From Haemophilus influenzae (lineage in GTDB: Bacteria; Pseudomonadota; Gammaproteobacteria; Enterobacterales; Pasteurellaceae): 64,000 nucleotides of DNA. The position numbers and the translations under genes are program-made. Numbering within the stretch: position 1 is the stretch's first letter; each line of letters opens with the position of its first letter. The notes below the pieces were generated by a model that saw only the letters and a program-made list of their open reading frames with translations, was not told where the DNA came from and did not search any database. Below, in pieces: positions 1-64,000 of this stretch. The stretch spans positions 1,381,427 to 1,445,426 of the forward strand of contig OV298644.1 in assembly GCA_923172585.1 (NCBI GenBank), written 5' to 3'.

Positions 1-871
1 GATCAAGGGCATCACGCAAGCCATCGCCCATTAAGTTGAAAGCTAATACCAAAGATAAAATCACTAAGCCAGGAATTGTAACTAACCAGTTTGCCGCTTG
101 CATAAAACCACGTGCTTCTGAAAGCATTGTGCCAAGTTCAGGTGTTGGTGGTTTTGCACCAATGCCTAAGAAACCAAGTGTCGCGAGTTCTAAGATAGCA
201 TTGGATATTCCCATAGTCATTTGCACAATTAAAGGGGCTAAACAGTTTGGTAAAATCACAATAAACATGAGGCGTAAAATACCTGCCCCTGCCACTTTAG
301 ATGAAGTCACATAATCACGATTTTTTTCATTCATCATCGCTGCTCGAGTTAAACGCACATAGCTAGGAATCGATACCACGGCGATCGCTAAAGTGGCATT
401 GGCGAGTGATGGCTCTAAAATAGAGACGACTACAATCGTCAAAAGTAAGTTTGGAATTGCGAGCATAATATCAATTAGGCGAATGATAATTGTATCTAGC
501 ACGCCGCCATAATAGCCAGAAATCAAGCCAAGGCTGGTACCAAAGGCGCAAGATAGTAATACGATGACAAATCCCGCAAAGACGGAAATTCGCGTTCCAT
601 AAATAATACGCGAAAGAATATCTCGCCCAATATCGTCTGTGCCGAGTAAATAAGCAGGATTACCGCCCTCATACCAAGCGGGTGGCAGTAAAAGTGCGGT
701 ACGATTTTGTTCTGTTGGATCAAAAGGTGCAATATAAGGTGCGAGAATGCTGATTAAGGCAACAATCAAAATAAAAATTAAACCAATTAGCGCACCACGA
801 TTTTGTTTAAAGTAAAACCAAAATTCTTGTAAGGGTGTTTTTGGCGCGAAAGTTAAAGGCGTGTCAGACAT
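1..871 (-). CDS. dppC: Dipeptide ABC transporter permease DppC (runs off left edge)
   Basis: DppC is the second inner-membrane permease of the dipeptide ABC importer and pairs with DppB. Reading the minus strand from the ATG at 871 gives 290 uninterrupted codons; the family is about 295-300 residues, so only the last few residues lie outside the window. An N-terminal membrane segment follows a short cytoplasmic start, then a periplasmic part and the BPD-transporter core. The EAA loop is visible as ATLGFLGIGAKPP, followed by a last hydrophobic segment ending LMGDGLRDALD. It starts 14 bp after dppB stops, so the two are one transcription unit. A DNA-uptake signal lies inside at 692-700. Confidence 0.93.
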   Translation of the reverse strand, partial: MSDTPLTFAPKTPLQEFWFYFKQNRGALIGLIFILIVALISILAPYIAPFDPTEQNRTALLLPPAWYEGGNPAYLLGTDDIGRDILSRIIYGTRISVFAGFVIVLLSCAFGTSLGLISGYYGGVLDTIIIRLIDIMLAIPNLLLTIVVVSILEPSLANATLAIAVVSIPSYVRLTRAAMMNEKNRDYVTSSKVAGAGILRLMFIVILPNCLAPLIVQMTMGISNAILELATLGFLGIGAKPPTPELGTMLSEARGFMQAANWLVTIPGLVILSLVLAFNLMGDGLRDALD

Positions 872-885
872 AATTTCTCCTACAA

Positions 886-1887
886 TTAATGACGGATACG
901 CGGATTGACCACACCGTAAAGTAAATCGACGGTTAAATTCACCACAATAATAATGGTTGCAATAATCAGTACAGAACCTTGCAACACAGGATAATCACGG
1001 GCTTGAATGGCATCAATAATCCATTTTCCAATCCCCGGCCAAGAGAAAATGGTTTCTGTGAGAACTGCACCAGAAAGCAATTGACCTACAATTAATCCCA
1101 CCACAGTGACAACAGGAATTAACGCATTACGCAATGCGTGAACAATAACAATTCGAGTATAGCTTAAACCTTTTGCCTTTGCCGTGCGAATGTAATCTTC
1201 ACCTAACACTTCCAACATCGCAGAGCGTGTCATACGCGTAATAATGGCGAGAGGAACTGTGCCTAAGACGATGGCAGGAAGAATTAATGATTTCACCGCA
1301 TTTTCGAAGGCACCAGAAACACCTGAAAGCCAGCTATCAATAAGCATAAATCCTGTTGGTGTATCGATCCAAAATTCATTATCTAAACGCCCACCTTGTG
1401 GCAAACCGAGTTGTGGCGAAACATATAAAATTAAAATTAAACCCCACCAGAAAATCGGCATAGAATAACCTGTGAGCGATGCAGCTGTAACGGTGTGAGA
1501 AATCCAACTGTCTTTTTTTACTGCGGCAATCGTGCCTAAAATTATTCCACCTAATAATGACCAAAATAACGCAAAAAAAGCTAATTCAGCGGTAGCAGGA
1601 AAAAGCGTAAAAAATTCACTAAGAACAGGTTGTTGAGTGCGGAACGATGCACCGAAATCCCCTTGAATTACATTGCCAATATAGTGGAAATATTGCTGAT
1701 AAAGAGGTAAATCTAAACCCAATTGGTGCATCATTTGTTGATGTACTTCTGCCGTTAAGCCACGTTCCCCCATCATAATTTCCACAGGATCACCGGGAAT
1801 AAAATGCACAAGGGCAAAGGTAATAAGAGTAATGGCAATAAAAGTAGGGATCACCATTAAGATTCGTTTGAATACAAATTTAAACAT
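886..1887 (-). CDS. dppB: Dipeptide ABC transporter permease DppB
   Basis: DppB is the first permease subunit of the dipeptide importer in the inner membrane. The 333-residue length matches the family (339 in E. coli). The start MFKFVFKRILMVIPTF is the typical DppB/OppB N-terminal membrane segment; HFIPGDPVE near residue 28 is the family signature after it. The EAA loop region reads RTAKAKGLSYTRIV at about 235, and the protein ends LLYGVVNPRIRH. It is followed directly by dppC. It lies downstream of uvrD on the same strand but is separated from it by a hairpin terminator, so transcription of dppB probably starts close to its own ATG, or the substrate-binding gene lies elsewhere. Confidence 0.95.
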   Translation of the reverse strand: MFKFVFKRILMVIPTFIAITLITFALVHFIPGDPVEIMMGERGLTAEVHQQMMHQLGLDLPLYQQYFHYIGNVIQGDFGASFRTQQPVLSEFFTLFPATAELAFFALFWSLLGGIILGTIAAVKKDSWISHTVTAASLTGYSMPIFWWGLILILYVSPQLGLPQGGRLDNEFWIDTPTGFMLIDSWLSGVSGAFENAVKSLILPAIVLGTVPLAIITRMTRSAMLEVLGEDYIRTAKAKGLSYTRIVIVHALRNALIPVVTVVGLIVGQLLSGAVLTETIFSWPGIGKWIIDAIQARDYPVLQGSVLIIATIIIVVNLTVDLLYGVVNPRIRH

Positions 1888-1904
1888 TCCATCACTCGTA
1901 GATA

Positions 1905-1938
1905 ATAAAAGTGCGGTAAAAATTCACCGCACTTTTCA
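1905..1938 (-). terminator. Uptake-signal pair hairpin after uvrD
   Basis: Two inverted uptake-signal cores (1909-1917 and 1926-1934) form a stem with a short AT loop and end in T residues on the minus strand. It lies just downstream of uvrD and before dppB, so it probably terminates uvrD transcription. Confidence 0.75.
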
Positions 1939-1976
1939 AAGAAATTAATCGGTAAAAAATATAATACTCTTGAATT

Positions 1977-4160
1977 CTACCGCACTTTTTCCAATTTTGC
2001 CAAATGCGCAATCAACCATTTAATGCCTTGCGCTTGGAATGCTATTTGTAAACGTGTGTTATTTTCAGATCCTTCCACATTAATCACTGTGCCGAAACCA
2101 AATTTTTCGTGTTTAACTTTTTGACCCATTTTCCATTCATTTTCGACCGCACTGGTATTCGACAATGAACCGACTTTTGCTAGGTTCATCGCACGCGTGA
2201 CTGTCCCTCGTAAACGAATTTCTTGGATACATTCTCTCGGTAATTCTGCGATAAACCGTGATGGCAAATGGCGTTCTTCTTTGGCATATAATCGACGGCT
2301 TTCCGCATAAGAGATGGTCAGTTTTTTCTGCGCGCGAGTAATACCGACATAAGCTAAACGACGCTCTTCTTCTAAACGTCCGGGTTCTTCAAAAGAACGA
2401 AAACTTGGGAATAATCCTTCTTCTACGCCCACCATAAATACACGAGGAAATTCTAAGCCTTTCGCAGAGTGCAACGTCATCATTTCTACACAAGATTGAT
2501 GCGGCGAGGCTTGTTCTTCGCCAGCTTCTAAGGAAGCGTGCGTTAAAAAGGCAGTGAGTTCGGTCATTTCTTCCGCATTATCAGGTTTGATAAATTCACG
2601 GGTTGCGGTAACTAATTCTTCCAAATTTTCAATACGCACTTCGCCTTTTTCGCCTTTTTCTTGTTGATACATTTCATATAAGCCCGAATGTTTAATCACA
2701 AAATCAGTTTGTGCGAAAAGCGGCATTTCTGCGGTATCAAGTTGTAATGAATTAATTAATTCTTGGAAACGTAATAAGGCTGTGGAGGCTCGCCCTGCCA
2801 ACATATTTTCTTGTGTTGCGACTTGTACTGCTTGCCATAAGGTAATTTGGCGTTCACGTGTTAAGTTACGCAATATATCTAAAGTGCGGTCGCCAATGCC
2901 ACGGGTTGGCGTATTAATTACACGCTCAAAAGCCGCATCATCTTGACGATTATTAATCAAACGAAGATAGGCTAACGCATCTTTAATTTCTTGACGTTCG
3001 AAGAAACGCATACCGCCATAAATACGATATGGAATTTGACAACGAATTAAGGCTTCTTCAATAACCCGTGATTGGCTATTACTACGATAAAGTACAGCGC
3101 AATCATCAAGTTTTCCGCCATGTTCTACCCAATCCTGAATTTGTGAAGCGACAAATTTTGCTTCATCTAATTCATTAAAGGCAGAATAGATGCCCACAGG
3201 ATCGCCTTTTTCACCCTCTGTCCATAAATTTTTACCAAGACGATCACTATTGTTTGCAATTAATTCATTTGCGCTGTTTAGGATATTGGCGGTAGAACGA
3301 TAGTTTTGTTCAAGGAGAATTGTCTCGGCTTTGAAATCTTTCAAGAATTTTTGGATATTTTCAATTTGCGCACCACGCCAACCGTATATAGATTGATCAT
3401 CATCGCCTACGATCATGACTTTGCCTGTTTTTCCAGCAAGAATTTTAATCCACTTATATTGAATTTTATTGGTGTCTTGAAATTCATCCACCAAAATATG
3501 CTGAAAACGTTGTTGATAACGTTGCAAAATTAATGGTTTTTTCTCAAATAATTCATAGACCCGAATTAATAATTCAGCAAAATCGACCAACCCTGCGCGA
3601 TCGCAAGTGTCTTGATAGATCTGATAAATTTTAATCCATTCACGTTCTTGGCGATCATTAAAATCTTCAATATCATTTGGTCGCAAGCCTTCATCTTTTT
3701 TGTTATTGATGTACCAACAAGCCTGTTTAGGCGGAAAAGCTTTTTCATCAAAATTATGTAATTTTAATAATCGTTTAATTAAACGAAGTTGATCTTCTGA
3801 ATCTAAAATTTGGAAATCTTGTGGCAATCCCACATCTAAATGATGAGCTCGCAACAAACGATGAGCAATGCTATGGAAGGTGCCAATCCACATACCAAAT
3901 AATTGATGTTGTGCGTGTTTGGCAAGGGTAGATTGAATACGATGACGCATTTCTGCTGCGGCTTTATTGGTAAACGTCACCGCCATAATGCTGCCTTCAG
4001 AAATATTTTCGACCGCAATTAACCAAGCAATACGGTGCGTCAATACACGCGTTTTGCCCGATCCTGCACCAGCTAGCACTAAGTGATTACCAAGAGGAGC
4101 AGCTACGGCTTCGCGTTGTTTATCGTTGAGTCCGTCAAGTAATTCAGAAATATCCATCAT
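1977..4160 (-). CDS. uvrD: DNA helicase II UvrD
   Basis: UvrD is the 3'-5' superfamily 1 helicase that removes the excised oligonucleotide in nucleotide excision repair and unwinds nicked DNA in mismatch repair. The 727 residues match the family length (720 in E. coli). Visible motifs in order: Walker A GAGSGKT at residues 31-37, motif II VDEFQDTNKIQ, motif III DDQSIYGWRGA, motif IV QNYRST, motif V TLHSAKGLEFPRVF, and motif VI VGITRAQKKL. The C-terminal Tudor-like tail with KFGFGTV is present. The start has two consecutive ATG codons and either could be used. A DNA-uptake signal overlaps its last codons (1979-1987). Confidence 0.97.
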   Translation of the reverse strand: MMDISELLDGLNDKQREAVAAPLGNHLVLAGAGSGKTRVLTHRIAWLIAVENISEGSIMAVTFTNKAAAEMRHRIQSTLAKHAQHQLFGMWIGTFHSIAHRLLRAHHLDVGLPQDFQILDSEDQLRLIKRLLKLHNFDEKAFPPKQACWYINNKKDEGLRPNDIEDFNDRQEREWIKIYQIYQDTCDRAGLVDFAELLIRVYELFEKKPLILQRYQQRFQHILVDEFQDTNKIQYKWIKILAGKTGKVMIVGDDDQSIYGWRGAQIENIQKFLKDFKAETILLEQNYRSTANILNSANELIANNSDRLGKNLWTEGEKGDPVGIYSAFNELDEAKFVASQIQDWVEHGGKLDDCAVLYRSNSQSRVIEEALIRCQIPYRIYGGMRFFERQEIKDALAYLRLINNRQDDAAFERVINTPTRGIGDRTLDILRNLTRERQITLWQAVQVATQENMLAGRASTALLRFQELINSLQLDTAEMPLFAQTDFVIKHSGLYEMYQQEKGEKGEVRIENLEELVTATREFIKPDNAEEMTELTAFLTHASLEAGEEQASPHQSCVEMMTLHSAKGLEFPRVFMVGVEEGLFPSFRSFEEPGRLEEERRLAYVGITRAQKKLTISYAESRRLYAKEERHLPSRFIAELPRECIQEIRLRGTVTRAMNLAKVGSLSNTSAVENEWKMGQKVKHEKFGFGTVINVEGSENNTRLQIAFQAQGIKWLIAHLAKLEKVR

Positions 4161-4771
4161 AAACTATCTTTAATCTGTTTAAATTTACAGTTATTATAGT
4201 CCCATCTATCTTGTGAAACAATAAGATTTGTGAGTATATCAAAAGTAGGGTAGAACATTTTAATAATAATATTAAGCGGGATTCTCCTATATCCTTAAAC
4301 TCAACATCAAAACCATATGCTTTGAAAGCTATTTTTATACTATTTATAAACAAACTTTTAATTCGTTTACCTCTCATTCCTAAAATGCAAGGTTTCTCAT
4401 TTTTCCAAAAATACCCATGATGAACAATAATAGCATAGGAATGTTGTTTAATGACTTAATCAATACTTGATTTGCTAGGATTCCTGTAATGATTTTATAA
4501 ACATTTGCTTTTCCTTCTACTTGCACGCCATTTTACGCATAGTCGGTGATTTTGTCCGAATTAAGTTTTAGGTTAAAAAGTTACTCAAATTCAATGTTAT
4601 TCATAATTAATACAAATAAGAAAGGGTGAGATATGGTACAAAATTCCAAAAAATGGTTAGCACAAAGGAATGGGAGAAGTGTGCTATCCAAGTTTCATTA
4701 TGATCATTCTCTAAAGTAGAAAACGTCATATACTAAATTATATACTGATCAAAAAATAATATTTCCTTCTA
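4161..4771. other. Gene-poor stretch between uvrD and queE
   Basis: No convincing gene. A 77-codon minus-strand frame (4144-4377) overlaps the uvrD start and resembles nothing I know. On the plus strand a purine-rich ribosome-binding sequence precedes an ATG at about 4633 that opens only 28 codons (start MVQNSKKWLAQRNG) before TAG. The base composition is very AT-rich. This looks like the remains of one or two lost genes, but I cannot name them. Confidence 0.4.
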
Positions 4772-5407
4772 TTACTCAATACCAATCAATTTATGTGTTT
4801 GTAAACTTAGCTGCCATTTAGGTTTATTTGAACGTTGATTCAATTGACCAAGTAAAGTGATAGTCTCAAGTAAATTCATTTTCCCATCAATTTCACAAGG
4901 TGAAAGATAGTAATTCTTTGCTTTTATTTTTTGCTCGATCAATTCACAAAATGATGGCATATTACTGTCCATTACAATACGTACTTCATTTGCAAATGGA
5001 ATGCAACGCTTTTCATACTTATGAGCATAAAGGCTCTTAGGACTCGTCGCAATATAATCTATTTGTGCAGGAATTGCTTTTAGACCATTGGTTTCAATTG
5101 CAAGAAAATAGCCATCTGATTTAAATTGCTCAAGTAAGTATTCAATTTTTGGTACAATTGTTGGCTCACCACCTGTGATGATAATATTCTTTGACGAAAA
5201 TGACCGCACTTTTTCTAGAATTTGTGATACAGACCAGCGTTTAAAATTATTATAAGGTGTATCACACCAAGGACAGTCTAGATTGCATTTACCAAATCGT
5301 ACAAAAACACTTGGCATTCCCGTATTGAAGCCCTCCCCTTGCAGACTTTCAAAAATTTCGACTATGTTAAAGTTCGGTTCAAAATCATGATATTTTTCCA
5401 TCAACAT
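4772..5407 (-). CDS. queE: 7-carboxy-7-deazaguanine synthase QueE
   Basis: QueE is the radical-SAM enzyme that converts 6-carboxytetrahydropterin to 7-carboxy-7-deazaguanine in queuosine and preQ1 synthesis. The 211 residues fit the family. After the N-terminal IFESLQGEGFNTGMPSVF comes CNLDCPWCDT, the cysteine cluster binding the 4Fe-4S centre, then TGGEPT, the SAM-contacting glycine-rich motif. The ATG directly follows the queD stop, so queC, queD and queE form one operon with abutting or overlapping ends. The start has a second ATG two codons on (MLMEK), which is equally possible. Last gene of the operon. Confidence 0.93.
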   Translation of the reverse strand: MLMEKYHDFEPNFNIVEIFESLQGEGFNTGMPSVFVRFGKCNLDCPWCDTPYNNFKRWSVSQILEKVRSFSSKNIIITGGEPTIVPKIEYLLEQFKSDGYFLAIETNGLKAIPAQIDYIATSPKSLYAHKYEKRCIPFANEVRIVMDSNMPSFCELIEQKIKAKNYYLSPCEIDGKMNLLETITLLGQLNQRSNKPKWQLSLQTHKLIGIE

Positions 5408-5833
5408 TTACTCCTGATACTCGCAAAATGAAGTTGGGGTTTCCCATAAACGAATGGATGATATGGACAGTTGTTCATCATGTTTTAAACGATTAAAAAT
5501 AAAACGAGCTATTTCTTCTGCCGTAGTTCTAAAGGGAACACCAAAAGTTTTTGAGTTTAACTTTTGCAATAGAGTGGCAATTTGGCTTTCTCGCTCATTG
5601 GTTTGATCATAAATAAAGGCGTGATCCATCGGATCTAAAATAACTTTTTTCACAATAGACTTTAGATCTGAAAAATCAATGACCATTGCTTTTTTTGCAC
5701 CTGATTCATATAAGTCACCCGAAATTTCAACTTGTAATTTATATGTGTGTCCATGTAAATTTTGACATTTCCCATCATGTCCATCTAATAAATGTGCCAT
5801 GTCAAAGCTAAATTCTTTGGAAATTTTAAACAT
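5408..5833 (-). CDS. queD: 6-carboxytetrahydropterin synthase QueD
   Basis: QueD converts dihydroneopterin triphosphate to 6-carboxytetrahydropterin, the first committed step towards preQ0. The 141-residue protein shows the PTPS-family zinc ligands: one histidine in [14 protein letters not shown] and two in NLHGHTYKL. The catalytic cysteine is in GKCQNLHGH. It also has the MVIDFSDLK and PMDHAFIYD motifs and a C-terminal [10 protein letters not shown]. Its start overlaps the end of queC by 8 bp (ATGTTTAA), which suggests translational coupling. The premature stop in queC may therefore reduce its translation. A uptake-signal core sits just downstream, in queE (5203-5211). Confidence 0.93.
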
Positions 5834-6509
5834 TTTTTCTACCTTTTTGAGTCAAATATTTCTTTAGACCTTTATTGCGTAAAATACAGCTTGGGCATTT
5901 TCCGCATCCACCTTCGATGCCTTCATAGCAAGTGTGAGTATGTTTTTGTACATAATCTAATACGCCTAATTCATCAGCAAGTTGCCAAGTTTGGGCTTTA
6001 GTGAGATACATTAATGGTGTTTTGATATTGAATTGATAATCCATAGCTAAATTTAATGTGACATTCATTGACTTGATAAACACATCTCGGCAATCTGGAT
6101 AACCGCTGAAATCTGTTTCACATACGCCAGTGATAATATCTTGAATGCCTTGGCCTTTCGCATAAATCGCTGCATAAAGTAAAAATAGGGCATTGCGACC
6201 ATCAACAAAAGTGTTTGGCAATTCACTCTCTTTTTGCTCAATATGCGCCTGTTCATCCATTAATGCATTATGCGTGATAGCTTTCATAACAGATGTATCA
6301 ATCAAGGTTTGTTTAATGCCGAGATCTTGCGTAATGGCGCGCGCCTTTTCTAATTCAATAGCATGACGCTGCCCATATTGAAAGGTAATGGCTTCTACGT
6401 TTTCTTTGCCGTATTCAGCAATAGCTTAGAATAAACAAGTCGTGGAGTCTTGTCCACCTGAAAAGATGACAATCGCTTTACGATCGTGGTTTGGATTGAA
6501 AATATTCAT
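5826..6509 (-). pseudogene. queC: 7-cyano-7-deazaguanine synthase QueC, interrupted by in-frame TAA
   Basis: QueC is the ATP-dependent enzyme that turns 7-carboxy-7-deazaguanine into preQ0. The full frame from the ATG at 6509 is 228 codons, the right length (227 residues). The N-terminal P-loop FSGGQDSTTC is visible, and the C-terminal zinc cluster reads [15 protein letters not shown]. Codon 28 (6428-6426) is TAA where the family usually has glutamine, so a single C-to-T change would explain it. No frameshift is present. Translation could restart at an internal ATG (6305), but that would lose the P-loop. It is either a true null mutation or a sequence error. It is the first gene of queCDE and is preceded by a preQ1 riboswitch. 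Confidence 0.85.
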
Positions 6510-6514
6510 ATTTT

Positions 6515-6550
6515 ACCTAGTTTTTTATTGTAGGAGGTTTGCGAACTACG
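6515..6550 (-). promoter_or_regulatory. PreQ1 riboswitch, class I, in the queC leader
   Basis: On the minus strand the leader reads CGTAG, a loop TTCGCAAACCTC, then CTAC, then AATAAAAAACTAGG, 6 nt before the queC ATG. This matches the preQ1-I architecture: a short stem, a C-rich loop, and an A-rich tail whose final AGG pairs back with the loop. The AGG is also the only plausible ribosome-binding sequence of queC, so ligand binding would hide it and reduce translation. Known family members control queuosine genes in the same way. Assignment rests on pattern recognition only. Confidence 0.8.
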
Positions 6551-6664
6551 GGGGGTATTCTAGTGGGGAAGTTCTATTTTAGCAAGACAAGTGAAATATT
6601 TCGTTGGATGTGAAGTCGTTGTGCTACAATTCGCAGGTTTTTAATTTAGCAAAAAGGTTTACTT

Positions 6665-6808
6665 ATGAAAAAATGGTTGTTGATTATCGCAGGCGCGTTG
6701 ATTATTTCAGCTTGCGCAAATAAGGATGTGTATTTTAACGGTGCAGAAGGTTCGCATTCAGGTGTTAAATTTGATAAAGATTCTCGCCAATGGGGATTGA
6801 ATCAATAA
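6665..6808 (+). CDS. Small lipoprotein of unknown function
   Basis: A 47-residue secreted lipoprotein. The N-terminus MKKWLLIIAGALIISAC is a signal peptide with lipobox ISAC, so the mature protein would be only about 31 residues, anchored by its cysteine. The mature part (starting CANKDVYFNGAEGSHSG) is hydrophilic with no family I recognise. It is divergent from queC across a 155 bp promoter region and ends in an uptake-signal hairpin terminator. A corrupted second copy lies at 9321-9466. The ribosome-binding sequence is AAGG 10 bp before the ATG. Its coding potential is supported by the signal peptide and the terminator. Function unknown. Confidence 0.75.
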   Translation: MKKWLLIIAGALIISACANKDVYFNGAEGSHSGVKFDKDSRQWGLNQ

Positions 6809-6843
6809 AAAAGTGCGGTTGATTTTTAACCGTACTTTACATT
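6809..6843 (+). terminator. Uptake-signal hairpin after the small lipoprotein gene
   Basis: An uptake-signal core (6811-6819) is followed by an inverted copy with one mismatch (CGTACTT in place of CGCACTT). The pair forms a stem directly after the lipoprotein stop codon. Confidence 0.65.
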
Positions 6844-6932
6844 GTAGATATTCTTTTATAATTTAGATTTTTTATTTTCACAATTATTGAGGTTATCAAT
6901 AAAATCTCATAATTGTATTTTGATTTTAATAA

Positions 6933-7307
6933 TTAAATAATCGGTATTAAGGCCTCAACTTCATAATCTAAATGAGCTAATACGGAATTTTCCATTGTTA
7001 GTAAACTATTGAAGTAATCATCCTCAGCTGTTAATACTTCACCCGTACCGAAATGACTGTTAGTTAATTTATAAGACTTATCACCACCTATTTCAACGAT
7101 ACTTGATCTATCTTTACAAGTAATGAATTAGCCCATATCAATATTAAATACATTCGGAATTTGGTGTAATTTATCTTAATTGATAATGCTTTGTCCACGT
7201 TCAATTTTGGCATATCCATTTTGCTACATCGAAAGATTTTCTGCGAATTCTTCTTGTGACCATTGATTGAGTTCTTTCATTAGTCGAATGTTATCGCGAA
7301 ATTCCAA
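6933..7307 (-). pseudogene. Decayed XRE-family HTH regulator (three in-frame stops)
   Basis: A 125-codon minus-strand frame without any frameshift encodes a recognisable Cro/C1-type DNA-binding protein. The start codon is TTG where relatives have ATG (FRDNIRLMKELNQWSQEEFA, then NGYAKIERGQS). Stops replace residues 28 (TAG), 44 (TAA) and 60 (TAA), the first inside the helix-turn-helix. After them the frame stays open to a natural end at LDYEVEALIPII. The coherent reading on both sides of all three stops shows a former gene that has collected nonsense substitutions. Such small regulators are often next to toxin or phage genes, but no partner remains here. Confidence 0.75.
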
Positions 7308-7432
7308 TCAGTTACCTTAAAGTGCGGTTTTAAGCAGTGGCAAATAAGTTTTAGACAAAGTTCCTTAGAGGTACACCACTGGAGTGAAGTAAAACAGACA
7401 CGATAAATTTATACAATCTTGAGGACTTTTTT

Positions 7433-8174
7433 ATGAAAATAACATTTACTACAGCATTATTAGCAACAGCAGTAATGGTGAGATTAACTGCTTGTGATTA
7501 AGGTGTTACTAATGTTATGAATATCAATTCAACTAGTCAAGTTACAGTAATAACGGTCGCAATGAATACAGTTTCATTAACTCATGATATTTCACTACGG
7601 ACGGATACTAAAACTGCTTTTCTTCATTCTGCTATTAATTCACATAATTTAGATTGCACATCAACAAAACGTATTCATGAAGCTATGAATGAAACTGCAG
7701 ACGACTTTAAATAATTATCAGCAATAGATGTTCTTAGTGCATCTGCAATTTTTTCTATTTGTGAGAAATTTCATGTTATCCATAACGTTAATCCAACAAA
7801 ATACAATCCCATTTACAATGTTCAAGTAATTATAAATTTTATACAATTTTAGTTTCATCATCTGCTGATGCTCCAATATGATTTGACGAAAATTAACCTC
7901 TCAATTTGATGTGAATTTTGCTGATAAAACCAGAATTGAAATATTAAATGTTCAGAATGAAACTATAGATTGCATATTAGCTATCGTATCAGAAAACAGT
8001 TATTCTAATCGAGCAACATCCCCTGATGCTACTAATAATTAAGTCGTAAAGATAAAATTCGATGAAAAACATGATATTGGTTTATCAAGAATATTAAAAA
8101 CAAATACAGTTACAGATAATAATAATGAAGTAGGGATCATTAGTACTATGGATGAAACGAAAATAATACAATAA
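7433..8174 (+). pseudogene. Decayed AT-rich lipoprotein gene
   Basis: A GAGG ribosome-binding sequence precedes ATG at 7433, which opens a lipoprotein signal peptide MKITFTTALLATAVMVRLTAC. A TAA stops it one residue after the cysteine (7499-7501). The frame reopens and meets further stops at 7712-7714 and near 7848. After about 7899 a second frame reads coherently (FDVNFADKTRIEILNVQNE) with one TAA near 8041 and a natural end at 8172-8174. This looks like a former secreted protein of about 240 residues with several nonsense changes and at least one frameshift. No family recognised. The region is more AT-rich than neighbouring core genes, suggesting acquired DNA. Confidence 0.6.
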
Positions 8175-8191
8175 TGTTATTTATTCAGATA

Positions 8192-8509
8192 ATGAAAAAT
8201 ACAATAGTCTTTTTTTCACTATGTTTAATTAGTTCCAATATTTATAGTGAAACTAGAGCAATTAATTATAATTAATCTGATATAAAACGAATTCCATCAA
8301 TAATAAAAATGTTATTGCAGGATGCCATTGATGAAAACAATATTATTGCACTAGAATCTTTATTGATAAATCACCAGAGATTACATAATGCTAGAATTAA
8401 TATAACTGCCATTGCGAAATTTAAAATTGATCAATTCCAGTCTAATAATTGTCAAAATAATAAATCTTTAAAAAATTTTCAATTTGCTAAATTATTATTT
8501 AATTTTTAG
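8192..8509 (+). pseudogene. Decayed small secreted protein
   Basis: An ATG at 8192, 17 bp after the previous remnant ends, opens the signal peptide MKNTIVFFSLCLISSNIYSE. An in-frame TAA at 8273-8275 interrupts after 27 codons; the same frame then runs 78 more codons to TAG at 8507-8509 (SDIKRIPSIIKMLLQDAIDE and a basic, asparagine-rich tail). If the TAA was CAA the product would be about 105 residues, exported, hydrophilic and AT-rich in its coding. It may have been co-transcribed with the preceding lipoprotein remnant. No family recognised, and no partner gene explains its role. Confidence 0.55.
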
Positions 8510-9320
8510 ACACTTCATTTTTACATTATAGAACAGTACTTAGGCGTTTTAACCGCAAGAGAACGTTCGCAATTTTCCTACACGTGCGAATTGTTTGCAA
8601 ACTAAGTACGTGAATAATACGCCTAATCATCAGCATGTTGCCAAGTTTGGGCTTTAGTGAGATACAATAATGGTGTTTTGATATTGAATTGATAATTCCA
8701 TAGCTTATTAATTTGATGTTCACTTGAATTGATACACAGCATCTCCGCAGTATCTGCATATCTGCGAAGAACCTATATTGCACATATTATTGGAATCATC
8801 ATAATTATGTTGCTATCGCTAAACGCACTTAATAAGGCTAAAAATACAAAAATACAACATATGAATTCGCATTCATACCCTTTTATGAGCGTCAATCATG
8901 CGCCTGTTCATCCATATAATGTGCATATGGTGATAGAGCTCATAACAGCATATATCTATCAAAGGATTGGTTAATGCCGACCGAACTTGCGTAATGCCAG
9001 CTACCTTTTCTAATTCAAGCATGACGTCGAAATTGAACAGTTAAGTAGCTGCTGCCACGTTTTCTTTGCCGTATTCAGCAATAGCTTAGTATAACCAAGG
9101 TGAGGAGTCTTGTCCACCTGAAAAGATGACATACTATACAATATGGCTTTGATATGAAAATATTACTATTACCTTAACTTTTTTATTGGGGTTATGCAAC
9201 TACGGGGGTATTTAGTGGGGAAGTTGCATTGTAACAAGACAAGGATATTATTTCTGTTGGTGGGATGTTGTCGTTAGCTACAATTCGCAGGTTTTTAATT
9301 TATGCAATAAGGTTTACCTT

Positions 9321-9466
9321 ATGAAAACAAGATTGGCTGTATTTAGATAGTACGCCGATTGTTTATTTCAGCTGGTGCAAATAAGGATGTTATTTTCGGT
9401 GCAGAAGTTTTCGCATTCAGGTTAAATTTGAGAAGATGCTCGTCCAATGGGAGTTTGAATCCATAA
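9321..9466 (+). pseudogene. Corrupted second copy of the small lipoprotein gene
   Basis: The ATG at 9321 and its upstream AAGGTTTACC match the lipoprotein gene at 6665. The reading frame is broken by insertions and deletions after about 8 codons. Recognisable blocks are GCAAATAAGGATG, GGTGCAGAAG and the end of the gene before the uptake-signal hairpin. It cannot make the same protein. Confidence 0.7.
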
Positions 9467-9468
9467 AA

Positions 9469-9500
9469 ACAGTGCGGTTGATTTTTTAACCGCACTTTCA
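9469..9500 (-). terminator. Uptake-signal hairpin downstream of ilvE
   Basis: An imperfect core (CAGTGCGGT) and a perfect inverted core (9489-9497) surround an AT-rich loop. On the minus strand the stem is followed by T residues. It lies 25 bp after the ilvE stop and probably terminates ilvE; it is the copy-2 version of the hairpin at 6809. Confidence 0.65.
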
Positions 9501-9524
9501 AGTTCGACTTCTATTGAGTAGAAA

Positions 9525-10556
9525 TTATTCTACTTTCACAATCCAGCCTTCAGGTGCTTCGATATCACCGAATTGGATGCCTGTTAATTCATCATAAAGA
9601 CGACGGGTAACAGGGCCTACTTCAGTTTCTGAATAGAATACGTGGAATTTTCCGTTGTGTTGAATGCCGCCCACTGGAGTAATCACCGCCGCTGTACCGC
9701 ACGCACCCGCTTCTACGAATTGATCGAGTTGATCGATATACACATCGCCTTCAATAGCTTCCATACCTAAACGCTCTTTTGCGATATGTAAAAGAGAGTA
9801 TTAAGTGATACTTGGTAAAATAGATTCTGATTTTGGTGTGATGAATTTATTGTCTTTTGTGATCCCAAAGAAGTTTGCCGCACCGACTTCTTCAATTTTG
9901 GTGTGAGTTTTTGGATCTAAATAGATTGCATCCGCAAATTTACGTTCTGGCGTACCTTGTTCTGCGGCTAATTCGTGTGGAAGTAAGCTTGCTGCGTAGT
10001 TCCCACCCACTTTCACACCACCAGTGCCCATTGGTGCAGCACGGTCATAATCAGTCGTGATAAAGTTTGATGGAGCCAAACCACCTTTGAAGTAAGCACC
10101 CACTGGGCAACAAAAAACAGAGAAAATAAACTCTGGTGCCGTTTTCACGCCGATATTTTCGCCCACGCCAATTAAGAATGGACGTAAGTATAAGGTTGCA
10201 CCAGAACCGTAAGGACCTAACCAATTTTGGTTAGCTTTAACCACTTCTTTACATGCACGCACGAATAATTCAGTTGGTACGCGTGGCATTAAAAGACGGT
10301 CTGCGGTACGCTGCATACGCTCTGCATTTGCTTGCGGGCGGAATAAGTTGATTGAACCATCTTTGCAACGGTAAGCCTTTAATCCTTCAAAACATTGCTG
10401 ACCGTAGTGAAGAGCGGTTGAACCTTCGTGAATATGTAATGTGCTATCTGTAGTGAGTTTTCCTTCGTCCCATTTGCCATCTTTCCAGTGAGCGATGAAG
10501 CGGTAATCTGTTTTAATATAACTAAAACCAAGGTTATTCCAGTCTAAGTCTTTCAT
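9525..10556 (-). pseudogene. ilvE: Branched-chain amino acid aminotransferase IlvE, interrupted by in-frame TAA
   Basis: IlvE is the PLP enzyme for the last step of isoleucine, leucine and valine synthesis. The full frame is 344 codons, the expected length of the class IV aminotransferase subfamily. Visible are [28 protein letters not shown], the PLP-lysine region [14 protein letters not shown], and after the stop IEGDVYIDQLDQFVEAG. Codon 252 (9803-9801) is TAA between SIT and YSLLHIAKE; relatives have lysine or arginine there. No frameshift accompanies it. The 251-residue product would lack the C-terminal PLP-binding part (GTAAVITPVGGI) and should be inactive. Could be a real auxotrophic mutation or a base-call error. 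Confidence 0.85.
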
Positions 10557-10730
10557 TTTACTTCCTTAATATTATTTTTTGAATGAAATTTCGCTTAATC
10601 TACACCATTCCTGAAGTGATTTAAATAATAAATTCTCGAAATGATGCAATTTTTAGCCAACTAAAAAGGAATAATGAAATTTTGGAAACAGGGCAGGAAA
10701 TAACGATATAGTTATGCTAAAATCGGGATG

Positions 10731-10904
10731 AAAAAACGCCACTCAATGAGAGCAGCGTTTAACCAAATCGGTTTAATAATATACAGGAAGTAAATGAGTA
10801 ACAAATTGTTACTCAAGTTCGGTTTCCCGAACTATATGCAAACACAACATCATACTTAAGTCTGAAACTCATTAACTAGTAAGGAATTACCAATCATTAA
10901 GTAT
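10731..10904 (-). ncRNA. gcvB: GcvB small regulatory RNA
   Basis: Between ilvE and gcvA, divergent from gcvA as in enterobacteria, the minus strand carries the GcvB hallmarks. These are the GU-rich target-binding block GATGTTGTGTTTGCA, a hairpin TTCGG-GAAA-CCGAA, a second hairpin GAGTAACAATTTGTTACTC, the conserved TTACTTCCTGTA, and a terminator stem (AAACGC to GCGTTTTTT). GcvB is an Hfq-dependent sRNA that represses many peptide and amino-acid transporter mRNAs, classically dppA and oppA. GcvA activates it when glycine is high. The dpp operon lies 9 kb away in this window. The 5' end is inferred from the promoter. Confidence 0.88.
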
Positions 10905-10910
10905 GGTTGT

Positions 10911-10939
10911 ATTGTAAGGAAAAGGGTAGGAAAGGACAA
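10911..10939 (-). promoter_or_regulatory. Promoter of gcvB
   Basis: On the minus strand TTGTCC is separated by 17 bp from TACAAT (10916-10911), close to sigma-70 consensus. The expected start is near 10904. It lies about 100 bp from the gcvA start on the other strand, so a GcvA operator would sit in between or overlap it. Confidence 0.75.
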
Positions 10940-11028
10940 GTGACGTTTTTTTATTTGAGGTATTAGAAAAACTAATTTGAAATAAATCTTGTCCATTATA
11001 GACGAAAATTTTATAAATGGAAATACTT

Positions 11029-11922
11029 ATGTATAAACGTTTGCCACCATTGAATTCACTAAAATCTTTTGAGTCGGCTGCTCGTTATTTAAGTTTTACT
11101 AAAGCAGCAGATGAGCTTTGTGTTACACAGGCGGCGGTTAGTCATCAAATTAAATTATTAGAAGAATTTTTAGGGATTGAATTATTTAAGCGAAAGAATC
11201 GTTCTTTAGAATTAACGGAGCTTGGTAAAGCTTATTTTGTTGATATTAATAAAATTCTGCGTCGCTTAAATGAAGCAACAGAGCGATTATTAACGTTAAA
11301 AACGGATCCGCATTTAAATATTAGCGTGCCACAAACTTTTGGTATCCAATGGTTAGTGCCACATTTAAGTGAATTTAATCAGCTTTATCCGCAAATTGAG
11401 GTTCGTTTAACAGGCGTGGATCAAGATGAAGGTTTGTTAAATAAAGAAATTGATCTTGCTATTTATTATGGTTTGGGAAATTGGCAGAATCTTCAAGTAG
11501 ATCGTCTTTGCGAAGAAAATTTATTGATTTTAGCCTCACCTGAATTGCTAGCAGAAAATCCAATTATTCAGCCTGAAGATTTAAAAAAACACACATTAAT
11601 TCACATTCATACCTGTGATAATTGGCAAGCGATGGCAAATCATTTACAGTTAGATGATTTAAATATTCAGCAAGGACCGTTATTTAGCCATACATTTATG
11701 GCGTTACAGGCGGCTATTCACGGGCAAGGTATTGTATTAGCTAATCGCTTATTAGCCTTGCAAGAAATTGAAAATGGCTCATTGCAAGCAGTGTTGCCGA
11801 CTAATTTGCCTGATCCAAAATCATTTTATGTGGTCAATCATCTTGATCGCCTAGATGATCAAAAAATTCAAGCATTCCGTCAGTGGATTATTAACTCAAT
11901 TAAACAAGAAGAAAATGAATAA
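11029..11922 (+). CDS. gcvA: LysR-family transcriptional regulator GcvA
   Basis: GcvA is the LysR regulator of glycine cleavage genes and of the gcvB sRNA encoded divergently. I start at the second ATG (11029), which gives [20 protein letters not shown], aligned with family N-termini; an ATG four codons upstream (11017) is possible. The winged HTH is in residues 18-50 ([20 protein letters not shown]), followed by the effector domain with [14 protein letters not shown] and a conserved C-terminal [11 protein letters not shown]. About 298 residues, family length 305. It overlaps rlmM by 8 bp, so the two are translationally coupled. Confidence is supported by both the sequence and its position next to gcvB. 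Confidence 0.92.
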
Positions 11923-13006
11923 ACTCGCATTATATTGTCGCCCAGGTTTTGAGAAAGAAGTCGCCGCAGAGATTACCGATCAAGCAAGTCATTTAGGTGT
12001 ATTTGGTTTTGCACGAGTACAAGATAATTCGGGCTATGTGATTTTTGAATGTTATCAACCTGATGAGGCAGATCGCCTTGCCCGAGACATTCCTTTTAAT
12101 CGTTTGATTTTTGCTCGTCAGATGATAGTTATTTCCGATTTATTGGAAGATTTAGATCCCGCTGATCGTATTAGTCCCATCGTGGCGGCGTTTGAAGAAT
12201 TATCACAACAACTTAATTTTGCTCAATCTAGCGAGCTTTTTGTAGAAACTGCAGATACAAATGAAGCGAAGGAGCTTTCCACTTTTTGTCGTAAATTTAC
12301 CGTGCCTTTACGTCAGGCATTGAAAAAACAAGGTTGGCTTTCGGCAAAGGCGAGTCAAAAGTGCGGTCAATTTTTACATTGTTTTTTTGTAAAACCGAAT
12401 TGCTGTTATGTGGGATATTCTTATGTGGATAATCATTCCTCCCATTTTATGGGAATCCCTCGTTTAAAATTTCCTGCAGATGCACCGAGTCGCTCCACGT
12501 TAAAACTAGAAGAAGCTATTTTGACTTTTATTCCGCGTAAAGAAGAGAATAAACGTTTAAATGAAAATATGATTGGCGTTGATTTAGGGGCTTGCCCTGG
12601 TGGTTGGACGTATCAATTAGTCAAACGCGGTTTATTTGTTTATGCTGTTGATCACGGAAAAATGGCGGCGAGTTTGCATGATACGGGGCGCATTGAACAT
12701 TGCGCGGAAGATGGTTTTAAATTTCAGCCTCCCAAAAGGAAAAAAGTAGATTGGTTAGTCTGTGATATGGTGGAACAACCAAGTCGTATTTCTTTATTGA
12801 TTGGTAAATGGTTGTTGAATGGTTGGTGCCGAGAAACCATCTTCAATTTAAAATTACCCATGAAAAAACGTTATCAAGAAGTGATATTATGTTTAGAAAA
12901 CTTGGCTGTTATGTTGGCTGAGCAGAATTTAAATTTTGATATCCAAGCAAAACATTTATATCACGATCGTGAAGAAATCACGGTTCATATAGCATTAAAA
13001 CCTTGA
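11915..13006 (+). CDS. rlmM: 23S rRNA 2'-O-methyltransferase RlmM
   Basis: RlmM methylates the 2'-OH of C2498 in the peptidyl transferase loop of 23S rRNA, using SAM. I start at the ATG at 11915, inside the end of gcvA, because [20 protein letters not shown] matches the family N-terminus; a longer frame from 11855 adds out-of-family residues. The N-terminal THUMP-like part is followed by the Rossmann fold with motif [19 protein letters not shown] near residue 215 and the [11 protein letters not shown] motif near 285. 363 residues, close to the family length (366). The overlap ATGAATAA suggests coupling to gcvA. The neighbourhood gcvA-rlmM is also seen in E. coli. Confidence 0.93.
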
Positions 13007-13041
13007 GTGAACTGTTTTCATAACCAAAAAGGACGTCGCGA

Positions 13042-14211
13042 ATGAATTTACACGAATACCAAGCAAAACAACTATTTGAGCATTATGGATTACCCGTAAA
13101 AAATGGGGCAGTCTGTCAATCTGTTGAGGATGTCGATTTGGTACTGGCTCAACTTTCTGGCGATAAGTGGGCAGCGAAATGCCAAGTTCATGCTGGTGGG
13201 CGTGGTAAAGCGGGTGGCGTTAAATTAGTGCAAGATGTAGAGGAAGCGAGATCTTTTGCAGAAAAATGGCTGGGACAACGTTTAGTCACTTTTCAAACGG
13301 ATAAATTGGGTCAGCCAGTAAACCAGATTTATTTTGAAGAAACTTGCGATATTGATAAAGAATTTTACTTAAGTGCGGTTGTTGATCGCGCCTCTCAAAA
13401 AGTTATGTTTATTGCTTCTCCTGCTGGTGGAATGAATATTGAAGAAGTTGCGCAAAATTCACCGCACTTACTCCATAAAGTCGAGATTGATCCTTTATTT
13501 GGAGGATTGCCTTATCAAGGCCGTGAATTGGCGTTTAAATTAGGGTTAAGTGGTACGCAAAACAAACAGTTTACCGATATCTTTATGGGCTTATCTCGTT
13601 TGTTTTTAGAAAAAGATTTATCTTTACTGGAAGTCAATCCACTTGTTCTCACTCAACAAGGCAATTTGGTTTGTCTCGACGCCAAAATATCTGTCGATGA
13701 TAACGCTTTATTTCGCCATAAAGATTTATTGGCACTGCAAGATTTAACTCAAAATGATGCTCGTGAAGCAGAAGCTGAAAAATTCCAGTTAAACTATGTG
13801 GCTTTAGAGGGCGATATTGGTTGTATGGTAAACGGGGCTGGGCTTGCAATGGGCACCATGGATATTGTGAAACTCTATGGTGGGAAGCCTGCGAATTTTC
13901 TTGATGTGGGTGGTGGTGCAACGAAAGAGCGGGTTGCTGAAGCGTTCAAAATCATTTTAACCGATCCTTCCGTTAAAGTGATTTTAGTGAATATTTTTGG
14001 TGGCATTGTTCGTTGTGATTTGATTGCTGAAGGCGTGATTGCTGCAGTAAATGAAGTGGGCGTGAGAGTGCCTGTGGTTGTGCGATTAGAAGGAACGAAT
14101 GCTGAAATCGGTCGCCAAATTTTAGTGGAAAGTGACGTTAATATTCTTACCGCACAGAGTTTACAACAAGCCGCAGAATTAGCCGTGAATGCAGCAAAAG
14201 GAGAACACTAA
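13042..14211 (+). CDS. sucC: Succinyl-CoA ligase beta subunit SucC
   Basis: SucC binds nucleotide and, with SucD, interconverts succinyl-CoA and succinate with phosphorylation of ADP or GDP in the citric-acid cycle. The 389 residues equal the family length. N-terminal [19 protein letters not shown] opens the ATP-grasp domain; [17 protein letters not shown] carries nucleotide-binding residues, LEVNPLVLT the metal-binding part, and [16 protein letters not shown] and [10 protein letters not shown] the C-terminal flavodoxin-like domain. Its stop overlaps the sucD start by 1 bp (TAATG). sucAB are not next to it here, so the oxoglutarate dehydrogenase genes must lie elsewhere. Confidence 0.97.
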
Positions 14212-15092
14212 TGGCGATTTTAATTGATAAAAATACCAAAGTGATTTGCCAAGGTTTTACTGGTGGACAAGGGACTTTTCATTCTGAACAAGCATTGGCC
14301 TACGGAACGCAATTAGTTGGTGGCGTATCGCCAAATAAAGGTGGAACCACTCATCTTGGTTTACCTGTATTTAATACAGTTCGTGAAGCTGTCGAAAATA
14401 CGGGGGCAACAGCGACAGTCATTTATGTGCCAGCATCATTTTGTAAAGATGCCATAATTGAAGCTATTGATGCAGGGATTCAGTTAATTGTCTGTATTAC
14501 TGAGGGCATCCCTACATTGGATATGCTTAAGGTGAAACAAAAATTAAATGAAACGGGCGTAGTAATGATTGGGCCAAATTGCCCAGGTGTGATTACGCCT
14601 GATGAATGTAAAATCGGCATTATGCCCGCTCACATACATAAAAAAGGTAAAGTGGGGATTGTTTCTCGTTCTGGAACTTTAACTTATGAAGCGGTAAAAC
14701 AAACTACAGATGAAGGCTTTGGACAATCGACTTGTGTGGGTATCGGTGGTGATCCCATTCCGGGTTCTAGTTTTATTGATATTCTCGAAAGATTTCAACA
14801 AGATCCCGAAACAGAAGCCATTGTGATGATTGGCGAGATTGGCGGCTCGGCAGAGGAAGAAGCAGCAATCTTCATTAAAGATAATGTCACTAAACCAGTG
14901 GTTGCGTATATTGCGGGTATCACTGCGCCAAAAGGAAAACGGATGGGGCATGCGGGAGCCATTATTAGCGGCGGAAAAGGTACTGCGGTAGAAAAAATTG
15001 CAGCGTTAGAAACCGCTGGTGTGACCTGTGTAAAAAGCCTCGCTGAAATTGGTGAAGCCTTGAGAAAGGTATTAAAATCATCTAAAAATTAA
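14211..15092 (+). CDS. sucD: Succinyl-CoA ligase alpha subunit SucD
   Basis: SucD carries the CoA-binding domain and the phosphorylated histidine of succinyl-CoA ligase. 293 residues, close to 289 in E. coli. The N-terminal [20 protein letters not shown] is the CoA-binding Rossmann fold; GPNCPGVI and [17 protein letters not shown] follow; the active-site histidine is in [18 protein letters not shown] near residue 246. Its ATG overlaps the sucC stop by 1 bp, so expression is equimolar through coupling. A strong hairpin terminator follows. Confidence 0.97.
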
Positions 15093-15110
15093 CCGCACTT
15101 TAGTTTTCTA

Positions 15111-15142
15111 AAGCGTAGATTGGCTTTCTACGCCTTTATTTT
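15111..15142 (+). terminator. Terminator after sucCD
   Basis: Stem GCGTAGA (15113-15119) and TCTACGC (15127-15133) with a 7-base loop, followed by a T-rich run. An uptake-signal core lies just upstream at about 15093. Confidence 0.8.
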
Positions 15143-15212
15143 TATATGCTCGCCATTATAAAGTGAGCACAAAATTGCTATAATCAGCGCACATTTTTTA
15201 AGGAAGAAACAC

Positions 15213-15836
15213 ATGAGCCAATTTTTCTATATCCACCCTGAAAATCCACAAGCGCGCTTGATTAATCAAGCCGTAGAGATTTTACAAAAAGGCGGTGTGA
15301 TTGTGTATCCAACGGATTCGGGATATGCCTTGGGCTGTATGATGGGCGATAAACACGCAATGGATCGCATTGTAGCAATTCGTAAATTGCCTGAAGGACA
15401 TAATTTTACCTTGGTGTGTAGCGATTTGTCGGAACTTTCAACTTATGCAAGGGTAAATAATACCGCTTATCGTTTGATTAAAAATAATACGCCAGGGCGT
15501 TATACTTTTATTCTTACAGCAACGAAAGAATTACCGCGTCGTTTAATGACATCAAAACGTAAAACCATTGGTTTACGCGTACCAGATAATAAAATTGCTT
15601 TAGATTTGCTTTCAGCCTTAGGCGAGCCGATTTTATCTTGTTCGTTAATGTTGCCGAATGAAGAACATACTACGCAATCCGATCCTGAAGAAATTCGTGA
15701 TCGTTTGGAACATCAAGTGGATTTAATTATTCATGGTGGATATTTAGGGCAAGAGCCTACAACAGTGGTAGATTTAACGGAAGAATCGCCAGTGATTTTA
15801 CGCGAAGGAAGTGGAAGTACTGCTCCTTTTATTTAA
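15213..15836 (+). CDS. yciO: YciO/Sua5/YrdC-family threonylcarbamoyl-AMP synthase-like protein
   Basis: This is the YciO branch of the Sua5/YrdC/TsaC family. The family makes threonylcarbamoyl-AMP for the t6A modification of tRNA; whether YciO does so in vivo is uncertain. 207 residues, close to family length. Family motifs are GGVIVYPTDSGYALGC (nucleotide/threonine binding, residues 25-40), the KPxPxxxPL-like region RKLPEGHNFTLVC, and the basic block SKRKTIGLRVPDN. The C-terminus reads VVDLTEESPVILREGSGS. It precedes rluB by 47 bp on the same strand; yciO and rluB are also neighbours in E. coli. Confidence 0.9.
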   Translation: MSQFFYIHPENPQARLINQAVEILQKGGVIVYPTDSGYALGCMMGDKHAMDRIVAIRKLPEGHNFTLVCSDLSELSTYARVNNTAYRLIKNNTPGRYTFILTATKELPRRLMTSKRKTIGLRVPDNKIALDLLSALGEPILSCSLMLPNEEHTTQSDPEEIRDRLEHQVDLIIHGGYLGQEPTTVVDLTEESPVILREGSGSTAPFI

Positions 15837-15883
15837 CTTATAGACGCTTGTGAAAGCGACCTTTCCATTATTCAAGGAAAACA

Positions 15884-17939
<2,056 letters not shown>

Positions 17940-17949
17940 CAATGTATAA

Positions 17950-17995
17950 ATGAAGTGCGGTTGAAATTTAATAAGAATTTTAACCGCACTTGAAA
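17950..17995. terminator. Bidirectional uptake-signal hairpin between cysB and prmB
   Basis: Inverted uptake-signal cores at 17953-17961 and 17983-17991 form a stem of about 13 bp between two convergent genes. T-rich tracts occur on both sides, so it can terminate in both directions. Confidence 0.75.
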
Positions 17996-17997
17996 GA

Positions 17998-18942
17998 TTA
18001 AAACAGATCGTGATATTTCACTAAATCCTTACGCTGAATAGTAAATACGCCTAGTCCGCCATTTTTAAGTTCTACCCATTCAAATGGTACATCTGGATAT
18101 TGCTCAATTAAGCTAATCATACTATTACCCACTTCACACACCAATACGCCATTTTCGGTTAAGTAATCTGGTGCTTGTTTTAAAATTTGTTTGGTAATGT
18201 TTAAGCCATCACTGCCAGAACCTAAGGCTAACTCTGGTTCAAAATGGAATTCTTCTGGCATATCGGCGAGATCCTCTTCATCCACATAAGGTGGATTGGT
18301 CACGATAAGATCGTATTTCTGTCCCAAAATATTTTCAAATAAGTTTGATTGAATCGGGAATACACGATGCTCTAATTGATGGCGTGAAATATTGATCTCT
18401 GCGACATTAAGTGCATCAACCGATAAATCTACCGCATCTACTTCCGCATTCGGGAAAGCATAAGCACAAGCAATGGCAATACAACCGCTGCCTGTGCATA
18501 GATCGAGAATATGATTTGGTTCTTGTGAAATTAAATCTTCAAATCGATTTTGAATTAAAGCACTAATTGGAGAACGTGGAATAATGGTTCGTTCATCGAC
18601 ATAAAATTCGTGACCGCAGAACCAAGCGCTATTCGTTAAATATGCCACAGGTACGCGTTGTTCGATTCGGGTTAATACAAGTTGAACTAAGGTTTCTTTT
18701 TCAGATGGGGTTAATCGACTGTTAAATAATTCGGTAGGTAAATCAATGGGTAAATGTAAGCCACTTAAAACGAGTTGCAGGCTTTCATCCCAAGGATTAT
18801 CGTGCCCTTGCCCGAAGTAAACATCAGATCGATTGAGAATGCTATACGTCCAACGCAGAAAATCTTGGATGGTTTGCAGTTCGTTTGCAACATTATCTTC
18901 CAAGATAGTTGCAACTAATTCTTGGTTATGTGAAGTTTCCAT
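17998..18942 (-). CDS. prmB: Ribosomal protein uL3 glutamine methyltransferase PrmB
   Basis: PrmB methylates the glutamine of ribosomal protein L3 during 50S assembly, using SAM. 314 residues (310 in E. coli). The N-terminal domain carries [20 protein letters not shown], which binds the target; SAM motif I is [19 protein letters not shown] at about residue 135-155, and the methyl-acceptor motif NPPY is at [18 protein letters not shown] near residue 215. The first ATG is at 18942 and gives [12 protein letters not shown]. The gene is convergent with cysB and divergent from smrB; both divergent promoters lie in 18943-19072. In E. coli prmB is also next to smrB. Confidence 0.94.
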
Positions 18943-19072
18943 CGCATTTCTCCATAAAAGTGAGTAGAAAAGTTAGTATAAAATTAGGTATGAAAATTTG
19001 GCGTAGTTATACCACAGATGAGAATGTAGAACTATGATATGATACGCAAAATTTGAAAATTAATGAGAAAAA

Positions 19073-19576
19073 ATGCAAGACGAATTTGATTTATTCCGCA
19101 CGGAAACCAAAGGCATTAAGCCAATTAAACAAGATACTTTTGTTGGCCCCCGCCAAAAACGTGATCAGAAAAAAATAGAATTGAAAGAATTACGAGCGAA
19201 AGAAGATACATTGTTCTATTTTTCTGATGAATATGAGCCATTACTGAATGACAATGATGGTGTTGTGAAATATTTACGTGATGGGGAAGATTCCCATTTA
19301 TTAAAACAACTTCGTCGTGGAGATTTTTCGCCAGAATTGTTTTTAGATTTACACGGTTTAACCCGTGAACAAGCTAAGCAAGAATTAGCCGCACTTTTAC
19401 TGGCTTGTGAAAATGAGCATGTAGATTGTGCCAGTATCATGACGGGCTATGGCACTTTTACATTGAAAAAACAAATTCCACGTTGGCTAGTACAACATCC
19501 TAAAGTGCGGGCATTACATCAAGCACCAAGGGAGTGGGGCGGTGAAGCCGCAATTTTGATTTTGGTCGATTTGTAA
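19073..19576 (+). CDS. smrB: Ribosome-rescue endonuclease SmrB
   Basis: SmrB is a Smr-domain endonuclease that cuts mRNA between collided ribosomes as part of quality control. 167 residues. An N-terminal disordered segment contains the ribosome-contacting helix. The Smr domain starts at SPELFLDLHGLTREQA near residue 82, with the DLHGL motif. The second motif is TGYGTFTLKKQIP, where E. coli has HGHGKHILK; T-G-x-G variants occur in the Smr superfamily. The domain ends HQAPREWGGEAAILILVDL. It is divergent from prmB. An uptake signal pair shared with pta follows. Confidence 0.9.
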   Translation: MQDEFDLFRTETKGIKPIKQDTFVGPRQKRDQKKIELKELRAKEDTLFYFSDEYEPLLNDNDGVVKYLRDGEDSHLLKQLRRGDFSPELFLDLHGLTREQAKQELAALLLACENEHVDCASIMTGYGTFTLKKQIPRWLVQHPKVRALHQAPREWGGEAAILILVDL

Positions 19577-19591
19577 AAAGCGTTATAAAAA

Positions 19592-19632
19592 ATACCGCAC
19601 TTTTACTGCTAGGGCAAAGTGCGGTATTTTCT
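19592..19632. terminator. Bidirectional uptake-signal hairpin between smrB and pta
   Basis: Inverted cores at 19594-19602 and 19617-19625, extended by ATA/TAT, form a stem with a 14-base loop, followed by T residues in both directions between the convergent smrB and pta genes. Confidence 0.8.
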
Positions 19633-19650
19633 TTTATGTTTTTACTTGAA

Positions 19651-21786
19651 TTATTGTGTTGCTTGAATTGCGGTTAAGGCAATTGTGTACACAATATCAT
19701 CAACTAAGGCACCACGAGATAAGTCATTGACTGGTTTGCGCATACCTTGAAGCATTGGGCCAATAGACACTAAATCTGCAGAGCGTTGTACTGCTTTGTA
19801 AGTCGTGTTACCCGTATTTAAGTCAGGGAATACGAATACCGTTGCTTTACCTGCTACTGGTGAATTTGGTGCTTTAGAGCGAGCCACATCTTCCATCACA
19901 GCCGCATCGTATTGTAATGGGCCATCGATTAATAAATCAGGGCGTTTTTCTTTCGCAATACGAGTTGCTTCTTTCACTTTTTCTACATCAGCACCGCTAC
20001 CAGATGTACCTGTTGAGTAAGAAATCATCGCGACTTTTGGATCAATACCAAATGCTTTCGCAGAATCTGCTGATTGAATTGCAATTTCAGCAAGTTGTTC
20101 TGCAGTTGGATCTGGGTTTACCGCACAGTCACCATAAACAAGCACTTGATCTGGTAATAACATAAAGAAGATAGAAGAAACAATCGAACTACCTGGTGCA
20201 GTTTTGATGATTTGCATTGGTGGTCGAATGGTGTTTGCAGTGGTGTGGACAGCGCCAGATACTAAACCATCTACTTCATTTGCTTCTAACATCATGGTAC
20301 CAAGCACTACGGTGTCTTCTAGTTGTTCACGAGCCGCAGTTTCGGTCATACCTTTTGCTTTACGTAATTCAACTAAACGATCAACATAGTTTTCACGAAC
20401 GTCAGCAGGATTGATGATTGTAATACCTTTACCTAATTTAACACCTTGTGCTTCTGCAACTCGTTGAACGGATGCAGGATCTGCTAAAAGCACACATTCC
20501 GCAATGCCACGTTCTGCACAAAGTACGGCTGCTTTGATTGTACGAGGTTCATCGCCTTCAGGAAGCACAATACGTTTTTTCGCCGCACGAGCAAGTTCAG
20601 TTAATTGGAAACGGAATGCAGGCGGGGATAAGCGAGGTAAACGGCTGGAATCTGCAACTAAATTATTGATAAAGTCAGCATTAAAGTGTTGGCTAATGTA
20701 TTGTTTAATATTTTCAATACGTTCTTTGTCATCAACAGGCACTTCAAGATTAAAACTTTGTAAACTTAATGCAGTTTGCCAAGTATTGCCTTCAATACGG
20801 AAGATCGGTAATTTCGCTTTTTCAAAAGTTGGACGGCAAAGTTTATTAATTTGAGCATCAATTTTGTAACCGCCAGTTAATAAGAGACCGCCGATTTCAA
20901 TACCGTTTGATGCTGCAAGAGCGGCTGCTACAAGCACATCTGGACGATCTGCTGAAGCGACTAATAAGCTGCCTGCACGGAAATGCTCAACCATATTTGG
21001 TAAACTTCTTGCACAGAAAGTGATACCACGAATACGGCGATTGATTTCTCCTTCATTAATGATTGATGCACCTAAATGTTTGACTAAGTCGATTGCTCGT
21101 GTCGCGATTAAATTTGCATTCCAAGGCACACAAGCTAATAACTTGATGGCACTACCTGCAAATAACTTGTTTACTTCTGTTTCGCTAATATGATTGTGTT
21201 GGAATGAATCAAAAATTTCAGCAAGATCTGGACGAGTACGACCTGATTCATCAACAGGTGCATTGAATTTGTTTACAACAACACCTAAAAGATTTGGATT
21301 GTTTTTACCACCAAATAGAGAGGCTGCAGCTTCTACGCGATCTTTTAATTCGGTTGGCGTTTCAGTTGCAGGTGCTGCAACTAATACGATTTCCGCATCT
21401 AATGCTTGTGCAATTTCATAGTTGATACTGTTTGCGTAACCGTGTTTTCTTGTGGGTATTAAGCCTTCAACTACAACGATGTCATTATTTTTGGTTAATT
21501 GTTGGTGGTTAGCTACAATTTTTTCTAACAATACGTCAGACTGATTTTGACCAATTAATGATTCTGCCACGCTTAACATAAAAGGTTCGGCAGTTTCAAG
21601 GCTAGTGCTAGTGCGAATAATAGAAGTTGTGCGATCCAATTTATCTTCGCCAGTGCTTGGTTGAGAAACTGGTTTCATAAAAGCAACTTTTGCGCCTTTT
21701 TGTTCGAGAGAGTGGATTAATCCAAGACTAATGCTAGTTAAACCCACGCCTGTACTTACAGGGATAAGAATAATCGTGCGAGACAT
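19651..21786 (-). CDS. pta: Phosphate acetyltransferase Pta
   Basis: Pta converts acetyl-CoA and phosphate to acetyl phosphate; with AckA it makes ATP from overflow acetyl-CoA. The 711 residues show the three-domain arrangement of proteobacterial Pta (714 in E. coli). The N-terminal P-loop-like domain starts [20 protein letters not shown], a middle DRTGG domain follows, and the catalytic C-terminal domain begins near residue 390 with [16 protein letters not shown]. Catalytic region includes [15 protein letters not shown] and [10 protein letters not shown] near 640. It lies 67 bp downstream of ackA with an intervening terminator-like hairpin. Confidence 0.97.
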
Positions 21787-21813
21787 AGTTAAACCTTAAT
21801 ATGTATATGTTAT

Positions 21814-21844
21814 AAATAAAAACTGCCGAAAAATTCGGCAGCTT
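21814..21844 (-). terminator. Terminator-like hairpin between ackA and pta
   Basis: On the minus strand CTGCCGAA and TTCGGCAG (stem at 21823-21841) are followed by TTTTTATTTATAA. It follows the ackA stop by 12 bp and precedes pta, so it may attenuate read-through and make pta expression lower than ackA. Confidence 0.75.
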
Positions 21845-21853
21845 GTTGTTAAA

Positions 21854-23059
21854 TTAGAAACAAAGTTTTGCGGTATCTTGTGCGATAACCAATTCTTCGT
21901 TAGTTGGAAGAACAATTGCTTTAAATGCGGAATCATCAGTGGTGATTACACCATCTTTACCAAAACGTGTGGCAAGATTTCGTTCGTTATCGATTTTAAT
22001 GCCAAATAATTTTAAGTGATTTAAGGCTAATTCACGAACGTGCGCTGAGTTTTCGCCAATACCACCAGTGAATGCAATTGCATCTAAGTGATCATCGCCC
22101 AACACAGCCATATAAGCACCAATGTATTTCGCTAAACGATAGCTATAAACATTTAAAGCGCGTTTTGTTTCTGGTTTAGATTCATCATCGTAGTTATCTT
22201 CAGCATAACGGCAGTCGCTTGTTACTTCAGTTAAACCTAAAAGACCCGATTTTTTCACTAAAGTCTCTTCGATTTGATCCATAGACATACCTAGTGTTTT
22301 GTATAGGTAGAATACGATTGCAGGGTCAATATCGCCACAACGCGTACCCATTACTAAACCTTCTAGCGGAGTTAAGCCCATTGAAGTATCAATACATTGA
22401 CCGTTACGCACAACAGAAACAGAACCACCATTACCTAAGTGACAAATAATAGCATTTACTTGATCTGCAGGTTTGCCTACATATTTAGCGACTTCACGAG
22501 AAACGAAGTAGTGACTTGTGCCGTGTGCACCATAGCGACGTACGCCGTGTTCTTTATATAAAGAGTATGGAAGGGCATAAAGGAAGGCTTCTTCAGGCAT
22601 AGTTTGGTGGAATGCTGTATCAAAAACTACCACGTTTTTATCTTTTAAGTGTGGGAATGCCTTGAATGCTTCGCGAATACCAATTAAGTGAGCAGGGTTG
22701 TGAAGTGGCGCAAATTGTGCAGCATCTTCAATTCCTTTAACAACTTCATCTGTTACGATGACAGATTGAGTGTATTTTTCGCCACCGTGAACGATACGAT
22801 GACCAATTGCCGCGATAGAATTTTTAAGCTCATCATTCAGAATGTTAGATGCGATAAAATTAAGTGCTTCAGTATGCGCTGCACCTGCGCCTAAATCTGC
22901 GTTACCTTTCTCTCCATTGAGTTTCCATTTGATACGTGCTTCTGGTAAGAAAAATGCTTCGGCTAAGCCAGATAATTTTTCTTCCCCTGTTGCTGGATCA
23001 AGAATTGCAAATTTGAGTGAAGAACTACCACAGTTAAGGATAAGAACAAGTTTTGACAT
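21854..23059 (-). CDS. ackA: Acetate kinase AckA
   Basis: AckA transfers phosphate between acetyl phosphate and ADP. I start at the ATG at 23059 because [19 protein letters not shown] is the family N-terminus and AGGG lies upstream; a longer frame to 23179 adds unrelated residues. 401 residues (400 in E. coli). Visible motifs: NCGSSSLKF (ATPase fold phosphate 1), [11 protein letters not shown] (catalytic arginine), [27 protein letters not shown], and [14 protein letters not shown] near 330. It is followed by pta in the same orientation and is divergent from yfbV, the same order as in E. coli. Confidence 0.97.
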
Positions 23060-23273
23060 AGGAACCCTATATTTGATTGAGGTTAATAGAAATCCATCAT
23101 CTAAGATGGTTTGAAAAATCAGACATAGAATACACCTTTTGATGAATAAAATAAATTCATCGGTAAGGAAAAAATACAAACTTTATCGTATTTTTTGAAA
23201 AATTAAACTATTTTTACTAAAAATAGACTTAAAATAGCGTATGATAAGTGCGGTCAATTTTTGAGGTGTTTTT

Positions 23274-23717
23274 ATGGCATTTTTTTCCATTTTAAAACAG
23301 GGACAAATTTATCTTAATACTTGGCCGTTGGAGGCGAAGTTAGGCATTATTTTCCCTGAAAACCGCATTATGAAAGCCACGAGTTTTGCACAAAAATTTA
23401 TGCCTTTTGTTGCTGTGTTTGCAATTCTATGGCAGCAGTTTTATGCAAAAAATGATTTGATGGCATTTTCTATCGCAATTTTGACCGCACTTTTTGCCTT
23501 GCTTATTCCTTTTCAAGGGCTTTATTGGCTTGGTAAGCGTGCCAATACGCCATTAGAAAATCAAAGTGCGGTATGGTTTTATGATATTTGCGAACGCTTA
23601 AAACAACTACATGAACCCTTGCCTTTTGTGCAAGAAAAACCGACATATCAACATTTAGCGGAAGTCTTAAAGAAAGCTCAAAGTAAATTTGAACGTGCTT
23701 TTTGGCAGGAAATTTAG
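23274..23717 (+). CDS. yfbV: UPF0208 (DUF412) membrane protein YfbV
   Basis: A member of the YfbV family (UPF0208, DUF412). The 147 residues fit the family. It starts [20 protein letters not shown], followed by PENRIMKAT and two hydrophobic segments (around residues 42-56 and 66-86), then [15 protein letters not shown] and a soluble C-terminal part. In E. coli YfbV affects condensation of the Ter macrodomain; function here is inferred only from family. It is divergent from ackA, the same arrangement as in E. coli. Two uptake-signal cores lie within it. A short hairpin follows its stop. Confidence 0.85.
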
Positions 23718-23760
23718 TTTACGCAAACGTTTTCTTTTTGGCTTTATTTTTGTAGAATAG

Positions 23761-23787
23761 CTCGGTCGTTTTAAACGGCCGTTTTTC
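23761..23787 (+). terminator. Terminator after yfbV
   Basis: CGGTCGTTT and AAACGGCCG pair (one G-T) directly before a TTTTT run, 45 bp after yfbV and just upstream of cvpA. Confidence 0.7.
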
Positions 23788-23803
23788 ATTGAGAGATTTT
23801 TTA

Positions 23804-24295
23804 ATGATCGATTACATTATTATTGGCATTATCGCTTTTTCCATTCTTGTTAGTTTATTACGCGGTTTTGTTCGCGAAGTGCTTTCACTCGGTAGCTGGG
23901 TTGTGGCATTTATTGTAGCAAGTCAGTTCTATCCTTATCTTGCAGCTTATCTTACGCAAATTGAATCAATGTATATTCGTAATGGAACTGCAATCGCCAT
24001 TTTGTTTGTTCTGACTTTAATTGTGGGTGCCATAGTAAATTATGTGATTAGTCAATTAGTGGATAAAACGGGTTTAAGCGGCACTGATCGCGTATTAGGT
24101 GCAGCTTTCGGTTTAGTGCGTGGTGCGCTGATTGTGGCTGCGTTGTTATTTTTTATGGATACTTTTACCAATTTTGAACAAACTGATTGGTGGAAAGAAT
24201 CTCAATTAATACCGCACTTTGGTTTTATTATTGAATGGTTCTTTCAACAACTTCAGGCGAGTTCAAGTTTTTTAACTCCAACGCTTAATCAATAA
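23804..24295 (+). CDS. cvpA: Colicin V production protein homologue CvpA
   Basis: CvpA is an inner-membrane protein needed for colicin V production in E. coli and for envelope homeostasis; its biochemical role is not firmly known. The ATG at 23804 gives [20 protein letters not shown], which aligns with the family; a frame reaching 23789 starts with TTG and is less likely. 163 residues, E. coli has 162. Four hydrophobic segments are visible at about 1-20, 27-45, 62-85 and 103-120. The family motif [14 protein letters not shown] is near residue 24. purF starts 10 bp after its stop, and cvpA-purF is also an operon in E. coli. Confidence 0.92.
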
Positions 24296-24305
24296 GGAAC
24301 ACAAA

Positions 24306-25823
24306 ATGTGTGGTATTGTCGGTATTGTTAGCCAAAGTCCGGTTAATGAATCTATTTATGCAGCATTAACCCTTTTGCAACATCGTGGACAAGATGCGGC
24401 AGGTATTGTAACGGTTGATGATGAAAACCGTTTTCGCTTACGTAAAGCTAATGGTTTAGTCAGTGATGTGTTCCATCAAGAACATATGCTACGCTTGCAA
24501 GGAAATGCTGGATTGGGGCATGTTCGCTATCCTACAGCGGGGAGTTCTAGCGTCTCAGAGGCTCAGCCTTTTTATGTGAATTCTCCCTATGGTGTCACTT
24601 TGGTGCATAACGGCAACTTAACCAACTCAGTGGAGTTAAAAGAAAAAGTCTTTAAAACAGCTCGCCGCCATGTAAACACGAATTCAGATTCCGAACTTCT
24701 TCTTAATATTCTGGCTAACCATCTCGATCACATTCCTCAAGATCAGCTCGATCCACAAGATATTTTCTATGCCGTTCGTAAAACTCACAAGGATGTTCGT
24801 GGTGCTTACGCCTGTGTAGCGATGATTATTGGACATGGCATGGTTGCGTTTCGTGATCCTTTTGGCATTCGTCCTTTGGTGCTGGGTAAACGCGAAGAAA
24901 ATGGCAAAACTGATTATATGTTTGCCTCTGAAACAGTGGCTTTAGATATTGTAGGTTTCGAGTTTGTGCGTGATATTGCTGCAGGCGAAGCTGTTTATGT
25001 GACGTTTGATGGCGAGCTTTATTCGCAGCAATGTACCGAAAGTGCGGTGCTAAATCCTTGTATTTTTGAGTATGTTTATTTTGCACGCCCAGATTCAACG
25101 ATTGATGGCGTCTCGGTTTATGCTGCGCGTGTTCACATGGGCGAAAAACTCGGGCAAAAAATTGCAAAAGAATGGGCTGATGAAATTGATAATATTGATG
25201 TGGTCATTCCTATTCCTGAAACTTCAACAGATATTGCGTTACAAATAGCTCGTGTTCTAGGGAAGCCTTATCGCCAAGGATTTGTGAAAAATCGCTATGT
25301 TGGCCGTACCTTTATTATGCCAGGACAAGCACAGCGTATTAGTTCTGTTCGTCGCAAATTGAATACCATTAAAGCTGAATTTAAAGATAAAAACGTGTTA
25401 TTGGTGGACGATTCTATTGTTCGAGGTACAACCTCTGAGCAAATTGTTGAAATGGCTCGCTCAGCTGGCGCGAAGAAAATTTACTTCGCCTCTGCTGCTC
25501 CAGAAATTCGTTATCCGAATGTCTATGGTATTGATATGCCGAGTTGCGATGAACTGATCGCTTATGGACGAAATGTTGAGGAAATTGCACATTTGATCGG
25601 CGTAGACAAATTAATTTTCCAAGATCTGACCGCACTTACTGAATCTGTTCAATTGGAAAATCCAGCCATTCAAGGTTTTGATTGTTCTGTTTTCACAGGC
25701 GAATATATTACAGGCGATATTAGCCCTGAATATCTTAATAAAATCGCAACTCAACGCAATGATAGTGCAAAGAAAAAACGAGAAAAACAAGCATCCAATC
25801 TTGAAATTTACAATGAACAATAA
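24306..25823 (+). CDS. purF: Amidophosphoribosyltransferase PurF
   Basis: PurF makes 5-phosphoribosylamine from PRPP and glutamine, the first step of purine synthesis, and is feedback-inhibited by purine nucleotides. 505 residues, same as E. coli. The start [14 protein letters not shown] places the catalytic cysteine 2 at the N-terminus after methionine removal. [11 protein letters not shown] and [10 protein letters not shown] belong to the glutaminase domain; the PRPP-binding loop is [18 protein letters not shown] near residue 365. The C-terminal phosphoribosyltransferase domain contains the [11 protein letters not shown] motif. Follows cvpA by 10 bp. Uptake signals lie at about 25050 and 25630. 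Confidence 0.97.
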
Positions 25824-25877
25824 ATGCTAGGCATTAAGAGGGATAAAAATCATCGTATTAAAAGTGCGGTGATTTTT

Positions 25878-26768
25878 TTATTTGTTTTTTAGGATGTCTT
25901 TTAGATAGTTTTTGCAATCAGCATATTGAAATTTGAATCCAGCGTTGAGTAATTTTTCAGGTACAACATTTTGACTTTCGAGTAATAGATTTGCTCGCTC
26001 GCCAAGAATAAAATGTAATAGCCATTTTGGAATGGTTGCAAAAGCAGGACGTTTTAATATTCGAGCCAAAGTGCGGTTAAATTTATGTTGTTTTATAGAC
26101 TTGGGGGCAGCGAAGTTAAACGCCCCTCTGCATTCTGAATGATCGAGTAAAAATAAAATGCCGTTTACCATATCTTCCAAAGCAATCCAAGGGAAATATT
26201 GCTCTCCCTTGCCCAATTTACCGCCAAGTCCCCATTTGTATAAAGGCAACATTTTAGCAAGTGCGCCTCCTTTCTTAGAAAAGACCATGCCTGTTCTCAT
26301 CAAACAAACTCTAGCATGTGCTTGTTGCGCAATATTTTCCCAATCTTGGCATAATTGTGCAGTGAAGGTTTTTGCTGTTTTGCTTGTTTCGGTAATTTTT
26401 TGTTCGTCTTGATCGCCGTAAATTCCTGTTGCTGAACCTGATATAAAAATTGGGTGTTGCTGATACTGATTGATGAATTCAACCAGTTGAGTAGTGAGGC
26501 TTAAACGACTTTCTCGTAAAATAGATTTCTGGTTTTTCGACCAAACTTTATGAAAAATTGGCTCGCCAGCAAGATTGATGATGGCATCAAACTGTTCTTG
26601 TGAATTAAGTTGGGAAAGTGCGGTAATAAATTTGATGTTTTTGTGCTTTGAGAGAGTGTGCGGCGAACTTGAGCGCGTTAAGATCGTCACTTGTTCATTG
26701 CGTAAACAGAGTTGTTCGACAAGTGCTTTGCCGATAAGTCCTGTTCCTCCCGTTAATAGAATATTCAT
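25878..26768 (-). CDS. yfcH: TIGR01777-family NAD-dependent epimerase/dehydratase-like protein
   Basis: An atypical short-chain dehydrogenase of the YfcH/TIGR01777 family, possibly a sugar-nucleotide epimerase; the substrate is unknown. 296 residues (297 in E. coli). [20 protein letters not shown] is the Rossmann nucleotide-binding motif, NLAGEPIF the active-site region and [14 protein letters not shown] the family motif. The C-terminus carries a DUF1731 part with the [17 protein letters not shown] motif. Its ATG overlaps the argR stop by 1 bp, so the two are coupled. An uptake signal lies just beyond its end near 25861. I infer the function only from the fold. Confidence 0.85.
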
Positions 26769-27223
26769 TACAATGCGTTTTCAAATAAACGTTGGATATT
26801 TTGCAATAATTCGTCGATAGGTTTATCGTTTGTGGGCGTGACAAAAATAGTATCATCGCCTGCGATAGTGCCTAAAATGCCTTCTGATTTTCCAATGGAA
26901 TCAAGTAATCGTGCAATTAATTGAGCAGCACCGGGCGTCGTTTTTATTATGATTAACATCGCATTGTGATCAACATCTAAGACAAGATTTTTTAATGGAC
27001 TACTGGTATTGGGAACACTTAATTCATTTGGTAAGCAATAGACCATTTCCATTTTGGTATTACGGGTGCGAACCGCACCAAATTTGCTGAGCATTCTTGA
27101 TATTTTTGATTGATTAATACCAGTAAAGCCTTGTTTTTTTAAGGCATCGACAATTTCACTTTGAGAACCAAAGCGTTCTTGGTTGAGTAATTCTTTAAAA
27201 GCGTGAGTTAAATTCTCAGTCAT
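26768..27223 (-). CDS. argR: Arginine repressor ArgR
   Basis: ArgR is the hexameric arginine-sensing repressor of arginine genes and a cofactor of plasmid multimer recombination. 151 residues (156 in E. coli). The winged HTH spans residues 1-75 ([37 protein letters not shown]). The C-terminal oligomer and arginine-binding domain has [20 protein letters not shown] and the [13 protein letters not shown] motif, whose DD residues bind arginine. Divergent from mdh. An ARG-box-like sequence sits 25 bp upstream, consistent with autoregulation. yfcH follows with overlap. Confidence 0.95.
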
Positions 27224-27247
27224 CTTTATTTTTCAATAGTCAAAATT

Positions 27248-27272
27248 TGCATAAGAATTGCATAAAAATTCA
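27248..27272. promoter_or_regulatory. ARG-box-like operator upstream of argR
   Basis: TGCATAAAAATTCA (27259-27272) matches the ArgR box TGAATWWWWATTCA at 13 of 14 positions. A weaker overlapping half, TGCATAAGAATTGC (27248-27261), lies beside it. Position, 25-49 bp upstream of the argR ATG, suits autoregulation. Confidence 0.55.
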
Positions 27273-27326
27273 CTTTCATCAACTGAAATATGAATAAGAA
27301 CGAAGAGAAGAAAATATTTATCTCAG

Positions 27327-27348
27327 AAATGTGAACTAGATCATAGAA
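27327..27348. promoter_or_regulatory. CRP-like site upstream of mdh
   Basis: AAATGTGAACTAGATCATAG resembles the CRP consensus with TGTGA and TCATA spaced by 6 bp. It lies about 80-100 bp upstream of the mdh ATG, suggesting catabolite control. Confidence 0.6.
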
Positions 27349-27429
27349 TGATATTTCTCTATTTGTAATTGTAAGATGAACATTTTAAAATCAGTCTGTT
27401 TTAAATTAACTAACATATAAGGAGTATTT

Positions 27430-28365
27430 ATGAAAGTTGCTGTATTAGGTGCCGCAGGTGGTATTGGTCAAGCATTAGCGTTATTACTAAAACTTCAGTT
27501 GCCAGCAGGCTCAGATTTAGCATTATATGATATTGCCCCTGTTACCCCAGGTGTTGCAGTAGATGTGAGCCATATTCCAACGGCAGTGAATGTGAAAGGT
27601 TTTTCTGGTGAAGATCCAACTCCAGCACTTGAAGGTGCGGATGTTGTATTAATTTCTGCTGGTGTTGCACGTAAACCTGGTATGGATCGTTCAGATTTAT
27701 TCAATATTAATGCAGGTATCGTGCGTGGTTTAATTGAAAAAGTCGCGGTTACTTGCCCGAAAGCCTGTGTTGGTATCATCACTAACCCAGTAAATACTAC
27801 TGTTGCGATTGCGGCTGAAGTGTTGAAAAAAGCAGGTGTTTACGACAAACGTAAATTATTTGGCGTGACAACTTTAGACGTGTTGCGTTCTGAAACCTTT
27901 GTGGCTGAATTAAAAGGTTTAAATGTTTCTCGTACGAGCGTTCCTGTTATTGGTGGTCACTCAGGTGTGACTATTCTTCCATTACTTTCTCAAGTTCAAT
28001 ATGCAAAATGGAATGAAGATGAAATCGAACCATTAACAAAACGTATCCAAAATGCAGGTACAGAAGTGGTCAATGCAAAAGCGGGGGGCGGTTCAGCAAC
28101 TCTTTCAATGGCGCAAGCTGCAGCACGTTTTGCGCGTTCTTTAGTGAAAGGATTAAGTGGCGAGACAGTGGTTGAATGTACTTATGTTGAAGGCGATGGC
28201 AAATATGCTCGTTTCTTCTCTCAGCCAGTTCGTTTAGGCAAAGAAGGTGTAGAAGAAATTTTACCAATTGGTCCATTAAGCAATTTTGAACAACAAGCTC
28301 TAGAAAATATGTTGCCGACTTTACGTGCAGATATTGAATTAGGCGAAAAATTTATTAATGGTTAA
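27430..28365 (+). CDS. mdh: Malate dehydrogenase Mdh
   Basis: Mdh is the NAD-dependent malate/oxaloacetate oxidoreductase of the citric-acid cycle. 311 residues (312 in E. coli). [20 protein letters not shown] is the NAD-binding loop, [15 protein letters not shown] binds the adenine ribose, the substrate-binding arginines are in [14 protein letters not shown], and the catalytic histidine is in [13 protein letters not shown] near residue 177. AGGAG lies 7 bp before the ATG. Divergent from argR as in E. coli. A CRP-like site lies upstream, and a hairpin terminator follows. Confidence 0.97.
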
Positions 28366-28377
28366 TCATTAAAAAGT

Positions 28378-28402
28378 AAGGGGAGCGTTAGCTCCCTTTT
28401 TT
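28378..28402 (+). terminator. Terminator after mdh
   Basis: GGGAGC (28381-28386) and GCTCCC (28391-28396) pair around GTTA and precede a TTTTTT tract. Confidence 0.85.
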
Positions 28403-28412
28403 ATGTTTCGAT

Positions 28413-28438
28413 AAAAAAGCCACCAAATGGTGGCTTTG
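28413..28438 (-). terminator. Terminator after lysS
   Basis: AGCCACC (28418-28424) and GGTGGCT (28429-28435) pair; on the minus strand six T residues follow. It lies 15 bp downstream of the lysS stop, facing the mdh terminator. Confidence 0.85.
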
Positions 28439-28450
28439 TTTGTATCTTTA

Positions 28451-29959
28451 TTATTTCTGACGCATTGCAGGGAACAAGATCACATCACGAATGGATGGTG
28501 CATTTGCATAAAGCATCGCTAGACGGTCGATACCTAAACCTTCCCCAGCTGTTGGTGGTAAGCCGTGTTCTAGTGCAACAACAAAGTCTTCATCTTTAAA
28601 CATCGCTTCATCATCGCCCGCTTCTTTCGCAGTCACTTGTGCATCGAAACGTTCGTTTTGATCTTCTGCATCATTTAATTCTGAGAAACCATTACCGATT
28701 TCACGGCCACCGATAAATAGCTCAAAACGATCTGTTACATCAGGATTTTCATCATTACGACGTGCAAGTGGCGAAATTTCCGCAGGATGAGCCATTAAGA
28801 AGGTTGGTTGAATTAAGTGATGTTCAGCCACTTCTTCAAAGATTGCATTGACAATGCTGCCTAAGCCCCAAGATTTTTGTACTTCAATACCTAAGCGTTC
28901 AGCCGTGGCTTTTGCACGATTAAAGTCATATAAATCTTCTTTTACGATACCTTTGTCAGCACCATATTTAATGGTTGCATCGTGTAATGTAATACGCTCA
29001 AATGGTTTGCCGAAGTCAAATTCTAAATCACCGTATTTCACAATGGTTGTACCAAGAATATCAATCGCTAATTTACGAAGCAGTTCTTCGGTGTTATCCA
29101 TTAAATCGTGGTAATCTGCATAGGCTTGATAATATTCAAGCATAGTAAATTCTGGATTATGACGAACAGAAACCCCTTCATTACGGAAGTTGCGGTTTAA
29201 TTCAAATACTCGTTCAAATCCACCAACGACCAAGCGTTTTAAATAAAGTTCAGGTGCGATACGCAAATACATATCCACATCTAATGCATTATGATGAGTC
29301 ACGAAAGGACGTGCAGATGCACCGCCTGGAATCACTTGTAACATTGGCGTTTCCACTTCCATAAAGCCTTTAGAAATGAAATATTCACGAATACCCGCGA
29401 CAACTTTAGAACGAATAATAAAAGTGCGGCGAGATTCTTCGTTAGAAATTAAATCTAAATAACGTTGGCGATAACGAACTTCTTGGTCGGTTAAACCATG
29501 GAATTTGTCTGGTAATGGACGAAGTGCTTTGGTTAAAAGTTGAACTTCAGTTGTTTTGATGGTTAATTCATTGGTTTTAGTTTTGAAAAGTGTACCTTTC
29601 ACTCCAATGATATCGCCTAAATCCCAGTTACCTACATCTTCAGCATAAACGCCTTCAGGCAAATTATCGCGTGCAACATAAAGCTGGATTTTGCCGCTCA
29701 TATCTTGAATAGTGATAAACGTTGCTTTACCCATTGCACGACGAGTCATAATACGACCAGCAACTTGTACTTCAATGCTTTTCTCTTTTAAGATTTCACC
29801 GTCTTCTGCATCATATTGATTGTGCAAATCTTGTGCGAGAGCATCACGACGAAACTTGTTTGGAAATGCATTACCTTTTGCACGTAATGCGGCTAATTTT
29901 TCACGACGAACGAGCATTTCGCCATTGAGATCTAATTCTTTAACTTCTTGTTCTGACAT
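28451..29959 (-). CDS. lysS: Lysyl-tRNA synthetase (class II) LysS
   Basis: LysS charges tRNA-Lys. The 502 residues match the class II family (505). An OB-fold anticodon-binding domain ([20 protein letters not shown]) near residue 65 is followed by the class II core: motif 1 around [20 protein letters not shown], motif 2 [20 protein letters not shown] near 260, and motif 3 [18 protein letters not shown] near 470. Starts 151 bp after prfB stops, on the same strand, as in the E. coli prfB-lysS operon. A terminator follows. Confidence 0.97.
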
Positions 29960-30076
29960 ATTGTTTACCTTTTTTATAAATTAATAAGAAATTTTTATTT
30001 TCTTTGTTTACTTTAGGAGCTGTCGAAGACTAAAGGAAATATATTATCGAAAGCCCCCTTCCGTCGCTTCGCGCCA

Positions 30077-30101
30077 CTTTCCCCCGTAAACAGGGGAAGG
30101 C
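30077..30101. repeat. Small palindrome between prfB and lysS
   Basis: TTCCCC and GGGGAA pair around CGTAAAC inside a GC-rich patch that also contains CCGTCGCTTCGCGCC. It lacks a clear T tract. The patch is more GC-rich than its surroundings and might be an intergenic repeat element, but I saw no second copy in the window. Confidence 0.4.
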
Positions 30102-30110
30102 AAGAAATTT

Positions 30111-31209
30111 CTACAAGCCCGCTTTTAAACTCGCTTCAATAAATCGATCTAAATCCCCGTCTAATACGGCTTGCGTATTACGGTTTTCTACGCCAGTACG
30201 CAAATCTTTAATGCGTGAATCGTCTAATACGTAAGAGCGAATTTGGCTTCCCCAACCAATGTCAGATTTATTATCTTCCATTGCTTGTTTATCCGCATTT
30301 TTCTTCTGTAATTCAAGCTCATACAATTTCGCTTTTAATTGTTTCATCGCTTGATCTTTGTTCTTGTGCTGTGAACGGTCGTTTTGACATTGCACCACAA
30401 TGCCACTTGGCATATGGGTAATTCGCACCGCACTTTCAGTTTTGTTTACGTGCTGACCACCCGCCCCTGATGCACGATAAACATCAATACGTAAATCAGC
30501 AGGATTGATTTCAATATCAATATCATCATCAATTTCAGGATAGACAAATGCTGCACTGAATGATGTGTGACGACGGTTATTGGAATCAAATGGACTTTTA
30601 CGCACTAAGCGATGAATCCCCGTTTCTGTTCGTAACCAACCAAAAGCATATTCACCGCTCACTTTAATGGTTGCCGATTTCAATCCAGCTACATCGCCGT
30701 CAGAGACTTCCATCAGTTCTGTTTTAAAACCTTTGCTTTCAGCCCAACGGAGATACATACGCAGCAACATTTCTGTCCAATCTTGAGCTTCCGTACCGCC
30801 AGAACCAGCTTGTAAGTCCACATAGCAATCGCAAGCATCATGTTCGCCACTAAACATTCGACGGAACTCTAATTTTTCGAGTTGTTGTTCGAGTTCATCT
30901 AATTCAGCAACTGCTTCATTAAAGGTGTCTTCGTCTTCTGCTTCGATGGCAAGTTCTAACAATCCATCAACATCTTCTAAACCTTGTTCTAAATTTTTGA
31001 TGGTATTTACAACTTGTTCTAAAGAAACGCGTTCTTTACCAAGTGCTTGGGCTTTATCTGGATCATTCCAAACATCTGGCTGTTCTAATTCCGCATTGAC
31101 TTCTTCTAAACGCTCAACTTTGGCATCGAAGTCAAAGATACCCCCGAAGCACTGAAGTGCGGTCAGATAAATCGATGATTTTATTTTTTACAGGATTGAT
31201 TTCAAACAT
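30111..31209 (-). CDS. prfB: Peptide chain release factor 2 PrfB (programmed +1 frameshift)
   Basis: PrfB recognises UGA and UAA stop codons. Reading from ATG at 31209 gives 25 codons ([12 protein letters not shown]...SVLRGYL) and then UGA (31134-31132). The classical autoregulatory site follows: an internal ribosome-binding GGGGG, then TAT CTT TGA C, where ribosomes slip +1 on CTT and continue with GAC. The second frame gives 340 residues and 365 in total, the E. coli length. Motifs: [13 protein letters not shown] (recognition region), [11 protein letters not shown] (the GGQ catalytic loop near 251), [13 protein letters not shown]-uptake signal (31155-31163) ends just before the internal ribosome-binding sequence. 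It precedes lysS. Confidence 0.95.
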
Positions 31210-31341
31210 AATAAATTCACTGTGTGATAAAGTGTGGAATTATATGCTATTTTCTGATTTTTGGATAGTTTGACCTTGCAGAAATTAGCAATCTCTCTAT
31301 AATTTTAGACTTTCTCACTCAAGCTAATTTAGGAACAAAAA

Positions 31342-32031
31342 ATGAAGAAAATTTTTACCGCACTTTTGTGCGTGGCTGCGGCTAATGCAATGGCAGATGA
31401 TGCGGCAATTAAACGCAAATTACAGTCTTTTAATATATCAAATATTGTTATTAAATCTTCGCCGATTTCAGGCATTAAAACGGCTGTTACGGATCAAGGT
31501 ATACTCTATGTGAGCGAAGATGGAAAATATCTTTTTGAAGGTAAACTTTATGAACTCACAAATAATGGCCCTGTTGATGTCGCAGGTAAAATTTTAGTGG
31601 ATAAACTTAATTCTTATAAAGACGAGATGATTGTTTATCCTGCGAAAAATGAAAAACACGTAGTAACAGTATTTATGGATATTACCTGCCATTATTGCCA
31701 TTTATTACATCAGCAATTAAAAGAATATAACGATCTTGGCATTACCGTACGTTATTTAGCTTTCCCTCGTGCAGGTATGAATAATCAAACGGCGAAACAA
31801 ATGGAAGCGATTTGGACGGCGAAAGATCCCGTTTTTGCTTTAAATGAAGCAGAAAAAGGCAATTTACCAAAAGAAGTTAAAACGCCAAATATCGTGAAAA
31901 AACATTATGAATTAGGTATTCAATTTGGTGTACGAGGAACGCCAAGTATTGTGACTTCAACGGGAGAAGTTATTGGCGGTTATTTAAAACCAGCTGATTT
32001 ATTGAGCGCACTTGAAGAAACAGCGAAATAA
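31342..32031 (+). CDS. dsbC: Periplasmic disulfide isomerase DsbC
   Basis: DsbC reshuffles wrong disulfides in the periplasm and also protects single cysteines; DsbD keeps it reduced. 229 residues with signal peptide MKKIFTALLCVAAANAMA cleaved near residue 18. The dimerisation domain precedes a thioredoxin fold with active site CHYC in MDITCHYCHLLHQQ, and the cis-proline loop is GVRGTPSIVTSTGE. An uptake signal is embedded in the signal peptide codons (about 31357). Divergent from prfB; recJ follows after 288 bp, with a terminator and a palindromic repeat in between. Confidence 0.95.
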   Translation: MKKIFTALLCVAAANAMADDAAIKRKLQSFNISNIVIKSSPISGIKTAVTDQGILYVSEDGKYLFEGKLYELTNNGPVDVAGKILVDKLNSYKDEMIVYPAKNEKHVVTVFMDITCHYCHLLHQQLKEYNDLGITVRYLAFPRAGMNNQTAKQMEAIWTAKDPVFALNEAEKGNLPKEVKTPNIVKKHYELGIQFGVRGTPSIVTSTGEVIGGYLKPADLLSALEETAK

Positions 32032-32046
32032 TTTTATAATGAAAAG

Positions 32047-32076
32047 CAAGGGGCAGTTGCCTACCCCTTGTGTTTT
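32047..32076 (+). terminator. Terminator after dsbC
   Basis: CAAGGGG (32047-32053) and CCCCTTG (32064-32070) pair around 10 bases, followed by a T-containing TGTTTTAT. It lies 16 bp after dsbC. Confidence 0.75.
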
Positions 32077-32195
32077 ATAGTCGGTATGCTTAATATGCTG
32101 GGGAGCTTAAAAGCATTAACAACACAAAAATTATGATATAAATGCATAATTTAGGCATCATTAAAATCCTTAGCTGACACAATAGTTAGACTAAT

Positions 32196-32246
32196 GGTCA
32201 GTAGGGCTTTAACCCCTGTCAGCATTCAGGGTTAAAAGCCCTGACC
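32196..32246. repeat. REP-like palindrome (dsbC-recJ)
   Basis: GGTCAGTAGGGCTTTAACCC and a near-complementary GGGTTAAAAGCCCTGACC face each other around TGTCAGCATTCA. The GTAGGGC-TTTAAC foot resembles the palindromes at 52921 and 58145. Confidence 0.6.
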
Positions 32247-32266
32247 AACAGGAAAAAGTATAGATA

Positions 32267-32301
32267 AAAGAGCTGTTGATTTCAACAGCTTTTTGCTTTT
32301 A
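32267..32301 (+). terminator. Hairpin just upstream of recJ
   Basis: AGCTGTTG (32271-32278) and CAACAGCT (32283-32290) pair, followed by TTTTTGCTTTT. It lies 20 bp before the recJ start, so it should separate recJ from dsbC transcription, or regulate recJ by anti-termination. Confidence 0.6.
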
Positions 32302-32319
32302 GGTATGAATTAATATCCA

Positions 32320-34047
32320 GTGAAAAAACTTATCAAACGCCGTGAAATTCCAGTTGGAAATTCTGTTTCAACCCATCCGTTATTAGATCGCCTTTATCGT
32401 GCTCGTCATATTAAAAACACCAAAGAATTAGACCGCACTTTGAAATCAATGCTCAATCCAAATCAATTATATGGCATTGATCAAGCGGTAAATTTATTAG
32501 TGGAGGCTTATCAACAACAGCAAAAAATAGTGATTGTTGGGGATTTCGATGCTGATGGTGCAACCAGCACAGCATTGAGTGTGCTGGCTTTAAGACAACT
32601 TGGTTTTTCCGATGTAGATTACCTTGTACCAAATCGATTTGAACAGGGTTATGGTTTGAGTATTCCAGTGGCTGAAATGGCGATTGAAAAGGGCGTTCAG
32701 TTATTAATGACGGTGGATAACGGCGTTTCATCTTTTGAAGGCATTGCATTTTTGAAAGAAAAAGGCATTCGAGTTTTAGTCACGGATCATCATTTACCGC
32801 CCGAAACTTTGCCGCCAGCCGATGCCATTGTTAATCCTAATTTAAGTCAGTGTCATTTCCCTTCAAAATCCTTAGCAGGCGTTGGTGTGGCATTTTATTT
32901 GATGCTGGCGGTGCGTGCAAAATTTCGTGAACTCGGTATTTTTACTGCAGAAACACAACCTAATTTTACTGATTTGCTCGATCTGGTGGCACTAGGCACC
33001 ATCGCAGATGTTGTGCCTTTAGATCAAAATAATCGTATCCTTGCTTATCAAGGTTTAATGCGGATTCGTGCACGGCGTTGTCGTCCTGGTATTATTGCGT
33101 TGGCTGAAGTGGCTAACCGTAATGTTGAGCAATTTACCTCAAGTGATCTCGGTTTTTGTATCGGGCCTCGTTTAAATGCGGCAGGGCGTTTAGATAATAT
33201 GTCGATTGGGGTGGAGCTTTTGCTGGCGAACGAAATGTCAAAAGCCAGAGAATTAGCTTTAGATCTTGACGAACTCAACCAAACACGTAAAGAAATTGAA
33301 TCGGGTATGAAGCTTGAGGCAATAAAAATTTGTCAAAATCTTACCGCACTTTTTAAAGAGTTACCCTATGGTATTACGCTTTATCAGCCCGATTGGCATC
33401 AAGGCGTATTAGGCATTGTTTCATCAAGGGTTAAGGATCAATATCATCGTCCAGTTATTGCCTTTACGCAAGATAGTGAGGGAATTTTGAAAGGTTCAGC
33501 TCGTTCTATTGAGGGGTTACATATGCGCGATGTTTTAGAGCGTATTCATTCGCAACATCCTAATATAATTTTAAAATTTGGCGGACACGCAATGGCTGCT
33601 GGGTTGAGTATTCGAGAAGAATATTTTGCGGATTTCCAACATCTTTTTAATCAAACCATTGCCGATTGGCTTGATGAAGAACATCTGCAAGGCATAATTT
33701 GGACAGATGGCGAACTGAATTCAAATGAATTTAATCTTGAAACGGCAGAGTTGATAAAATCGGTAGGCACTTGGGGACAAGGGTTTCCTGAGCCTTGCTT
33801 TGATGGCGAATTTAAAATTTTAGACCAGCGCGCGATTGGGCAAAATAAAAATCATCTAAAAATGTTGCTAGAACCGAGACAAGGTGGGGTTTTATTAGAT
33901 GCGATTGCGTTTAATATTGATACAAGATTGTATCCTGATCTTTCAATTAAACAGGCTCGTTTAGCCTATAAATTAGAGATTAACGAATTTCGTGGCAATC
34001 GTAGCGTACAATTATTGGTAGATTATATTGAGCCTATAGATGAGTGA
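32320..34047 (+). CDS. recJ: Single-strand-specific 5'-3' exonuclease RecJ
   Basis: RecJ degrades single-stranded DNA 5' to 3' in RecF-pathway recombination and mismatch repair. 575 residues (577 in E. coli). The start is GTG at 32320 (product MKKLIKRREIPVG). DHH-domain motifs: I VGDFDADGATST, II VTVDNGVSS region (MTVDNGVSSFEG), III VTDHHLPPETLPPADA, IV LVALGTIADVVPL, and the DHHA1 motif FGGHAMAAGLSIREE near residue 425. A DsbA-like gene starts 4 bp after its stop. In E. coli dsbC-recJ-prfB-lysS run in one direction; here prfB-lysS point the other way. Confidence 0.95.
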   Translation: MKKLIKRREIPVGNSVSTHPLLDRLYRARHIKNTKELDRTLKSMLNPNQLYGIDQAVNLLVEAYQQQQKIVIVGDFDADGATSTALSVLALRQLGFSDVDYLVPNRFEQGYGLSIPVAEMAIEKGVQLLMTVDNGVSSFEGIAFLKEKGIRVLVTDHHLPPETLPPADAIVNPNLSQCHFPSKSLAGVGVAFYLMLAVRAKFRELGIFTAETQPNFTDLLDLVALGTIADVVPLDQNNRILAYQGLMRIRARRCRPGIIALAEVANRNVEQFTSSDLGFCIGPRLNAAGRLDNMSIGVELLLANEMSKARELALDLDELNQTRKEIESGMKLEAIKICQNLTALFKELPYGITLYQPDWHQGVLGIVSSRVKDQYHRPVIAFTQDSEGILKGSARSIEGLHMRDVLERIHSQHPNIILKFGGHAMAAGLSIREEYFADFQHLFNQTIADWLDEEHLQGIIWTDGELNSNEFNLETAELIKSVGTWGQGFPEPCFDGEFKILDQRAIGQNKNHLKMLLEPRQGGVLLDAIAFNIDTRLYPDLSIKQARLAYKLEINEFRGNRSVQLLVDYIEPIDE

Positions 34048-34051
34048 TAGA

Positions 34052-34743
34052 ATGAAATTAAAAGGGCTGTTGGCATTTTGTTTGCTTTTTTATCGTCGTT
34101 TGTTTTAGCAGAAGTCAATCAGAAAGAATTTTCAGTACAAAATTCTCCGTACTTGCCATCACGGGACACAATTTATTTTGAAGATGGGCGCGATTATTTT
34201 TCTTATCAAGAACCTATTGAACAAGCGTCTCGAGCCGATAAAAAAATACGGATTCAATTCTTTTTTGATTATGATTGTCGAGTATGTTCTTCAGCACAGG
34301 ATATTTTAGAACTTTATAGCCAAATACGCACACATAAAGTTGTGTTGGAACAATATCCTATTGCAACTGCCGATAGCCAGTTTAGCGCACGCATTTTTTA
34401 TACTTTGCAAGCATTAAGTGCGGGCGAATTATCTAATGTTTTATTATTTGAAACTTCAGAAAAATCCCGTTATACAGAATTGTCTACATCAAATAAAATT
34501 CAGCAATGGGCGGAAGAACAAGGGCTAGATAAACAGTTATTTATTCAAACTGAAAATTCACAAAGCGTAAAAGAACAAATTCAAGATGCGATTGAATTGA
34601 CGGAAGAATATGGTGTGTTTACCTATCCTTACGTTGTTATTGGGGGAAAATATGTACTCACTGCGAGTACGCTTTATAACGATGATTATAGCGTGGCAGT
34701 GTTAGATTTTTTGGTAAATAAAATAGAACAGGAACAAAAGTGA
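34052..34743 (+). pseudogene. DsbA-like periplasmic thiol oxidoreductase, frame broken in the signal peptide
   Basis: A thioredoxin-fold secreted protein with active site CRVC in FFFDYDCRVCSSAQDI and cis-proline loop TYPYVVIGGKYVL; it resembles DsbA. The ATG at 34052 opens KLKGLLAFCLLF but hits TAG after 18 codons; the signal peptide's end (LSSFVLAEVNQ) and the mature protein lie in the next frame. The T run at 34086-34091 has six bases; seven would join the two. The mature frame from 34078 opens only with TTG and would lack the N-terminal positive charge. A true frameshift, slip-based switching or a sequence error are all possible. It lies between recJ and mtnN. Confidence 0.75.
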
Positions 34744-35432
34744 TGAAAATCGGAATTGTTGGCGCAATGGCGCAAGAAGTGGAAATTTTAAAAAATTTAA
34801 TGACAGAGAGAACGGAAACTTGCGTAGCAAGTGCGGTCATTTTTGAAGGCAAAATTAACGGTAAAGATGTTGTATTATTACAATCAGGCATTGGCAAAGT
34901 GGCAGCTGCCATTGGCACGACGGCATTATTGCAATTAGCCAAGCCAGATTTTGTAATCAATACTGGCTCTGCAGGTGGGGTAGCAAAAGGCTTAAAAGTG
35001 GGGGATATTGTAATTTCTGATGAAACACGCTATCACGATGCGGATGTGACCGCTTTTGGCTATGAAAAAGGGCAATTGCCTGCTAATCCTGCGGCATTTT
35101 TATCGGACAAAAAATTAGCAGATCTCGCTCAAGAAATTGCAGAAAAGCAAGGACAATCAGTAAAACGTGGTTTAATTTGCTCTGGCGATAGTTTTATTAA
35201 TAGTGAAGATAAAATCGCACAAATAAAAGCAGACTTCCCGAATGTGACGGGGGTTGAAATGGAAGCCACAGCGATTGCACAAGTTTGCTATGCGTTTAAT
35301 GTGCCTTTTGTGGTGGTTCGAGCAATTTCTGATGGCGGCGATGGCAAAGCAAGTATGTCTTTTGAAGAGTTTTTACCATTAGCGGCGAAGCAGTCTTCGG
35401 CGTTAGTGTTGGGGATGATTGATAGACTGTAG
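34743..35432 (+). CDS. mtnN: 5'-methylthioadenosine/S-adenosylhomocysteine nucleosidase MtnN
   Basis: MtnN (Pfs) splits methylthioadenosine and S-adenosylhomocysteine, recycles SAM by-products and feeds LuxS autoinducer-2 synthesis. 229 residues, family length. [16 protein letters not shown] starts the protein (ATG at 34743; a GTG codon immediately precedes it). [15 protein letters not shown] and NTGSAGGV are purine-binding; [12 protein letters not shown] contains the catalytic glutamate and [11 protein letters not shown] the aspartate near residue 198. The ATG overlaps the stop of the DsbA-like gene by 1 bp. A bidirectional hairpin follows. Confidence 0.95.
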
Positions 35433-35466
35433 TAATAATCTTTTAATAAGATAATAAATGCTAAAA

Positions 35467-35498
35467 TTAAAGGCATAGCTATTAGCTATGCCTTTTTA
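35467..35498. terminator. Bidirectional terminator between mtnN and hup
   Basis: AGGCATAGCT and AGCTATGCCT (35471-35492) make a near-perfect 10 bp stem with T-rich sequence after it, between two convergent genes. Confidence 0.8.
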
Positions 35499-35508
35499 TA
35501 TGAACCTA

Positions 35509-38248
35509 TTAGAATTTATAGTTTAAACTCAGAATATAAGTTCTTCCACGTGCAAAGTTATAAAGCACGGTTTTATCTTTTCCTCCATCTTCACAATCAC
35601 TACTTTTACTACAAATTGAATCATTTAAACTTGAATAATAACGTTGCGAAGCCGCGTCATTTCCAGCATCTAATGGATCAACATAACGTTTATCTAATAG
35701 ATTTTGTACTTCCGCTTTAATAATCAAATCTTTGATTGGTTCATAGCTGACGTGTAAATCTAAAATAATCGGTTGTTTTTTAATCTCTTCTGTTTTTTCA
35801 CGGCATAGTAAGTTCTGTCGCCCGCAGTATATTTTTCATAGCGAGAGCCATTGATATATTCTTCTTCAATTGTCGCACGTTTACTTTTTCCATAATAACG
35901 AGCTGCCATACCTAAGGTTAATTTTTTATCAAACCAGCGTGTACCAAGCTCTAATCTGCCGTAGTCTTTTGGTAGCATTGAAACACGAGATAAGCCATAA
36001 CCTTGTTTCAAAATATCTTCTTTTGAAGCATTATTCGGACGTGGGCTGGCATCGGCATAATTGGTTGGCTGATTAGTGCGTTGATAAGCGTAAGAGACAT
36101 TCGCAAAAAAACGTCCCATATCATAATTAAGCTCTAACTCAGCACCGCTTTTTTCACGATAGGTTGATAATTTTGATGAGCGATGGTAAAGCGAAAACGA
36201 GTACTGTTTGCCCACGTAGGTACAACGCCATTTCTCCACCAAACACCGTAAACATTATGGATATAGTTTTTAATAAAGCTACGATAACCCACTAATTTGA
36301 TACCTAGCACATCGTCTTGAGTGAATAGACCTTTTTTATAAGTATTAAAGCCTAGTTGATAGGTGTCAGATTGTTCAGGTTTTAATGCCGTGTTTACCCC
36401 TGCATCAGACACTTGAGAGAAAAACATCTCTTGAATATTCGGCATTCTGTGTGTGCGTGAATAAGTGAAAAATGGCATAAAATAATCGCTTAGCTCTGCA
36501 CTTAATGTAGCGGAATGATTGAATGCCTTTTTATGCCCTGATGTATGCAAAATCGGTTCATTAATTTGCTTCGTTGTATTTTCATATCCAACATACTCAC
36601 CATTAAACGCATAATGGATAAAATTCACGCTGTAATTTAAATGATAAATGCCTTTAGAAAGTGCGGTATCAAAATACACGGTTTTAAATTTTTGCTTGCC
36701 AGAAGGTTGTAAAATCACTGAACGTTGTGGCAGTAAATTACGATCACCTTTAAATCGTCCTAAATTGCTGTAAGTACCTTGATCATGTGAATCATCGTTA
36801 TAAAACAAACTTAATTCTTCTGGAAAACGGTTTTTACTGTATTCATTGGTAAAATAGTTAAAACCTAATGTGGTTTTTAAATCGATTTCTTTTGGCAACA
36901 AGAAAGTATGGCTGTTGTTTATATCAACAATATTTGCGACATTTTTGGTAATAAGTTTGTCTGCCACTCGCCAGCCAGCAAAAAAACCACCCTTAGGATA
37001 AATGGTTTTACCAATGTTATGTGCAGCCATTAAATTAAGATCAAGATAGTTGTTATTATTGAAGTTATAATTGACTTGGTAATTACGGTTTTCAATTTTG
37101 CGAGAACCAATTTTATTATCCAATGTACGTATTTGCGCTCCTAAATTTTGGTGATCATCGCCATATTCAAATTTTAATAAATGGCTACGAGAACGAGATT
37201 GCAAACTACCTGGTTCAATAGGGGCGACGCTATATTGATCTTTATTATCTTCAAATGATTTGTCGGTTGCTTTAATTCCATCATTACCGTTTTGGAGCTC
37301 GTCAATATTCTCAGGTTTTTTTTCTCGTTTAAATTTTTTTAGAATTTCTTGTCTAGTCTTTGCAGCAGATGCATCGATAATAACTAATAACTCAATCTCT
37401 ATTATCATCTAATCTAATTCTGGTTTGTTACAAGACCAATGTTTTTTGCTTAAATCAGGTGCCCATTGCCCTTCAGAATCTAAAATATAACCTGCATTGC
37501 GGAAATAGGCTTCTTTTTCTTTCGCGAGAATATCCTGCCCTAATGATGCTAATCGTTCTCCGCCTCCGATACGATAATCTTGAGATACTTCACGTTGGCT
37601 ATAACCATACACAACGCCTACATAGCCACCATTATCAAGCCATTTTCTGCCTGCAGCCATCGTCATAAAATTGGATTTAGTGGCATTGCTTCCTGTCATT
37701 CCTTTCAGAATAATGCCAAATGGTTTGTCATCGGTAATAACATCATTAACGCCTAATGTTCTAAAATTAGCACTGCCTGCTAACGCATTTATACCGCTTG
37801 ATCCTGAAAAGTTGCTTTTATTAACATCTACACCTGCAATAAAATTAGGATCGATTGCCGCACCAAATTGGGAACTTCCGCCTGATTGACCTGAGTCTAA
37901 GGCTGTAGAATAGAAGGTCTGGGTTACACCATCAACCATCGTATTGACACGGCCTAATCCATTTTCGCCACGAATATTTACAGAAACGACACCCGAGCCT
38001 TTATCTTGTTGAGTAAATGCACCAGGGATACTTCGAATGACTTGGTCAATGGTTTGTGTTTCCTTAAAGACATTTTCACGTGTACTTTTGGCTTTGGCTT
38101 CAGTGAAAGGTTTTTTATCGTTTGATATAACTTTTTCCACTACATCAATTTGTCCTAATGTTTCTTCGGCTAGAGCTTGTGTAATCGTCATACCAATCGT
38201 ATTAATTAGGCCAAGTGTAATTAAATTTAATTTTATAGCTTTCTTCAT
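35509..38248 (-). pseudogene. hup: TonB-dependent haem/iron receptor Hup, broken at three places
   Basis: An outer-membrane TonB-dependent receptor of about 910 residues, matching the haem-utilisation protein (Hup) of H. influenzae. It has a signal peptide (MKKAIKLNLITLGLINTIGM), a plug domain (SVNIRGENGLGRVNTMVDGV) and a barrel ending in YNFARGRTYILSLNYKF. It is disrupted three times. At 37409-37411 an in-frame TAG lies in a locally scrambled stretch. Near 36149-36154 an A run of six (minus strand) needs seven. Near 35793-35798 another A run of six needs seven. Between breaks the protein reads coherently, so either it is a real recent pseudogene or the frameshifts are sequence errors. A Fur box precedes it. 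Confidence 0.85.
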
Positions 38249-38268
38249 TATAGTTCCTATTTATTTTT

Positions 38269-38287
38269 GAGAAATATTATGATTATC
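38269..38287 (-). promoter_or_regulatory. Fur box upstream of hup
   Basis: GATAATCATAATATTTCTC on the minus strand matches the 19 bp Fur box at 14 positions and sits 21-39 bp before the receptor ATG. This indicates iron-dependent repression. Confidence 0.65.
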
Positions 38288-38460
38288 CATTTTATTAAGA
38301 GGGATCTCAAGGAATGATTTAATAAATTTAATGAAAATAGCTAAAAATAATAAAAAAATTAATTTTTAGAGAGAAAATACGTTTAGAAGATAGAGAAAAA
38401 GAAAGTGTGGTTTTCGCTAAATGGATAAATTCATTCGCAAAATCAACCGCACTTTAAAAT

Positions 38461-38492
38461 AGGAAATGACCGCAAAAGTGCGGTCATTTTTG
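38461..38492 (-). terminator. Terminator after lldP with uptake signal
   Basis: ATGACCGC and GCGGTCAT (38466-38487) pair tightly around AAAAGT, with T residues on both sides. A second uptake-signal core near 38450 lies beside it. Confidence 0.75.
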
Positions 38493-38501
38493 GCGTGAAT
38501 T

Positions 38502-40099
38502 TTATAGATTATAAAATAAAGGTACTAAGAACAGCGCGCCAAGTGCGGCAATGATACCGTAAATGATCATAGGTATAATGGTTTTCTTAATAATTGTGCC
38601 TTCTTGGTTTGAAATATTTAACACTGAACTTACCGCTACAATGTTATTTATACATACCATATTCCCCATTGCCCCACCAACAGATTGTAAAGCAAGAACA
38701 AGTGCGACAGAAATGCCTGTTGTTTCTGCGGTAGAAAGTTGAACACTACCAAATGTTAGGTTGGATACGGTATTTGAACCTGAGAAAAAGGATCCAATCG
38801 CGCCTAAGAAAGAGGAGAAAATAGTCCAGTTACTACCAGAAATTTCAGCAAAAGTTCTACCTATAATTTTTACCATAGAATGTTCGCCACCCACTAACAT
38901 TAGGTTTACCATCACTAAGGCACCAATTAAGGCAATAAATGGATTTTTAGATTGTTGTAAACTTGATACAAAAATCTGTTTAACATTTGAACTGGAAATT
39001 TTAAAGACAGGAATCGCAATTAGTACTGTAATGACAAATGGAATCAATGCAGGTACGTAAAGAAGTTTATAGCTTGATGAAACATTTGAGCCAAAAATAT
39101 TTTTTAAGCTAAAGATTAAACCTTTGCTAATTTCAAATAATCCTAACGAACCTAATGTAGTTGAGAACCAAATAGTTGCGTCATTCATCATTGCTTTGAA
39201 TGGTAATTGATGAATACGAGTCACAATTAAAAATGCAATAAGTAAACCTGTCGGGAATAATGCTTTAACTACTTCTCCCGTACTTACCGCATTATTATCA
39301 AGGGTATTTGTTACTTTTGCTAAACCAATATTGCGATTAGCAGCCCATACAGAAATAAATAAGCCGATTGCCCCCCAACGAGTGATGGAAATTCGTAATT
39401 GACTTGAGCAATCAAGAAATAAGGTACTACACAACCCAGTACGCTAATATAGATAAATACGATGTTTTTACGAATATCATCCCAATTTACTAAGATACGA
39501 AGTGCTAATAATGGGATAATAAGTGCAGCAATGGAGTGTATAAATGCTGTAATAGACCCAATTTCTAAAATCATATCTTCTGATAATTTTAAAGCACCAA
39601 AACCAAACCAAGTTGGTGTACCTACCGCACCAAAGGATACGGGAACTGAGTTCATAATAAGTGCCAACATCGCCACTTTTAATGGATGAAAACCTAATCC
39701 CACTAAAATAGGTGCAGCAATTGCCGCTGGTGTACCAAAACCACTTGCTCCCTCGATCATAAAAGCAAACGCCCAACCAATAATCATTAATTGTGCAACG
39801 GGATTTGGATTAATATTTCCTAGCCATTTTCGCATAATATTTGTTGCGCCTGAAATTTCAGAGAAACGGTTAAAGAGAATCGCACCAAAAATTACTGTAA
39901 TAGGTGTTTGTACCGCAATAATTGCAGAAACAACATTTGCACTAATAGTGACAATATCTGTATTAAAGTGTAAAAGATGAACACCCATAACTAATGTCGC
40001 AACCCAAGGTAAGGCAACATAAGAAGGTAGCGCGTTTCTTTTTACCATAAGATAAATCAGTAAAACGATAGGAAAAATACTTAGAATAAAAGACAGCAT
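38502..40099 (-). pseudogene. lldP: L-lactate permease LldP, frame broken at a G run
   Basis: LldP imports L-lactate with protons. The two overlapping frames (39320-40099 and 38502-39434) are the N- and C-terminal halves of one protein; adding one base gives exactly 532 residues, the expected H. influenzae length. N-terminal half: MLSFILSIFPIVLLIYLM, then EGASGFGTPAAIAAPILVG, the family signature. The frames join at FPSLVGG-AIGLFISVWAAN, where the G run (39376-39371 on the minus strand) has six bases and seven are needed. C-terminal half carries the SGSNTVSNLTFGSVQ motif. At least 12 hydrophobic segments are present. Either a real null mutation or a base-call error. Confidence 0.88.
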
Positions 40100-40176
40100 A
40101 AAATATCCTCAGAGTTAGATTAAAAGATGTGGTTATTTTATGGATTTATATGCAAAAGCATATACCTATTTTAAGA

Positions 40177-40198
40177 AAATGTGATCAATATCTCATAA
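40177..40198. promoter_or_regulatory. CRP-like site upstream of lldP
   Basis: AAATGTGATCAATATCTCAT has TGTGA and TCTCA spaced by 6 bp, one mismatch from consensus. It lies 78-99 bp upstream of the lldP ATG; the cmk start is on the other side. Confidence 0.55.
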
Positions 40199-40372
40199 AA
40201 TTTAACATTTTGTTTTCATTTTTTACATTTTTATTACTATTTGTGTTTAGTTATAGCATTAATAGAAGAATATAGAATATGATAAAGATTGTTTAATGCC
40301 ATATTAACATTAGCAGGATCACCAAATTCTCACTATAATGCGCAAAATTTTGAGAATGAAAGGATAATTTGT

Positions 40373-41050
40373 ATGGGAATGATTATTACTGTTGATGGTC
40401 CTAGTGGTGCTGGGAAAGGGACGCTTTGTTATGCGTTGGCTGAAAAGTTGGGCTATGCATTGTTGGATAGTGGGGCGATTTATCGCGTTACTGCATTGGC
40501 AGCGTTGCAACGTAAAACTGATCTAACAAATGAAACAGATTTAGCAGAATTAGCCCGTCATTTAGATATTCAATTTATTCCTCAAAATGGCGAGGTAAAC
40601 ATTTTTCTTGCAGGAATGGATGTGAGCCGTTTAATTCGCACGCAAGAAGTGGCAGATGCTGCGTCAAAAGTAGCAGTCTTTCAAAAAGTGCGGTCAGCTT
40701 TATTACAACTTCAGCAAGATTTTGCGAAAAATGATGGATTAATTGCGGACGGCAGAGATATGGGAACGGTTGTATTCCCAAATGCACAAGTAAAATTATT
40801 TTTAGATGCAAGTGCTGAAGAACGTGCAAAAAGACGCTATAAACAGTTGCAAAATAAAGGAATAAATGGTAACTTTGCACAGATTTTAGCCGAGATAAAA
40901 GAGCGTGATTTTCGTGATAGAAATCGTGAAGTTGCGCCGCTAAAACCAGCAGATGATGCTTTATTATTGGATAGCACAACCTTGAGTATCGATGAAGTTA
41001 TTGATCAGGCGTTAGCTTATATTCAAGAAAAGGTATCAGTTTCGATTTAA
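40373..41050 (+). CDS. cmk: Cytidylate kinase Cmk
   Basis: Cmk phosphorylates CMP and dCMP with ATP. I start at ATG 40373 ([20 protein letters not shown]), because a longer frame from 40289 adds unrelated residues and AGGAT lies upstream. 225 residues, close to 227 in E. coli. P-loop [10 protein letters not shown] near residue 8, CMP-binding LLDSGAIYR, the LID region with [10 protein letters not shown], and the [11 protein letters not shown] motif near 130. A uptake signal lies inside at about 40687. Upstream of rpsA by 96 bp; the cmk-rpsA-ihfB order is shared with enterobacteria. Confidence 0.95.
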
Positions 41051-41146
41051 CTGTTTGTTCAAGGAAGAATAAGCATTTATCCTCAACCCCGCATTTTATG
41101 GATTTTAATGTGGATGTTATTAACTTAAATTAAGAAGATTATTTAT

Positions 41147-42796
41147 ATGTCAGAATCTTTTGCTCAACTTTTTGAAGAATCATTAAAAGTCCTTGAAACT
41201 CGTCAAGGTTCAATCGTTAGCGGTACTGTAGTAGCTATCCAAAAAGGCTTTGTGCTTGTTGATGCAGGTTTAAAATCTGAGTCTGCAATTCCAGTTGCTG
41301 AATTCTTAAATGCACAAGGCGAACTTGAAATCCAAGTTGGCGATACTGTAAATGTTGCATTAGATGCAGTTGAAGATGGTTTCGGCGAAACTAAACTTTC
41401 TCGTGAGAAAGCGGTTCGTCACGAATCTTGGATTGAATTAGAAAAAGCTTACGAAGAAAAAGCGACCGTTATCGGTTTAATCAACGGCAAAGTGAAAGGT
41501 GGCTTCACAGTTGAGTTAAACGGTGTTCGTGCATTCTTACCAGGTTCTTTAGTTGATACTCGTCCAGCGCGTGAAGCAGATCACTTACTTGGCAAAGAAT
41601 TAGAATTCAAAGTAATCAAATTAGATCAAAAACGTAACAACGTTGTTGTTTCTCGTCGTGCAGTAATTGAATCTGAAAACAGCCAAGAACGTGAACAAGT
41701 ATTAGAAAATCTTGTGGAAGGTTCAGAAGTTAAAGGTGTCGTTAAAAACTTAACTGAGTACGGTGCATTCGTTGATCTTGGTGGTGTTGATGGTTTATTA
41801 CACATCACAGATATGGCTTGGAAACGTGTTAAACACCCAAGTGAAATCGTAAATGTTGGCGATGAAGTTACTGTTAAAGTATTAAAATTCGATAAAGATC
41901 GTACTCGTGTATCTTTAGGCTTAAAACAATTAGGTCAAGATCCATGGGCAGCAATTGCTGAAAATCATCCAGTAAACAGCAAATTAACAGGTAAAGTAAC
42001 TAACTTAACTGACTATGGCTGTTTCGTTGAAATCTTAGATGGCGTTGAAGGTTTAGTTCACGTTTCTGAAATGGATTGGACTAATAAAAATATCCACCCA
42101 TCTAAAGTGGTTAGCTTAGGCGATACTGTAGAAGTAATGGTATTAGAAATTGATGAAGAACGTCGTCGTATTTCTTTAGGCTTAAAACAATGTAAAGCTA
42201 ACCCTTGGACTCAGTTTGCTGATACTCACAACAAAGGCGATAAAGTAACGGGTAAAATCAAGTCTATCACTGATTTCGGTATCTTCATCGGTCTTGAAGG
42301 TGGTATCGATGGTTTAGTTCACTTATCTGATATTTCTTGGAGTATTTCAGGCGAAGAAGCTGTTCGTCAATACAAAAAAGGTGACGAAGTGTCAGCTGTT
42401 GTATTAGCTGTTGATGCAGTAAAAGAACGTATCTCTTTAGGTATTAAACAACTTGAAGAAGATCCATTCAATAACTTTGTCGCAATCAATAAAAAAGGTG
42501 CGGTAGTATCTGCAACTGTTGTTGAAGCAGATGCTAAAGGTGCTAAAGTTGAATTAGCAGGTGGTGTTGAAGGTTATATCCGTTCTGCTGATTTAACAAG
42601 TGAAGTAGCTGTTGGCGATGTCATTGAAGCGAAATACACTGGAGTAGATCGTAAATCTCGCATTGTTCACTTATCAGTGAAAGCAAAAGATCAAGCTGAA
42701 GAAGCTGCGGCAGTTGCAAGTGTAAATAACAAACAAGAAGATATTGTTATTCCAAATGCAATGGCTGAAGCATTTAAAGCAGCTAAAGGTGAATAA
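41147..42796 (+). CDS. rpsA: 30S ribosomal protein S1
   Basis: S1 binds mRNA to the small subunit for initiation of structured messages. The 549 residues (557 in E. coli) have six S1/OB-fold repeats: starts at about 20 ([19 protein letters not shown]), 105 ([19 protein letters not shown]), 190 ([19 protein letters not shown]), 277 ([17 protein letters not shown]), 364 ([18 protein letters not shown]) and 451 ([19 protein letters not shown]). Codon use is strongly biased towards favoured codons, as expected for a highly expressed gene. It is followed by a terminator and ihfB. Confidence 0.97.
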
Positions 42797-42806
42797 TTAA
42801 TTCACG

Positions 42807-42840
42807 TAATAAGGCTGGGCTGATGTCCAGCCTTATTTGT
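42807..42840 (+). terminator. Terminator after rpsA
   Basis: AAGGCTGG (42811-42818) and CCAGCCTT (42827-42834) pair around GCTGATGT, followed by ATTTGTT. Confidence 0.8.
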
Positions 42841-42918
42841 TAGGAGTTATTGCTAATATATTTGTGTAATTTATTATCAATAGATCTTAATTTAAGTAAT
42901 ATTAAGGAAGTATAGACG

Positions 42919-43203
42919 ATGACTAAGTCAGAACTTATGGAAAAATTGTCAGCAAAACAGCCAACTTTACCTGCAAAAGAAATTGAAAATATGGTAAAAG
43001 ATATTTTAGAGTTTATTTCTCAATCTCTTGAAAATGGTGATCGTGTTGAAGTTCGAGGTTTTGGTAGCTTTTCTTTACATCATCGGCAACCACGTTTGGG
43101 AAGAAATCCGAAAACAGGCGATTCAGTAAACTTATCAGCTAAGTCTGTTCCATATTTTAAAGCGGGTAAAGAATTAAAAGCTCGAGTGGATGTTCAGGCT
43201 TAA
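42919..43203 (+). CDS. ihfB: Integration host factor beta subunit IhfB
   Basis: IhfB forms the DNA-bending heterodimer IHF with IhfA and shapes promoters, recombination sites and replication origins. 94 residues, family length. [20 protein letters not shown] starts the helical dimer domain; the beta-arm region carries [20 protein letters not shown] and [10 protein letters not shown], including the DNA-intercalating proline. It follows rpsA as in E. coli and precedes lapA. The ATG is preceded by AAGGAAG. Confidence 0.97.
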
Positions 43204-43251
43204 TTGATTAAAAAGTTTATTTGGGGTTACAAATATTTTAAAGGAAATGAA

Positions 43252-43545
43252 ATGATTAAATATATTTTAGGTATTGTGATCTTTATTGCTATTGTGTTAG
43301 TTGCAATTACCATTGGTGCGAATAACGATCAGATTATTACATTTAATTATATTGTGGCAGAAAGTCAGTTTCAGCTTTCAAGCCTCGTTGCTATTTTATT
43401 TGGGTTAGGTTTAATTCTTGGTTGGCTAATTACTGCTTTTTTCTATATTAAGTTAAAATTAAAAAATATGGCACTAGCTCGTCAAGTGAAACGTCAGACT
43501 TTACAAATCAATGAATTGACGACTACGCGTGATAAGGTCGTTTAA
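43252..43545 (+). CDS. lapA: Lipopolysaccharide assembly protein LapA
   Basis: LapA (YciS) is a small inner-membrane protein that works with LapB in controlling LpxC level and LPS assembly. The ATG at 43252 (MIKYILGIVIFIAIVLVAI) has AAGGAAATGA upstream; a longer frame starting at 43204 is less likely. 97 residues: two hydrophobic segments at about 1-20 and 43-63 and a basic cytoplasmic C-terminal tail (KLKLKNMALARQVKRQT). It ends TAATG overlapping lapB by 1 bp. Confidence 0.9.
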   Translation: MIKYILGIVIFIAIVLVAITIGANNDQIITFNYIVAESQFQLSSLVAILFGLGLILGWLITAFFYIKLKLKNMALARQVKRQTLQINELTTTRDKVV

Positions 43546-44735
43546 TGATAGAATTACTCTTTCTATTATTGCCTATTGCTGCCGCCTATGGTTGGTATAT
43601 GGGGCGGCGTAGTGCGAAGAAAGATCAAGATGACATAAGTAATAAACTCTCCCGAGATTATGTTACGGGAGTGAATTTTTTACTTTCCAATCAAACTGAT
43701 AAAGCTGTAGATTTGTTTTTAGATATGTTGCAAAAGCAAGAAATCGAAAATGAAATCGAAAGTCACTCCCAATTTGAAGCAGAACTTACACTTGGCAATC
43801 TGTTTCGTTCTCGAGGCGAAGTTGATCGCGCATTGCGCATTCATCAAGCTTTAGATCTTAGTCCTAATTATACTTTTGAACAAAAATTACTTGCAAAACA
43901 ACAGCTTGCTCGAGATTTTATGGTGGTTGGTTTTTTTGACCGAGCTGAGAATCTTTATATTTTACTAGTAGATGAACCTGAGTTTGCAGAAAATGCTTTA
44001 CAGCAACTTTTAGTGATTTATCAAAAGACAAAAGAATGGAAAAAAGCAGTCAATATTGCTGAAAAACTCGCTAAAATAAAGCCACAAGAGAATAATATTG
44101 AACTTGCGCAATGTTATTGTGAATATTCACAAAGTTTAGAGCCTGAAAGTGCGGTTGAAAAACGCAGTGTTTTACAAAAGGCTTTGTCGGTTTCTCCGAC
44201 TTGTGTTCGCGCTTCTTTATTGCTTGCAAATTTAGCAATGCTTGACGGTCAATATCAACAAGCAGTAAAAATATTAGAAAATGTTTTGGAGCAAAATCCA
44301 GATTATACGGGTGAAATTTTGTTACCTTTAAAACATTGTTACGAAGAATTAAATCAGTTAGATAATTTTGAGTTATTTTTAATTCGTGCAGGTCAAATTA
44401 TTAATAATGATGAAGTAGAGCTAGCTTTGGTTAAATTAATTGAAGAAAAAGATGGCAAGTCTGCTGCACAAGCTAAGCTTTATCAGCAACTCACGAAAAA
44501 GCCAAGTACTTTAATTTTCCATCGTTTTATGCAATATCAAATTGATGATGCAGAAGACGGGCGGGGAAAAGAAAGCTTAATTTTATTACATAAAATGGTT
44601 GGCGAAAGGATTAAGCAAACATCGCCTTATCGTTGTACAAATTGTGGTTATCAAATTCATAAGCTATTGTGGAATTGCCCATCTTGCCGTCAATGGGAAA
44701 GTATTAAACCGGTTTCAAATCAAGAACATAATTAA
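43545..44735 (+). CDS. lapB: Lipopolysaccharide assembly protein LapB
   Basis: LapB (YciM) is an inner-membrane-anchored TPR protein that presents LpxC to FtsH and so limits lipid A synthesis. 396 residues (389 in E. coli). An N-terminal membrane anchor (MIELLFLLLPIAAAYGWYMG) is followed by about nine TPR repeats, including SRDYVTGVNFLLSNQTDKAVDLF and QYQQAVKILENVLEQNP. A C-terminal rubredoxin-like zinc domain shows CTNCGYQIHKLLWNCPSC with four cysteines. The gene overlaps lapA by 1 bp. Confidence 0.94.
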   Translation: MIELLFLLLPIAAAYGWYMGRRSAKKDQDDISNKLSRDYVTGVNFLLSNQTDKAVDLFLDMLQKQEIENEIESHSQFEAELTLGNLFRSRGEVDRALRIHQALDLSPNYTFEQKLLAKQQLARDFMVVGFFDRAENLYILLVDEPEFAENALQQLLVIYQKTKEWKKAVNIAEKLAKIKPQENNIELAQCYCEYSQSLEPESAVEKRSVLQKALSVSPTCVRASLLLANLAMLDGQYQQAVKILENVLEQNPDYTGEILLPLKHCYEELNQLDNFELFLIRAGQIINNDEVELALVKLIEEKDGKSAAQAKLYQQLTKKPSTLIFHRFMQYQIDDAEDGRGKESLILLHKMVGERIKQTSPYRCTNCGYQIHKLLWNCPSCRQWESIKPVSNQEHN

Positions 44736-44758
44736 TTGACACTCAGTGAGGTAACATT

Positions 44759-45451
44759 ATGACAAGTAAAATTATTGTGGCATTGGATTTCGAGAAAGAA
44801 GCAGAGGCTCTTGCTTTAGTTGATCAAATTGATCCAAGTTTGTGTCGATTAAAAGTGGGTAAAGAAATGTTTACTACACTTGGTATTAATTTTGTAAAAC
44901 AATTACATCAACGTAATTTTGATGTTTTTTTGGATCTGAAATATCACGATATTCCAAATACGGTAGCAAGAGCAGTTCGTTCTGCTGCTGATTTAGGCGT
45001 ATGGATGGTGGATTTACACGCAAGTGGTGGCTTGCGTATGATGGAAGACGCGAAGAAAATTCTTGAACCTTATGGGAAAGATGCGCCATTGCTTATTGCT
45101 GTGACGGTATTAACCAGTATGGAAGACTTGGATTTATTACAAATTGGGATTAATGCATCGCCAATGGAACAAGTTTTACGCTTAGCTCATTTAACCCAAC
45201 GGGCAGGTTTGGATGGTGTGGTTTGCTCTCCGCAAGAAGTTGAAATTTTACGTAATGCTTGTGGAGAAGACTTTAAATTAGTGACCCCAGGGATTCGTCC
45301 AATAGGAACTGATTTTGGCGATCAAAGACGTGTAATGACACCTACCGCAGCAATTCGTGCTGGTTCAGATTATTTAGTTATTGGACGCCCAATAACTCAA
45401 GCGGATAATCCTGCGGAGGTTCTCCGTTCTATTAATGTATCTATTGGGTAA
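44759..45451 (+). CDS. pyrF: Orotidine 5'-phosphate decarboxylase PyrF
   Basis: PyrF decarboxylates OMP to UMP, the last step of de novo pyrimidine synthesis. 230 residues (245 in E. coli). N-terminal [14 protein letters not shown] carries the substrate aspartate; the active-site motif [19 protein letters not shown] holds the K-D-x-x-D catalytic array near residue 60. C-terminal [17 protein letters not shown] binds phosphate and [10 protein letters not shown] closes the barrel. yciH follows after 6 bp. The lapB-pyrF-yciH order is shared with enterobacteria. Confidence 0.96.
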
Positions 45452-45457
45452 TTATAA

Positions 45458-45778
45458 ATGTCAGATTCTGTTTTAGTGTATTCTACAGATGTGGGTCGAA
45501 TTAAAGAGGAAAAGGCTTTTGTAGCTCGCCCAAAAGGAGACGGTGTTGTACGTATCCAAAAACAAACGAGTGGTAGAAAAGGTGCTGGCGTATCAGTTAT
45601 AACTGGTTTAGATTTATCTGATGAGGAATTGAAAAAATTAGCGGCTGAATTAAAAAAACGTTGTGGATGTGGTGGAGCAGTTAAAAATGGTATTATTGAA
45701 ATTCAAGGGGAAAAACGAGATTTGCTCAAGCAATTATTAGAGCAAAAAGGGTTTAAAGTTAAATTATCAGGTGGATGA
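45458..45778 (+). CDS. yciH: SUI1/eIF1-like translation factor YciH
   Basis: YciH is the bacterial homologue of eukaryotic initiation factor 1; in E. coli it may discriminate poor initiation complexes. 106 residues (108 in E. coli). The SUI1 domain spans residues 30-105 with VRIQKQTSGRKGAGVSVITG, LKKRCGCGGAVKNGIIEIQG and DLLKQLLEQKGFKVKLSGG. A paired cysteine patch RCGCGG is typical of the family. It follows pyrF by 6 bp in one operon and is convergent with hda across a hairpin terminator. Confidence 0.93.
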   Translation: MSDSVLVYSTDVGRIKEEKAFVARPKGDGVVRIQKQTSGRKGAGVSVITGLDLSDEELKKLAAELKKRCGCGGAVKNGIIEIQGEKRDLLKQLLEQKGFKVKLSGG

Positions 45779-45806
45779 TTAAAAAGGTGCATTAGTGCCT
45801 TTTTTG
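45779..45806. terminator. Weak terminator between yciH and hda
   Basis: AAAAAGG and CCTTTTTT pair with a small imperfect stem inside (GTGCATTAGTGC), between convergent genes. The stem is short and includes G-T pairs. Confidence 0.5.
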
Positions 45807-46502
45807 TTAGAGATTCAAAATTTCTTTGACGAAAGGAATCGTAAGATTTCGTTGAGCTTGTAATGATGCTTTATCTAGTAGATCAAGTGCTTCAAATAAA
45901 GTATGCATATCTCGTGCTAGTCGTGTAATTAAAAAATTTGCAGTTTCGTCAGATAATTGGAATCCTCGTTGGTAAGCTGCGAGTTGTAGTACTTTGATTT
46001 TTTGTTCGTCTGTTAATGAATTTAATTGATAAATTTCCCCCCAAGTTAAGCGAGAGTTTAAATCAGGCAATTTGACAGAAAGTGCGGAAGGCGATTTATC
46101 TGCACTAATTAGTAAAAGCGTTTTCCCCCTTGCTCTAATTCGATTAAACAGATCAAAAATAGCTAATTCCCATTCATCATTTCCGATTACATTTTGTAAA
46201 TCATCTAAGCATACTAATTCTTGTTGCTCTAAATTTTCAAGAACTGCGGTAGAAAAATATTGAGATTTGCTAAGGGGTACATAAATAGCAGTACGTTGAT
46301 TGATTAAATATTCGTTACTGAATGCTCTAAGCAGATGAGTTTTTCCAGAACCTTTATTTCCCCAAATATAGAAAAACGGTTGTTTTAAATCAGATGAATT
46401 TTTGCGTAAAGAATCGAGCAATAAAAGATTATTATCGCCGTAAAAGTTCTCTAATGTAGCATCATCAATTTGATGAATAGGTAAGGGGAGTTGCTTATTC
46501 AA
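45807..46502 (-). CDS. hda: Regulatory inactivation of DnaA protein Hda
   Basis: Hda, together with the beta clamp, stimulates hydrolysis of ATP by DnaA and so prevents re-initiation. 231 residues (233 in E. coli). The N-terminal clamp-binding motif QLPLPI is seen in MNKQLPLPIHQIDD. AAA+ motifs: Walker A-like GNKGSGKTHLLRAF, Walker B LVCLDDLQNV, and the Arg-finger region LPDLNSRLTWGEIYQL near 150. The C-terminus RNLTIPFVKEILNL matches the family. It follows uraA by 65 bp, the same upp-uraA-hda order as E. coli. Confidence 0.94.
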   Translation of the reverse strand: MNKQLPLPIHQIDDATLENFYGDNNLLLLDSLRKNSSDLKQPFFYIWGNKGSGKTHLLRAFSNEYLINQRTAIYVPLSKSQYFSTAVLENLEQQELVCLDDLQNVIGNDEWELAIFDLFNRIRARGKTLLLISADKSPSALSVKLPDLNSRLTWGEIYQLNSLTDEQKIKVLQLAAYQRGFQLSDETANFLITRLARDMHTLFEALDLLDKASLQAQRNLTIPFVKEILNL

Positions 46503-46567
46503 ATGTTTATGTAGTACAGATTAAGTAAGAAAGGGCTAAATGATAATTTAACCCTTTGAAATGAGGC

Positions 46568-47812
46568 TTATTCTACTTCATTTTTTGCTTTCGGTAAAAC
46601 AAGGTTTAAGATGATAGCAACAATCGCGCACAAGCTGATACCTTTTAGTGATACGTTACCCACATCTACAAACATATTGCCGATACCAAATGTCATTACG
46701 ACAGAAATAATACAAAGATTACGAGCTTCGGTAACATCAACTTTTCCGCGAATTAAGGTACTCATGCCCACAACTGCGATTGAACCGAAAACAAGCATCA
46801 TAATTCCACCCATTACAATAGTTGGAATGGTTGATAGGAATGCGCCTACTTTTCCACAGAATGAAATCGCAATAGCCCAAACTGCAGCCCAAGTCATAAT
46901 ATTTGGGTTAAAGTTGCGTGTTAGCATCACAGCGCCAGTAACTTCCGCATAAGTCGTATTAGGCGGGCCACCAACTAAAGATGCAGCAGCGGTAGCGACG
47001 CCATCGCCTAATAAAGTGCGGTGTAATCCTGGTTTTTTTAAAAAGTCTTTACCTGTTACCGAGCTAATCGCCATAATACCACCAACGTGTTCTACGGCGG
47101 GGGCAATAGCAATTGGTAACATATAAAGAATGGCTTCTAGGTTAAATTCAGGCGCAGTTAATTTTGGTAAGCTGAACCAAGGCGCATCAATCACTGGTTG
47201 GAAATTAATTAAACCCAGAAATAAACACAAAATATAGCCTGCGGTAATACCGAACATTATTGGAATAAGTTTCATCAATCCTTTGGCAAATACTGCCACA
47301 GATAAAGTGGTAAGAAGCGTTACCATTGAAACTAATATTGCGTCGTTATAAGCATAGGCACTGTTTTTGCCTAAGGACATATCCACCGCAATAGGTGCAA
47401 GCCCCATGCCAATGATAATAATTACTGGCCCAACAACCACTGGTGGGAAAAAACGTTGTAATGCTTCTGCTCCCCGTAATTTTACTAAAGTGCTCAAGGC
47501 GAAATAAACAAGACCAGTGAACGCTAAACCGCCCATCGTAGTCGCAATTCCCCAAGTTTGTACGCCATATTGAATGGGCGCGATAAAGGCAAAAGATGAT
47601 GCCAAGAAAATAGGCACTTGTTTGCCTGTGCAAAATTGGAAGAGTAGGGTGCCAACGCCAGCGGTTAATAATGCCGTATTGGAATCAAGGCCTGTAATTA
47701 ATGGCACGAGTACTAGCGCACCAAATGCAACAAAAAGCATTTGTAGGCCAACGAAAGATTGTTTTAATTTGCTTTGATTTTCCGCTAGGGAAGGAGGGAT
47801 TTGGTTTGTCAT
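46568..47812 (-). CDS. uraA: Uracil:proton symporter UraA
   Basis: UraA imports uracil for salvage by Upp. 414 residues (429 in E. coli), with about 14 hydrophobic segments of the NCS2 family. Family motifs include [20 protein letters not shown], the substrate-site glutamate in [11 protein letters not shown] near 240, and [14 protein letters not shown] with NTTYxE near 280, the NCS2 signature. It follows upp after 103 bp, separated by a terminator-like hairpin. hda follows on the same strand. Confidence 0.95.
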
Positions 47813-47878
47813 TTAGTTTCAACTCTCTGTTTGAATTAACTTAAAAGTGCGGTCAGTTTTTCTTGTGTTTCACGCACG

Positions 47879-47908
47879 GAAAAAAGACGGCTTAAATGCC
47901 GTCTTGTT
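47879..47908 (-). terminator. Terminator-like hairpin between upp and uraA
   Basis: AAGACGGC (47884-47891) and GCCGTCTT (47898-47905) pair around TTAAAT; the minus strand ends with six T residues. It lies 8-37 bp after the upp stop and may partly separate upp from uraA. Confidence 0.75.
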
Positions 47909-47915
47909 TTGGGGA

Positions 47916-48542
47916 TTATTTTGTCCCAAAAATTTTATCGCCCGCGTCACCAAGACCGGGAATAATGTAACCTTGTTCATTTAAATGGCTATCAATAGAA
48001 GCACAGTAAAGTTCAATGTCAGGGTGCGCAGCCTCAAGAGCTTTAATTCCTTCTGGTGCAGCGACTAACACTAATACTTTGATATGTTTACAACCTTTTG
48101 CTTTTAAAAGATCAAGGGTGGCAATCATAGAGCCGCCCGTTGCAAGCATCGGATCGACAACAATTGAAAGTCGCTCTTCTAAATCGCTAGCTAATTTTTG
48201 GAAGTAAGGAACTGGTTCAAGGGTTTCTTCATTACGGTAGATCCCCACTACACTGATGCGTGCGCTTGGTACGTGTTCAAGTACACCATCCATCATTCCT
48301 AAACCTGCACGTAAAATTGGCACAACCGTTACTTTTTTACCTTTAATTCGATCGATTTCTACTGGCCCATTCCAACCGTTGATCGTTACTTTTTCAGTTT
48401 CTAAATCAGAGGTTGCTTCATAGGTTAATAGGCTACCGATTTCTGTTGCAAGTTCACGGAATTTTTTTGTATCAATTTCAGCTTCACGCATCACACCTAG
48501 TTTGTGTTTTACAAGTGGGTGTTTTACTTCAACCAGTTTCAT
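47916..48542 (-). CDS. upp: Uracil phosphoribosyltransferase Upp
   Basis: Upp converts uracil and PRPP to UMP. I start at the ATG at 48542 ([20 protein letters not shown]) because it matches family N-termini and has AAAAGGAGAG upstream; a longer frame to 48581 is unlikely. 208 residues, same as E. coli. PRPP-binding motif [20 protein letters not shown] near residue 130, uracil-binding [14 protein letters not shown] at the C-terminus, and [14 protein letters not shown] near 78. It heads the upp-uraA-hda order and is next to dnaX. Confidence 0.96.
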
Positions 48543-48665
48543 TTTTACTCTCCTTTTGGCTCTTAAAAAACAAATTGACAAATTCTAGATTAAAAAAATA
48601 CAAAATGGTAGAGGTTTATAAAAATATTCTGACTTGAAACGAGAGTTTTCAATACAATATTGTCT

Positions 48666-50732
48666 TTAAACTGGTCGAATACTCTCTACATCTAATTTTG
48701 CATCAAACTCATTAAGTAGAATTTGTAATTTACTATCTTTTTGCAACTCATTTTGAGCTTTTTCTCGCAATGCTTGATAAATATTGCGGCGATATTCAAT
48801 TGGCGTCGTGACATTGCTATCATCAAGATTAATTGTTAATCGAATATCTTTACCTTGTAATTTGCTTAATGCTTCAGCTAAATTTTTTATACTTCTGTCT
48901 TGGCGTAAATGGGATTTTTCTGAATGTAGTCCAAGATTGATTTCATCATCGGTTTTGCTTTGTAAGAAACAATTTAATGCTAATTCTTTGCTAAATCCTG
49001 TTAAGCCAGAACGCTCAACTATATCTGCCCACTCATCTTGTTGTTGAGTTTTGGTAATGATTTTTAAACGTAATTCAGGCGTAATATCTTTTAAAATCGC
49101 CTGTTTTATATCAGAAGGACGAACGCCTGTATCGGCTTTAGCAAGTTCTGGATTGCTCCATTCCCAACGATAGGTGTCAGCACTCAAGATTTCTTGCTCA
49201 TCTTGAGCAATTTCTACATTATCATCACTTGAATTTTCTTCTGTGCTATTTTTTTGTGGAGCCTGTGCGGCATTTGATGGTAATGTTGGCTTTTCTATGT
49301 GCTTGGGCTTCGGCTCAGTCATTTCTCGCACGGGAAGTGCGGTCATTTTTTTATGAGATTTTTCTTCGTCTAGTTCTTGGATGTGATGTAAGGTTTCACT
49401 TACTACAGCTAATGATTCAGCTTTGTGTTCTTGACGTTCTTGGTTTTCCAGTTGTGTTAAATGTTCAAGCGCATCTAAAGCCGAAAGGCTTGCCAAATTT
49501 GGAATGCTTGTTTTATTTGGTTTTGCTTGAGAATAAGCAGATTTGATACTTTGCGACAGTACTGGCACATCCACATAATTACCTGTATTTTCAACCGCAC
49601 TTGGCGTTGATGGCGGTGGAGTAATTGTAGCATTAGCCTTTGGTACTGCCGTAAGGAACTTTGGGTGGAATGCCAATGCCCTCAATAATGTCATCTCTGC
49701 GCCAATACGACGATTTGGCGCATTTGATAAATCTTTTCTACCAGAAACAATGACTTGATAAAAAAACTGAACATTTTCTGGAGAGATATGTTTGGCTAAA
49801 AATGAAAAATGTTCATTGTTATCTGAAGATTTTTGTGGAAGAAGTTGCATAAGCGCAATTTGATGTAATTTTTCTGCACATTCGCCAAGTAATTTATCCC
49901 AATCGCCTGCCGCATCTGCAACTCTTTGCAGTGTTCGCATTAAGAGTTCGCCATTGCCTTGATGTAAGGCGTATAAAATATCAACAGAATAGTTATCATC
50001 AAGCAACCCTAGCATATTGCTTACCACACTATTTGTAACTTGTCGGTCGCCCATTGCAATGGCTTGATCCGTTAAACTTAAGCTATCACGAATACTTCCT
50101 TGCGCCGCTTTTGCAAGTTTAACTAATGCAGGATCTTCAAAAGGAATATTTTCTTGCGTCAAAATATGGGCAAGATGCTGGGAGATTTGAGTTTCATCTA
50201 ATGCTTTAAGATGAAATTGTAAACAGCGAGAAAGAATAGTTACAGGTAGTTTTTGTGGATCTGTTGTTGCGAGTAAAAATTTTACATATTCGGGCGGTTC
50301 TTCCAACGTCTTGAGCAACGCATTAAATGAATGACGGGATAGCATATGGACTTCATCGATTAAGTAAACCTTAAATCTGCCCACAACTGGTTTATATTGC
50401 ACGTTATCCAATAATTCGCGGGTGTCTTCAACTTTTGTGCGTGATGCCGCATCAATTTCAATTAAATCAATAAAATTGCCTTGCTCAATAGCTTTACAAT
50501 TTTCACATTCACCACAAGGCGTTGCCGTTACGCCGTGAACACAATTTAATCCTTTTGCGAATAATCTAGCAATAGAGGTTTTTCCTACACCACGCGTGCC
50601 TGAAAAGAGGTAAGCGTGATGTAGTCGATTATCTTTTAATCCATTTGCTAATGCCGTGATAATATGTTCTTGCCCAACGACATCAGCAAATGTTTTTGGC
50701 CGCCACTTTCTGGCTAAGACTTGATAGCTCAT
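48666..50732 (-). CDS. dnaX: DNA polymerase III subunit tau DnaX (possible gamma by frameshift)
   Basis: DnaX is the clamp-loader ATPase; tau also binds the polymerase and DnaB. 688 residues (643 in E. coli), with an extended domain IV. Walker A SGTRGVGKTSIARLFAK near 45, zinc ligands CVHGVTATPCGECENCKAI, Walker B YLIDEVHML near 130, sensor 1 LLATTDPQKLPVTI and the SRC motif SRCLQFHL. The C-terminal tau domain starts around residue 500. An A run of seven at 49352-49346 (codons 461-462) could cause slippage; a -1 shift ends at TGA 49317-49315, giving a product of about 472 residues that would resemble gamma. The programmed nature is not proven. Confidence 0.94.
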   Translation of the reverse strand: MSYQVLARKWRPKTFADVVGQEHIITALANGLKDNRLHHAYLFSGTRGVGKTSIARLFAKGLNCVHGVTATPCGECENCKAIEQGNFIDLIEIDAASRTKVEDTRELLDNVQYKPVVGRFKVYLIDEVHMLSRHSFNALLKTLEEPPEYVKFLLATTDPQKLPVTILSRCLQFHLKALDETQISQHLAHILTQENIPFEDPALVKLAKAAQGSIRDSLSLTDQAIAMGDRQVTNSVVSNMLGLLDDNYSVDILYALHQGNGELLMRTLQRVADAAGDWDKLLGECAEKLHQIALMQLLPQKSSDNNEHFSFLAKHISPENVQFFYQVIVSGRKDLSNAPNRRIGAEMTLLRALAFHPKFLTAVPKANATITPPPSTPSAVENTGNYVDVPVLSQSIKSAYSQAKPNKTSIPNLASLSALDALEHLTQLENQERQEHKAESLAVVSETLHHIQELDEEKSHKKMTALPVREMTEPKPKHIEKPTLPSNAAQAPQKNSTEENSSDDNVEIAQDEQEILSADTYRWEWSNPELAKADTGVRPSDIKQAILKDITPELRLKIITKTQQQDEWADIVERSGLTGFSKELALNCFLQSKTDDEINLGLHSEKSHLRQDRSIKNLAEALSKLQGKDIRLTINLDDSNVTTPIEYRRNIYQALREKAQNELQKDSKLQILLNEFDAKLDVESIRPV

Positions 50733-50743
50733 CGAATCCTTAA

Positions 50744-51286
50744 TTAATGACCTTCAAAATTGACGAGTGTATAGCAATCAACGCCCAAATTATTTAAGCG
50801 TTTTTCGCCACCTAATTCAGGTAAATTAATCACAAATGCAGCGTGTTTTACCGCTCCACCTAAACGTTGCACTAATTTTACTGTCGCTTCAACGGTGCCG
50901 CCTGTTGCTAATAAATCATCAATAATTAAAACATTGTCACCTTCTGAAATTGCATCAACGTGCATTTCCAAAGTATCTTGACCATATTCTAATTGATAAG
51001 ATTGCGAAATAGTCTCACGTGGTAATTTTTTAGGTTTACGTACTAATTCGAAAGGTAAACCTAGTGCTAAGGCAACGGGGGCACCAAAAATAAAACCACG
51101 AGATTCAGTTCCAAGCACTTTGGTAATTCCTTTATCGCGATATTGTTCCACAATAAGATCTATTGTTGCTTTAAAAGCTGCTGGAACTTCTAAAAGGGTC
51201 GTAATGTCGCGAAAGATAATGCCTTCTTTTGGATAATTAGGAATTGATTTGATAGAAGATTTGATTAAATCAAGTTGTGTAGTCAT
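50744..51286 (-). CDS. apt: Adenine phosphoribosyltransferase Apt
   Basis: Apt makes AMP from adenine and PRPP. 180 residues (183 in E. coli). [21 protein letters not shown] starts the protein, [13 protein letters not shown] is a family block, the PRPP loop is [20 protein letters not shown] near residue 125, and [17 protein letters not shown] binds adenine. dnaX starts 12 bp downstream, matching the E. coli apt-dnaX order. An uptake signal lies about 15 bp upstream of its ATG. Confidence 0.96.
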
Positions 51287-51366
51287 AAATAATGCTCAAA
51301 AGTGCGGTAAAAAAAGAAACGTTTTTAGATTGGCATTCTATCATAAAAAAATAGAAAGAGAGGAAA

Positions 51367-51396
51367 ATAAAAATCCCCAATTGGGGATTTTTATTT
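51367..51396 (-). terminator. Terminator after lpd
   Basis: AAATCCCCAA and TTGGGGATTT (51371-51390) make a near-perfect palindrome with T runs on both sides, 49-78 bp after the lpd stop. Confidence 0.8.
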
Positions 51397-51444
51397 AAGT
51401 TTGAGTTTACAATTTAAGATGAATTAAAAATTCTTCAATAAGAA

Positions 51445-52869
51445 TTATTTTTTCTTCGCTTTTGCATTTGGAAGGTCAGTAATTGAGCCTTCAAATACTT
51501 CCGCAGCTAAGCCAACAGACTCGTGTAACGTTGGGTGTGCGTGGATAGTTAATGCGATATCTTCTGCATCACAACCCATTTCAATTGCCAAACCAATTTC
51601 GCCTAATAATTCCCCACCATTAGAACCTACGATTGCACCGCCCAGTACACGATGCGTATCTTTATCAAAGATTAACTTCGTCATACCTTCTGAACATTCA
51701 GATGCAATCGCGCGGCCTGATGCAGCCCAAGGGAATTTAGCCACTTCGTAGTTTAAGCCTTCTTGTTTACATTCTTTCTCAGTTTTACCTACCCACGCCA
51801 CTTCTGGTTCGGTATAAGCGATTGATGGAATTACTTTAGGATCGAAGTAGTGTTTTTGTCCCGCAATGACTTCTGCGGCAACGTGACCTTCGTGAACACC
51901 TTTATGTGCTAACATTGGCTGACCTACAATATCCCCAATTGCGTAGATATGTGGCACGTTGGTACGCATTTGTTTATCAACGTGAATAAAACCACGATCA
52001 TCTACTTCAACGCCTGCTTTACCTGCATCAATCAATTTACCATTTGGCACACGACCGATAGCGACAAGTACTGCATCATAACGTTTGGTGTCATTACATG
52101 CTTTGCCTTCCATTGAAACATAGATACCATCATCTTTTGCTTCAACTGCAGTCACTTTGGTTTCAAGCATTAACTTGAATTTTTTCTCAACTTGTTTAGT
52201 GTAAATACCAACAACATCTTTATCTGCTGCGGGAATCACTTGGTCGAACATTTCAACAACTTCAACTTCAGAACCTAAAGCATTGTATACAGTCCCCATT
52301 TCTAAACCGATGATACCACCGCCCATAATAAGTAGTTTTTTCGGTACTTCTTTTAATTTGAGCGCATCTGTTGAATCCCAAATACGAGGATCTTCGTGTG
52401 GGATAAAGGGTAATTGAACTGGACGAGAACCTGCCGCAATAATGGCATTGTCGAATTTAACAGTCGTAGGGTTTCCATCGCGATCACGCGCAACTAATGT
52501 GTGAGAATCGGTAAAAGTCGCTAAACCTTCAACAACAGTCACTTTACGTGCTTTTGCCATTCCCGCTAAACCGCCAGTTAATTTAGCAACAACAGCTTCT
52601 TTACCTGCACGTACTTCATCTAGCTCAATGCGTGGTTCACTAAAATAAATACCATTTTTATTAGCATGCTTTGCTTCTTCAATTACTTTTGCAACGTGTA
52701 ATAACGCTTTAGATGGAATACAACCTACGTTTAAACACACCCCACCTAAGGTTGAATAACGCTCAACAATAACAGTTTCTAATCCTAAATCCGCACAACG
52801 GAATGCGGCTGAATAACCTGCAGGACCTGCACCAAGTACAACGACTTGGGTTTTAATTTCTTTACTCAT
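51445..52869 (-). CDS. lpd: Dihydrolipoamide dehydrogenase Lpd (E3)
   Basis: Lpd reoxidises the dihydrolipoyl group of pyruvate and oxoglutarate dehydrogenases, reducing NAD through FAD. 474 residues, same length as E. coli. FAD motif VVVLGAGPAGYSAAFRCADL, redox disulfide GGVCLNVGCIPSKALLH near residue 45, NAD motif LLIMGGGIIGLEMGTVYNAL near 180, second FAD motif IYAIGDIVGQPMLAHK, and the active-site histidine in AHPTLHESVGLAAE near 445. Third gene of the aceE-aceF-lpd cluster. A REP-like palindrome lies between aceF and lpd. Confidence 0.97.
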   Translation of the reverse strand: MSKEIKTQVVVLGAGPAGYSAAFRCADLGLETVIVERYSTLGGVCLNVGCIPSKALLHVAKVIEEAKHANKNGIYFSEPRIELDEVRAGKEAVVAKLTGGLAGMAKARKVTVVEGLATFTDSHTLVARDRDGNPTTVKFDNAIIAAGSRPVQLPFIPHEDPRIWDSTDALKLKEVPKKLLIMGGGIIGLEMGTVYNALGSEVEVVEMFDQVIPAADKDVVGIYTKQVEKKFKLMLETKVTAVEAKDDGIYVSMEGKACNDTKRYDAVLVAIGRVPNGKLIDAGKAGVEVDDRGFIHVDKQMRTNVPHIYAIGDIVGQPMLAHKGVHEGHVAAEVIAGQKHYFDPKVIPSIAYTEPEVAWVGKTEKECKQEGLNYEVAKFPWAASGRAIASECSEGMTKLIFDKDTHRVLGGAIVGSNGGELLGEIGLAIEMGCDAEDIALTIHAHPTLHESVGLAAEVFEGSITDLPNAKAKKK

Positions 52870-52920
52870 TTTTACCTCGTAAAAACGTTCAAAATATTGA
52901 CCGCACTTTTACGGTCTTTA

Positions 52921-52979
52921 TAGGATGGGTTTCTGCCCACCAAAGATTTCATTAATCGGTGGGCATAAAGCCCACCTAC
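52921..52979. repeat. REP-like palindrome pair (lpd-aceF)
   Basis: TAGGATGGGTTTCTGCCCACC and GGTGGGCATAAAGCCCACC face each other around 15 bases. The foot (GTAGGTGGGC on the minus strand) resembles the pair at 58145-58216. It sits in the 113 bp between aceF and lpd, next to an uptake signal. Confidence 0.7.
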
Positions 52980-52982
52980 AGA

Positions 52983-54632
52983 TTACATTACTAAGCGACG
53001 TAAATCTGCTAAAACAGAGCCAAGATAGCTAATGAAACGAGCTCCATCTGCACCATCAATGACACGGTGGTCAAATGATAATGACATCGGAAGAATTAAG
53101 CGTGGCGCAAATTCTTTACCGTTCCATACTGGCTCCATTGATGATTTAGACACACCAAGGATAGCTACTTCTGGCGCATTTACGATTGGTGCAAAGTGAG
53201 TTGTACCAATACCACCAAGACTTGAAATGGTGAAACAGCCACCTTGCATATCAGATGCAGTTAATTTGCCTTCACGGGCTTTTTTCGATACTTCCATTAA
53301 TTCACGTGAAAGTTCGATAATGCCTTTCTTGTTCACATTTTTGAATACAGGCACTACTAAGCCATTCGGCGTATCTACTGCGACACCGATGTTAATATAT
53401 TTTTTCAGGATTAAGCGTTGAGCATCTTCGGTAATTGAGCTATTGAAACGTGGATACGCTTCTAATGCTTTTGCCACCGCTTTCATAATGAACACAACTG
53501 GCGTGATTTTTACGCCGAGTTTTTGTTTTTCTGCTAACGCATTTTGTTCTTTACGGAATGCTTCTAAATCCGTGATATCTGCTTTATCGAAGTGAGTAAC
53601 GTGTGGAATTATTACCCAGTTACGATGTAAGTTAGCACCTGAAATTTTGTTGATACGACTTAATTCAACTTCTTCAATTTCGCCAAATTTACTGAAATCA
53701 ACTTTTGGCCATGGCAATAAGCCTAAGCCAGCACCATTTGCTACACCATTGCCAGTAGCTTGTGCTGTTGCACCGCTTTCATAGGCTTTAACTGCGGTCT
53801 TCACATAAGCTTCAATATCTTCTTTAACGATACGACCTTTACGACCAGTACCTTTTACTTTATCTAGATTTACACCAAATTCACGAGCTAAACGACGAAT
53901 TACTGGTGTTGCGTGTGCATATCCTGTACTTGCTTCTACTTTTTCTTGGCTTAATCCAGATACGTTGTTATTTGATTGAGCTGCTTGTGCAGTAGTAGCA
54001 GGAGCTGCTGCCTGTGGTGCTGATGTTGAAGCTGAAGCTGAAGCTGATGCTGAAGCTGATTCTGATTCTGCTGGAGCTGCACCTAGTACTTCAAAACGCA
54101 TAATTAATGAACCAGTTGAAACTTTATCGCCTGATTTCACTAAAATTTCTTTTACCACACCGCCGAATGGTGCAGGAACTTCCATTGAAGCTTTATCGCC
54201 TTCAACGGTAATTAAAGATTGTTCTTCAGTGATTGTATCGCCAACTGCAACCATAATTTCGGTTACATTGACTTCATCACCACCAATATCTGGCACATTT
54301 ACTTCTACAATAGCTGAAGTCGTTGGTGCGGTAGCAACCACTGGTGCAGTAGGCGCATCAGCTACTGGAGCAGTAGGCTCATCAGCTGCTGGAGCAGCAC
54401 CTGCCGCTTCTAATACAAGCATTGGAGTACCAGTTGAAACTTTATCGCCCACTTTGACTAAAATTTCTTTTACAACACCCGCTTCTGGTGCAGGCACTTC
54501 CATTGAAGCTTTATCGCCTTCAACGTTAATGATAGATTGATCAACAGAAATGGTATCGCCTACGTTTACCATCACTTCTGTTACGGTAACTTCATCACTA
54601 CCAATATCAGGAATTTGAATTTGTTTTGACAT
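52983..54632 (-). CDS. aceF: Pyruvate dehydrogenase E2 AceF
   Basis: AceF is the acetyltransferase core of pyruvate dehydrogenase. 549 residues; E. coli has 630 with three lipoyl domains, and this one has two. The lipoyl lysines are in the two [11 protein letters not shown] motifs (about residues 40 and 140). An alanine/serine-rich linker (about 185-215) coded by six-base repeats separates them from the E3-binding domain ([15 protein letters not shown] near 240). The catalytic domain begins around residue 310 and contains the catalytic [13 protein letters not shown] near 520. It lies between aceE and lpd. Confidence 0.96.
54018..54075 (+). repeat. Hexanucleotide repeats in the aceF linker
   Basis: Several imperfect units of GAAGCT and GATTCT follow each other; on the minus strand they code for an alternating serine-alanine stretch in the AceF linker. 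Unit number could vary by slippage without breaking the frame. Confidence 0.65.
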
Positions 54633-54694
54633 TTTTTGTTCCTTTTAAAGTGCGGTCATAAAACACAATGTTTTTTGACCGCAGTTTTCATCAA

Positions 54695-57355
54695 TTACGC
54701 ATAAAGCGGATTGATACGATCTACATTCAAACCGAATTTCGCAATCGCATCTGCAACCACTTGGTTAGATACTGTACCTTCTTTCGCTAATTGAGAAAGT
54801 GCAGCAACCACAACATAACGTGCATCAACTTCGAAGTGTTCACGTAAGTTTGCACGGCTATCTGAACGACCGAAACCGTCTGTACCTAATACATGATAGT
54901 GCTTACTTGGTACAAATGCACGGATTTGATCAGCATAACCTTTCACATAGTCAGTTGAAGCAACGGTTGGTAAATCAGCTAATACTTGAGCAACGTATGG
55001 CACGCGTTGTGTCTCTGTTGGGTGTAATAAGTTCCAACGTGCTGCATCATGACCTTCGCGTGCTAATTCATTGAATGAAGGCGCAGAAAATACATCTGAA
55101 GTCACACCGTAGTCATTTGCAAGAATTTGTGCCGCTTCACGCACGTGACGCATAATCGCACCAGAACCTAATAACTGAACGTGACCTTTGCCTTTTTTAC
55201 CTTCCACTGTTTCAAATTTATATAAACCTTTACGGATACCTTCTTCCGCACCAGCAGGAATCGCAGGTTGATCCATCACTTCATTTAATGTAGTCATATA
55301 ATAGAACACATCTTCTTGTTTTTCGCCGTACATACGGTTGATACCGTCTTGCATAATAACAGCAACTTCAAATGCAAATGATGGATCGTAAGTGATACAG
55401 TTAGGAATGATACCCGCTTGGATATGGCTGTGACCGTCTTCGTGTTGTAAACCTTCTCCATTTAAGGTTGTACGACCAGAAGTACCCCCTACCATAAAGC
55501 CACGAGCTAATTGGTCGCCTGCAGCCCACATCATATCGCCCACACGTTGGAAACCAAACATTGAGTAATAGATGAAGAATGGAATCATCGGTTGGTTATT
55601 GACAGAGTACGAGTTCGCTGCTGCTAACCAAGATGCGGTTGCACCTAATTCATTGATACCTTCTTGTAGCACTTGACCATCTTTTGCTTCACGATAGTAA
55701 GCCACTAAATCACGGTCTGAAGGTACATAGTTTTGACCATGTGGGTTATAAATACCAACTTGACGGAATAAACCTTCCATACCGAAAGTACGCGCTTCAT
55801 CCGCAATCATTGGAACGATAGTTTTACCGATGTTTTTATCTTTTAATAAGATGTTTAATGCACGAGTAAACGCCATAGTGGTTGAAATACCACGAGGTTG
55901 TTCTTCTAATAATGCTTTAAATTCTTCTAATGCAGGAACTTTATATTCAACATCAAATTTAGTACGACGAGCAGGAACATAACCGTTTAATGCTTTACGG
56001 TGACCATGTAAGTATTCATACTCAGGTGTGCCTTCAGCAAATTTAATGTATTCTAATTTTTCTACTTGTTCATCGGTTAATGGTAATTCAAAGAAGTCAC
56101 GGAAACCTTTAAGGCTTTCGTAAGACATTTTTTTAGATTGGTGAGCGGTATTTTTACTTTCCGCTTCAGGAATTTTATAACCTTTAACTTGATGCGCTAA
56201 AATCACAACTGGTTTCGTTGCATTTTGTGCTTTTGCATAGGCTGCATATAATTTTTCGCTATCATGTGCACCACGGCGTAATGCCCAGATTTCATCATCG
56301 GTCATATCAGCAACTAATGCAGCAGTTTCTGGATAACGACCGAAGAAGTGTTCACGAATATATGCACCATCTTTAGATTTAAAGGTTAAATAATCTCCAT
56401 CAACGACTTCCATCATTAACTGAGTTAATTTACCTGAAGTATCTTTCGCGAATAATTTATCCCAATCGCTGCCCCATAAAACTTTAATCACTTCCCAGCC
56501 AGCACCAGTAAATAGCCCTTCTAACTCTTGAACGATTTTACCATTACCATTCACAGGGCCATCTAAACGTTGTAAGTTACAACTAATTGTGAAGATCAAG
56601 TTATCTAAGTGTTCACGTGCTGCGAAAGTTAATGCACCTTTAGACTCAATTTCATCCATCTCGCCATCGCCTAAGAATGCATAAACTTTTTGATCTTTGG
56701 TATCTTTTAAACCACGGTTATCGAGATATTTTAAGAAACGCGCTTGGTAGATGGCATTCACAGGACCTAAACCCATAGAAACCGTAGAGAATTGCCAGAA
56801 TTCAGGCATTAATTTAGGGTGTGGATATGAAGATAAACCATCGGTAAAGGCTTCTTGACGGAAGTTATCCATTTGTTCTTCAGTTAAACGACCTTCTAAG
56901 AATGCACGCGCATACATACCTGGTGCTGCATGGCCTTGGAAGAAAATTAAGTCGCCACCGTTTTTCTCTGTTGCAGCTTTAAAAAAGTGGTTGTAGCAAA
57001 CTTCATACATTGTTGCTGCAGATTGGAAAGTGGAAATATGCCCACCTAAATCAAGATCTTTCTTCTGACTGCGTAAAACCATCGCGATCGCATTCCAACG
57101 TACTGCTGAACGAATACGACGTTCGATGGCGTGATCACCTGGATAAGCAGGTTGCTCAGCCACAGGAATAGTATTCACGTAATCAGTGGTAACTCCTGTT
57201 GGCAATGAAACACCACTTGTACGTGCTTGACCAATAACTTGCTCAACGATATATTGAGCACGCTCAACGCCCTCTTCACGAATTAATGAATCTAATGATT
57301 GCAACCAATCTTGTGTTTCGATTGGATCAACGTCATTTTTTAAAATCTCAGACAT
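54695..57355 (-). CDS. aceE: Pyruvate dehydrogenase E1 AceE
   Basis: AceE is the thiamine-diphosphate-dependent decarboxylase of the pyruvate dehydrogenase complex. 886 residues (887 in E. coli). Thiamine-diphosphate motif FLGDGEMDEIESKGALTFAA near residue 228-247, ending in NGNGKI; GLGPVNAIYQARFLKYL upstream of it; and, in the transketolase-like domain, YSMFGFQRVGDMMWAAGDQ near 615 and TLNGEGLQHEDGHSH near 645. C-terminal domain with DGFGRSDSRANLREHFEV. First gene of the cluster; the 299 bp upstream holds its promoter. No pdhR is visible here, so the regulator is not known from this window. Confidence 0.97.
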   Translation of the reverse strand: MSEILKNDVDPIETQDWLQSLDSLIREEGVERAQYIVEQVIGQARTSGVSLPTGVTTDYVNTIPVAEQPAYPGDHAIERRIRSAVRWNAIAMVLRSQKKDLDLGGHISTFQSAATMYEVCYNHFFKAATEKNGGDLIFFQGHAAPGMYARAFLEGRLTEEQMDNFRQEAFTDGLSSYPHPKLMPEFWQFSTVSMGLGPVNAIYQARFLKYLDNRGLKDTKDQKVYAFLGDGEMDEIESKGALTFAAREHLDNLIFTISCNLQRLDGPVNGNGKIVQELEGLFTGAGWEVIKVLWGSDWDKLFAKDTSGKLTQLMMEVVDGDYLTFKSKDGAYIREHFFGRYPETAALVADMTDDEIWALRRGAHDSEKLYAAYAKAQNATKPVVILAHQVKGYKIPEAESKNTAHQSKKMSYESLKGFRDFFELPLTDEQVEKLEYIKFAEGTPEYEYLHGHRKALNGYVPARRTKFDVEYKVPALEEFKALLEEQPRGISTTMAFTRALNILLKDKNIGKTIVPMIADEARTFGMEGLFRQVGIYNPHGQNYVPSDRDLVAYYREAKDGQVLQEGINELGATASWLAAANSYSVNNQPMIPFFIYYSMFGFQRVGDMMWAAGDQLARGFMVGGTSGRTTLNGEGLQHEDGHSHIQAGIIPNCITYDPSFAFEVAVIMQDGINRMYGEKQEDVFYYMTTLNEVMDQPAIPAGAEEGIRKGLYKFETVEGKKGKGHVQLLGSGAIMRHVREAAQILANDYGVTSDVFSAPSFNELAREGHDAARWNLLHPTETQRVPYVAQVLADLPTVASTDYVKGYADQIRAFVPSKHYHVLGTDGFGRSDSRANLREHFEVDARYVVVAALSQLAKEGTVSNQVVADAIAKFGLNVDRINPLYA

Positions 57356-57654
57356 AGGTTTTCCTTAATCTGTTTTGAGTGAATATTAGTTTAGACAAGG
57401 CTAAACACGAATACGGCAATATTTGCTTTTCACAAACATTTAACAAATCTTGTAAATTTTAGAAGATTTTTTGAGATAAAGATAGTGAATTTTCATCAAA
57501 TCATCATATCAAATCAGCTTTGCCATAAATAATTATTTGAAAGTGCGGTAATTTTTTTATGTTTTTTTGTTCGCTAAAATAACCAGTAAAATATTGCATT
57601 CCATAGGGCTTTGTTTTAAAGTTTTTTCAGATTTTTTTCAAAAAGGACTCAGCA

Positions 57655-58113
57655 ATGCAGACAACAACTCGAACCCTCACTCAACACAAACGTATTGCAC
57701 TTGTGGCTCATGACAGTTGTAAAAAAAATTTACTGAATTGGACGCAAAAACACAAAGAGGCACTTAAGCCTCATATACTTTATGCAACAGGTACAACAGG
57801 GCATATTTTAGAACGAGAAACAGGTTTAAGCATTCAATCTTTATTAAGTGGTCCGATGGGAGGTGACCAACAACTTGGTGGATTAATCGCAGAAAAGAAA
57901 ATCGACATGATGATCTTCTTTTGGGATCCAATGAATGCCGCCCCACATGATCCTGATGTGAAAGCCCTTATGCGTATTGCAACAGTGTGGAATATCCCTG
58001 TTGCGATTAATCAAAGCTCTGCAGATTTTCTTTTAACTTCAGTTTTATTTGAACAAGATGTGGAAATTGAAGTGCCAGATTATGAGGGGTATTTAAAAGA
58101 GCGGTTAGCTTAA
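57655..58113 (+). CDS. mgsA: Methylglyoxal synthase MgsA
   Basis: MgsA converts dihydroxyacetone phosphate to methylglyoxal and phosphate, a bypass when phosphate is limiting. 152 residues, same length as E. coli. [17 protein letters not shown] starts the fold, [13 protein letters not shown] holds the substrate-binding threonines, the catalytic aspartate is in [16 protein letters not shown] near residue 71, and [18 protein letters not shown] is the substrate loop with DP and HD. It is divergent from aceE, and two REP-like palindromes follow it. Confidence 0.96.
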
Positions 58114-58144
58114 ACTGCAACGAAAATTTACCGCACTTTATAGT

Positions 58145-58216
58145 TGTAGGGTGGGCTTTAGCCCACCAATTAACCATAAAAAATGAATAAAAACGGTGGG
58201 CTGAAGCCCACCCTAC
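58145..58216. repeat. REP pair (BIME-like) after mgsA
   Basis: GTAGGGTGGGCTTTAGCCCA (58145 onward, hairpin to 58167) and a mirror image hairpin (about 58195-58216) ending GCCCACCCTAC face each other around 27 bases. The GTAG foot plus GGTGGGC hairpin is typical of the REP family associated with RAYT transposases. Confidence 0.8.
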
Positions 58217-58257
58217 GATACTTAAAAACACGAACAAAATTTATCGCCCTGTTTTAG

Positions 58258-59700
58258 TTATCTCCCAAATCCCCCTATTACAAGTATAAAGAGTACCACT
58301 TTCAACTGTTCTTCTGGGATTGGCTTGCCGTTTAGTTTCAAGTCGTTATTTTCTAGAGCAAGCGTTAATGTTACGGTTTTGTCCGTGTTTACGATAATGC
58401 CATTTGCTTCGCCTTCAGCAATTAATTCGTCCATTCTGTAAACTAAATCTTGCTTTTGGTTTTCTGGTACAAATTTAGATAACAATGAAATCGCAGTTTC
58501 TTTGTTCACATCAAAATTGATCGAAAAATCTTTGAATTGTTTGTATAAGCCACTGCGCATTAAATCAAATTTAGGATTTGGCACTAAAGCAATATTTAGA
58601 TCCAATGCCACTTTGCCTTTTTCATCAGAAATAGAAAGAGGGGCAAATTTAATTTGAGGCTGATTATTCGCAATGGTCATGCCTGCTTGTTGTAATTTTT
58701 GCACCAATGCTTTAGATAAAGGCGTATCTGAGTCGGCTTTGCCTATTGCAACTAAAATATTTAAAAGTTCTTGTAATGCGTTGCCATCAATATGGTTGAA
58801 TTCTACATTGTTGGTCACTTTACCTAAGTTGTTACCGTTAATATGTAATTCATCCAGATTTGTTTTATTGATGATATTTACTGTATCTTCCTCAACTTGT
58901 GTAGTTAAATTTGCTTGGCTGTTTTTCTGAATAAGAGAGAATTTTTCGCCAGTCTCTGCAGATTCGGTATTTTGCTCAAAATAGCCTATTTTACTATTGA
59001 TATTCCCACTATAAATAAATGGCCATTTTGTGCTTTGCAACGAGCCTTGTACGACAAGATCTTTTATTTTAATTGATGAAGCGGTTGAAACTGCATGATT
59101 AGGGGCATTTGAATTAAATGTATCGACAGATAGCACATAGTTATTTGGTGTATTTTGGTTTAAATCAATATTTAATACGACATTTGACCAATCAAAATCT
59201 GTCTTAGATTGCTCATTGTGATATTGCCCCGATGCAAGTTTTAATTCCGCATTACCGCTTAATGAATAATTCATTGCGAAATTCAGTTGTAACGGTTTCT
59301 CTGATTCTGTGATATCAAAGAATGCCTGAGTTGTTGCATTTTTTCCTAACAATGTTTGGCTTGAAAAAATGGCTGGAACGAAATTCAGTTTTGCCACACG
59401 ATCAAGCGGCAAAGGCCCGTGATAAAGTGTTGATGATAAAGGAATAATGATCGTTTCATTTGCCTTGTGAATTTCTATTTGATCTTGAATGTGAGAGGCA
59501 AATAATCCTCTATCAAATTTTATATTTTTATAAAAAATTTTACTTTCTTCTAATGCCTCAGTTTTGGCAAATAGTTGATTTAACTGTTTTAGTTGATGTA
59601 AATATTCTTCTTCAGCTTTTTTCCCTGTAAACCATGCACCTGCACACCAAACGGCAGCAAGAGAAATGACTACGCCTGCAGCAATTTTTGATTTTTTCAT
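58258..59700 (-). CDS. ydgA: YdgA-family (DUF945) protein
   Basis: A DUF945 protein of the YdgA group; the function of the family is not known. 480 residues (502 in E. coli). It has an N-terminal membrane anchor or uncleaved signal MKKSKIAAGVVISLAAVWCAGAW, then the family motif region FKYxKFDRGLFASHIQD, and a long periplasmic part with beta-structured repeats. Conserved blocks include PLPLDRVAKLNF near 90 and the C-terminal SIDFDVNKETAI-like region. It is convergent with mgsA. Assignment rests on overall length and N-terminal pattern. Confidence 0.75.
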   Translation of the reverse strand: MKKSKIAAGVVISLAAVWCAGAWFTGKKAEEEYLHQLKQLNQLFAKTEALEESKIFYKNIKFDRGLFASHIQDQIEIHKANETIIIPLSSTLYHGPLPLDRVAKLNFVPAIFSSQTLLGKNATTQAFFDITESEKPLQLNFAMNYSLSGNAELKLASGQYHNEQSKTDFDWSNVVLNIDLNQNTPNNYVLSVDTFNSNAPNHAVSTASSIKIKDLVVQGSLQSTKWPFIYSGNINSKIGYFEQNTESAETGEKFSLIQKNSQANLTTQVEEDTVNIINKTNLDELHINGNNLGKVTNNVEFNHIDGNALQELLNILVAIGKADSDTPLSKALVQKLQQAGMTIANNQPQIKFAPLSISDEKGKVALDLNIALVPNPKFDLMRSGLYKQFKDFSINFDVNKETAISLLSKFVPENQKQDLVYRMDELIAEGEANGIIVNTDKTVTLTLALENNDLKLNGKPIPEEQLKVVLFILVIGGFGR

Positions 59701-59870
59701 TTATTTCTTTCCTATTTTAAAGTAAAAATTTTCGCCAAATTTATCACAAATCCCTTTTTCTTGCCTGAAAATTTTGTTTTCCCCTTGAAGTTCATCATTT
59801 GAGACTTATGTTGAAAAACAAGAACAGAAATTACCGCACTTTAAGAAATAAAAAATTTTTAAAATTTTCT

Positions 59871-59898
59871 CTTGAAATGCGAAAGAATATCCACATCT
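59871..59898 (+). promoter_or_regulatory. Heat-shock (sigma-32) promoter of dnaK
   Basis: CTTGAAA (59871-59877) is followed after 13 bp by CCACATCT (59891-59898), one mismatch from the sigma-32 -10 CCCCATNT. Transcription would start near 59904, giving a leader of about 60 nt. Confidence 0.8.
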
Positions 59899-59963
59899 TA
59901 CAATTCGTAATAAATAGGTAAAAGCCCTACCCCGAATTTTAAAATTTTTACTAGGAGTACAAA

Positions 59964-61861
59964 ATGGGAAAAATTATTGGTATTGACTTAGGTACAACAA
60001 ACTCTTGTGTAGCTGTAATGGACGGCGATAAAGCTCGCGTTATTGAAAATGCAGAAGGGGCACGTACTACTCCGTCAATCATTGCATATACAGATAATGA
60101 AACCTTAGTCGGTCAGCCAGCAAAACGTCAAGCAATCACTAACCCGAAAAATACTTTGTTTGCGATTAAACGTTTAATTGGTCGTCGTTTTGAAAGTGAA
60201 GAAGTTCAACGCGATATTAAAATTATGCCTTTTGAAATTACTCGTGCCGACAATGGCGATGCTTGGGTAAACGTGAAAGGCGACAAATTAGCCCCACCGC
60301 AAATTTCAGCAGAAGTGTTGAAAAAAATGAAAAAACTGCAGAAGATTTCTTGGGTGAATCTGTAACTGAAGCAGTAATTACTGTGCCTGCATACTTCAAC
60401 GACGCACAACGTCAAGCAACGATTGATGCAGGTAAAATCGCAGGTTTAGATGTTAAACGTATCATTAATGAACCAACAGCGGCTGCGTTGGCATTCGGTT
60501 TAGGTTCAAGCAAAGAGAACCAAGTGATCGCTGTTTACGACTTAGGTGGTGGTACATTCGATATTTCAATCATCGAAATTGATAACTTTGATGGCGAACA
60601 AACTTTCGAAGTATTGGCAACCGGTGGTAACACTCACTTAGGTGGTGAAGACTTTGATAACCGTGTAATTGATTACATTATTGATGAGTTCAAAAAAGAA
60701 CAAAATATCGATTTACGTAATGATGCGATGGCATTACAACGTGTGAAAGAAGCTGCAGAGAAAGCAAAAATTGAACTTTCATCAGCTCAATCTACTGAAG
60801 TGAACCTTCCGTACATCACTGCAGATGCGACAGGCCCTAAACACTTAGCATTAAATATCACTCGTGCAAAATTAGAAGCATTAGTAGAAGATTTAGTGGC
60901 AAGCTCAATTGAGTCTTTGAAAGCGGTATTAAAAGATGCAGATAAAGGTGTAAGCGAAATCCACGATATTATTCTTGTGGGTGGCCAAACTCGTATGCCA
61001 CTTGTACAACAAAAAGTTGCTGAGTTCTTTGGTAAAGAAGCGCGTAAAGATGTAAACCCTGATGAAGCGGTGGCAATCGGTGCGGCAGTTCAAGGTGGTG
61101 TATTAAAAGGTGATGTGAAAGATGTTCTTTTATTAGACGTAACTCCATTATCTTTAGGTATCGAAACCATGGGCGGTGTGATGACCACTTTAATTGAGAA
61201 AAATACCACGATTCCAACTAAAAAATCGCAAGTATTCTCAACAGCAGAAGATAACCAAAGTGCGGTAACTATTCACGTTCTTCAAGGTGAACGTAAACGT
61301 GCGGCAGACAATAAATCTTTAGGCCAATTCAATCTAGAAGGTATTAATCCTGCACCGCGTGGTATGCCACAAATTGAAGTAACATTTGATATCGATGCAA
61401 ACGGCGTAATCAACGTATCAGCAAAAGATAAAAATACGGGTAAAGAGCAACAAATTCGTATTCAAGCATCATCTGGTTTATCTGATGAAGAAATTCAACA
61501 AATGGTGCGTGATGCAGAAGCAAATGCTGATGCAGACCGTAAATTTGAAGAAGTTGTTCAAGCTCGTAACCAAGCAGATGGTATTGCTCACGCAACACGT
61601 AAACAAATTGCAGAAGCTGGCGATGCATTGAGTGTCGCAGACAAAGAGAAAATTGAAGCTGCAGTCGCTGAGCTTGAAACAGCAGCAAAAGGCGAAGATA
61701 AAGCAGAAATTGAAGCAAAAATTGAAGCGGTAATTAAAGCCTCTGAACCATTAATGCAAGCAAAAGCTCAACAAGCTGGTGGCGAGCAACCACAACAATC
61801 ATCAGCAAAAGATGATGGCGTGGTAGATGCTGAATTTGAAGAAGTGAAAGATAATAAATAA
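59964..61861 (+). pseudogene. dnaK: Molecular chaperone DnaK, single-base frameshift at an A run
   Basis: DnaK is the Hsp70 ATP-dependent chaperone. The start [20 protein letters not shown] is the ATPase N-terminus; [29 protein letters not shown] and the substrate-binding domain ([14 protein letters not shown] region) follow. The frame breaks near codon 122-124: after EVLKKMKK the A run at 60330-60335 has six bases, and seven gives K-K-T-A-E-D-F, the family sequence. With that base the product is about 632 residues and ends in a [13 protein letters not shown] tail. An overlapping frame from 60263 is only the second part. Since dnaK loss is severe, this is probably a sequence error, but a real mutation cannot be excluded. 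Confidence 0.9.
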
Positions 61862-61884
61862 TTCACCGCTCTTCTTAGCATAAA

Positions 61885-61913
61885 CAAAGGGCGTGGAAAC
61901 ACGCCCTTTTGGT
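61885..61913 (+). terminator. Terminator between dnaK and dnaJ
   Basis: AAAGGGCGTG (61886-61895) and CACGCCCTTT (61900-61909) make a strong stem around GAAA, followed by T. It lies 24 bp after dnaK and 35 bp before the dnaJ start, so dnaJ would be made at a lower level than dnaK. Confidence 0.8.
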
Positions 61914-61947
61914 GTATTTATTTTCAGCAACAAATTACAAAATTACT

Positions 61948-63093
61948 ATGGCAAAAAAAGATTACTACGAAGTCCTTGGCCTACAAAAAGGGGCGAGTGA
62001 GGACGACATCAAACGTGCGTATAAACGTTTAGCGTCTAAACATCACCCCGATAAAAACCAAGGCAGTAAAGAAGCAGAAGAAAAATTCAAAGAAATTAAT
62101 GAAGCTTATGAAGTATTAGGCGACGATCAAAAACGCGCAGCCTACGATCAATATGGCCACGCAGCCTTTGAACAAGGTGGTGGCGCTGGTGGCTTCGGTG
62201 GCGGCTTTGGCGGTGCTGATTTTGGTGATATGTTCGGTGATATTTTTGGCGATATTTTCGGTGGTGGACGTGGTCGTCAGCGCGTTGTTCGTGGCGAAGA
62301 CTTACGTTATGACTTAGAAATTAGCCTAGAAGAAGCCGTAAAAGGTACAACCAAAGATATTCAAATCAATACTCTTGCACATTGTGATAGCTGTGGTGGC
62401 TCTGGGGCTGAAAAAGGTTCTAAAGTGGAAACTTGTCCGCATTGCCACGGTTCTGGTCGAATTCGTCGTCAGCAAGGTTTCTTTGTATCTGAAAGTATTT
62501 GTCCAACTTGTCATGGTAGTGGTAAGAAAATTGAAAAACCTTGTCGCAGTTGCCATGGAGAAGGACGAGTTCATAAGAAAGAAAATCTTTCAGTAAAAAT
62601 TCCTGCAGGCGTAGATACGGGCAACCAACTTCGCTTAGCTGGAAAAGGTGCAGCAGGCGAAAATGGTGCACCAGCGGGAGATTTATATGTTGTGATTCAC
62701 GTGAGAGAACATAATATTTTTGAACGTGATGGCTCTAATCTTTACTGTGAAGTACCGATTAGCTTTGCTACTGCAGCGCTTGGCGGTGAAATTGAAGTGC
62801 CAACTTTAGATGGCAGAGTGAAACTTAAAATCCCTGCTGAAACGCAAACAGGAAAATTATTCCGTATGCGAGGCAAAGGTGTCGCTTCTACACGTAGTGG
62901 CTATGCGGGTGATTTGATTTGCCGTATCGTGGTAGAAACACCCGTTAATTTAACCAGCGAGCAAAAAGAATTACTTCAAAAACTTGAGGAAAGTTTACAA
63001 GGTAAAGATTTAAGTAAACATGCACCAAAATCTTCAGGATTTTTAGACGGTGTGAAAAAATTCTTTGATAATTTGGGTAAATCTGACAAATAA
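61948..63093 (+). CDS. dnaJ: Chaperone DnaJ
   Basis: DnaJ is the Hsp40 co-chaperone that loads substrates on DnaK and stimulates its ATPase. I start at the ATG at 61948 ([20 protein letters not shown]); the longer frame from 61909 only adds leader residues. 381 residues. J domain with HPD in [10 protein letters not shown] near residue 33; a G/F region ([12 protein letters not shown]); a zinc domain with four CxxCxGxG motifs ([32 protein letters not shown]); and the C-terminal peptide-binding domain. Follows dnaK in one heat-shock operon; a hairpin separates the two. Confidence 0.96.
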
Positions 63094-63100
63094 AGATAAT

Positions 63101-63131
63101 GAAAAAGTCCGCATTTCGCGGACTTTTTTAT
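63101..63131. terminator. Bidirectional terminator between dnaJ and proA
   Basis: AAAGTCCGC (63104-63112) and GCGGACTTT (63117-63125) pair around ATTT with T-rich sequence on both sides, between convergent genes. Confidence 0.85.
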
Positions 63132-63171
63132 ATGCAAATAATCTCTTCTAAAAATTACCGCACTTTAGGTT

Positions 63172-64000
63172 TTATTTGCGGACAGTATATTCGCCTTCAC
63201 AAACCCATTTATAACTGGTTAATGCTTCTAATCCCATTGGGCCACGAGCATGAAGTTTTTGGGTACTCACGGCAACTTCTGCGCCTAATCCAAATTGTCC
63301 GCCATCAGTAAAGCGTGTACTTGCATTCACATAAACGGCTGCCGCATCAACTTGATTGATAAATTGACGGGCTAGGTTTTGTGAGGACGTTAAAATACTT
63401 TCAGAATGTTGCGTACCATATTGGCGAATATGCTCAATAGCGGCATGAATATCTTCCACAACAACGACATTCAAATCCAATGATCCCCATTCTTTTCGCA
63501 ATTCTTTTTCTGTCACTTCGCAGACATTCGCACCTGCTTGTTTCAATATATTAAGTGCGGTGGATTTTGCATGATATTTTACGTTTTTAGCGGAAAGGTG
63601 AGAGACGAGTTTTGGTAAAAATTCTTCAGCAATAGAATGTTGAACTAACAATGTTTCCAATGTGTTACAAGTGCTTGGACGTTGGGTTTTGGCGTTATCA
63701 ATAACAAAAACCGCTTTATTTTGATCCGCACTTTCTTCAACGAAAGTATGGCAAACCCCCACACCACCCACAATAACAGGAATAGTCGAATGTTGTTTAC
63801 ACAATTCATGTAAACCCGAACCACCACGAGGAATAATCATATCCACATAGCGATCCAGTTTTAATAATTGCATAACGAGTTCACGGTTTGGATCGGTAAT
63901 GGCTTGCACCGCAAATTTTGGTAAGCCTGCTTGCTCTAAAGCATTTTGTACAACTTCGATTAGAATTTTGTTAGAAAACTGCGTTTCTTTACCGCCGCGT
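63172..64000 (-). CDS. proA: Gamma-glutamyl phosphate reductase ProA (N-terminus beyond the window)
   Basis: ProA reduces gamma-glutamyl phosphate to glutamate semialdehyde with NADPH in proline synthesis. The 276 C-terminal codons are present; the family is about 417 residues, so the first third lies beyond the right edge. [21 protein letters not shown] belongs to the NADP-binding part, [13 protein letters not shown] follows, and the catalytic cysteine is in [16 protein letters not shown]. The C-terminal part has [19 protein letters not shown] and [19 protein letters not shown], the family signature. Convergent with dnaJ. An uptake signal lies within at about 63555. Confidence 0.95.

Follow-up and report, generated by a model that had tools for sequence, protein, structure and literature searches.

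A type I preQ1-I riboswitch upstream of a queC frame that carries a stop codon in a Haemophilus influenzae assembly

A known riboswitch, the preQ1-I type I riboswitch, was found in its usual place in a 64,000-nt stretch of Haemophilus influenzae contig OV298644.1 (GCA_923172585.1, forward strand, positions 1,381,427–1,445,426; hereafter, the window). The genes directly 3' of this leader are queC, queD and queE. The first of them carries an in-frame stop codon in the assembled sequence, which is attributed here to ordinary gene decay or to an assembly error. The riboswitch class is already known and the RNA itself is not novel; the class was nevertheless correctly read from the raw sequence.

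The PreQ1 leader and its structural support

According to the cmscan analysis with Rfam 15, the minus strand of the window contains a match to the PreQ1 family (RF00522) at positions 6511–6555, covering model positions 1–45. It scored 43.6 bits, above the gathering threshold of 39, with an E-value of 1.5e-5 when the whole window was searched and 1.2e-7 when the search was confined to 501 bases. The sequence-only reading had placed a class I preQ1 riboswitch here on the minus strand and had named a covariance search as the check; this search gave a significant match with a score well above chance, and the claim is borne out. The match is the sole PreQ1 in the genome. The only other match of the window above a curated Rfam cut-off was the GcvB small RNA, located upstream of ilvE (10730–10920, minus strand, 122.2 bits).

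As for the subtype, type I is marked by UU after the P1 5' strand, UC before the P1 3' strand and a C in the tail, as described in PMC11625349. In the window, the P1 5' strand GUAG (6546–6549, minus strand) pairs with CUAC (6530–6533, minus strand) and is followed by UU (6545–6544). The P1 3' strand is preceded by UC (6535–6534), and the AC that marks types II and III at this place was not found there. In addition, an alignment of 35 leaders (29 distinct) was constructed from the window, four other loci of the genus and 30 loci taken from the best family-wide matches, which is no random sample of the family. The UU, UC and tail C of the window were invariant in all 35 leaders, and the 45-nt motif was identical in both other genomes of the same species (G005 and G006).

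Among the 29 distinct rows, 97.2% of the P1 cells were paired. The P1 pair 9–24 was G-C in 26 rows and A-U in three, which is a two-sided change; three of the five P1 pairs never varied, and the outermost one was unformed in four rows, including that of the window. In P2, the pair A17–U37 was invariant. The pair C15–G39 was standard in 17 of the 29 rows, six of them changed on both sides, and non-standard in the other 12; P2 of the published type I structure includes non-canonical pairs (PMC8752633). The whole structure paired 92% of cells as compared with 21–46% for its slid versions. None of 500 shuffles equalled the percentage paired or the covariation score, whereas 153 of them matched the number of doubly changed pairs and all 500 that of further pair types. 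Judging by these alignments, the relatives seem to back helix P1, yet the covariation support is thin. Folding of the leader alone as a single strand was uninformative (z of 0.31).

A promoter-like sequence, TTGCTA-17-TAGAAT, is located just upstream of the aptamer (6557–6585, minus strand) and is weak when taken alone, the promoter scan having found two sites against 1.5 expected in shuffles. In 26 of the 35 PreQ1 loci, a TANAAT sequence is found no further than about 60 nt upstream, a count made without a shuffle control.

The closest known system is the H. influenzae type I RNA (Hin), which binds preQ1 with a KD of 52.9 nM and N of about 2; type I RNAs, that of H. influenzae among them, bind two stacked preQ1 molecules (PMC8752633). 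As described in PMC8752633 and PMC11625349, Hin shares the class, the subtype marks and the species group with the RNA of the window, and at this level of description the two RNAs do not differ. The same two sources tie type I switches to queCDEF operons; unlike the Hin system as they describe it, the window has a stop codon in the downstream queC. According to PMC8752633, a crystal structure of a type I RNA is available for Carnobacterium antarcticum/antarcticus (Can). All pocket and P2 residues named there (U6, U7, C8, G9, C10, A11, A12, U16, C17, C18, A30, C31, U32, A33 and G34) were found in the window when a constant offset of 5 was assumed; Can belongs to another phylum, and the likeness covers the residues named in that text. 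Another comparison is the type III preQ1-I riboswitch before yhhQ of E. coli, which, like type I, has a class I pseudoknot and translational control (PMC10622847). Type III differs in having AC before the P1 3' strand and full burial of the Shine-Dalgarno sequence, in contrast to the window with its UC and a downstream queC (PMC10622847, PMC11625349). The literature, as far as the portions consulted extend, yielded no account of such a switch before a broken queC, and absence from print is not claimed.

The que operon and the reach of the switch

The queC frame occupies positions 5826–6509 on the minus strand, with the start codon ATG at 6509–6507 and, six nucleotides before it, the ribosome-binding AGG at 6516–6518 (minus strand). 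It had been suggested that this AGG lies inside the pseudoknot. In the type I structure that has been published, P2 takes in the first two bases of the Shine-Dalgarno sequence, and the suggestion holds for these two bases and not for the whole AGG.

The frame of 227 residues is interrupted by TAA at codon 28 (6428–6426), so that the first gene is indeed broken in the sequence, as had been read from the letters. Beyond the stop, the frame encodes 199 aa with a PF06508 match (234 bits). A SGGQDS sequence is encoded by codons 17–22, and the stop splits it from the remaining protein; the motif and the matching domain do not lie in one polypeptide. We take SGGxDS to be the N-terminal loop motif of QueC. 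In a comparison with G005, G006 and G007, the stop was found in this genome only. It is in the record, and it may or may not be in the organism.

The two following genes on the minus strand are open. The queD gene (5408–5833; PF01242, 119 bits) has its own AAGG at 5845–5842, and queE (4772–5407; Radical_SAM, PF04055, 47 bits) its own AGGAG at 5415–5411. The start of queD overlaps the end of queC by 8 nt, and the queD–queE spacing is 0 nt. The queE product is 100% identical over 211 aa to those of both G005 and G006.

Very probably, this is a standard type I switch acting on queC translation in a queC-queD-queE operon of the H. influenzae/H. aegyptius group, kept because the lesion is recent or erroneous, and any influence of it on queD and queE is at most indirect. 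At high preQ1, the leader would fold into an H-type pseudoknot. The pseudoknot would sequester the beginning of the queC Shine-Dalgarno sequence and reduce queC translation, as published work on the class, including the H. influenzae RNA, suggests; a table in PMC11625349 gives indirect Shine-Dalgarno occlusion as the mode of control for type I. The assembled queC would end after 27 residues and give no working QueC, and the switch presumably persists with no new job, the lesion being recent or erroneous. As to use of the pathway, PMC11239077 reports that queuosine genes of H. influenzae are up-regulated in infected nasal epithelium; this agrees with intact strains using the pathway.

It had been proposed that the riboswitch should still control queD and queE. 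These genes could follow queC through operon coupling, since the end of queC contains the queD start and queE follows directly on queD. However, type I acts on queC initiation, about 600 untranslated nucleotides would lie between the stop and queD, and queD has its own ribosome-binding site; the proposal is possible and unsupported, and any control of queD and queE by the switch would be indirect, by polarity or coupling. With a stop at codon 28, both genes would probably feel polarity more than the switch. A stronger version, in which the 27-codon leader frame left from queC now lets the switch gate queD and queE, appears very improbable. The 8-nt overlap and the 0-nt spacing make coupling plausible, but the untranslated stretch and the separate ribosome-binding sites of both genes argue against such gating. 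Also against it, we know of no place in this pathway to which the queD and queE products would lead without QueC.

The blended stretch and other broken genes of the assembly

The reality of the stop is uncertain because the adjacent stretch 6839–9500 is blended and other genes of the assembly are broken. The stop may be absent from the organism, as a base error in an assembly with a blended stretch and other single-lesion genes, with queC intact and the operon ordinary; we give this a substantial chance, somewhat short of even.

The first evidence for such an error is that, in 6839–9500, the que operon and a Slam locus are blended column by column. The genes lpp and ilvE adjoin each other in G005 and G006; in the window, this stretch separates them. 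Its right part, 8555–9520, scored 967 against queC-leader-lpp and 567 against the Slam-gene stretch upstream of ilvE in G009, where the gene product matches PF04575 (SlipAM, 269 bits). These two references scored 115 against each other, and 30 shuffles of either against this right part reached 110 and 102. Within 8615–9490, the positions unlike queC-lpp had the letter of the Slam locus in 81.0% of cases (115/142) versus 63.5% (466/734) at positions agreeing with queC-lpp (Fisher p 4e-5); a shuffled Slam sequence gave 53%, at the highest 64%. The left part, 6839–7430, mainly resembles the HTH gene of the Slam locus (score of 746, shuffles reaching at most 106) and shows hardly any trace of what lies left of queE (126 against 118). 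The middle, 7431–8556, matches queE-queD (524 against 181) and, weakly, the lipoprotein/Slam start of relatives (176 against 121, 153 against 135, 137 against 135 and 257 against 210, in four overlapping tests).

The best reading of 6839–9500 is thus a consensus of two ilvE-anchored templates, with and without an HTH-lipoprotein-Slam island; such a mixture points to a consensus artefact because recombination makes patches and not a base-by-base blend. A decayed tandem duplicate of queC at 8615–9500 was rejected, the sequence matching the Slam locus where it departs from queC. This queC-like copy carries TTA at the site matching the queC stop, and it lends the stop no independent support because the Slam sequence is identical at that site. 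A search of 6839–8614 against the plasmid and phage collections (distant mode, E 1e-5) gave no match in either.

The second line of evidence for an error concerns gene breaks, which were counted over 40 kb for genes of at least 100 aa, with matches below 80% identity and edge cases dropped. Breaks were in excess in the window, where four of the 31 G006 genes were broken versus 0/34 in G005. The G005 genes were broken in 6/33 cases in the window versus 2/36 in G006, and one of the 34 window genes was broken in each of G006 and G005. In three other 20-kb stretches, the share of broken genes among those of G006 (at least 80 aa) was 1/8, 3/16 and 5/13, the last being a divergent stretch, and 7, 1 and 3 further G006 genes, respectively, had no match. 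Outside the window, QueA, found in all ten genomes of the genus, is frameshifted by one base within an A run in this genome only (G000:C1:308853-309904) and is unbroken in the nine others.

Against an error, the operon-bearing part of the window, 1–6838, is clean, with 98.99% identity to G006 and one gap in 6839 columns, and the substitution spectrum resembles that of G006-specific changes. The comparison of 262 window-specific with 318 G006-specific changes, alike in spectrum, also led to the rejection of a mutator or of damaged DNA as the origin of the stops. The blended stretch beside the riboswitch warns that the broken genes here need read-level support before biology is built on them.

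Several further lesions were seen in the same assembly. The ilvE gene (9525–10556, minus strand) has one in-frame TAA at 9803–9801 and is open in G005 and G006. Two further G006 genes (912 and 532 aa) are broken at 35512–40099 of the window. At 4144–4526 on the minus strand, there are short frames like pieces of a gene, presumably nif3-like, that is open in G002 and G007. Elsewhere in this genome, L189 8870–17965 has 84% DNA identity to G006 with many stops in the matching genes and is possibly a second blended stretch.

Distribution of the switch and of the pathway in the genus and the family

The stop may also be real. It would then belong to an early stage of losing de novo preQ0 synthesis, in which import (YhhQ) as well as QueF, Tgt and QueH are retained and the riboswitch is left as a remnant; we hold this evenly balanced between true and false. 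It is favoured by the pattern in the genus. In G001–G004 and G008, five of the ten genomes, PreQ1, queC and queD were not found, and the queE-like matches were weak (29–31% identity, near E 8e-4). G007 has the riboswitch and an open queC (L118 8210–9672), an orphan queC, since a search of that genome for queD and queE gave no match. The YhhQ-type transporter, Tgt, QueF and QueH families are present in all ten genomes without inner stops, which also favours a real stop. Genomes of the genus thus often lack preQ0-synthesis genes and keep the salvage genes; PMC11130926 deals with the salvage of Q precursors in human-associated bacteria. Against a real stop, the queA frameshift would make salvage pointless in this genome unless it is itself an error.

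More evidence on the remnant was obtained from a survey of 140 Pasteurellaceae genomes, in which the PreQ1 search used stricter filters than the queC search. The queC gene was found in 121 genomes and PreQ1 was scored in 114, in 97 of them above the cut-off. All the scored PreQ1 belonged to genomes with queC (114/121) versus 0/19 without it (Fisher p 4.8e-18, a descriptive value because the genomes are related). A lasting remnant is thus unseen elsewhere, which speaks against the stop being real with the switch as its leftover; the switch being seen only alongside queC argues that its position ahead of a broken queC is either a recent state or an apparent one only.

A broader scheme is a stepwise dismantling of preQ0 synthesis now under way in Haemophilus, from the full que operon found in G005, G006 and G009, through the riboswitch with queC alone (G007) and the riboswitch with a broken queC and open queD-queE (the window), to the loss of queC and queD in five genomes. 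The switch would then outlive its gene for a time and might gate the leftover 27-codon frame. We regard this scheme as rather unlikely. As it stands, the comparison shows preQ0 synthesis kept or lost across one host-bound genus, and such patchy loss is of modest interest.

Seven of the 121 queC genomes were without a scored PreQ1 (G013, G031, G070, G113, G117, G120 and G126). Three of them, G117, G120 and G126, probably correspond to Rodentibacter loci L040, L045 and L047, in whose leaders the motif can be made out visually, a long insert preceding the tail, and the queC match of G031 covers 52 residues only. Five other genomes of the family (G025, G026, G027, G028 and G087) have two PreQ1 matches each.
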